DNA of 33,503 nucleotides from Schwartzia succinivorans DSM 10502. Its GTDB lineage: Bacteria > Bacillota > Negativicutes > Selenomonadales > Selenomonadaceae. The stretch is taken from the NCBI RefSeq assembly GCF_900129225.1, contig NZ_FQUG01000015.1, forward strand, positions 1-33,503. The letters run 5' to 3'. The position numbers and the translations under genes are program-made. Of the stretch, positions 1-33,503 are shown one piece after another; within the stretch, counting starts at the first letter, position 1, and every line of letters starts with the position of its first letter. A model generated the notes under the pieces. That model did no database searches. It was not told the DNA's origin and saw only the letters and a list, made by a program, of their open reading frames with translations.

Positions 1-158
1 ATAATTTTAACCTTTTTGCGTTCACACAAATCTCTCAAGATTTTTCCTACATCTTGTTTTAACTGGCGATAAATTGCCTGTCTACGATACTTTGGTGCAA
101 AAACAATATGATATTTGCAACGCCATTTGCTATGTGATAAACTTTTCACGTCGTTCAT
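1..158 (-). CDS. tnpA: IS200/IS605-family transposase TnpA, partial (N-terminal part)
   Basis: Reading from an ATG at 158 towards the left edge gives a start of the IS200 transposase family: HSKWRCKYHIVFAPKYRR (about residues 9-26), followed by QAIYRQLKQDVGKILRDLCE. This is the Y1 (HUH) single-strand transposase that excises and inserts the element as single-stranded DNA. Only about 52 residues are present; the HUH motif and the catalytic tyrosine would lie beyond position 1. The start is supported by AGGAGG 8 nt upstream. The gene is cut by the window edge, so whether it is intact cannot be judged. The family call is confident because the KYHIVFAPKYRR block is highly characteristic. Confidence 0.9.
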   Translation of the reverse strand, partial: MNDVKSLSHSKWRCKYHIVFAPKYRRQAIYRQLKQDVGKILRDLCERKKVKI

Positions 159-166
159 CGACAAAA

Positions 167-221
167 CCTCCTATACTTTTTCTCCGCGGTTGCCAGACCA
201 CGCAGATTGTAGCATAGGAGG
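167..221 (-). promoter_or_regulatory. Inverted repeat that can sequester the tnpA ribosome binding site
   Basis: On the minus strand CCTCCTAT (221-214) is complementary to ATAGGAGG (174-167), which contains the AGGAGG used to start tnpA at 158. In RNA the two would pair and hide the ribosome binding site. IS200 is known to limit transposase translation with such a structure; its presence here is read directly from the sequence, its function is inferred. Confidence 0.6.
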
Positions 222-247
222 TTTTTTACTAAAAGAAATTTTTACTT

Positions 248-268
248 ACCACCAGCATAGCTGGTGGT
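248..268. repeat. IS end hairpin
   Basis: Perfect 9-bp inverted repeat with an ATA loop (ACCACCAGC-ATA-GCTGGTGGT). Its position about 90 bp upstream of tnpA fits the subterminal hairpin of an IS200/IS605 left end, which the transposase binds on single-stranded DNA. Confidence 0.75.
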
Positions 269-304
269 TTAATATCGCCTATTCGGCTACCAATAATGCG
301 TTAT

Positions 305-327
305 AACAGAGCTGTTTCAGCTCTGTT
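305..327. repeat. Perfect 10-bp hairpin between the IS end and nfo
   Basis: AACAGAGCTG-TTT-CAGCTCTGTT. It has no T-run and lies just outside the IS end; it could be an old terminator for genes to the left or another part of the mobile element end. Confidence 0.5.
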
Positions 328-345
328 GAAACGCTGACAAAGGAA

Positions 346-364
346 GTTTTGCCACTGGCAAAAC
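346..364. repeat. 8-bp hairpin overlapping the nfo promoter region
   Basis: GTTTTGCC-ACT-GGCAAAAC. Its right arm contains the TGGCAA proposed as the -35 element of nfo. No terminator-like T-run follows. Confidence 0.4.
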
Positions 365-384
365 CAGAACGAATGCGTTATAAT
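356..384 (+). promoter_or_regulatory. Putative promoter of nfo
   Basis: TGGCAA (356-361), a 17-nt spacer, then a perfect TATAAT (379-384), about 34 nt before the nfo start. The -10 is consensus, the -35 matches 4 of 6 bases. Confidence 0.5.
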
Positions 385-417
385 AATACAACTAAGTAAT
401 GGAGGAGATATAGAAGT

Positions 418-1266
418 ATGAAGGAACAGCTCAGAATCGGATGCCATCTTTCGTCATCTGCAGGCTATCTTGCTATGGGCGAGGAAGCCGTTTCAATCGG
501 AGCGGATACCTTTGCCTTTTTCACGCGCAATCCGCGCGGTGGAAAAGCAAAAGAGCTGAACCATAAGGATATAGAGGATTTTCTTGCCTTCGCTAAAAAG
601 CACCGCATAGCGAAGCTGGTCGCCCATGCGCCATACACACTTAATCCCTGCGCAGCAAAGGACACACTTCGTACCTTTGCCCGTGAGACGATGGCAGACG
701 ACCTTAAGCGTCTTGAAACAACACCGGGAAATTTTTACAACTTTCATCCGGGGAGTCATGTCGGTCAGGGCGTTCAGACAGGTATTGAGCTTTGTGCAGC
801 CCTTTTGAATTTCGTGTTAAAGCCCAGCCAGCATACAACCGTCCTTATTGAGACCATGTCAGGAAAAGGAACAGAGATTGGACGAACCTTTCAGGAAATA
901 GCTGCTATTCTGGAGCGCGTGGAGCTTCAGGACCATGTAGGTGTATGTCTTGATACCTGCCACATATGGGACGGAGGCTACGATATTGTAGCCCATCTCG
1001 ACGATGTGATAGCGGAATTCGATGATATCATAGGTCTTGACCGTCTGAAGGCGATTCATCTTAACGACAGCATGAATCCCCGTTCCAGTCACAAGGACAG
1101 GCATGCCCGTATCGGCGAGGGAGTTATCGGACTTGACGCGCTGACAGCAGTCATCAATCACCCTGTACTCTGCCGTCTGCCATTCATTCTCGAAACCCCA
1201 AATGACAATGACGGCTATGCGAAGGAGATTTCCCTTCTTAGAAAACGTTGGAATCCACAGGATTAA
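418..1266 (+). CDS. nfo: Deoxyribonuclease IV (AP endonuclease, Nfo/EndoIV)
   Basis: Zinc-dependent apurinic/apyrimidinic endonuclease of base excision repair; it cuts 5' of abasic sites in the cytoplasm. The 282-residue length is normal. The residues expected as metal ligands of the trinuclear zinc site are all visible: H70 (VAHAPY), H110 (FHPGSH), E145 (IETMSG), D179 and H182 (CLDTCH), H214 (IHLND), D227 and H229 ([10 protein letters not shown]) and E259 (ILETP). The start ATG has GGAGGA 11 nt upstream. It is the first plus-strand gene and stands alone, followed by a shared bidirectional terminator. Family assignment is secure. Confidence 0.96.
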
Positions 1267-1278
1267 TCAAAAAGCAAA

Positions 1279-1308
1279 AATGGCATCGGCGCCAAAGCCG
1301 ATGCCATT
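1279..1308. terminator. Bidirectional terminator between nfo and the 89-residue gene
   Basis: Perfect 12-bp stem AATGGCATCGGC / GCCGATGCCATT with a 6-nt loop, T-rich on the plus side (TATTTTATT) and preceded by AAAAGCAAAAA, which becomes a T-run on the minus strand. It lies between two convergent genes. Confidence 0.85.
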
Positions 1309-1312
1309 TATT

Positions 1313-1582
1313 TTATTCTGTCTGTTCTGCCTGTTCCGCCTGAGCCGCCATCTGTTTCATGGCTTCCTCTGCGCCGAATTTAATTCCGTCACGCATGCCT
1401 CTGTCATAGCAGTCATTTGCCGCCTGTGTAAGATACTCTGTAACAGCGTGAAGTGATGCTTCGATTTCCTGGTCAGTCATCTTGTCCGATGCCATCTTGC
1501 ACAGCATCCTTAATCCTTCCATTGCCTCGTCGCGGGTTTTCATAGTTTCCGGCTTTAACATCATTTCCAAATTGAGTTCCAT
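1313..1582 (-). CDS. Small acidic protein of unknown function
   Basis: 89 residues; I do not recognise the family. GGAGGA precedes the ATG by 7 nt, so translation is plausible. The protein is mostly predicted helix, has no membrane segment or signal peptide, and is rich in Met, Glu, Ala and Gln; the tail (AAQAEQAEQTE) is repetitive. The middle carries YDRGMRDGIKFGAEEAMKQM. It follows the nitroreductase on the same strand with a 31-nt gap and is closed by the shared terminator, so the two are probably co-transcribed. Function unknown. Confidence 0.7.
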   Translation of the reverse strand: MELNLEMMLKPETMKTRDEAMEGLRMLCKMASDKMTDQEIEASLHAVTEYLTQAANDCYDRGMRDGIKFGAEEAMKQMAAQAEQAEQTE

Positions 1583-1613
1583 TCTTTTTCCTCCAAAATT
1601 TATTTGTTTATTA

Positions 1614-2111
1614 TTATTTTACATAGTGAATCCTTGATACATCATAGCGGTCTTCCAGCGGACGTCTTTTCTCAGGATATCCGAATGGAATTATAGTAAA
1701 AGGAATAAGCTCATCCTTCATTTTAAGCGCATCCCTCACATGCTCCATATTTTCCTTTATCGGACTCACGCCAATCATCACGCCGCCAAGTCCCAGTGCC
1801 TCAAGCTCCAGAAGAATATTTTCCGACGCGATTGCCATATCTATGTCCCGGAATTCCGGGGCGATTATTCCATCACGCCTGGACGCGAGAACAAAAGCGG
1901 CCTGCGCGTTTTTCACGCACATGCTGTAGGGTGTCGCCTCGGAAAGCTTTTGCAGGCAGTCCTTATTCGTTACTACGAAAAATTCCCAGGGCTGCTGGTT
2001 CTTTGCCGATGGTGCCGCCATCGCCGCGCGTAAAAGCCGCTCTATCTGTTCCTCTGACGGCATCTCTTCAGTAAATTTTCTAACGCTGTTTCTCGAAAAA
2101 ATTGCATCCAT
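1614..2111 (-). CDS. Nitroreductase family FMN protein
   Basis: 165 residues, the short form of the nitroreductase fold; such enzymes bind FMN and use NAD(P)H to reduce nitro compounds, quinones or enones. The N-terminal RNSVRKF (8-14), the APSAKNQQPWEFFVV segment (about 33-47) and the GLGGVMIGV region (about 107-115) are the typical FMN-binding parts. Substrate cannot be told from sequence. The start is ATG 2111 with AAGGCAGGG upstream. It lies just after the terminator of the symporter gene, so it likely has its own promoter or is read with the 89-residue gene. Confidence 0.88.
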   Translation of the reverse strand: MDAIFSRNSVRKFTEEMPSEEQIERLLRAAMAAPSAKNQQPWEFFVVTNKDCLQKLSEATPYSMCVKNAQAAFVLASRRDGIIAPEFRDIDMAIASENILLELEALGLGGVMIGVSPIKENMEHVRDALKMKDELIPFTIIPFGYPEKRRPLEDRYDVSRIHYVK

Positions 2112-2168
2112 CAGATATCCCTGCCTTTCTTATTCTCCGCACTCTATTTTACCAAAGAGCAGATAAAA

Positions 2169-2198
2169 AAAGAACCCTGCTTTAATGCAGGATTCTTT
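2169..2198 (-). terminator. Terminator of the symporter/5-oxoproline operon
   Basis: 12-bp stem with one mismatch (AAAGAATCCTGC / GCAGGGTTCTTT read on the minus strand), 6-nt loop, followed by TTTTTATC. It closes the long operon that begins at 8763. Confidence 0.85.
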
Positions 2199-2219
2199 TC
2201 TTCATAAACCTATTCAGCT

Positions 2220-3668
2220 TCAGATTCTCTGATGCGCAGCTTCAATTTCATCAGTTTCTGCGCAGTAATCTACGTCCTCACCGTTTTTCTCACGGACAAC
2301 GACTGCCTCCTGATACTCGAAGCATTCTTTCGCAATATCATTGCTGAGCCAGAGCAGGCAGATGAGGTTCGGAATAGCCATGAGACCGTTCATCGTATCG
2401 GAGAAGTTCCATACGACCTCAAGTGTCGTCGTAGCGCCGATGAACGTGATGAGACCGAAGATAACACGATAGCTCATAATAACCTTACGGTTCTTGATAA
2501 GATATTCAAGTGCTTTTTCACCGTAGTATTCCCAACCAAGAATCGTCGAGAAAGCAAACAGTGAAAGCGCGATGGAAACGATAAGCTTTGCATAATCGCC
2601 AAAAACGCTGCTGAAAGCAAGAATCGTAAGCTGTGCACCCGATACCAGTTTGCCGGTCGCGGGGTCTACGGTGCCGAGTACTCCTGTGGATGCAATAACA
2701 AGACCTGTGAGCATGCAGACAATCATCGTGTCAAAGAAGGTTCCTGTCATGTTTACATAGCCCTGACGGGATGCATGGTCCGTACGTGCTGCGGCTGCCG
2801 CAATCGGAGCAGAGCCAAGGCCTGCCTCGTTGGAGAATACACCACGGGCAACACCCCAGCGCATGGAGGTCAGCATGGAAGCTATAATAGAACCGCCAAC
2901 GCCGCCTGCAACCGCATCAAAGGAGAATGCCATGCGGAACATTTCAGCAACACCTGCAGGAATAGCAGAGATATTAACAATGATAACGACCATTGCTGCG
3001 ATGAAGTAAAATACTGCCATCGTAGGAACGATAACACTGGATACCTTGCCAATGCTGTGAATACCACGGACAAGGATTGAAACGGATGCCACCATGATGA
3101 CAGCGCCTGCCACCCAGGTCGGAATCCCGTAGCTTGACGAAAGTGCCGAAGCAATGGAATTAGCCTGCGTCATATTACCAATGCCGAAAGAGGAAAGAAC
3201 AACAAAGATTGCAAACAGCGCTGCCATCGTGCTTCCGATGAACTTGTTGCTGATACCGTGCTTCATTGCATACATCGGACCACCGGCCATTTCACCAACG
3301 CTGTTCGTCTCGCGGTATTTGACGGCGAGAACAGATTCACCGTATTTAGTGGAAAGACCGAACGCCGCGCTTATCCACATCCACACCAGAGCACCCGGTC
3401 CACCGAGTACCATAGCGGTAGATACACCGACGATATTACCTGTTCCCACTGTAGCGGAAAGTGCCGTCATAAGGGACTGGAACGGGGAAATATCTCCCTC
3501 ATGTTTGTTTTTCTGACGGAAAATCATCTGAACTGCATAACCGAGATTTCTCCATGGAAGGAATTTCAACCGAATTGTTAAAAATATACCGGTTCCAACG
3601 AGCAGAGCCAGCATAACCGGTCCCCACACAAAATTGTTAACATCCGCGAGTAGCTTTGATACATCCAT
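2220..3668 (-). CDS. alsT: Alanine/glycine:cation symporter (AGCS family)
   Basis: Sodium-coupled amino acid uptake protein of the inner membrane, AGCS family (AlsT, DagA, AgcS). About 482 residues with 10-11 hydrophobic segments. Family hallmarks are visible: FVWGP near the N terminus, SALSATVGTGNIVGVSTA (a substrate/Na+ site region), GGPGALVWMW, GGPMYA, and RGVFSNEAGLGSAPIAAA. The start at 3668 is preferred over the upstream ATG at 3686 because AAAGGGG lies inside that extension, 9 nt ahead of the ATG at 3668. It is the last gene of the 5-oxoproline operon, 55 nt after pxpA. Family members carry L- or D-alanine or glycine; D-alanine would fit the D-amino-acid transaminase in the same operon, but this is inference. 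Confidence 0.93.
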   Translation of the reverse strand: MDVSKLLADVNNFVWGPVMLALLVGTGIFLTIRLKFLPWRNLGYAVQMIFRQKNKHEGDISPFQSLMTALSATVGTGNIVGVSTAMVLGGPGALVWMWISAAFGLSTKYGESVLAVKYRETNSVGEMAGGPMYAMKHGISNKFIGSTMAALFAIFVVLSSFGIGNMTQANSIASALSSSYGIPTWVAGAVIMVASVSILVRGIHSIGKVSSVIVPTMAVFYFIAAMVVIIVNISAIPAGVAEMFRMAFSFDAVAGGVGGSIIASMLTSMRWGVARGVFSNEAGLGSAPIAAAAARTDHASRQGYVNMTGTFFDTMIVCMLTGLVIASTGVLGTVDPATGKLVSGAQLTILAFSSVFGDYAKLIVSIALSLFAFSTILGWEYYGEKALEYLIKNRKVIMSYRVIFGLITFIGATTTLEVVWNFSDTMNGLMAIPNLICLLWLSNDIAKECFEYQEAVVVREKNGEDVDYCAETDEIEAAHQRI

Positions 3669-3723
3669 TTTAAAGACCCCTTTCACATACTATATAGCCT
3701 CTCCCATAACCCGACTGTTTTCG

Positions 3724-4494
3724 TCAAGCAATCACCTCCCTTAAGGAGACGATGCTTATACCGTTTTCCTTTAGTGCCTGACTTATTTTTTTTGCAAAAA
3801 CAAGAGCCTTCATGGAATCTCCGTGCAGGCATACGCTGTCTGCCTGTACCTCGATTTCTTTTCCCGTGACAGCTTTCACTGTATGGTTCTTAACCATCGA
3901 AATGACACGGGCGATGGCCTCGTCTTCATCTGTAATCATGGCGCCAGGCTTCGAACGCGCTACCAGAGAGCCGTCCTCCTCGTATGCGCGGTCAGCAAAT
4001 ACCTCGCTGGCGCCGCGGAGACCGACATCCTTTGCAGCTGCAAGAAGCTTCGAGCCTGAGCCTCCCATCAGGATGAGCGATGGATCCACTGCCTTAACAG
4101 CCTTGCAGATAACCTCGGCCATTGCCTCATCCTTTCCTGCCATGTTGTACATGGCTCCGTGGGGCTTGACATGCTGCAGCTTAATCCCCTCGGCCTCGCA
4201 GAAGGTCTTAAGCGCTCCGACCTGGTACATAACCATGGACCGAAGCTCAGCAGGACTTGTCTGAAGCTGCCGCCTTCCAAAGCCCACAAGGTCGGGAAAT
4301 CCCGGATGTGCTCCTATGGCAACACCTTTATCTTTGCAAAGAGTTACTGTTTTCTCCATAACCAGAGGGTCGCCTGCATGAAATCCGCAGGCAGCGTTTG
4401 CCGAGGAAATATATTCGGCGATGTCTCCATCCATACCGCAGGTATAATTTCCAAAGCTTTCGCCCATGTCACAGTTCAAATCAACCTTATCCAT
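3724..4494 (-). CDS. pxpA: 5-oxoprolinase subunit PxpA (LamB/YcsF family)
   Basis: One of three subunits of the bacterial ATP-dependent 5-oxoprolinase, which opens 5-oxo-L-proline (pyroglutamate) to glutamate. The N-terminal VDLNCDMGESFG (residues 3-14), the ANAACGFHAGDP block, HPGFPDL..FGRRQ and HVKPHGAMYN are typical of the family; 256 residues is normal. A GTG at 4503 is in frame, but AGGAGG directly touches it and sits 7 nt before the ATG at 4494, so the ATG is chosen. It is separated from pxpB/pxpC by a D-glutamate cyclase-like gene, which is unusual because pxpB-pxpC-pxpA commonly lie together. Confidence 0.94.
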   Translation of the reverse strand: MDKVDLNCDMGESFGNYTCGMDGDIAEYISSANAACGFHAGDPLVMEKTVTLCKDKGVAIGAHPGFPDLVGFGRRQLQTSPAELRSMVMYQVGALKTFCEAEGIKLQHVKPHGAMYNMAGKDEAMAEVICKAVKAVDPSLILMGGSGSKLLAAAKDVGLRGASEVFADRAYEEDGSLVARSKPGAMITDEDEAIARVISMVKNHTVKAVTGKEIEVQADSVCLHGDSMKALVFAKKISQALKENGISIVSLREVIA

Positions 4495-4512
4495 TCGCTT
4501 CACCTCCTGCCC

Positions 4513-5298
4513 TTAGTATTTAAGATTAACATTCTTTACATCCGTTATGAGCATGTGTCCCGGCGCGTGTGTAATTACGAATTCGGGCTTTGATTCCATT
4601 ATGACGTTCTGCGGTGTTACTCCGCAGGGCCAGAACACAGGAACCTCTCCGTCCTTTATGGTAACCATATCGCCGTAATCCGGATGCTGCAAATCATTTA
4701 TCCCGATTGCCTCAGGTGTGCCGATATGAACAGGCGCTCCGTGTACTCTCGGCATCTGCCCCGTAATAAGCACAGCCTTTGGAACGAGTTCATGAGGAAT
4801 CGGACGCATGGAAACAACCATATTCCCCTTGAAAATCCCTGCAGGCACGCATGGGATGCTTGTACGATACATAGGAACATTGCAGCCTTCCTCTATCTGA
4901 CGTACAGGAACATCCGCTGCCAAAAGGTCGCTCTCAAAGGAGAAGCTGCAGCCTATAAGAAAGCTGACGAAATCATCTCTCCAAAGTTCCGAGACATCCG
5001 TATATTCTCCTGCGAGTTCGCCTTTTTTATAGACGCGGTATTTCGGAAAATCCTTCGCAATATCCACGTCCTCTGCTATCTGATGAAGCTTTCTGGAACC
5101 TGTGTCGCTGACCTCAAGAATAGGACAGGGCTTCGGGTTGCGCTGTGCAAAAAGAAGAAAATCATAAGCATTTTCCCTCGGAATCGTTACGAGGTTTGCC
5201 TGTGCATACCCTCTGCACATTCCTGAGGTCTGTGATGTGATTTCTCCTTTTCGTATGAGTCTGCGCACCTCCGCAGGTGTCATTGCTCCATAATCCAT
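4513..5298 (-). CDS. D-glutamate cyclase-like protein, DUF1445 family (putative hydro-lyase)
   Basis: 261 residues. The family pattern is clear: TSGMCRGYAQANL (24-36), FAQRNPKPCPILEV (50-63), GCSFSFE (116-122), EEGCNVPMYRT (136-146), HGAPVHIG (186-193), VFWPCGVTPQ (221-230) and HAPGHM (244-249). This family, often annotated as putative hydro-lyase, corresponds to the N-terminal half of human mitochondrial DGLUCY, which interconverts D-glutamate and 5-oxo-D-proline. The start ATG 5298 has GAGGG about 9 nt upstream. It lies between pxpC (30-nt gap) and pxpA (18-nt gap), so its product is tied to 5-oxoproline metabolism. The partner half is encoded at 7924-8763. No catalytic residue can be named with certainty. 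Confidence 0.9.
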   Translation of the reverse strand: MDYGAMTPAEVRRLIRKGEITSQTSGMCRGYAQANLVTIPRENAYDFLLFAQRNPKPCPILEVSDTGSRKLHQIAEDVDIAKDFPKYRVYKKGELAGEYTDVSELWRDDFVSFLIGCSFSFESDLLAADVPVRQIEEGCNVPMYRTSIPCVPAGIFKGNMVVSMRPIPHELVPKAVLITGQMPRVHGAPVHIGTPEAIGINDLQHPDYGDMVTIKDGEVPVFWPCGVTPQNVIMESKPEFVITHAPGHMLITDVKNVNLKY

Positions 5299-5328
5299 GT
5301 GATATACCCTCTTTTCTTCCAGCCGGAT

Positions 5329-6279
5329 TCATCCAAAGATACTTTTCAAACCCTGCAGCAGCCTCTCGGTAAAGGATGGCGGTCTGTGGAGTGTCTGAGC
5401 CTCCTCAGCCGTAATCTTCTCAAATCTCACCTTATCTCCGGGACGAGCCTGAGCAAGCTTTGGAAGGTCAAGTGAAAGCACTGTTGCAATCTTTGCATAT
5501 CCTCCGGTGGTCTGATGGTCAGCCATCAGTACTATTGGATTTCCGGCTGCCGTTACCTGAATCGAACCAAACACGATACCGTCAGAAACAATATCCGTGC
5601 CCGATTTGCTTTCAATCGTCAGCCCTGCCAGACGAAGACCCATGCGGTCGCTGTCCGGAGTTATTTCATAATCTGAGTTCAAAAAATCATGCCAGCCTTT
5701 TTCTGTAAAGGCATCATCCTGAGGACCCGGGATAACACGAACCTTTATGTTAGAGGTATATGTAACAGGCTCAAGCTCTTTCCCTTCCGCCAGAAGCTTT
5801 GAGAATGTCTTCTCATCAGGCTCGATAACTTCAAGGATATCATCCTTCTTTAACGGGCGTCCCTCAAGACCTCCGATATGACACTTCATATCTGTGGAAC
5901 GGCTGCCCATTACCTCGGGCACCTGAATGCCTCCGTAAAAAGCAAGATACCCTCTGCAGCCGCTCATGGCTGCTCCTATCTTAAGCACCTGTCCGGGGCA
6001 AGCTCCGACTCTCTTGTAGCGGGGTACAGGAATGTCATCAAGAGTTGCCTTCATGTCAGCTCCCGTCAGCGCAAAAATCATACGGGACTGAAACTCCAGC
6101 GATACACCCAGCATCGTCATTTCAAGAACAGCAGCTCCGCCTCCGGCAAGCTCTACTGCTGCTTCATAGGCATCTGTGTCCATGACTCCGCAGGGCCGTA
6201 TTCCGCTGCTCTGATATCCGAAGCGGCCTCTGTCCTGAATTGTCGTAAGTCCACCGGGTGACAATATACGAATGCTCAT
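5329..6279 (-). CDS. pxpC: 5-oxoprolinase subunit PxpC (biotin-dependent carboxyltransferase family, KipA-like)
   Basis: 316 residues, family AHS2 (allophanate hydrolase subunit 2-like). Together with PxpB it activates 5-oxoproline using ATP before PxpA completes ring opening. Visible hallmarks are GGLTTIQDRGRFGYQSSGI (near the start), GVMD, FALTGADMKATLDD, GYLAFYGGIQVPEVMGSRST, GPQDDAFTEKG and SDRMGLRL..GTDIVSDGIVFGSIQV, plus QTTGGYAKIATV near the end. The ATG at 6279 overlaps the pxpB stop by 4 nt (ATGA) with GGAGG 7 nt upstream, so it is preferred to the in-frame GTG at 6285. The two subunits are translationally coupled. Confidence 0.94.
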   Translation of the reverse strand: MSIRILSPGGLTTIQDRGRFGYQSSGIRPCGVMDTDAYEAAVELAGGGAAVLEMTMLGVSLEFQSRMIFALTGADMKATLDDIPVPRYKRVGACPGQVLKIGAAMSGCRGYLAFYGGIQVPEVMGSRSTDMKCHIGGLEGRPLKKDDILEVIEPDEKTFSKLLAEGKELEPVTYTSNIKVRVIPGPQDDAFTEKGWHDFLNSDYEITPDSDRMGLRLAGLTIESKSGTDIVSDGIVFGSIQVTAAGNPIVLMADHQTTGGYAKIATVLSLDLPKLAQARPGDKVRFEKITAEEAQTLHRPPSFTERLLQGLKSIFG

Positions 6280-6971
6280 GCCCACGCCTCCGGATGCTCA
6301 CGAATCTCATCGTACTCGTCTTCCCCGATAGGTACGAAACGGATGTAATCTCCTGCCTTGCACAGAATCGGTTCCTCACGGTTCGGGTTGTAAAATTCGA
6401 TAGGCGTCGAGCCTATAATTCTCCACCCTCCGGGAGAAGCAATCGGATATACACCTGTCTGATTGCCACCGATAGCCACCGAGCCGGCAGGGATAGAAAG
6501 CCGCGGCGTCTTGAGACGCGGTGCGGCAATCCTTTCATCCAGTCCGCCAAGGTAGGCAAAGCCCGGAAGGAATCCCAGCATGTAGACACGGTAATCTGTT
6601 CCTGAGTGAATTTTTACAATCTCCTCACGGGACAGCCCAGTTACCTTCTCCATATCAATAAGGTCTTCCCCATATTTCCCTCCGTAGCAGCAGGGAATGC
6701 GAAGTATCCTCTTTTCCTTTTTCTCCTCAGCCGATGAAGTCAAATCAAGCTTTTCAATACCCTCACGCAAAGCCCTCATTGAAGTGCGCTTCGGGTCAAA
6801 CAAAATCAGGAGGGATCTGAAGGTCGGAATCATCTCCTCAACACCTTCAAACTGATGCTTCCGAATCTTCCCTGCCAAAGCATTAACCGCGTCGTTTACA
6901 GCTTCGTCGATATATTCTCCGAAATCCACAACAAGCGCCCGGTCTCCCTCCGGCATGATTCTCATTTCCAT
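6276..6971 (-). CDS. pxpB: 5-oxoprolinase subunit PxpB (KipI/allophanate hydrolase subunit 1 family)
   Basis: 231 residues, family AHS1 (cyclophilin-like fold). The family's characteristic stretches are present: GDRALVVDFG (9-18), IPTFRSLLILFDP (49-61), IPCCYGGKYGEDL, HSGTDYRVYMLGFLPGFAYLGGL in the middle, and GSVAIGGNQTGVYPIASPGGWRIIG. It acts with PxpC and PxpA as ATP-dependent 5-oxoprolinase. In Bacillus the homologous pair KipI/KipA was first seen as a sporulation kinase inhibitor, now understood as part of this enzyme. It is 41 nt after the aminotransferase gene and overlaps pxpC by 4 nt. Confidence 0.94.
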   Translation of the reverse strand: MEMRIMPEGDRALVVDFGEYIDEAVNDAVNALAGKIRKHQFEGVEEMIPTFRSLLILFDPKRTSMRALREGIEKLDLTSSAEEKKEKRILRIPCCYGGKYGEDLIDMEKVTGLSREEIVKIHSGTDYRVYMLGFLPGFAYLGGLDERIAAPRLKTPRLSIPAGSVAIGGNQTGVYPIASPGGWRIIGSTPIEFYNPNREEPILCKAGDYIRFVPIGEDEYDEIREHPEAWA

Positions 6972-7012
6972 TACTTCCGCCCCCGATTCATTCCCTTGAA
7001 AGTCTGCATCTC

Positions 7013-7879
7013 TCAGGACTCAGCTTTCTCAGAAACAGGTTTATTGGTGGCTTCAAGGAATTCATCAACAACAGCCTTGCGAATCTTTTCATAAAGCTCA
7101 GGAGCCTTGCCTCCAACCGGTTTTCCATCTACATGGTCAACACGCAGGCAGAAGTTCGAGGAGCTGGTTACGAGAATCTCGTCTGCTTCCATGAGATCCT
7201 TCAGATAATACGGTGTCTCGCTTACCGCGATGCCGAGCTCCTTGCATTTGCGGATGAGGTGTGCTCTTGCAATACCCGGAAGAATCATGTTATCCGTCGG
7301 TGCAGTGAAGAGCTTGCCGTCCTTCAGAATGTGGCAGTTGCTGTGTGCACACTCTGTAACGCGTCCGCCATGACGATAGAAGATTGTCTCCTTGCAGCCT
7401 GCTCTCTTTGCATGCTCTGCAGCAAGAACAGACGGCAGAAGGTTCAGAGTCTTGACATGGCAGTATAGGAAACGTTTATCTTCTTCCGTAATTACCTGAA
7501 TCGGCTCAGTACCGTCAGAAACAGTTGCCGGGACAAGCATAACCCAGAGGTTGCCCGGGCCTTCCGTGAAAGCGTGGTTGCGGATACCCGTGCCGCGCGT
7601 TACCTGATAATACACGAACAAATCTCCCGTATCCACCATAAGAACCAGCTTCTGGAGAAGCTCCTTCAGCTCATCCTTAGTGACCGGCATAACAATATCC
7701 ATCAGAGCAGCGCTGTTAAAGAAACGGTCAACATGCTCATCAAGAGCGAAGATATTGTAATTGCGGCTCGGGCCTGCATCATACACACCATCACCAAACC
7801 AATGAACACGGTCGTTCATTGGGATTGTCATGCTCTCAAGTTCACCGATTTTTCCGTTGTAGTATCCAAGGTTTTTCAT
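7013..7879 (-). CDS. dat: D-amino-acid aminotransferase (class IV PLP enzyme)
   Basis: 288 residues, fold-type IV PLP enzyme. The lysine that would bind PLP is K143 in HVKTLNLLPS, aligned with the DIKSLNLL segment of Bacillus D-amino-acid transaminase. TRGTGIRNHAF (94-104) contains R100-x-H102, the R-x-H pair that binds the substrate carboxylate in D-specific enzymes and helps separate them from branched-chain aminotransferases. The expected reaction is D-alanine + 2-oxoglutarate to pyruvate + D-glutamate, reversible, in the cytoplasm. GGAGG lies about 12 nt before the ATG. It is sandwiched between the two D-glutamate cyclase halves in one operon, which strongly supports D-glutamate as its product or substrate. 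A branched-chain specificity is the main alternative. Confidence 0.87.
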   Translation of the reverse strand: MKNLGYYNGKIGELESMTIPMNDRVHWFGDGVYDAGPSRNYNIFALDEHVDRFFNSAALMDIVMPVTKDELKELLQKLVLMVDTGDLFVYYQVTRGTGIRNHAFTEGPGNLWVMLVPATVSDGTEPIQVITEEDKRFLYCHVKTLNLLPSVLAAEHAKRAGCKETIFYRHGGRVTECAHSNCHILKDGKLFTAPTDNMILPGIARAHLIRKCKELGIAVSETPYYLKDLMEADEILVTSSSNFCLRVDHVDGKPVGGKAPELYEKIRKAVVDEFLEATNKPVSEKAES

Positions 7880-7923
7880 TATATAATGCCTCCAGGTTTG
7901 TTTTGAATTTTGAATTTTGTTTG

Positions 7924-8763
7924 TCAGCAGGAAATTCTCTGACGTACCTCCGCATGAAGAGCGTCCACAATTTCCTTTTCAATATCCTCACTGAAACCGT
8001 CAACATGCGGTACTCTCTCATGTGTCACACCGTCTACGCTTCCAATCTCTACTGTCTGTGCGAGATAGGAATTGATATCATCATAGGGCATAAGAAGCGA
8101 AAGCCCGCTGAGGATAGAAAGATATGCTGTGATGCCGTATGCGCCCCAGTTGGAAACGCTGGCAATAACAAGGCGGTCAACCGTAACACGGCAGGGAACA
8201 AGGCTCAGCTCGCGCTGGATAACATCAGCCATACAGCCCATTCCGATTTCATTTCCTCCGTCGCCGACACCAACAGTTCGTATGGAATATTCCGGAGCAA
8301 GCTCGAACAAAATATCAGTCGGAGCATTATGCTCTTTAATGGATTTGCCGCGCATATTCTCGTAATCATCACGCGTGTTGATACCGCAACGCTCTACCGA
8401 AATCATTCCTACAGGGCGATAGCGCGTAATAATATTCCTGAACTCGTCCTTGGTCGTATTTACATCTACCGGAACCACCGCGATGTTTCTGATCGTGAAC
8501 AGTACCGTGTATGCGCTGTCAGTGACAATAACCGGCTCCCAGCCAAGCTTCTTCAGTGCCTTCGCAAGAACGACCGTACCAACAGGACCATCAGTCTCCG
8601 GATAACCTGCAACGTAGAACCCTGTTGTCAAAAAGATAACTCCGGGCTCCCAGGACAAAATTTCCCGTGCAGCCAGCTCACAGTAGGATTCCTCCATATG
8701 ATCCTTCAGCTTCAGCATCCCACGCTTCGAATGACGCAAGATGATGTCTTCAATGCTTTCCAT
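7924..8763 (-). CDS. D-glutamate cyclase-like protein, DUF4392 family (DGLUCY C-terminal-like)
   Basis: 279 residues. Landmarks are ETDGPVGTVVLAKAL (56-70), GVGDGGNEIGMG (165-176) and ASVSNWGAYGITAYL (201-215); these match my memory of the C-terminal domain of vertebrate DGLUCY, the mitochondrial D-glutamate cyclase that makes 5-oxo-D-proline. The other half of that enzyme resembles the gene at 4513-5298. It is the first gene of the operon; GGGAGGGA lies 6-8 nt before its ATG. No signal peptide or membrane segment, so cytoplasmic. Whether this half alone is catalytic, or needs the DUF1445 protein as a partner, cannot be decided from sequence. Confidence 0.87.
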   Translation of the reverse strand: MESIEDIILRHSKRGMLKLKDHMEESYCELAAREILSWEPGVIFLTTGFYVAGYPETDGPVGTVVLAKALKKLGWEPVIVTDSAYTVLFTIRNIAVVPVDVNTTKDEFRNIITRYRPVGMISVERCGINTRDDYENMRGKSIKEHNAPTDILFELAPEYSIRTVGVGDGGNEIGMGCMADVIQRELSLVPCRVTVDRLVIASVSNWGAYGITAYLSILSGLSLLMPYDDINSYLAQTVEIGSVDGVTHERVPHVDGFSEDIEKEIVDALHAEVRQRISC

Positions 8764-8818
8764 GAATCTCCCTCCCGAATTTTATCCGCATCCATATTGT
8801 GTTATAATAAATTTAAGT

Positions 8819-8827
8819 ATTATAGCA
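8819..8827 (-). promoter_or_regulatory. Putative extended -10 promoter of the D-glutamate/5-oxoproline operon
   Basis: On the minus strand TGCTATAAT, a TGn extended -10 with perfect TATAAT (8824-8819). No good -35 (GGAGAT at the right distance), which fits a promoter needing an activator. Transcription would start near 8812, about 49 nt before the first ATG. Confidence 0.5.
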
Positions 8828-8851
8828 TAGCAGTGTCATTAATCTCCCGCT

Positions 8852-8872
8852 AAACTTAATAAAATTAAGTTT
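8852..8872. promoter_or_regulatory. 21-bp palindrome, probable Lrp/AsnC-family operator
   Basis: Perfect inverted repeat AAACTTAAT-AAA-ATTAAGTTT in the divergent intergenic region. Its centre (8862) is about 50 bp upstream of the proposed operon start site, a position suited to activation, and about 55 bp before the regulator gene, suited to autoregulation. AT-rich palindromes are typical targets for Lrp-family octamers; the assignment is inferred. Confidence 0.55.
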
Positions 8873-8916
8873 TAATGGTAGACCATGTCTCATTAAACTG
8901 TTAGGAAGGGATATAA

Positions 8917-9381
8917 ATGAAAAGCGACCAGCCTGATCATATTGACTACAGAATCATAGAAATACTGCAGCAGGATGCGAGAACCCCATTAAAGGAGATA
9001 GCCCGTCAGGTCTTTCTTTCCTCCCCCGCCGTATCAGCGCGCATACAGCGGCTCATCGACGCACAGTACATAACCGGCTTTCACGCTATCGTAGATAACA
9101 AGAAATTCGGCTTCCACATCAAGGCCTTCATAAATCTTGAGGTCCATCAGATGGATAAGGACACCTTCTACCCGTTCATCCGCAGTCAGAACTGTGTTAT
9201 CGGATGCAACTTCGTTACAGGTGATTACTCCATGCTGCTCGAAGCGGTCTTTCCCAGTACGGAAAAGCTGGATGCTTTCCTCAACGAGCTGCAGAAGTTC
9301 GGTAAAACCAAGACGCAGATTGTATTTTCAACAGTCATCGAGCATCGTGGTCCGACCATAAGTGAGATACCGCCAAAATAA
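8917..9381 (+). CDS. Lrp/AsnC family transcriptional regulator
   Basis: 154 residues, the usual length. An N-terminal winged helix-turn-helix (about 8-60, with RTPLKEIARQVFLSSPAVSARIQRL as two shorter helical blocks) is followed by a RAM ligand-binding domain (about 68-145) containing CNFVTGDYSMLLEAVF, the usual amino-acid-sensing segment. AGGAAGGG lies 7 nt before the ATG. It is divergent from the D-glutamate/5-oxoproline operon and shares a 153-bp promoter region with it, so it is the likely local regulator, perhaps responding to alanine, glutamate or 5-oxoproline. That last point is inference. Confidence 0.93.
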   Translation: MKSDQPDHIDYRIIEILQQDARTPLKEIARQVFLSSPAVSARIQRLIDAQYITGFHAIVDNKKFGFHIKAFINLEVHQMDKDTFYPFIRSQNCVIGCNFVTGDYSMLLEAVFPSTEKLDAFLNELQKFGKTKTQIVFSTVIEHRGPTISEIPPK

Positions 9382-9385
9382 AAGC

Positions 9386-9424
9386 AGGCAGCGCCAGTAA
9401 ACACAAGGCGTCTCTGCCTCTTTA
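9386..9424 (+). terminator. Terminator-like hairpin after the Lrp-family gene
   Basis: AGGCAG-CGCC pairs with GGCG-(TCT)-CTGCCT, interrupted by a 3-nt bulge, then CTTTATG. Lies 5 nt after the stop codon. The T-run is weak. Confidence 0.5.
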
Positions 9425-9552
9425 TGTTTCGCATTATATACCCCTGTTGTATAAATAACAACGAAAATATAAGTATTCTGTTATACTTAACTTTTTTCCC
9501 TTCTAAACTTCATTATCATTTATATTTTTACTCATTAACTTAATTTTATTAA

Positions 9553-9636
9553 TCGTTATACTGTATACAAAGCTTTTGTTCACACTATAAAGACAGGATT
9601 CCTCTTGAGAAAATCCTGTCTTTATATTTTGTATAC
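9553..9636. repeat. Long inverted repeat with 15-bp perfect hairpin core
   Basis: Core: 15-nt arms TATAAAGACAGGATT (9586-9600) and its exact complement (9612-9626) with an 11-nt loop, followed by TTTTG. It is flanked by GTATACAA (9553-9560) and its complement TTGTATAC (9629-9636). The core can act as a terminator in either direction. The sequence AAAGACAGGATTCC (9589-9602) recurs at 11631-11644 in the terminator after panB. Confidence 0.7.
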
Positions 9637-9762
9637 AATTCATTTGTAAAATCTGCCCCCAAATATAAACTTGATTTTCCATATCAAAGGAATGAAAAAA
9701 CACTCACTGAATCCCTCTTTTTTTACGTTAGAATACCGATTTGCCATCTGCCTCGGAATATT

Positions 9763-9791
9763 TTGACATTTCCCTTATACTATGGTAAATT
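9763..9791 (+). promoter_or_regulatory. Promoter of the DUF2520-panB unit
   Basis: Perfect TTGACA (9763-9768), 17-nt spacer, TAAATT (9786-9791) preceded by TGG as an extended -10. The gene starts about 95 nt after the expected transcription start. Confidence 0.7.
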
Positions 9792-9868
9792 CAAACAATG
9801 GACGGTATTCCGGATGTGGGAACTGTACTGCATTTCTTTGAATAAATTCCCTTTGGGCTCAGAACAGC

Positions 9869-9891
9869 ACATCACCCGAGTGAGGTGATGT
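9869..9891 (+). promoter_or_regulatory. Hairpin overlapping the ribosome binding site of the DUF2520 gene
   Basis: ACATCACC (9869-9876) is complementary to GGTGATGT (9884-9891), an 8-bp stem with a 7-nt loop. The right arm includes part of the GAGGTGA ribosome binding site for the ATG at 9893, so folding would limit translation. Confidence 0.45.
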
Positions 9892-9892
9892 T

Positions 9893-10756
9893 ATGAAGAT
9901 TGGTTTTATTGGAGCCGGGAAAGTTGGCTTTTCGTTAGGAAAATATTTCTGTGAGCATGGTTTGGAGGTTACAGGCTACTACAGCCGTAATTTTCAATCG
10001 GCAAAAGAAGCAGCAGCATTTACGAGCTCAGCCGCTTACGAAAATCGAAGCGAGCTTGTTGCGAATAGTGATGTGTTGTTCCTGACTGTTACCGATTGTG
10101 CGATTGCCGATACTTACGCGGCAGTCTGCGAGGAAGATATTCGAGGAAAAATAATTTGTCATTGCAGTGGAGCACTGACCGCAGAGTCAGTATTCAGCGA
10201 TATAGAGCGGCATGGTGCCGCAGGTTTTTCCGTACATCCGTTGATTGCAGTAAGCAGCCGTTACGACTCTTACAGGCAGCTGGCGGATGTTTTTTTTACG
10301 CTCGAAGGCACCGAGTCAAAGCGTGAAGAATTTCGGGAATGGCTGAAGACTGCCGGTCTCAATGTGCAGTGTATTCCTGCTGATGCCAAGGTAAAATACC
10401 ACTGCGCCGCCGCTATTGCCAGCAATCAAGTGATTGCTCTCTTTGCACAAAGTCAGCATCTCCTGACGGAATGCGGTTTCTCTCAGGATACAGCCCGTCA
10501 GGCACTTGTACCATTGTTTTTGGGCAATGCAAGACAGACTGCTGAAAGCGGCCCCGCTAATGCTCTAACAGGTCCCGTTGAAAGAGGAGATAAAGGAACT
10601 ATTGAGAAGCATCTCAAGGTCCTTGACTGCAGTGAAGACAAGCTGCTTTATCTCCTTCTGTCAAAAAAGCTTTTAAAAACTGCAAAGGAAAAGCATCCAT
10701 CCAGGGATTATTCGTCCATAGAAAACTTTATCAATGCGGAGACAGAAAAAATTTGA
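9893..10756 (+). CDS. Rossmann-fold/DUF2520 dehydrogenase, candidate PanG-type ketopantoate reductase
   Basis: 287 residues. A Rossmann NAD(P)-binding N-terminus shows GFIGAGKVG (4-12); the C-terminal half (about 150-275) is the helical DUF2520 domain with a conserved-looking KYHCAAAIASNQVIALF and ALTGPVERGD. An alternative ketopantoate reductase class, PanG, has been described in Francisella and, to my recollection, belongs to this family. The gene ends 27 nt before panB, whose product is the ketopantoate substrate of such an enzyme, so pantothenate synthesis is a reasonable reading. The ATG has GAGGTGAT upstream, partly inside a hairpin. The specific function is inference. Confidence 0.8.
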   Translation: MKIGFIGAGKVGFSLGKYFCEHGLEVTGYYSRNFQSAKEAAAFTSSAAYENRSELVANSDVLFLTVTDCAIADTYAAVCEEDIRGKIICHCSGALTAESVFSDIERHGAAGFSVHPLIAVSSRYDSYRQLADVFFTLEGTESKREEFREWLKTAGLNVQCIPADAKVKYHCAAAIASNQVIALFAQSQHLLTECGFSQDTARQALVPLFLGNARQTAESGPANALTGPVERGDKGTIEKHLKVLDCSEDKLLYLLLSKKLLKTAKEKHPSRDYSSIENFINAETEKI

Positions 10757-10783
10757 ACTGCTCCGACAGAAAGGATGAACTTA

Positions 10784-11611
10784 ATGAAGAACACAGTCGC
10801 AACATTTGCCAAGATGAAGGAAAACGGAGAAAAAATTTCAATGCTTACCTGCTATGATTACTCAACGGCTAAGCTTGAGGAAGCAGCAGGCATCAACGCG
10901 ATTCTGGTTGGAGATTCACTTGGAAATGTCATGCTGGGACTTCCTGACACACTCTCCGTAACCATGGAGGACATGATTACATTCGGCCGTGCCGTATCCC
11001 GCGGCTGCCACGATACAATGGTGGTTATTGATATGCCGTTCATGTCCTATCAGGTTTCCATTGAGCAGGCAGTCATGAATGCAGGCAGACTGATGAAGGA
11101 AGGCAGAGGGAATGCCGTTAAGCTTGAAGGCGGTGCTTCCGTATGTCCGCAGATTAAAGCAATTACCTCCGCGGGCATCCCTGTTATGGCTCACCTCGGC
11201 ATGACACCGCAGTCCGTAAATGCTCTCGGCGGCAACCGCGTCCAGGGCAAGAGCGAAGCCGCTGCAAAGCAGATGATTGAGGATGCTCTCGCAGTACAGG
11301 AAGCGGGCGCGTTTTCCGTTGTGCTTGAATGTGTCCCCGCAAAGCTTGCTGAGCTGATTACGAAAAAGCTCACCATCCCGACCATAGGCATCGGCGGCGG
11401 CGCAGGCTGCGACGGTCAGATTCTCGTTTATCAGGATATGCTGGGACTCTTCAGCGACTACACACCAAAATTCGTTAAGCACTTTGCTGAGCTTGGAAGC
11501 CAGATGCAGGCAGCCTTCAAAAAATATGATGAAGAGGTCAAGGCAAGCACCTTCCCTGATGAAGCCCACAGCTTCAAAATCGACGATGAAGTCCTTGAGC
11601 GGCTTTACTGA
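10784..11611 (+). CDS. panB: 3-methyl-2-oxobutanoate hydroxymethyltransferase (ketopantoate synthase)
   Basis: First committed enzyme of pantothenate synthesis: transfers a hydroxymethyl group from methylene-tetrahydrofolate to 2-oxoisovalerate, giving ketopantoate. 275 residues, normal. Visible features are [11 protein letters not shown] (20-30), [12 protein letters not shown] (41-52, including the Mg-binding DS), VIDMPFMSY (D about 83), AVKLEGG, GHLGMTPQ-like [11 protein letters not shown] and [20 protein letters not shown]. An ATG at 10775 is in frame but abuts AAAGG; the ATG at 10784 has AGAAAGGA 8 nt upstream and is chosen. It forms an operon with the DUF2520 dehydrogenase. panC and panD are not in the window. 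Confidence 0.95.
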
Positions 11612-11630
11612 TTACTACATATAGATATAA

Positions 11631-11667
11631 AAAGACAGGATTCCATTTTCTGGAATCCTGTTTTTTT
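11631..11667. terminator. Bidirectional terminator between panB and lysS
   Basis: CAGGATTCCA / TGGAATCCTG stem (10 bp, 5-nt loop) followed by TTTTTTTATT on the plus strand; a run of A before it gives T's on the minus strand. It sits between convergent genes. Confidence 0.88.
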
Positions 11668-11681
11668 ATTTCGTTATTCAA

Positions 11682-13640
<1,959 letters not shown>

Positions 13641-14117
13641 TTATTTCTTGATCTTCATAATCTTGTATTCGAGGACTCCTGCCGGCGCATGAACTGCAAC
13701 AGTCTCACCGACCTTGTGTCCAAGAATTGCTGCACCGACCGGGGATTCATTGGAGATTTTGCCGTTTGCCGGATCTGCCTCGGCAGAACCAACAAGTGCA
13801 TACTCCAGGTCTTCCTCAAACTCAAGGTCGCGTACTATAACATGACAGCCGATAGAAACAACGCTTTTCTTTTTCTTGTCCTCAGGAATGAGTTCGACGT
13901 TGCGAAGTTTTACTGTGAGCTCCTGAATACGGCCTTCAATAAATGCCTGCTCATTCTTCGCGTCATCATACTCCGAGTTCTCCGAAAGGTCTCCGAGAGC
14001 GATAGCTTCTTTGAGGCGCTCTGCTACTTCTTTGCGTCGGACTGTTTTAAGGTTTTCGAGTTCGTCCTCAAGATTTTTGAGGCCGTCTTTTGTCAACATG
14101 ATCTTCTGGTCTGCCAT
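13641..14117 (-). CDS. greA: Transcription elongation factor GreA
   Basis: 158 residues, standard length. It rescues backtracked RNA polymerase by stimulating transcript cleavage. The N-terminal coiled coil (about 1-75) carries the tip [14 protein letters not shown] with the acidic residues D43 and E46; the C-terminal FKBP-like domain (about 80-158) contains [32 protein letters not shown] 14117 has AAGGAGA about 11 nt upstream. The greA-lysS order is common in Firmicutes. The transcript begins about 130 nt upstream from a perfect promoter. Confidence 0.96.
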
Positions 14118-14210
14118 GGGTCATACTCTCCTTTATTGCTTTGCTGCTATGTCTCAAAAGAAACATGATTTTGCACTGAATCCCCTGAAAACAGGGCAAA
14201 CCGAAACGAG

Positions 14211-14233
14211 TGTCAGAGGATTTCCCTGACACC
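14211..14233 (-). promoter_or_regulatory. Hairpin in the greA 5' leader
   Basis: GTGTCAG and CTGACAC arms around an inner loop, within the roughly 130-nt untranslated leader between the promoter at 14257-14285 and greA. No T-run follows, so it is not an obvious terminator; a regulatory or stabilising role is possible. Confidence 0.4.
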
Positions 14234-14256
14234 CGCATTCGCTTTAATACTAATAT

Positions 14257-14285
14257 ATTATAGATATTTTCTATTTTCTTGTCAA
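14257..14285 (-). promoter_or_regulatory. Perfect sigma-70/sigma-A promoter of greA-lysS
   Basis: On the minus strand TTGACA (14285-14280), 17-nt spacer, TATAAT (14262-14257): both hexamers and spacing are consensus. The -35 overlaps the stop codon of the GIY-YIG gene. Confidence 0.88.
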
Positions 14286-14539
14286 CGCAGGTCAGGACGC
14301 GACGCAATGAGCATTTCTTTCTGCGTGTGCGTGAGCTGTTTTATCTCGTACTCCCTTGACATAGCTTCTTCCTTCGTCGCATGTGTCTCAAAGTAAACAA
14401 GCTCCACAGGAAGCCTTGGCTTTGTGTACTTGGCTCCCTTGCCTGCATTATGAACCGCAAGGCGCTTCTCTATGTCGTTCGTCCAGCCAGTATAGAGCGT
14501 ACCGTCAGCACACCGCAGGATATAGGTATAGGCTGTCAC
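14282..14539 (-). CDS. GIY-YIG nuclease superfamily protein (UPF0213/YhbQ-like)
   Basis: 85 residues, a single GIY-YIG domain: [19 protein letters not shown] (4-22) supplies the two motifs, followed by R26, [15 protein letters not shown] and a C-terminal [16 protein letters not shown]. Small stand-alone members are linked to DNA repair or remain uncharacterised. It begins with GTG, overlapping the cyclophilin stop by 4 nt (GTGA), so its translation is coupled to that gene. Its stop codon is part of the -35 of the greA promoter. Confidence 0.9.
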
Positions 14540-15102
14540 TTTTCTTCCGGAGTGACGATAGTAACCGTCTCCATGACGACCTTTTCAAGCGGACGGTCAG
14601 CGAAGTCACATTTTGTGGAACCAATCTTATGAACTACGTCCATTCCCTTGATGACCTTTCCGAATACAGCATGATGACCATCAAGCCACGGTGTCGGAGC
14701 AAGTGTAATGAAGAACTGGGAGCCGCCTGTGTTCGGACCCGCGTTTGCCATGGAGAGAACACCCTCGCTGTCATGGCGGAGGTCCTTATGAAACTCGTCC
14801 TTTATCTTGTAGCCCGGGCCGCCCATTCCTGTGCCTGTCGGGTCGCCGCCCTGAATCATGAAGTTATCAATGACGCGATGGAAAATGAGGCCGTCGTAAA
14901 AGCCCTTTTCTGCAAGGTCGATGAAGTTTTTTGTTGTCTGAGGTGCTTTATCCTCAGCCAGCTCGATTTCAAATGTTCCCATGTTTGTCTTGAATACTGC
15001 AATACGATTTACCACTTTTCTTTCTCCTCCTGTTTGTGCTGCGACGCAGACCACACCTATGCACATCATGACTGCCATCGCAATAAGTAACATTTTTTTC
15101 AT
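14536..15102 (-). CDS. Exported cyclophilin-type peptidyl-prolyl cis-trans isomerase
   Basis: 188 residues. A signal peptide (about 1-22: MKK, then a hydrophobic core [17 protein letters not shown]) precedes a cyclophilin domain (about 33-185). [15 protein letters not shown] (catalytic Arg in FHR), [17 protein letters not shown] and [14 protein letters not shown] are the classic motifs. It should catalyse proline isomerisation outside the cytoplasm; the lack of a clear lipobox suggests cleavage or a membrane anchor rather than a lipoprotein. Its ATG overlaps the metallo-hydrolase stop by 4 nt, and its stop overlaps the GIY-YIG start. Confidence 0.93.
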
Positions 15103-15830
15103 TCAGTGAATCCTCCTCCCGGTATCAATAACCGTCTCTCTCCTGACTCAACAGGCGACCAAACAGGTATTTCTTTTCCGGGCAAAAAGAAATCATCAGA
15201 AGGCTTCCATCTCGGATAGCCTACGCTGTGCATCGTAACCAGTGCCTTTGTTTCGGTCCGCGCACAGAATTCTTTCGCTCCGTAGGGCTGTGCCGCGCCA
15301 AGACGTCCGTCGACAGGAAAAAACGCAACATCGGCTTCAAGCCCCTCAAGGCGTTTCATCTGTTTTTTGAATCCGTTGCGGGCGAAGCCGTTATTTTCCT
15401 CCGTATCGCCTTCCCAATGCCACCAGTTAAAATCTCCTGCATGAAAAATACGCCAACCGTTTTTTTCAACAAGAAATGACGTTCCTGCATCCGTTGAATC
15501 ATAGGATGTCACGCAGATACCATTATCCTCATAGCTGTCATATGTGTCAAGCCATATTGTCTTGCTTTCCGGCATTTGCTTTGCAGCCGGAAGAAGACGG
15601 ATATCACTTGAAAGGAAAAAATACTTTGCGTTTCCTTCATAACGGCGTATTGCCGGATTAAAATGGTCAAAATGCGCATGGGATGCGAAAATGTATAATT
15701 CACTCAGCTCAGGGAGCGCCGCGTCGACGGCTCCTGTCGGGTCCTGATAATCATCAAACACAATGCCGACATCACCGAGGCGCACAAAAAATCCGCTGTT
15801 CAAAAGATAGGTGATTTCAAGCTTGTCCAT
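15099..15830 (-). CDS. Metallo-beta-lactamase-fold hydrolase (UlaG-like MBL)
   Basis: 243 residues. The zinc motif HAHFDH (51-56), a further FHAGDFN and TMHSVGYP fit the metallo-beta-lactamase fold; the layout (small, no RNA-processing insert) resembles UlaG-like metal-dependent hydrolases. The substrate is unknown. An ATG at 15848 overlaps the adenine deaminase stop, but GGGAGAAGG lies just before the ATG at 15830, where the beta-strand start [15 protein letters not shown] also fits; 15830 is chosen with moderate confidence. It sits in an operon of overlapping genes downstream of ade. Confidence 0.85.
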
Positions 15831-15844
15831 CGCCTTCTCCCTTC

Positions 15845-17569
15845 TCATTCTTTTTCTGCGTCAACAGGTATTATTTTGAACTGTTCAACATCCACCAGTC
15901 CCCTGTCAGTAAGCTTCAGGGCAGGGATTACAGGAAGACTCATAAATGCCAGCGTCATAAGAGGGTCATAGTCCTTCCGGACTCCAAGACTGCGCGCGGT
16001 CTGTACCAGCTCCGCCGCCTGGTATGATACAGTCTCCGCATCTCCGTCAGCCATAAGACCTGCTATAGGCAGAGGAAGCGAGCCAAGCACTTTCCCGTTT
16101 TCGACAATTGCAACTCCGCCGTGAATCCTTTCGATTTCATGAGCTGCTGCCAGCATGTCGTCATCGTTTGCACCGATAACAATAAGATTATGTGAGTCGT
16201 GACCGACCGTCGATGCAATGGCGCCTCTCATCAGTCCGAAGCCCTGCAGAAGAGCGCAGGCCGATTTCCCCGTCGCGTGATGACGCTCAAACACAGCAAG
16301 CTTCAATATATCCCGCTCAGGCTCCTGCATGGCAAAGCCGTCCTTTACAGTCACATCAATGACGCGTTTTTCCGTAACAAGCTGATGCGGAATAAGTCCG
16401 ATAACATTTGCCCTTGTCCCTGAAAGGGGAATTTCAAGATTTTTCTTTGATATCTCAGCCAGATGCACCGAGTCAAGAATAACAGGCGGAACACGCTTTG
16501 GCATGTTTACTCTGAGCTTACCGTTCTCAGCCACAAGAACGCCGCTTTCAAACACCGCTGAAGGTACGAAATGCACCAAATCCTCATAGAGTGCAAAGTC
16601 CGCACGGTAACGGGGCGCAATCATTCCGCAGTCACGAAGTCCAAAGTGACGGGCAGGCGAAAGCGTTGCCATTATGATTGCCTGATGTACGGGGATACCG
16701 TCTGCGACGGCACTCCGTACTATGGAGTTGATATGACCGCGTGAAATGAGGTCAGCCGGGTGACGATCGTCGGTAACGAACATGCAGTGTGATACAGTGC
16801 GGTCATTTATGACGCCGTGAATCGCTTCAAAGTTTGTTGCGGCCGTCCCCTCCCGTATTTCAACATCAATACCTGCAGCAAGACGTATAACAGCCTCCTC
16901 AGACGAAACGCATTCGTGGTCGGAGCATACACCTGCCGCAGCATACGCCATAAGGTCTTTTCCGAGAATTCCCGGAGCGTGCCCTTCGATAAGGAGGTTT
17001 TCACGCATAGTGAGTTTCTTATATACCTCATCATCACCCTCAAGAACCCCAGGTACATTCATAAATTCGGCAAGGCCAAGTACACCAGGCTCATCAAGAA
17101 GTTCCGAAAGATCCTCCGCTGTCAGAACAGCACCGCTGTCCTCAAGCGGCGTAGCAGGCACGCAGGACGGCAGGGTAAAATATATTGAAAGAGGAAGGTG
17201 CTTCGCCGCCTCCATCATATAACGTATTCCCTCGATTCCTGCTACATTTGCTATTTCATGGGGATCCGTAACCACCGAGGTAGTTCCCAGAGGCACAACC
17301 GTACGGGCGAACTCTGCAGGACTCAGCATAGAGCTTTCGATATGAACATGTCCATCTATAAATCCCGGAAGCGCATACTGACCTGCAGCGTAAACATAAT
17401 CCCTTCCTTCATACTTTCCGATGCCTGCGATATGTCCCTGGTCTATTGCAATATCCGCGTCCACAAAATCACCCAGAAGAGAGCGGAACACCTTGGCGTT
17501 TTTTATGACAAGCTCCGCCGGCTCAACGCCCCTCGCAACTCTGACAAAACGCTTCAAATCCTTAATCAT
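15845..17569 (-). CDS. ade: Adenine deaminase
   Basis: Converts adenine to hypoxanthine plus ammonia in purine salvage. 574 residues, normal for the family. An amidohydrolase fold shows the first metal motif GFIDGHVHIESSML, followed by TDPHEIANVAG, LAEFMNVPGVLEGD, EGHAPGI, and a C-terminal adenine-deaminase domain with TVGHDSHNLIVIGAND. The start overlaps the end of the YitT-family gene by 8 nt and its end abuts the metallo-hydrolase. Confidence 0.95.
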   Translation of the reverse strand: MIKDLKRFVRVARGVEPAELVIKNAKVFRSLLGDFVDADIAIDQGHIAGIGKYEGRDYVYAAGQYALPGFIDGHVHIESSMLSPAEFARTVVPLGTTSVVTDPHEIANVAGIEGIRYMMEAAKHLPLSIYFTLPSCVPATPLEDSGAVLTAEDLSELLDEPGVLGLAEFMNVPGVLEGDDEVYKKLTMRENLLIEGHAPGILGKDLMAYAAAGVCSDHECVSSEEAVIRLAAGIDVEIREGTAATNFEAIHGVINDRTVSHCMFVTDDRHPADLISRGHINSIVRSAVADGIPVHQAIIMATLSPARHFGLRDCGMIAPRYRADFALYEDLVHFVPSAVFESGVLVAENGKLRVNMPKRVPPVILDSVHLAEISKKNLEIPLSGTRANVIGLIPHQLVTEKRVIDVTVKDGFAMQEPERDILKLAVFERHHATGKSACALLQGFGLMRGAIASTVGHDSHNLIVIGANDDDMLAAAHEIERIHGGVAIVENGKVLGSLPLPIAGLMADGDAETVSYQAAELVQTARSLGVRKDYDPLMTLAFMSLPVIPALKLTDRGLVDVEQFKIIPVDAEKE

Positions 17570-18485
17570 TTTCTTCCCCCAGCTTTTTTCTTTCTTCTTT
17601 CATACGCTCCTGCCTCTCCCTCAGCATTTCCTCAAGCCGAATACCCGGGAGCGTGAAGCCGCGCCCCATAACCTCACTGGCGTCCATAACAATCATCAGT
17701 GACTGCGGGTCTATTGCGTTTGCTATATCCTTTATACGGGCAATCTGCGTCAGACTCACCACAACGAACAGCACCTGTTTCTTCTTATGCAGAAATGCAC
17801 CCTCACCATCAAGGAAGGTTACTCCTCGTCCCACCTCACTCAGTATTCCCTCCGCGATTACGCGTGTTCGGTCAGAAATCAGAATTACAACCTTTCTATG
17901 GTTAAAGCCTGCCACTACCTTATCCGTGAGCGTACCGCTCATAAACATCGAAATAAGCGTGTACATGGCAGGAACTACACCGAACATCACAGCAGAGGCT
18001 GCCATTATGACGCAGTTAAATGCAAAAATGACACCGCCCATATTAAGCGAATAATATTTTTTAATAATCGCGGCTACTATATCAAGTCCTCCTGAACTTC
18101 CGTTCATACGGAATATGATACCGTAACCTATACCGTTAAACACACCGCCGAAAACAGCCGCCAGCATGGTATCATGCACAGGAGCGTAATCATTCAAAAA
18201 ATGTGTTGCATCAAGACATACCGAAAACATTACAGTGCCAAAAATGACATCAACAATATATTCACGCCCCAATGTCTTGAATGCAGCAAAAAGGAGCGGC
18301 AGGTTATAGACAAGCACCTGCGCGCCGACGGGAAGTCCGCCCGTCATAAAATAAACTATGATACCGATACCCGTGAGTCCACCCGACAAAAGATGGTTCG
18401 GCATCAAGAAAAGATTTATTGAACTGCTCGATATCAGACATCCGAGAACAATACCGAGCGCACGCAGCAGATGCCTGCCGTTCAT
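17562..18485 (-). CDS. YitT family membrane protein (DUF161/DUF2179)
   Basis: 307 residues. Five or six hydrophobic segments in the first two thirds (for example LGIVLGCLISSSSINLFLMP, GIGIIVYFMTGGLP, MLAAVFGGVFNGIGYGIIF with the family GxSGGxDI motif SSGGLDIVA) are followed by a cytoplasmic DUF2179 domain (about 195-280, KVVILISDRTRVIAEGILSEV, GRGVTFLDGEGAF). The biochemical role is not established. Its ATG overlaps the preceding stop (TAATG). The C-terminal tail is very charged (LRERQERMKEERKKLGEE). Confidence 0.92.
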   Translation of the reverse strand: MNGRHLLRALGIVLGCLISSSSINLFLMPNHLLSGGLTGIGIIVYFMTGGLPVGAQVLVYNLPLLFAAFKTLGREYIVDVIFGTVMFSVCLDATHFLNDYAPVHDTMLAAVFGGVFNGIGYGIIFRMNGSSGGLDIVAAIIKKYYSLNMGGVIFAFNCVIMAASAVMFGVVPAMYTLISMFMSGTLTDKVVAGFNHRKVVILISDRTRVIAEGILSEVGRGVTFLDGEGAFLHKKKQVLFVVVSLTQIARIKDIANAIDPQSLMIVMDASEVMGRGFTLPGIRLEEMLRERQERMKEERKKLGEEND

Positions 18486-19135
18486 TACTTACGCGCTCCC
18501 TTCTTCCAACGCTCATCAGGATTATTTTCTTCCGCACGGTTCCGCGCTTCAATAGCGGTTACATCAATGCCCTGATTACGCATTTCGATAGCATCGAGGT
18601 CACGGCTTTCCCAATCCTCTTCCTCTTCCGCTTCATCAATTGTCAGCGGCAGACTCGTTATCCTCCAGGACTGCATCGTGTAAACTCCTGCAAGAATTTC
18701 CAGCATAAGTTTTTCCTTGGGATTCTTTTCGTTATGGTAAATATACCATGTCTGTCCCTCAATCAGAGTACGTTCACATTTGCCGTAGGTATGCTCGATT
18801 TTATACGGAGTTGCGCCGTAGCGCACTCCATCACGGCCTACATAATCCTCATCCTTGATGACGATATCGCAAACCGTATTATCCTTCATACGGATACCTA
18901 CCTTAATGTTTTTCCTGAACTGATAGTAGCGTACATGTACTCCATACACACTTATTTCATTGTCAAAAAGCGGAGCTCCGAAGGCTTTGGTCATCTGCTC
19001 CTCCGTCACCGTCTCACCGAGCAGAATACCACGGCTTCCGAAATCCTCCGGAAGAAGACCTGCCTGTTTTTCTTTTGCCATTGCCGGCACCGCAAAAAGC
19101 ATCATGCAGAGCATGAGCATAAAAATTCGTTTCAT
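18485..19135 (-). CDS. Secreted/periplasmic protein of unknown function
   Basis: 216 residues. A signal peptide (MKR, hydrophobic core, cleavage expected after PAMA at residue 20) is followed by a mixed alpha/beta domain with repeated charged beta-strand-like segments (for example GILLGETVTEEQMTKAFG, which resembles the start of small secreted SmpA/OmlA-like folds) and an acidic C-terminus (EEEEDWESRD). I do not recognise a family with confidence. The start is the internal ATG at 19135 with AAGGAG 9 nt upstream; a longer reading frame to 19249 lacks a ribosome binding site and would bury the signal peptide. It is the first gene of an operon running to the GIY-YIG gene. Confidence 0.78.
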   Translation of the reverse strand: MKRIFMLMLCMMLFAVPAMAKEKQAGLLPEDFGSRGILLGETVTEEQMTKAFGAPLFDNEISVYGVHVRYYQFRKNIKVGIRMKDNTVCDIVIKDEDYVGRDGVRYGATPYKIEHTYGKCERTLIEGQTWYIYHNEKNPKEKLMLEILAGVYTMQSWRITSLPLTIDEAEEEEDWESRDLDAIEMRNQGIDVTAIEARNRAEENNPDERWKKGARK

Positions 19136-19165
19136 TAAAGACCACTCCTTATTCTCATCTGTAAA

Positions 19166-19174
19166 ATTATACCA
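19166..19174 (-). promoter_or_regulatory. Extended -10 promoter of the secreted protein-yitT-ade operon
   Basis: TGGTATAAT on the minus strand (TGn plus perfect TATAAT), about 30 nt before the ATG at 19135. No clear -35. Confidence 0.5.
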
Positions 19175-19232
19175 CATATTTTTATACTGCTGTAATTTGA
19201 AAAAAGAGTGACTGTACAAAACTTTTTCCGCA

Positions 19233-19268
19233 CAAAAAACCGCCTGCATCGTAAAATGCAGGCGGCTT
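19233..19268 (-). terminator. Terminator after the secreted protein gene at 19282-19878
   Basis: Perfect 10-bp stem CCGCCTGCAT / ATGCAGGCGG with a 6-nt loop, followed on the minus strand by GTTTTTTGTG. Confidence 0.85.
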
Positions 19269-19281
19269 CACCGTCATAATA

Positions 19282-19878
19282 TTACTTGCTGAGGCTCTTG
19301 AGCGGAGACTCGTTGAAATCATAATCCACCGTCATATTGACGCCCTTCAGAATGTTGACTTCCTTTATCGTATAATCGTTCATGCCGAGTGTCAGCAGGC
19401 TGAAAGCATCCCAGTTAGGCAGATAATGCTTGAGCTTCTCCTCTGCCTTTTTCTGAGACAACGGCTTTTCCCAGTTATTGAGCTGTCCCGGAGCAATAAT
19501 CAAAAGATAGTATGAACCCTGCGGAATATCCTCAAAGGAATACGTTCCATCCTCAGCGGATTTCGTTATGAAAATAGGATATCCCTCCGGTGCAACACCG
19601 TCATGATACCATGCATCAATATCCTTATGCGGAATCGACTTCATGTCAATGTCCATTGCAATAAGCTGCAGTGTCGCCAGTCTTGCAGTACGGCCCTTGG
19701 AGCTTCCACCGATACCCCATGCCACTCCTGTTATACTGCGGTCAGGTGAGTTCACTGCAACTCCGTTTCTCCCTGCCGGAGCCAGATGTATTGTACCCGA
19801 AAGCGTAGTTGAAGCCGAAGCACTCGCCATCATCATCATAGAAAGAGCAAACGCAGCCACTGTTTTTTTGAAATTCAT
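19282..19878 (-). CDS. Secreted protein with carboxypeptidase-regulatory-like beta-sandwich
   Basis: 198 residues. Signal peptide (about 1-22: FKK, then hydrophobic core, ASASAS cleavage zone). Residues 105-131 (AEDGTYSFEDIPQGSYYLLI) have the DG-Y-F-xx-P-G-Y-L pattern of carboxypeptidase-regulatory-like or Cna_B/SdrD-type beta-sandwich domains, which often act as surface spacers. The rest (VAWGIGGSSKGRTARLATLQ and KLKHYLPNWDAFSLLTLGMND) is not recognised. Preceded by a GAGGGG ribosome binding site and followed by its own terminator, so it is monocistronic. Confidence 0.75.
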   Translation of the reverse strand: MNFKKTVAAFALSMMMMASASASTTLSGTIHLAPAGRNGVAVNSPDRSITGVAWGIGGSSKGRTARLATLQLIAMDIDMKSIPHKDIDAWYHDGVAPEGYPIFITKSAEDGTYSFEDIPQGSYYLLIIAPGQLNNWEKPLSQKKAEEKLKHYLPNWDAFSLLTLGMNDYTIKEVNILKGVNMTVDYDFNESPLKSLSK

Positions 19879-19981
19879 CTTTCTTCATCCCCTCAAATAT
19901 ATTCTCCTTCAACTTGCCTGCTTCAAGTATTTCGACATTGCTTTGAAAAATCCTGCTTTGCTCAAAGAAAATTAAACAAAA

Positions 19982-20024
19982 AAAGACATCTGAACGCATA
20001 TTTTTAAAACGAACAGATGTCTTT
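19982..20024 (-). terminator. Terminator of the CDF transporter gene
   Basis: 11-bp stem AAAGACATCTG / CAGATGTCTTT with a 21-nt loop, followed on the minus strand by TTTTTGTTTAATTTT. Confidence 0.75.
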
Positions 20025-20029
20025 AAGTT

Positions 20030-21196
20030 TCAGCAGTACTGATGGTCGAAATGTATATCGACCTCGACTCCCGGATGTGAGGTCTCAAGCTGCTGCTCAA
20101 TCACTTTGCGGATTTCTTGATCCGAGAGATATGTTTTATGCGGAACAACAACGTCAAAGAGAAGACGGCGGCGTCCCTCTGTGAGCGTAACCATCCGGAA
20201 GTCATGCATGGTAAGTCCTGTCTCCACCGCCTGCAGAACATTCGTCAGGAAAAGACGGAATGCGTTCGTCTCAGGATCATCCACAACAATCGGGTCCATA
20301 TGCACAGTGACATTCAGATTATATTTCTCTGCGATGCGCTGCTCCAAATCGTCAATAATTTCGTGCGCTTCCATAATGTTCATGGTGTGAGGAACCTCTG
20401 CATGAAGCGAAGCAAAAACACGCCCCGGTCCGTAGTTATGAACTATGAGGTCATGAACTCCGACGATAGATTTTGTTGCGAGCGTCATGCATTTTATTCC
20501 CGTGGTAAGCTCAGGATCAGGGGCCTCTCCCAAAAGCGGCTGAATAGTTCCGTTGGCAGCCTCCCATCCGCTGTAAAGAACAAAGAGCGATACCAGCGCG
20601 CCTGCGATACCGTCAATGTTTACTCCTGCCAGCTCATACACAAGAACGCTTGCGAGAACGACTGCCGTGGTAAGGCAGTCAGAACGGCTGTCCACTCCTG
20701 CCGCGTGAATCGTTGCGGAATTAAGTCGGCGTCCCGCCCTGAAATAAAATTCCGATAGCACAAGCTTGCCGACAATGGAAAGAACAAGCACTCCCGCAGT
20801 CACCGCATCTACCGCTATTGCCTCCGGCGAAATAATTTTCTCAACGGAGGATTTGAGAAGCTCAAAGCCAACAATTATTATCACAACTGCCAGGAAAAGA
20901 CCGCTGAGATATTCCACCCGGCCATGGCCGAAGGGATGCTCAGGATCCGCAGGGCTTGCAGCCATACGGAATCCGAACAGCATTGCAACGCCCGAGCCGG
21001 CATCCGACAGGTTATTGAGACCATCGGCAATAACCGAAATAGATCCGCTTACGAAACCAATAATCAGCTTTGCGGTGCACAGCATAAGATTTGCTATAAT
21101 ACCGATAACGCTTACGCGCATTCCCATTTTTTCTCTTGTTCCCGAATCATTCATGTTCTCCAGTCCGGGGAGAAGCTTTTCTACAATAGCATCCAT
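20030..21196 (-). CDS. Cation diffusion facilitator (CDF) family metal efflux transporter, possibly Mn-type
   Basis: 388 residues; a CDF proton-coupled exporter of divalent metals. N-terminal transmembrane domain (about 28-215) with ADGLNNLSDAG (58-67), HPFGHGRVEY (87-96) and HAAGVDSRSD (164-173). The metal-site positions read N61xxxD65 in helix 2 and D169xxxD173 in helix 5; to my knowledge this N/D pattern fits manganese exporters (MntE/MneP-like), whereas zinc exporters usually have D/H. The long C-terminus (about 215-388) looks like two cytoplasmic ferredoxin-like domains, the second ending in VDIHFDHQYC with potential metal ligands. The start ATG has AAGGAG 8 nt upstream. It is monocistronic between two terminators. 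Confidence 0.92.
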   Translation of the reverse strand: MDAIVEKLLPGLENMNDSGTREKMGMRVSVIGIIANLMLCTAKLIIGFVSGSISVIADGLNNLSDAGSGVAMLFGFRMAASPADPEHPFGHGRVEYLSGLFLAVVIIIVGFELLKSSVEKIISPEAIAVDAVTAGVLVLSIVGKLVLSEFYFRAGRRLNSATIHAAGVDSRSDCLTTAVVLASVLVYELAGVNIDGIAGALVSLFVLYSGWEAANGTIQPLLGEAPDPELTTGIKCMTLATKSIVGVHDLIVHNYGPGRVFASLHAEVPHTMNIMEAHEIIDDLEQRIAEKYNLNVTVHMDPIVVDDPETNAFRLFLTNVLQAVETGLTMHDFRMVTLTEGRRRLLFDVVVPHKTYLSDQEIRKVIEQQLETSHPGVEVDIHFDHQYC

Positions 21197-21255
21197 AAAT
21201 AGTTCTCCTTATTCTGATAATGAAAGTCAATGACAGTCTACGACAAAAAGCACAA

Positions 21256-21285
21256 ATGCCTCCCCTGCTGTCGCAGGGAAGGCAT
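21256..21285 (-). terminator. Terminator of the birA-coaX-dusB-M18 operon
   Basis: 13-bp stem with one mismatch (ATGCCTTCCCTGC / GCAGGGGAGGCAT on the minus strand), 4-nt loop, followed by TTGTGCTTTTTGT. Confidence 0.75.
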
Positions 21286-21329
21286 CCTTTTATAAATTTA
21301 ATTAATTTTACAATCTGTTCATTGTTTTG

Positions 21330-22742
21330 TCAAGCTTCTTTCAGAAAAGCCTTATAACCCTTCATTACCTCGTAAAGGTCAATCTTGCTGGTAACCTCCC
21401 AGGGAGCATGCATAGAGACGACAGCAACGCCGCTGTCAATTACCTGCATCCCGTAGAGGGACATGATGTAGGCGATGGTTCCGCCGCCACCAAGGTCAAC
21501 CTTTCCGAGCTCCGCCGTCTGGAAGCGGACATTATGCTTGTCCATGATTCCGCGAAGCTCTCCGAGATACTCCGCGTTTGCGTCGTTGGAGCCTGACTTG
21601 CCACGGGAGCCGGTGTATTTATTGAACACCATGCCGCCGCCAAGATAAGCCACATTCTTTTTATCAAATGCACTTGCGTAGAGCGGATCATATCCGGAGC
21701 TTACATCGGAGGAAAGCATTTTGGAGTTTGCAAGACAGCGGCGCATAGTAAGATCGCTGTACTGTCCTATTCCGTTCATGACCTCGGCAAGCGCGTTTTC
21801 AAAGAAACGGGACTGCATGCCTGTAGCTCCCACGCTTCCGATTTCTTCTTTATCCACGAGAAGGCAGACTGCTGTCTTTTCCACGTCCTTCATTTCGAGC
21901 ATGGCATAAAGGGAAGTGTATGCGCAGACACGGTCATCCTGTCCATATCCAAGGATAAGGCTCTTGTCAAAGCCAAGCTCCCTTGCTCGGCCTGCAGGAA
22001 CCATAGTCAGCTCCGCTGATACGAAATCATCCTCCTCGATATCGTATTTTTCTTTAAGTATTGAAAGAACTCCTGCCTTTACAGCGTCCTTTTCCTCTCC
22101 CTCAAGAGGCAGCGAACCAACGAGTATATCAAGGTTTTCGCCCTCGATTACCTTATCAGCCTTTTTGGTCATCTGCTCCTGAGCGAGATGAATCAAAAGG
22201 TCCGTAACACAGAAGGCAGGCTCATTTTCTTTTTCACCGACGACAATCTCTAACTTTGTACCATCCTTTTTGACGACAACGCCGTGAATGGCAAGCGGCA
22301 GAGCAACCCACTGATATTTTTTGATGCCGCCATAATAATGTGTGTTAAAGTAAGCAAGCCCGGAATCCTCGTACAAAGGATTCTGTTTTAAGTCGAGGCG
22401 GCATGTATCCACATGGGCTCCGAGAATCGAGAGTCCCTGGTCGAGAGGTGCTTGTCCAAGGTTGAAAAGAGCAATTGTCTTTCCCATACCTGCGACGTAA
22501 ACCTTGTCTCCTGCATGGAGCTTTTTACCACCCTTGGTTGCAGCTCTGAGTTCTTTGTAACCGGCCTTCTCCGCAAGACGGATTGTCTCGGCTACGCTTT
22601 CACGCTCAGTCTTGCAGTTCGACAGAAAATCAATATATCCGCTGCTGAGCTTTTCAAGCTCCTTCTTTTCCTTGTCCAAGTAAGAAAGCCATACAGATTT
22701 TTTCTCTTTCTTTTCTTTTTTTGCTTCTTTTTCTTTGCTCAT
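21330..22742 (-). CDS. Aminopeptidase, peptidase family M18
   Basis: 470 residues, similar to bacterial aminopeptidase 1 (ApeA-like). Zinc ligands visible in [11 protein letters not shown] (H110, D112), [12 protein letters not shown] (catalytic glutamates), [10 protein letters not shown] (Asp) and VSMHAPWE (His near the C-terminus). It removes N-terminal residues from peptides in the cytoplasm. A Lys-rich N-terminal tail ([13 protein letters not shown]) precedes the catalytic domain and is not part of the fold. The start overlaps the dusB stop by 4 nt (ATGA), so it is translationally coupled to dusB. Confidence 0.94.
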
Positions 22743-23728
22743 CGCAATCCCTCTTTCTGTTCTTCTCCACGAGAAATCATATCATGAACAATACGGGAAA
22801 AATCCTCCCGCGTTTCGGCCCTGTTAAATGCCTCACGAAGGAAAGCTCCACCCTTCAATCCCTTTGTATACCAGGTGGCGTGCTTTCGCATCTCACGGGA
22901 GCCTATATAGTCTCCCTTCCATTCTACCAGCATATCAAGATGGCGCATTATGAGCGCGCCGCGCTCTTCCAAGGTTGGAGGCGGCGGCACAGTCCCGGTG
23001 GTCAAAAACTCATGAAATGTCCTGAATATCCATGGATTTCCCTGTGCAGCCCGTCCTATCATAACCCCGTCACATTTCGTCTGACGGAATATACGCGCCA
23101 GATCGTCCGTTGTACGGACATCCCCGTTTGCGATGACAGGAATGGACACAGCTTCTTTGACCTTTGCAATCATATCCCAGTCCGAGTGTCCCTTGTAATA
23201 CTGCTCCCGTGTCCTTCCATGAACAGCAATGGCATCAACACCTGCCGCCTCTGCACGTTTTGCCATTTCCACAGCGTTGATATGGTTTTCATCAAAGCCG
23301 ATACGCATTTTTACAGTAACCGGCATCTTTACAGCTTTTCGCATTTCTGTGAGAATTGCCTGTGCCCTCTCAGGATCAAGGAGCAGTGCCGAGCCTGCAC
23401 GGTTCTTTACGATTTTTGGGGCAGGGCAGCCCATATTAAAATCAATGACATCGGCACAGCCCAGTTCCTCGACATAAGCCGCAGCCTTTGCCACCGGACC
23501 AGGCTCAGCTCCGAAAAGCTGCATGGCAAGAGGACGCTCTTCAGGAACTGTTTTCAGCATATTGCAGGTATTTTCGTTTCTGAAATTGATTCCGAGGACA
23601 CTTACCATCTCGGAATATACCATAGCACAGCCCATCTCACGGGCCAGCACGCAGTACGGAGTATCCGTAACGCCTGCCATCGGTGCCAAAAATACCGGCA
23701 CCGGAAAATCAAGATTTCCTATTTTCAT
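22739..23728 (-). CDS. dusB: tRNA-dihydrouridine synthase (DusB type)
   Basis: 329 residues. FMN-dependent reduction of uridine in the tRNA D-loop. The TIM-barrel landmarks are [12 protein letters not shown] (15-26), [20 protein letters not shown] (catalytic Cys about residue 101, read as two blocks), [22 protein letters not shown] and [12 protein letters not shown]. The C-terminal helical RNA-binding part is present. It overlaps coaX by 4 nt (ATGA) and the M18 gene by 4 nt. In many Firmicutes dusB lies next to greA and lysS; here they are 8.6 kb apart. Confidence 0.95.
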
Positions 23729-24507
23729 TCTTTCTTAGGCTCCGGAAGATTGCGCTCATAAAGTACGCGAAGTCCTGTAAGTGTGAGGAAATTATCCACC
23801 TTGTCAATGGTTTTCGACTCACGGGAAATCATGCGGGCAAGACCGCCTGTTGCGACTACGCGCATCTCCATTTTCATCTCCGCCTTTATACGGCGCACAA
23901 TCTCATCTATCTGACCAACAAATCCAAAAATTACACCCGACTGCATCGCAGATATTGTGTTGCGGCAGACAACTGTCTTAGGGGTAACAAGAGCTACACG
24001 GGGAAGCTGGGCTGCTCTCTGGAAAAGAGCCTCCGAGGAAATACCTATTCCCGGAGCAATTACGCCGCCGAGGTAATCACCGTTTTCAGCAACAACATCA
24101 AAGGTTGTAGCAGTACCGATATCCACTACGATAAGAGGTCCGCCGTACTGGTCATAAGCTCCTACGGAGTTTACGATACGGTCTGCACCGATTTCTCTTG
24201 GATTCTCGTATTTCAGACGGATTCCGGTCTTGATGCCGGGGCCTACCACCAGCGGATGAATGCGGAAGTAGCGTTCACACATTTTTACAAGGGGCACAAC
24301 AAGAGGCGGCACAACCGAAGAAATTATAATTGCCTCGATGTCTGACATACGGATGCCCTGAAAGCGGAACAAATTATTTATGAGCATTCCGTATTCATCG
24401 CCGGTCTTCTGACGGTCCGTTGAAATGCGCCAATGGCGTACGAGCTTCTTTCCTTCATATGTACCGAGCACTATATTACTGTTGCCGATATCAAATACTA
24501 AAAGCAT
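23725..24507 (-). CDS. coaX: Type III pantothenate kinase
   Basis: 260 residues; first enzyme of CoA synthesis from pantothenate, ATP dependent, with a monovalent-cation requirement and no feedback by CoA. Visible motifs are DIGNSN (6-11), [24 protein letters not shown]-like segment, [24 protein letters not shown] and [11 protein letters not shown]. The start ATG has GGAGGAAA 7 nt upstream. It is 55 nt downstream of birA and overlaps dusB. With panB in the same window it connects pantothenate supply and CoA, though the genes are not in one operon. Confidence 0.96.
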
Positions 24508-24562
24508 AATTTTCCTCCATTCCTGCGTAAGCAGGGATTTTTACAATATTTGAAGTACAGGT

Positions 24563-25537
24563 TCACTTATTTCTTGGGCGGATGGATACATCTCCTGCCA
24601 GCACACGGGTTCTTCCCTTAGGCGTATCTACCAGAAGCGCTCCGTCCTCATCTATGTCAGCCGCGACACCGGCGTATGTTTCCTTGACTCCGATTACATT
24701 TATTTCCTGCCCGAGTGTCACGGAATATTTCCGCCACTCATCAAGCACCTTTGAAAAACCGTGCTCCAGTACCTCGCAGTACAGCTCATCCATTGCGTTG
24801 AGAATCTCCGCAAAGAGGGGCACACGTGCAAGACGCTCCCCCTTGATGGACTGCAGTGAAATTCCGATATCCCGAAGCTCCTCCGGAAAATCCTCCGGAA
24901 GTATGTTTACATTAAGCCCTGTTCCGATGATAACGTAATGAATCCTCTCCATTTCCGCGTTCATCTCAGTCAGGGTTCCGTCCAGCTTTTTACCGTTGTA
25001 GAGAATATCATTAGGCCATTTAATACCCACATCGACACCGAATTTTCTTATTGCACGCGTGAGAGCAACTGCTGTCATCAGCGTACATTTCGGCGCTTCC
25101 TGAGGAAGAAATGTGGGACGCAGAAGCATTGAGAACCATATTCCCTTGTACTTTGGAGAGAACCAGCCGCGGGAAAGTCTTCCCTTCCCTCCTGTCTGCT
25201 CCTCCGCCACAATTACAGTCCCGTCAGGAGCTCCCTGAAGAGCCAGCTTTTTTGCTTCGTCATTTGACGAGCTTACCTTATCAAAATGCACAATCTTTTT
25301 ACCGATTATCTTCGTATGCAGGAGCGGCTTTATTTCCTCCGACAGAAGAAGATCCGGGGATTCCTTCAGCGAATAACCGCTGTGGGAATGACTCACTATA
25401 TCATACCCGTCTTCCTTCAGCGCCTGGATATGCTTCCAAACCGCCGTTCTTGACACGCCAAGCCCCTGCGCGATTTCCTCGCCGGATATGTATGAATCAC
25501 CTGCTTTCCTCAAAAGCTCAAGGATTTTTCCCTTCAT
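24563..25537 (-). CDS. birA: Bifunctional biotin ligase/biotin operon repressor BirA
   Basis: 324 residues. N-terminal winged helix (1-60: ISGEEIAQGLGVSRTAVWKHIQAL) for DNA binding, a central biotin-protein ligase domain (about 80-265) with GGKGRLSRGWFSP, IKWPNDILYNGKKLDG and IGTGLNVN, and a C-terminal SH3-like domain (about 270-324). It attaches biotin to carboxylase subunits and represses biotin genes. The ATG is preceded by GGAGGAGA. Its own promoter contains a palindrome that looks like a BirA box, suggesting autoregulation. It leads an operon with coaX, dusB and the M18 peptidase. Confidence 0.95.
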   Translation of the reverse strand: MKGKILELLRKAGDSYISGEEIAQGLGVSRTAVWKHIQALKEDGYDIVSHSHSGYSLKESPDLLLSEEIKPLLHTKIIGKKIVHFDKVSSSNDEAKKLALQGAPDGTVIVAEEQTGGKGRLSRGWFSPKYKGIWFSMLLRPTFLPQEAPKCTLMTAVALTRAIRKFGVDVGIKWPNDILYNGKKLDGTLTEMNAEMERIHYVIIGTGLNVNILPEDFPEELRDIGISLQSIKGERLARVPLFAEILNAMDELYCEVLEHGFSKVLDEWRKYSVTLGQEINVIGVKETYAGVAADIDEDGALLVDTPKGRTRVLAGDVSIRPRNK

Positions 25538-25572
25538 AAGGCATCTCCTCCTGCAAATATGTTCGTTTAAAA

Positions 25573-25589
25573 AGGTTAACGGTTAACCT
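25573..25589. promoter_or_regulatory. Probable BirA operator
   Basis: Perfect 17-bp inverted repeat AGGTTAAC-G-GTTAACCT, with the GGTTAA/TTAACC cores typical of Firmicute BirA boxes but with a much shorter spacing than the usual bipartite box. It lies immediately downstream of the birA transcription start, where a bound repressor would block initiation. Confidence 0.6.
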
Positions 25590-25598
25590 AACTCCTAT

Positions 25599-25627
25599 AT
25601 AATAGAACAAAGACCGCCCAGAATCAA
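25599..25627 (-). promoter_or_regulatory. Promoter of birA
   Basis: TTGATT (25627-25622), 17-nt spacer, TATTAT (25604-25599). Start site expected near 25592, just ahead of the palindrome at 25573-25589. Confidence 0.6.
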
Positions 25628-25653
25628 GAAAAAGGGGCTGTAAAAAAAGAAAT

Positions 25654-25715
25654 GCCTTCTCCTTTAGGAGAAGGTGCCGAGTTTACACGGTCTCCCTCCC
25701 CCTGAAGGTGAAGAC
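25654..25715. repeat. Hairpin and possible degenerate intergenic repeat
   Basis: CCTTCTCC-TTTA-GGAGAAGG (25654-25673, 8-bp stem) then GTGCCGAG and a C-rich stretch CTCCCTCCCCCTGAAGG. The style resembles short dispersed repeats in gut Firmicutes. It lies between convergently ending DUF362 gene and the birA promoter and may also end transcription of the DUF362 gene. Confidence 0.35.
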
Positions 25716-25727
25716 ATTAAAGCCGTT

Positions 25728-26849
25728 TTATTTGATTGTTACAAGCTCATACTGTCTTGTTCCAAGACCGATTTTTTCTCCGTGAATAAGGGTTTCTTCC
25801 CAGTTAACATGCGGATTGTTATCCAGGAATACATCATGATGATGTTCTCCCGCTGCCGCCAGATTATCTCCCAGCTGGCTGTTTCTTATCGGCGTCGCTT
25901 TCTGGCATGCGTCGACGGCAGCCTGATCTACTGCAATCGGGTCAAAGGATGCGAACATTCCAAGATTAGGAAGAATAGGTGCATCATTATCGCCGTGGCA
26001 GTCACAGTTCGGCGAAATGTCCATTGCCATATTGATGTGGAACGTCGGACGGTCCTGACAGATTGCCTGTGCGTACTCTGCCATCTTGCGGTCCAGAAGG
26101 TCACTTGCATCCCACTGTTCATTGCTGATTGCGTCAAAGGCACAGGCACCTATGCAGCGTCCGCAGCCCTTGCAGATGTCCTCGTGAATGAACGCCTTGT
26201 TATTCTCGTACGTGATAGCGTTCGAGCCGCACTCCTTGGCGCAGCGGCGGCAGCCGCGACAGAGCTCTTCATTGACCTTACATTTACCGGAGGAATGCTG
26301 CTCCATCTTACCGGCGCGGCTTCCGCCACCCATACCGAGATTCTTGACGCATCCGCCAAAGCCCGTCATTTCATGGCCTTTGAAATGTGCAAGGCTTATG
26401 ACAATATCCGCGTCCATTATTGCACGTCCGATTTTTGCGGTCTTGCAGTACTCGGCATTCTTCACAGGAACCTCGACCTCGTCCGTGCCGCGGAGACCGT
26501 CGGCAATTATAATCTGACAGCCTGTAGTTGTAGGATTGAATCCGTTGTAGTTCGCACAGTCAAGATGCTCCAGCGCATGCTTTCTGCTCCCCGGATAAAG
26601 AGTATTGCAGTCTGTGAGGAAAGGTATTCCTCCCTGCTCCTTTACAAGGTCAGCAACCGCCTTGGCATACTGCGGACGAAGATACGCGAGGTTGCCAAGC
26701 TCACCGAAATGCATCTTGATAGCAACAAATTTTCCTTCCATGTTGATGTTCTTGATGCCCGCGGCAATACAGAGCCTTTTAAGCTTTTCTGTCTGGGGAG
26801 TTCCTACCTTGACACGAAAATCCGTAAAATACACCTTAGCTTTTTCCAT
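25728..26849 (-). CDS. DUF362 protein with two 4Fe-4S clusters
   Basis: 373 residues. The DUF362 domain is interrupted by a ferredoxin module: first cluster C197, C200, C203, C207 (CRGCRRCAKEC), second cluster C226, C229, C232, C236 (CKGCGRCIGAC). Flanking segments SLAHFKGHEMTGFGG and CVKNLGMGGGSRAGKMEQH are typical of the family, along with FASFDPIAVDQAAVDAC. Function is unknown beyond likely electron transfer or redox work in anaerobes. AGGAGG precedes the ATG. It follows the nitroreductase by 28 nt in an apparent redox operon. Confidence 0.92.
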   Translation of the reverse strand: MEKAKVYFTDFRVKVGTPQTEKLKRLCIAAGIKNINMEGKFVAIKMHFGELGNLAYLRPQYAKAVADLVKEQGGIPFLTDCNTLYPGSRKHALEHLDCANYNGFNPTTTGCQIIIADGLRGTDEVEVPVKNAEYCKTAKIGRAIMDADIVISLAHFKGHEMTGFGGCVKNLGMGGGSRAGKMEQHSSGKCKVNEELCRGCRRCAKECGSNAITYENNKAFIHEDICKGCGRCIGACAFDAISNEQWDASDLLDRKMAEYAQAICQDRPTFHINMAMDISPNCDCHGDNDAPILPNLGMFASFDPIAVDQAAVDACQKATPIRNSQLGDNLAAAGEHHHDVFLDNNPHVNWEETLIHGEKIGLGTRQYELVTIK

Positions 26850-26877
26850 TTTTCACAATCCTCCTAACATCTGCGCT

Positions 26878-27453
26878 TCATACGATGCGCACTATATCGG
26901 CCATTTGATACTTCGGAACAACAAAGCAGCCCTGCTCGTCGAGATAATATTTTATATCCGCCCCTACCGGCACATCCACAGTATATCCCGTCTGCTTCGG
27001 GTATCCAAGTGCCAGTGCAAGGCGCGGCGTGTCGGCTGAAGCGATATGCAAAAGCTCCCGCACCTTCGGTACATTTATAGAGCCCATGATACAGCTTCCG
27101 ACACCCTCCTTCCAGGCAGTCATAGTCATGGCGCTTACGGCGATTCCTGTATCCACATCACGAAACGCGCCTGCGCCTGCCGCCTGAATCACTACCACAA
27201 AAGCAGTCGGCAGCTCATCCTCCTTCGGGGCTCCTATCTCAGGTGGAAGAAGCGCAGCCCATTTCATCAGCGGCTGCATTGCTGCAACCATATCAGGAGA
27301 CTTCACCACTATGTATCGAAGCGGAAGCTTGTTTGAAGCACAGGATACCAGCCTTGCATGCTCCAGCATTTCATGCAGTACCTTTTCCGGAACAGGTCTC
27401 TGCTCAAAGCGTCTGACACTTCTGCATGTACGATAAAGCTCGTCAAGTTCCAA
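26878..27453 (-). CDS. Nitroreductase family protein
   Basis: 191 residues. RSVRRFEQRPV (11-21) is the N-terminal FMN-binding signature; GVGSCIMGSINVPKVRELL (about 117-135) and ALALGYPKQTGY are the usual later segments. Proposed TTG start at 27453 with GGGAGGGA 6-8 nt upstream. Longer than the nitroreductase at 1614-2111 and not closely similar by eye. Co-transcribed with the DUF362 iron-sulfur gene, which could supply or accept electrons; substrate unknown. Confidence 0.86.
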   Translation of the reverse strand: MELDELYRTCRSVRRFEQRPVPEKVLHEMLEHARLVSCASNKLPLRYIVVKSPDMVAAMQPLMKWAALLPPEIGAPKEDELPTAFVVVIQAAGAGAFRDVDTGIAVSAMTMTAWKEGVGSCIMGSINVPKVRELLHIASADTPRLALALGYPKQTGYTVDVPVGADIKYYLDEQGCFVVPKYQMADIVRIV

Positions 27454-27563
27454 TAAAATCCCTCCCTGTATAACTCTAATAATAAGTATAACTCAAAGCT
27501 TCATATTTTGTCTCCGCAAAATTTTAAAGCGGAGTTATGTAGCATTAAAACACGGCTTTTCTG

Positions 27564-27592
27564 TGGCAAACTTTGATTTAAGGCATTATAAT
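27564..27592 (+). promoter_or_regulatory. Putative promoter of the MFS transporter
   Basis: TGGCAA (27564-27569), 17-nt spacer, perfect TATAAT (27587-27592). Same hexamers and spacing as the nfo promoter. Confidence 0.5.
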
Positions 27593-27639
27593 ACAAATAT
27601 ATGAATCGTGTGCGTATACATAAAAGGGAGATAGATATA

Positions 27640-28827
27640 ATGAACTGGAAACTTGTGCTTGGTATTTTGACGGCGAACGTGCTTTTTATGTCGTCAAGCT
27701 ACACTATGCTTATTCCATTTCTTCCCATGTATCTCACTTTGGAGCTGAGTGTTCCTGAATCTGATGTCAACATCTGGTCCGGTATCGTTTTCTCCGCCAG
27801 CTTCGTCATGAGTGCCGTAATGGCTCCAATATGGGGTAAACTCGCCGACAAAAAAGGAAAACGCCTCATGGCAATCCGTGCCAGCTTCCTACTTTCCATC
27901 AGCTATTTTCTTGGCGGTATTGTGCAGACTCCCGAGCAGCTTGCTCTTATGCGGCTATTTCAGGGCTTTGCCGCGGGACTCTGGCCGATGGAACTGGCTA
28001 TAATGTCCCTTTATTCCCCACCTGATAAGCTGGGGGTCTGTATCGGTATACTGCAGGGCGTTCTTACTGCCGGAAGTGTCATAGGCCCCCTTATAGGAGG
28101 TGTCCTTGCCGAGTATTTCGGTATGCGGGCATCCTTCTATCTTGCAGCAGGTGCTTTGTTCGTTAACTGTCTGGCATTTGTTTTCGTCATAAAAGAGCCC
28201 CCTGCGCCCGAAACGCCGTCCAATTCACCCAAAAAGGATCAGAGCTCCTTTTCTCTCCTCAGCCGCCCCGTCATTGCTACGCTTTTATGCGCGAGCGCGC
28301 TGGTACAGATGGTTATTCTGATTCTCCAGCCTATCCTGACAACCTACATCTCTTCCCTTGCCGGAGAGCTTCCGAATCTTGTTCTCGTTTCAGGTATTGT
28401 TTTCTCGCTGGGCGGAATAGCAGGCGCGGCAGCAGCTCCGTGCTGGGGATGGTTCGGTCAGCATAACGGCTTCGTCCGGGCAATGCTGATGGCTATGCTT
28501 CTCGGAGGCTGTGCCCTTATTGTACAGGGTACAATGACTGAGCTGTACAGCTTTGCGGCAATGCAGTTTGTATGCGGTCTTTTCTTCTGCGGAATACATC
28601 CTTCACTCAACTCACTTCTTGCCAAGTGTACCGAGCCTTCCGTAAAGGGCCAGATTTTCGGTCTGATGTTTGCGGCGCAGCAGATTGGCTCTATTCTCGG
28701 CCCAATCCTCGGCGGTGTTGTCGCGACATATTTTGGAATGCATTCAGTATTTTTTGCTGCCGGCGCAGTTTTGATATTCATGAGCCTTACTCTGCGCGTG
28801 AACAGAAAACGACTTCCTGCAGCCTAG
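27640..28827 (+). CDS. MFS transporter (drug efflux-like, MdtG-type)
   Basis: 395 residues, about 12 transmembrane segments. Motif A WGKLADKKGKR lies in the loop after helix 2; GVLTAGSVIGPLIGG in helix 5 matches the antiporter motif C. A charged central loop (PPAPETPSNSPKKDQSS) separates the two halves. Substrate unknown; multidrug or metabolite export is the usual function for this subfamily. ATG 27640 is preferred to the upstream ATG 27601 because AAGGGAGA lies 9 nt ahead of it and the encoded helix starts directly. It is convergent to the LysR gene and shares a terminator. Confidence 0.88.
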   Translation: MNWKLVLGILTANVLFMSSSYTMLIPFLPMYLTLELSVPESDVNIWSGIVFSASFVMSAVMAPIWGKLADKKGKRLMAIRASFLLSISYFLGGIVQTPEQLALMRLFQGFAAGLWPMELAIMSLYSPPDKLGVCIGILQGVLTAGSVIGPLIGGVLAEYFGMRASFYLAAGALFVNCLAFVFVIKEPPAPETPSNSPKKDQSSFSLLSRPVIATLLCASALVQMVILILQPILTTYISSLAGELPNLVLVSGIVFSLGGIAGAAAAPCWGWFGQHNGFVRAMLMAMLLGGCALIVQGTMTELYSFAAMQFVCGLFFCGIHPSLNSLLAKCTEPSVKGQIFGLMFAAQQIGSILGPILGGVVATYFGMHSVFFAAGAVLIFMSLTLRVNRKRLPAA

Positions 28828-28878
28828 GATTACACAGGGTTAAATTAAAATACGGGGCCAAAATATAGAAAAATAGAA

Positions 28879-28917
28879 AAAACGGATTTTCCCCGCTTTT
28901 CAGGGAAAATCCGTTTT
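28879..28917. terminator. Bidirectional terminator between MFS and LysR genes
   Basis: Perfect 15-bp stem AAAACGGATTTTCCC / GGGAAAATCCGTTTT, 9-nt loop, followed by ATTTG on the plus strand and an AT-rich stretch on the minus. Confidence 0.88.
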
Positions 28918-28923
28918 ATTTGT

Positions 28924-29832
28924 TTATTCGCGCCGTATTTTTTCATGAAACTCCGGCGTATCAATATATTTTTTTATGAACCTTATAAAGTTGCCGTCAG
29001 CCTGTGAAAATACCTTCTGCGGTCTCCAGCACAATGATATCTGTATTACATACGGCGGGTCAAAGGGAATTTTTCGGAATGTAAAATCCATGCGTGTAAC
29101 AAACTCAGGAAGTATTGCAACACCCATTTTATTTGCCACAAGCTGCTTCATTGTCTTTGTCTGGGCAGCACACAGTACGATATCAGGCGTAAAATCATTA
29201 TCAGAGCAATGCCTGTCTATACTTCTGTACTGAAATGTCTTAGGCTGCTGCATGATGAACTTTTCACCGCGAAGCTCCGAAAAAGAAACCCTTGACGCAT
29301 CCGCAAAGCGGTGTCCCATATCCACACAGAGATTCATATTGCAGCGTGCAATCGACATCTCGTTTTCGGGAAGCCGGATGTCCTCACCCATTACTATCCC
29401 GAAATCCAGCTCACCTGAATCAACGAGGCGGCGGACTTCCTCAGAATCATTATACGCATGAAGTACAAGGTCAATCTGCGGATACTCCATCTTAAACCGA
29501 GTAAAAAAATCCGGAAACAGATACGCTTCGAACATAGGAGGAATGCATACCTTTATCTTGGCAGAGGATGTGCGGCAGAACCTCTGCATATCCTGCTTAG
29601 TCGCCTCAACATCATGCAGTATGCGCTCTGCATGCACCTCAAAGGCATGGCCTTCTGTCGTGAGCGTAAGATTACGATGCTGCCTGTCAATAAGCTTCAC
29701 CCCCAGCTCTGTTTCCAAAGCCTTTACTGCCTTTGTGACAGACGGCTGTGAGACTCCAAGAATCTCGGCTGTTCGCGTAAAATTCTTAAGTCGGCTCAGC
29801 GTCGTAAAATATTCAAGCTGTCGAAGTTCCAT
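28924..29832 (-). CDS. LysR family transcriptional regulator
   Basis: 302 residues. N-terminal winged helix-turn-helix (1-60: LRQLEYFTTLSRLKNFTRTA, LGVSQPSVTKAVKALE) and a C-terminal periplasmic-binding-like effector domain (about 95-295). The start is ATG 29832 with GGGAGG 8 nt upstream; an ATG at 29856 is in frame but has no site. Neighbours: convergent MFS transporter and, downstream on the minus strand, no gene in its unit. The target is not evident; control of the MFS gene is possible but they are convergent, not divergent. Confidence 0.93.
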   Translation of the reverse strand: MELRQLEYFTTLSRLKNFTRTAEILGVSQPSVTKAVKALETELGVKLIDRQHRNLTLTTEGHAFEVHAERILHDVEATKQDMQRFCRTSSAKIKVCIPPMFEAYLFPDFFTRFKMEYPQIDLVLHAYNDSEEVRRLVDSGELDFGIVMGEDIRLPENEMSIARCNMNLCVDMGHRFADASRVSFSELRGEKFIMQQPKTFQYRSIDRHCSDNDFTPDIVLCAAQTKTMKQLVANKMGVAILPEFVTRMDFTFRKIPFDPPYVIQISLCWRPQKVFSQADGNFIRFIKKYIDTPEFHEKIRRE

Positions 29833-29892
29833 GCAGCCACCTCCCATTTCCTTCATTTTATCATAACTTTAAGGAATAACAAGGCGTAAAAA

Positions 29893-29925
29893 AAAGAATC
29901 ATTCGAATATTCCGAATGATTCTTT
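29893..29925 (-). terminator. Terminator of the iron-type ABC transporter operon
   Basis: Perfect 13-bp stem AAAGAATCATTCG / CGAATGATTCTTT, 7-nt loop, followed on the minus strand by TTTTTTACGCC. Confidence 0.88.
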
Positions 29926-29937
29926 ACAGCCCGTATC

Positions 29938-30720
29938 TTATTTCACAAGAGAAACCGGAGACAAAACTGAAATTCCCTTCGAATTGACAAAAACATCAGC
30001 ACGCACTCCGAACACATTTCCAAGCATATCAACAGTCAGAATTTCCTTTGGCGTTCCCTGTGCGAATACTCCATGGTCTTTTATAACAACAATCTCATCA
30101 GCATACTGCAGCGCGTGATTTATATCATGAAGGACCATGATAATCGTAATCCCATACTCCCTGTTCAAATCCTCGACTATATTCATTACCTCAAGCTGAT
30201 GCCCGATATCAAGATATGTCGTAGGCTCATCAAGAAGAAGAATCTCAGGCTTCTGAGCAAGTGCCATAGCAATCCATGCACGCTGCCGCTCTCCGCCTGA
30301 AAGACGGATAACCGGACGGTCTACGAATGCATTAAGCTGCGTACGCTCAATAGCCCACTCTACTGCTTCCCTGTCTGCCTTCGGATCGCTTGCACGAAGC
30401 CAGCTCCGATACGGAAAACGGCCGAAATCCACAAGCTGCTTTACCGTTACATCGGCAGGAGCCTGCGCCCCCTGCGGGAGAATAGCAAGCCGCTGCGAGA
30501 GCTTTTTACGTCCCATTTCACGGACATCCTCACCATCAAGAAGAACCTGTCCTTCATATTTTCTGTTAAGACTCGACAATGCCTTAAGAAGTGTTGATTT
30601 ACCGGCACCGTTTGGTCCGATAATCGCCGTGCGTTTTCCCGGCGAAAAGGATACATTGACATTTTTGAGGATGGTATTTCCCTCAAATGCCACCGTCAGA
30701 TTTTTTGCTTCAAGTGCCAT
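29938..30720 (-). CDS. ABC transporter ATP-binding protein, iron/siderophore/cobalamin type (FepC/FhuC-like)
   Basis: 260 residues. Walker A GPNGAGKST (35-43), Q-loop in AILPQGAQAP, signature LSGGERQRAW (about 138-147), Walker B ILLLDEPTTYLD and H-loop VLHDINHA. This is the ATPase of a FecCD-type importer. Its ATG shares one base with the permease stop (TGATG), showing translational coupling. The last 20 or so residues (NSKGISVLSPVSLVK) are usual for the family. Confidence 0.94.
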   Translation of the reverse strand: MALEAKNLTVAFEGNTILKNVNVSFSPGKRTAIIGPNGAGKSTLLKALSSLNRKYEGQVLLDGEDVREMGRKKLSQRLAILPQGAQAPADVTVKQLVDFGRFPYRSWLRASDPKADREAVEWAIERTQLNAFVDRPVIRLSGGERQRAWIAMALAQKPEILLLDEPTTYLDIGHQLEVMNIVEDLNREYGITIIMVLHDINHALQYADEIVVIKDHGVFAQGTPKEILTVDMLGNVFGVRADVFVNSKGISVLSPVSLVK

Positions 30721-31724
30721 CAGAGTTCCCTCCTCAACAAAAACAGAAAGAACGGCGCACCGAGCCCTGCCATAAGAATTCCTACAGGAAGCTCTGTCGG
30801 CGCAAAAGCCGTGCGGGCAAAGGTGTCACTGAACATAACAACAGCCGCTCCCAAAAGCGCCGCTCCCGGAAGCAGAAAACGATAATCCGAACCGATGATA
30901 AGACGCGCCGCGTGCGGAACAATAAGACCGACAAAGCCCAAAAGACCGACAACAGACACAGCACTTGCCGCAAGCATCGCAGCAATCGCCGTCATAACAA
31001 TACGCGTAAGCTCAACATTAAGACCGAGTCCCTTTGCGATTTCATCGCCAAGCTGCAGTATATTAAGATGGCGTGCCCCAAGCATGACAAGAATAATACC
31101 TGCGACAGCATAAGGATAAATAATATCAACATGAGGCCAGCTGCGTGCCGCAAGACCCCCAACCATCCACATAAGAGCACCATGAACCTTGTCGCTGTGA
31201 AAAATCATAAGCGCGGAAATACCTGCTCCCAAAAATGCCGACACAGCGACACCTGCCAGAATTATACGTACAGGACGTATTCCGTTTTTCCACGCGAGAA
31301 TATAGATAACGACAGCAGCAGCCATAGCTCCGAGAAAAGCTACAGGCGTCACAAGATATTCGTATCCTGGAAATACAAGCATTACAATAATACCTGCAAG
31401 TCCCGCTCCCGACGAAATGCCGATTATGTGCGGATCCGCGAGTGGGTTTTTCATAATCGCCTGAAGCACAGCTCCTGACAATGCTAAATTTATACCGACA
31501 AAAGCCGCCACGATAGTACGCGGCAGGCGGATATTCCAAAGAATCTGCTCATGTGTGCCTGTACCGGTGCCAAAAATAACTGTAATAATCTCATCTAGCG
31601 GGATGCTCACGGAACCCATACCTACACTCAGCATGAATCCACCGACAGCCAGCACAGCAAAGATAATCAATACAAAGATACGCCGTACCAAAACAGCATT
31701 CGATGCTTCTTCCTTAACTTCCAT
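30720..31724 (-). CDS. FecCD-family ABC transporter permease
   Basis: 334 residues, about 9-10 transmembrane helices. Family segments: LRLPRTI-like IRLPRTIVAAFVGINLALSG, MKNPLADPHIIGISSGAG, LAGVAVSAFLG, LGLNVELTR and GLIVPHAARLIIGSDYR. Imports iron chelates, heme or cobalamin. A GTG at 31727 could also start it; ATG 31724 gives the same TGATG coupling seen at the next junction and is chosen. Confidence 0.93.
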   Translation of the reverse strand: MEVKEEASNAVLVRRIFVLIIFAVLAVGGFMLSVGMGSVSIPLDEIITVIFGTGTGTHEQILWNIRLPRTIVAAFVGINLALSGAVLQAIMKNPLADPHIIGISSGAGLAGIIVMLVFPGYEYLVTPVAFLGAMAAAVVIYILAWKNGIRPVRIILAGVAVSAFLGAGISALMIFHSDKVHGALMWMVGGLAARSWPHVDIIYPYAVAGIILVMLGARHLNILQLGDEIAKGLGLNVELTRIVMTAIAAMLAASAVSVVGLLGFVGLIVPHAARLIIGSDYRFLLPGAALLGAAVVMFSDTFARTAFAPTELPVGILMAGLGAPFFLFLLRREL

Positions 31725-32671
31725 CACTTAAATCCCTCCGGATAAATCAACCTTGCCATTTCCTCAACAGCTTCAGGATAATGGATACAAGGACTTAAAA
31801 GAAAATGCTCCTGGGAAAGGTAATATACCTTTTTATCTCTTACAGCAGGAATACTCTGCCAGGCAGGATTCGTCTCCATTGTCTTTTCCATACTTGCCTT
31901 GATTTCGTCAACCTTTCCCATGCTGGTGACAAAAATAACATCAGGATTCTGCTCAACAGCCGTCTCAATACTGTACGGAGCCGCATCCGGCTTATCTTCC
32001 ATTGCCTTCATCCCGGATGCAACATTCTTAAACCCAAGAAGATTTGCTACAGAACCGGCTATACTGGAATCAAGCTGCACAGATACTCCCTGGGAGGTGC
32101 TGTGCAGTATAAGAACCCTCAGTTCCTTTTTGGGAAGACGATTCTTTATTTCTTCAATGCGCTTGTCCATATCCGCAATAAATGCCTCAGCCTTTTCCGG
32201 ATGTCCTGTTATAACGGCAAACTGCCTGAGACCATTCTTAACATCTTCATAGCTTTTCAGCTTGGCAACGATTACAGGAATTCCTGCTGCCTCCAATGGC
32301 TGTATAAGCTTCTCATTCGTCGCCTTGTTTATAATAACAAGATCAGGCGTATACGAAATGAGTTTTTCCATATCCACATTATATGTACGCCCGATACTTG
32401 GCTTATCCTTTGCATACTCCGGCATATTTGTCTTGGAATCAGGACGCGCTACGACATCACCGCCCACCTCATGAAGCGGCTCCAGGAATGAAGATGAAGT
32501 AACAATAATCCGCTCAGGCTTCTTCTTGAGCTTGACCGTGCGTCCATTCACATCAGTGATTTCAGCAAAAACGTCTCCTGCCGGAGCTTCGGCCTGTTTT
32601 CTCGCGCCGCACCCCGCAAGCACAGCAGCCAACATTATCGAAATTATGAGCACTATAGTTTTCTTACCCAT
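31724..32671 (-). CDS. ABC transporter substrate-binding lipoprotein, iron/siderophore type
   Basis: 315 residues, class III (TroA-like) binding protein of the Peripla_BP_2 family. Signal peptide MGKKTIVLIISIMLAAVLAGC ends in the lipobox LAGC with C21 as the lipid-modified residue. PERIIVTSSSFLEPLHEVGG and YTPDLVIIN are usual N-lobe segments. The N-lobe and C-lobe are joined by a long helix. Ligand may be a siderophore, heme or vitamin B12; sequence alone does not tell. AAGGAG precedes the ATG by 9 nt. First gene of the three-gene importer operon. Confidence 0.93.
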   Translation of the reverse strand: MGKKTIVLIISIMLAAVLAGCGARKQAEAPAGDVFAEITDVNGRTVKLKKKPERIIVTSSSFLEPLHEVGGDVVARPDSKTNMPEYAKDKPSIGRTYNVDMEKLISYTPDLVIINKATNEKLIQPLEAAGIPVIVAKLKSYEDVKNGLRQFAVITGHPEKAEAFIADMDKRIEEIKNRLPKKELRVLILHSTSQGVSVQLDSSIAGSVANLLGFKNVASGMKAMEDKPDAAPYSIETAVEQNPDVIFVTSMGKVDEIKASMEKTMETNPAWQSIPAVRDKKVYYLSQEHFLLSPCIHYPEAVEEMARLIYPEGFK

Positions 32672-32712
32672 TTCTAAATACTCCTTTATGTATTTTCACG
32701 CATAAAATTAGC

Positions 32713-32734
32713 CGCCGTTCACAACTAAACGGCG
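32713..32734 (-). terminator. Weak hairpin before the binding-protein gene
   Basis: 7-bp GC-rich stem CGCCGTT / AACGGCG with an 8-nt loop, then GCTAATTTTATG on the minus strand. It is 16 nt after the small membrane gene stop. T-content is low, so a partial terminator or leader structure is likely. Confidence 0.45.
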
Positions 32735-32749
32735 ACTTGAAAATGCTCT

Positions 32750-33019
32750 TCATACAAGGAAAATAACCCATGTCTCCAGAGCAATGCATGCCGCCATAAG
32801 AAGCGCGACTCCTACACCCTGGATTGTCTTTGGTGTTCCATACAGCCAGTCCTTCGTCAGGCTGCCGCGGTAATTCAAAAATACGAACCAGCCGGAACGC
32901 ACAGTAAACCATTGCTGCTTACGCTCCGGACCAATAACCTTTGTAAACATATTGATAATGCATAAAGCACCTAAAAAAGCACAAATAATACGAATTGCAA
33001 CTTCCTGCTCTGTCATCAT
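32750..33019 (-). CDS. Small membrane protein of unknown function
   Basis: 89 residues with two hydrophobic segments, about 6-25 (VAIRIICAFLGALCIINMFT) and 64-89 (IQGVGVALLMAACIALETWV, then IFLV), joined by a polar loop containing PERKQQWFTVRSGWF. GGAGG lies 5-8 nt before tandem ATG codons at 33019 and 33016. It is not a recognised family. It stands upstream of the iron-type ABC operon and 259 nt from the SLC13-type gene; any link to the importer is inference. Confidence 0.72.
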   Translation of the reverse strand: MMTEQEVAIRIICAFLGALCIINMFTKVIGPERKQQWFTVRSGWFVFLNYRGSLTKDWLYGTPKTIQGVGVALLMAACIALETWVIFLV

Positions 33020-33225
33020 GTTTCCTCCAAACTTTACCGACAACATACATTTTTGAAAAATCATGTGTCAGCTCCGGCATAAAGCCTGCCGTAATATATT
33101 GGTAATTCCCAACATCGCAAACACATTGAGAATCTCTCTTACTTGTTATTATACCGATATGCGCAGCCAAGTGCAATACACAGGACTTTTGTTTCTCTAT
33201 CTTTTATGTTTTTTGCAAAAAAAAA

Positions 33226-33250
33226 TCCCGGTCGGAAAATCCGACCGGGA
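33226..33250 (-). terminator. Terminator of the SLC13-type transporter gene
   Basis: Perfect 11-bp stem TCCCGGTCGGA / TCCGACCGGGA, 3-nt loop, followed on the minus strand by TTTTTTTTTGC. Confidence 0.9.
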
Positions 33251-33278
33251 AATTTTTCATTTTGCTGCTAATCCCGAC

Positions 33279-33503
33279 TCAGGGGAAGAACGGCCAAACG
33301 ATAGGAATAACGATAAGGGAAACTACGAGGCAGACAAGAATCAAAGGCGTACCAGCGATGATATAGTCTTTGAAGTGATATCCGCCAGGTCCGAGAACCA
33401 GCGTGTTCGGCGGTGTACCAACCGGCGTAGCGAATGCGCAGGATGCAGCAACAGCGATAGCCATCAGAACTGCATGCGGGTCAGCGCCAATGTTCTGAGC
33501 GAT
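33279..33503 (-). CDS. SLC13/DASS-family anion:Na+ symporter, partial (C-terminal part)
   Basis: The last 74 codons, open through the right edge. The residues ASCAFATPVGTPPNTLVLGPG match the SLC13/DASS signature, in which a SNT-type motif (here TPPNT) helps bind Na+ and substrate, and two hydrophobic C-terminal segments follow (YIIAGTPLILVCLVVSLIVIPIVW). Such proteins take up dicarboxylates, citrate or sulfate. The 5' part is outside the window. Terminated by a strong hairpin. Confidence 0.85.
   Translation of the reverse strand: MAQNIGADPHAVLMAIAVAASCAFATPVGTPPNTLVLGPGGYHFKDYIIAGTPLILVCLVVSLIVIPIVWPFFP

Follow-up and report, generated by a model that had tools for sequence, protein, structure and literature searches.

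The domains DUF1445 and DUF4392 are joined, in that order, in the mitochondrial protein DGLUCY (9030617O03Rik) of animals (PMC5132392, PMC5339696). According to the part of the DGLUCY report accessible to us, the mouse protein was assayed as a D-glutamate cyclase, in the cyclising direction, and its loss leads to accumulation of D-glutamate; humans excrete 5-oxo-D-proline (PMC5339696), and therefore the N-terminal half in animals does not pass this lactam on efficiently. The existence of two prokaryotic genes that are fused in higher animals was noted in 2016, with the suggestion of "sequentially linked" functions (PMC5132392), and Table 1 of a study of gut bacteria gives human GLUCM no full-length and six split homologues, "split" meaning at most three features apart (PMC12547972). 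In the literature searched, no cyclase assay was found for DUF1445 or DUF4392 proteins from bacteria. The locus described here shares both domains with DGLUCY but carries them as two genes, DUF4392 first and four genes apart, and its run also encodes an aminotransferase and the 5-oxoprolinase PxpABC.

A search of control genomes returned PF07286 (DUF1445) matches in B. subtilis, whose YcsI we take to be the DUF1445 protein. The operon of this species, pxpA (ycsF), ycsG, ycsI, pxpB (kipI), pxpC (kipA) and kipR, thus likewise places DUF1445 inside pxpABC, but it includes an NRAMP-type Mn importer and, in the accessible part of the report, no AGCS symporter is named (PMC10448178). PF14336 (DUF4392) had no match in any of 14 control genomes, B. 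subtilis and C. glutamicum among them. The pxpTABC operon of C. glutamicum, which shares PxpABC with the present run, is used for 5-oxo-L-proline and supports growth, as far as the accessible part of its report goes (PMC13274462), in a genome where the control searches found neither DUF1445 nor DUF4392.

Structures are available for relatives of both proteins. TON_0340 of the archaeon Thermococcus onnurineus (4fc5, 4dwz, 5gkx, 5gl2-5gl4) was assayed as a Mn-dependent phosphatase, with metal ligands E59, D61, E115, D157, E161 and D246 and activity abolished in the D157L and E59Q variants, and DUF1445 is stated to be absent from archaea (PMC5132392). The UPF0317 proteins PSPTO_5379 (2pif) and Atu3911 (3db9), which have the DUF1445 fold, are structural-genomics entries with no function given in their titles or in PMC5132392.

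Organization of the Locus

The window, a stretch of 33,503 nucleotides from Schwartzia succinivorans DSM 10502, carries on its minus strand a run of seven genes from 8763 to 2220, encoding in transcription order DUF4392, a class IV aminotransferase, PxpB, PxpC, DUF1445, PxpA and an AGCS symporter (Table 1). The intergenic gaps, with start codons as listed, are 44, 41, -10, 30, 9 and 37 nt. The original prediction had read positions 4513-8763 as both halves of DGLUCY, encoded separately in one run with an aminotransferase, pxpB and pxpC between them, and this was borne out, both proteins scoring far above the cut-offs of the respective profiles.

Table 1. Genes and putative signals of the run and its flanks.
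Feature	Position	Strand	Evidence and remarks
DUF4392 / PF14336 (GLUCM-like_C) protein, 279 aa	7924..8763	-	PF14336 241.9 bits, cut-off 27.9; first gene
Class IV PLP aminotransferase, D-amino-acid type by sequence	7013..7879	-	PF01063 148.3 bits
PxpB, 5-oxoprolinase subunit	6276..6971	-	PF02682 259.9 bits; TIGR00370 216.9, cut-off 145.55
PxpC, 5-oxoprolinase subunit	5329..6285	-	PF02626 306.4 bits; TIGR00724 304.8, cut-off 230.2
DUF1445 / PF07286 (D-Glu_cyclase) protein, 261 aa	4513..5298	-	PF07286 235.8 bits, cut-off 25; NF003969 424.6, cut-off 324
PxpA (LamB/YcsF), 5-oxoprolinase subunit	3724..4503	-	PF03746 347.3 bits
AGCS sodium:alanine symporter family protein	2220..3686	-	PF01235 and TIGR00835 above cut-off; last gene
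Extended -10 promoter-like TGCTATAAT	8819..8827	-	Upstream of DUF4392 gene; by eye, absent from site-scan list
Terminator-like hairpin and T run	2165..2191	-	3' of AGCS gene; by eye; scan lists hairpin on + strand
Lrp/AsnC-type gene, divergent	8917..9381	+	PF13404, PF01037

All three 5-oxoprolinase subunits are encoded in the run. PxpB passes the equivalog cut-off of TIGR00370, PxpC falls under that of NF045499 (248.1 vs 500), and PxpA scores above the subfamily models NF003814 and NF003816 and under the equivalog cut-offs of NF003813 (348.1 vs 392), NF003815 (318.4 vs 337) and NF003812 (275.2 vs 378). A promoter-like and a terminator-like signal appear to flank the operon, and a purine-rich ribosome-binding site is also seen by eye 5' of the DUF4392 gene; the two signals are suggestive only, because between 1500 and 9500 such sites are about as numerous as in shuffled sequence (11 vs 10.2 promoter-like, 9 vs 6.5 terminator-like). 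The divergent Lrp/AsnC-type gene is a possible regulator of the operon. Its relatives adjoin the module in loci L065, L066, L105 and L106 as well. The AGCS gene is not kept with the module, loci L061-L180 giving one other match, in L114, about 9 kb from the DUF4392 gene.

Distribution of DUF1445 and DUF4392

Across 398 genomes sampled from the phylum of the window, DUF1445 is present in 63 and DUF4392 in 42, and the two co-occur, as had been anticipated, in 31 of the 42 DUF4392 genomes against 6.6 expected. They stand side by side in 39 of 80 named-genome loci, DUF1445 coming first in 38 of the 39, as in the animal fusion. This association and order, and the activity of the fused mouse protein in the accessible part of its report (PMC5339696), agree with the original prediction of a two-protein D-glutamate cyclase, in which the domains would form one enzyme whose product is re-opened by PxpABC. 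However, DUF4392 occurs without DUF1445 in 11/42 genomes and DUF1445 without DUF4392 in 32/63, and, of 22 additional genomes with a lone DUF4392 locus, 10 lack both DUF1445 and PxpA; as either gene frequently occurs in the absence of its partner, the two are unlikely to be obligate subunits, and two enzymes acting in sequence are more likely. The separation of the two genes in the window and the lack of any frame with both domains in 160 loci and the window also speak against a single enzyme. Moreover, PxpABC opening the same D-lactam would create a futile, ATP-burning cycle, which only an inversion of configuration, or two enzymes working on different enantiomers, would avoid. We therefore consider the two-subunit cyclase unlikely.

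The link to 5-oxoprolinase is real, PxpA being present in 62 of the 63 DUF1445 genomes, although the proposed cooperation with it was chemically incomplete, a cycle over one lactam leading nowhere. Of the 62 genomes that carry DUF1445 together with pxpA, 51 have them at most 6 kb apart on one strand; DUF1445 close to pxpA is thus a common arrangement and not special to this locus, where the placement of DUF1445 inside the pxpBCA run is confirmed in gene order. Another 39 genomes carry DUF1445 and DUF4392 together at a locus that lacks pxp genes (39 of 40 such loci, L135 being left out). PxpA is encoded elsewhere in 28 of them, and the other 11 all carry Hydantoinase_B, the second family of ATP-dependent lactamases, which is weak evidence of a 5-oxoprolinase because the family is broad. 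In one of these 11 (L125), a gene for a 1273-aa hydantoinase/oxoprolinase protein, far under the curated cut-offs of the NCBIfam models matched, lies directly 5' of DUF1445-DUF4392.

DUF4392, DUF1445, the aminotransferase and Pxp genes occur together at 14 loci, the window included. A loose nitrogen-scavenging island whose members share no pathway would fit the variable gene order between loci and the inconstant AGCS gene, yet it is highly improbable given that the same set recurs, that the association is strongly non-random and that two members are fused in a single gene, PxpA to DUF4392, at L149. Since comparable sets of genes are seen again in other bacteria, the run probably represents a real pathway. 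The claim that no such system had been described has to be narrowed, as the animal fusion (PMC5132392) and the split pair of gut bacteria (PMC12547972) were known; no description of the full composition, with aminotransferase and pxpABC, was found in the literature searched.

The DUF4392 Protein

The AlphaFold model of the window DUF4392 protein (pLDDT 97.6) matches TON_0340 with a Z of 38.9 and an rmsd of 1.6 over 260 residues, the nearest folds beyond it being DHH phosphoesterases (RecJ, Z 11.8). Aligned on the TON_0340 ligands, residues E56, D58, E124, D168, E172 and D255 are predicted to bind metal, and all six are invariant in 118/118 DUF4392 matches of at least 255 aa from the collected loci and the window. 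In the reading proposed below, the protein is a di-metal enzyme, probably using Mn.

A metal-dependent phosphatase that aids PxpABC, for instance on gamma-glutamyl phosphate, with no cyclase involved, would accord with the TON_0340 assay and its variants, with the DHH-like fold and with the L149 fusion; PxpA itself is assumed, in the accessible part of the C. glutamicum report, to make gamma-glutamyl phosphate and also to dephosphorylate it (PMC13274462). Such an accessory role sits poorly with the growth of C. glutamicum on PxpABC without DUF4392, and with the absence of PxpA from 8/42 DUF4392 genomes of the phylum sample and 12/22 of those with a lone DUF4392 locus. Animals, to our knowledge, have no PxpABC. 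Their fused protein nevertheless acts on D-glutamate, as the accessible part of PMC5339696 has it, and we hold the phosphatase reading to be improbable. DUF4392 is not tied to the pathway proposed below either, because of the same 8/42 genomes and the 10/22 others that have neither DUF1445 nor PxpA. It adjoins MurD, the D-glutamate ligase, in L126, whose genome lacks DUF1445 and PxpA, and in genomes with a gamma-glutamyltransferase next to DUF4392, DUF1445 and PxpA sit at another locus.

The DUF1445 Protein

The DUF1445 protein scores above the curated equivalog cut-off of NF003969 (PRK05463, "putative hydro-lyase"). Its AlphaFold model (pLDDT 95.6) resembles 2pif (Z 36.3) and 3db9 (Z 31.9), the next fold among the matches listed being the NrpR-like MJ0159 (3nek, Z 9.9); the matches listed include no two-cysteine, cofactor-free racemase (proline, Asp/Glu). 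C117, C225 and H186 are invariant in 106/106 DUF1445 matches of at least 235 aa, both cysteines are also present in 2pif and 3db9, and in the model each is flanked by a strand on one side and a helix on the other.

These cysteines raise the tentative and rather doubtful possibility that DUF1445 is a 5-oxoproline racemase acting through C117 and C225. If it were, D-glutamate would be converted to 5-oxo-D-proline by DUF4392, to 5-oxo-L-proline by DUF1445 and to L-glutamate by PxpABC with ATP, an ATP-driven, directed D-to-L route into which the aminotransferase would feed other D-amino acids. This would also account for the company DUF1445 keeps with two families of ATP-dependent lactamases.

The Aminotransferase

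The D-amino-acid assignment originally given to the aminotransferase needs qualifying: TIGR01121 is its best NCBIfam model and the R-x-H motif is kept, but its 211.1 bits fall under the 277.45 of the D-amino-acid transaminase equivalog cut-off. Its best solved relative is the D-amino acid aminotransferase 1daa (6.8e-45), and R100, H102, K143 and E176 align with R98, H100, K145 and E177 of that enzyme, R-x-H being the carboxylate trap of the Bacillus enzyme. R-x-H occurs in 19/19 of the aminotransferases listed, those scoring above 350 bits (L112 and L119 duplicate L065 and L066), and the enzyme probably makes or uses D-glutamate. It goes with DUF4392, lying near pxp genes at 17/23 loci with DUF4392 nearby and at 0/33 without, in a biased sample where most of the 23 were picked for likeness to the window DUF4392 and several are closely related.

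The same partnership, with DUF1445 tracking 5-oxoprolinase, would suit a division by enantiomer in the reverse direction, PxpABC acting on 5-oxo-L-proline while DUF4392 and DUF1445 hydrolyse 5-oxo-D-proline to D-glutamate, which the aminotransferase turns into 2-oxoglutarate. Both enantiomers would be used and no futile cycle would arise. The equilibrium between D-glutamate and 5-oxo-D-proline, however, favours the lactam, and ATP-free hydrolysis would need a strong pull. The animal enzyme, moreover, was assayed cyclising in the accessible part of its report (PMC5339696), and this reading seems quite unlikely.

A Proposed D-Glutamate/5-Oxoproline Module

The reading we prefer, at a probability of about 0.5, is that the run is a D-glutamate/5-oxoproline module with the DGLUCY halves as separate, sequential enzymes. 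Through the aminotransferase, 2-oxoglutarate and D-amino acids such as D-alanine would be linked to D-glutamate, which DUF4392 would interconvert with its lactam, 5-oxo-D-proline, chiefly by cyclisation; DUF1445 would work on 5-oxoproline at the step adjoining PxpABC, which with ATP would convert 5-oxo-L-proline to L-glutamate. In sum, D-amino nitrogen and otherwise accumulating D-glutamate would go back to L-glutamate. What the sequences show is the gene set with its recurrence and co-occurrence pattern, the conserved metal site and the two invariant cysteines; the substrates, the direction and the exact DUF1445 reaction are what we infer here, and inversion at 5-oxoproline is an unproven candidate way out of the futile cycle.

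Points counted for the pathway were the mouse DGLUCY assay (from a partly accessible source), the metal ligands (118/118), the 17/23 vs 0/33 loci, PxpA in 62/63 genomes, Hydantoinase_B in the 11 PxpA-less genomes, L125, MurD in L126, the L149 fusion and an alanine racemase that follows PxpA at L107 and L108, both from spirochaetes. Counted against it were the TON_0340 phosphatase assay, the DHH-like folds, the TIGR01121 shortfall, the biased 23-vs-33 sample, DUF4392 without PxpA, the gamma-glutamyltransferase genomes, human 5-oxo-D-proline excretion (same partly accessible source) and the breadth of Hydantoinase_B. Matches to MurI and to Alr are present in the genome of the window itself, and the operon should therefore not be needed for cell-wall D-glutamate.

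Implications

DGLUCY is a two-domain protein, and its separated halves here allow a direct and cheap test of which half does the chemistry. The gene associations assign the halves differently, DUF4392 to the D-amino-acid-type aminotransferase and DUF1445 to lactam-opening enzymes. The module would name a function for the DUF1445 family, found in 63/398 genomes, mostly beside pxpA, and now annotated as a putative hydro-lyase, and points to a route for the recovery of D-amino acids by bacteria.

Organization of the operon

The DUF4392 and DUF1445 genes of the window lie in a tight run of seven genes on the minus strand, with intergenic gaps of -10 to 44 nt. Their coordinates and family names had been given correctly in the original prediction, as judged from profile matches and gene positions in the window, and the current Pfam names of both families are D-glutamate cyclase or D-glutamate cyclase-like.

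Genes of the seven-gene run in the window, in order of transcription
Gene	Position	Strand	Basis
DUF4392	7924-8763	-	profile match
Class IV aminotransferase	7013-7879	-	profile match
PxpB	6276-6971	-	profile match
PxpC	5329-6285	-	profile match
DUF1445	4513-5298	-	profile match
PxpA	3724-4503	-	profile match
AGCS symporter	2220-3686	-	profile match

By eye, the sequence upstream of the DUF4392 gene shows an extended -10-like element together with a ribosome-binding site, and that downstream of the AGCS gene a hairpin followed by a run of T, promoter-like and terminator-like sites being about equally frequent in shuffled sequence. An Lrp/AsnC gene, divergent from the run, begins at 8917. The AGCS gene was rejected as a conserved member of the module, as among the loci compared it adjoins the module in the window only. 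The window's genome holds one MurI and one Alr match, both outside the operon, and the aminotransferase is thus not the sole source of D-glutamate. Elsewhere in the window, a 648-aa ORF (11682-13628, minus strand) resembles lysyl-tRNA synthetase, with a C-terminal part that by eye resembles a tRNA-binding domain.

Prokaryotic DUF1445 and DUF4392 proteins were noted in 2016 to be fused in higher animals (PMC5132392), a characterisation of mouse DGLUCY followed in 2017 (PMC5339696), and six split homologues have been tabulated from gut bacteria (PMC12547972). Among the papers listed in our search of the open-licence literature, we found no description of a DUF1445/pxp set joined by DUF4392 and a D-amino-acid-type aminotransferase, nor of differing partners for the two halves of DGLUCY.

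Co-occurrence and spread of the module

Among 398 genomes drawn evenly from the window's phylum (probably Bacillota), DUF4392 is present in 42, of which 41 score over the family cut-off, while 63 genomes have DUF1445 and 121 have PxpA. DUF4392 and DUF1445 occur jointly in 31 genomes against 6.6 expected (Fisher p 1e-19), DUF4392 and PxpA in 34 against 12.8 (p 9e-13), and DUF1445 and PxpA in 62 against 19.2 (p 3e-37), all of these p values being too small because the sampled genomes are akin to one another; counted by family, DUF4392 is present in 17, and 12 of these include a genome with both DUF4392 and DUF1445. The sole DUF1445 genome of the sample that lacks PxpA (G332) is 86 % complete. 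DUF4392 and DUF1445 lie at most 6 kb apart on the same strand in 16 of the 31 genomes with both, and DUF1445 is upstream in 15 of these 16 close pairs, the window being the exception. The original prediction of a two-protein D-glutamate cyclase is thus borne out as to the association of the two genes, but either gene frequently occurs without the other, and the two-subunit reading was therefore set aside as the main one. Nor is the placement of DUF1445 inside the pxpBCA run special, since DUF1445 is near pxpA in 51 of 62 genomes; B. subtilis likewise has a ycsI gene in its pxp operon (PMC10448178).

A scan of named genomes, from which the best 80 DUF4392 loci were taken, was counted on profile matches, longest-ORF gene calling having overlooked many genes. 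DUF1445 shares the locus in 55 of the 80, and in 39 the two genes adjoin on one strand, with DUF1445 first in 38, the same order as in the animal fusion. Complete PxpABC is found in 14 loci, all with DUF1445 and 11 with the aminotransferase, and neither DUF1445 nor a pxp gene is near DUF4392 in 22; some of the loci so counted are truncated by contig ends. The 11 full-set loci come from Schwartzia, Thermoflexaceae, Lachnospiraceae, Clostridiales, Oscillospiraceae, Peptococcaceae, Candidatus Avidehalobacter, Treponema and Eggerthellaceae, which we take to represent Bacillota, Spirochaetota and Actinomycetota. The Eggerthellaceae locus (L109) has DUF4392 and the aminotransferase on the strand opposite the other module genes, facing them. 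A Sulfurospirillum MAG (L129) and a Dehalococcoidia MAG (L159, whose contig stops upstream) carry the module set without the aminotransferase. The closest relatives among the 80 loci are from Schwartzia (64-66 % identity), and these (L101, L102, L121) share the window's order of DUF4392, aminotransferase, PxpB and PxpC, which continues with DUF1445 and PxpA in L102; L101 and L121 are truncated by contig ends. PxpB and PxpC domains share one open frame in L108:6518-8299 and also in L184, L187, L191 and L210.

The two halves keep different partners

DUF1445 tracks the lactam-opening enzyme whether or not DUF4392 is present. Among loci with any Pxp gene, 17 of the 23 with a nearby DUF4392 have an aminotransferase no more than 6 kb away, versus 0 of the 33 without, a contrast that is indicative only, because the 23 loci were mostly selected for resemblance to the window, the 33 being DUF1445 loci of the phylum sample. 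These counts take in loci truncated by contig ends, and three of the six DUF4392 loci counted as lacking the aminotransferase (L067, L149, L159) stop just upstream of the module. Three duplicates (L112, L119 and L135, of L065, L066 and L062) were omitted from this comparison, as was L214, which has DUF4392 and no pxp gene, so that the pxp counts are unchanged. The genome to which L214 (G267:C167) and L220 belong has four DUF4392 genes, three together on an 18-kb contig and one on a separate contig.

In 40 loci of the named genomes DUF1445 and DUF4392 occur together but no pxp gene is present, and 39 of these were analysed (L135 omitted), among them one, L128, in which the two genes are divergent. 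PxpA is encoded elsewhere in the genome for 28 of the 39; all 11 genomes lacking PxpA have Hydantoinase_B and all 10 lacking Hydantoinase_B have PxpA, so that none of the 39 is without both (p 0.02). All seven of the highest-scoring Hydantoinase_B matches belong to genomes lacking PxpA (p 2e-4, a pattern spotted post hoc). One of the 11 genomes lacking PxpA, a Latescibacterota MAG, encodes a putative 1273-aa single-chain hydantoinase/oxoprolinase immediately 5' of DUF1445-DUF4392 (L125:5338-10813, plus strand). Among solved structures its nearest relatives are an N-methylhydantoinase and a protein entered as 5-oxoprolinase, and its scores against the NCBIfam models of caprolactamase and acetophenone carboxylase subunits fall far short of their cut-offs. 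DUF1445 is thus nearly always accompanied by a 5-oxoprolinase-type enzyme.

DUF4392 is able to stand alone, since 10 of the 22 genomes with an isolated DUF4392 locus have neither DUF1445 nor PxpA; DUF1445 is found elsewhere in 11, PxpA in 10 and both in 9. DUF1445 occurs without PxpA in two of the 22, G428 and G456, and Hydantoinase_B, checked in G428, is present there. MurD is the D-glutamate ligase, and in a genome with no DUF1445 or PxpA match its gene (L126:11028-12392, plus strand; TIGR01087 over cut-off) follows DUF4392 by about 185 nt. A gamma-glutamyltransferase gene adjoins DUF4392 in six loci without DUF1445 (L077, L088, L092, L094, L097, L178), the genomes of which carry DUF1445 and PxpA at a separate locus, and this suggests a source of D-glutamate such as gamma-glutamyl polymers. 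Two spirochaete modules have an alanine racemase gene immediately 3' of PxpA (L107:2429-3577 and L108:11577-12725, both plus strand). PxpA is fused to DUF4392 in a single 523-aa frame in a Clostridia MAG from horse faeces (L149:2040-3611, plus strand), a possible tie between both functions that comes from one MAG, where an assembly error is conceivable. The Chloroflexota neighbours of DUF4392 (recurrent MutS, short-chain dehydrogenases and others) yielded no pathway, and several module neighbours scanned against Pfam gave no match or unrelated families.

Active sites and a possible division of labour

Profile comparison found DUF1445 and DUF4392 to be unrelated (probability 0.2 %). Conserved residues were checked in the sufficiently long matches, 106 of 109 for DUF1445 (at least 235 aa) and 118 of 133 for DUF4392 (at least 255 aa), and the alignments A2 and A3 comprise 64/65 and 65/96 non-redundant sequences. 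The six metal ligands of TON_0340, an archaeal DUF4392 protein, align with E56, D58, E124, D168, E172 and D255 of the window protein and are invariant in 118/118 matches; the DUF4392 model is closest to TON_0340 (Z 38.9), followed by DHH phosphoesterases (RecJ, Z 11.8). C117, C225 and H186 of DUF1445 are invariant in 106/106 matches, both cysteines are kept in the solved relatives 2pif and 3db9, and in the model each is located between a strand and a helix. The nearest other fold is that of MJ0159 (3nek; Z 9.9, rmsd 4.0 over 166 residues), whose entry is named nitrogen repressor-like protein, and 2-oxoglutarate is a signal for NrpR repressors (PMC9765008); this likeness agrees weakly with a putative five-carbon dicarboxylate site in DUF1445. 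No racemase relative of DUF1445 was among the fold-search matches listed.

PxpABC catalyses the ATP-driven opening of 5-oxo-L-proline (PMC13274462), and in C. glutamicum the enzyme operates in a genome where profile searches found neither DUF1445 nor DUF4392. The E. coli control genome gave no match to PF14336 or PF07286. Were a cyclase to make 5-oxo-D-proline and PxpABC to open the same enantiomer, ATP would be burnt in a circle. The escape would be either separate enantiomers for the cyclase and PxpABC or inversion of the lactam, for which DUF1445 would be the candidate. That DUF1445 inverts 5-oxoproline, as its association with 5-oxoprolinase and its two invariant cysteines might suggest, is a speculative and rather unlikely proposal. 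The safer claim, to which we give a probability of about one half, is that DUF4392 would be a metal-dependent D-glutamate enzyme and DUF1445 a separate enzyme acting on 5-oxoproline.
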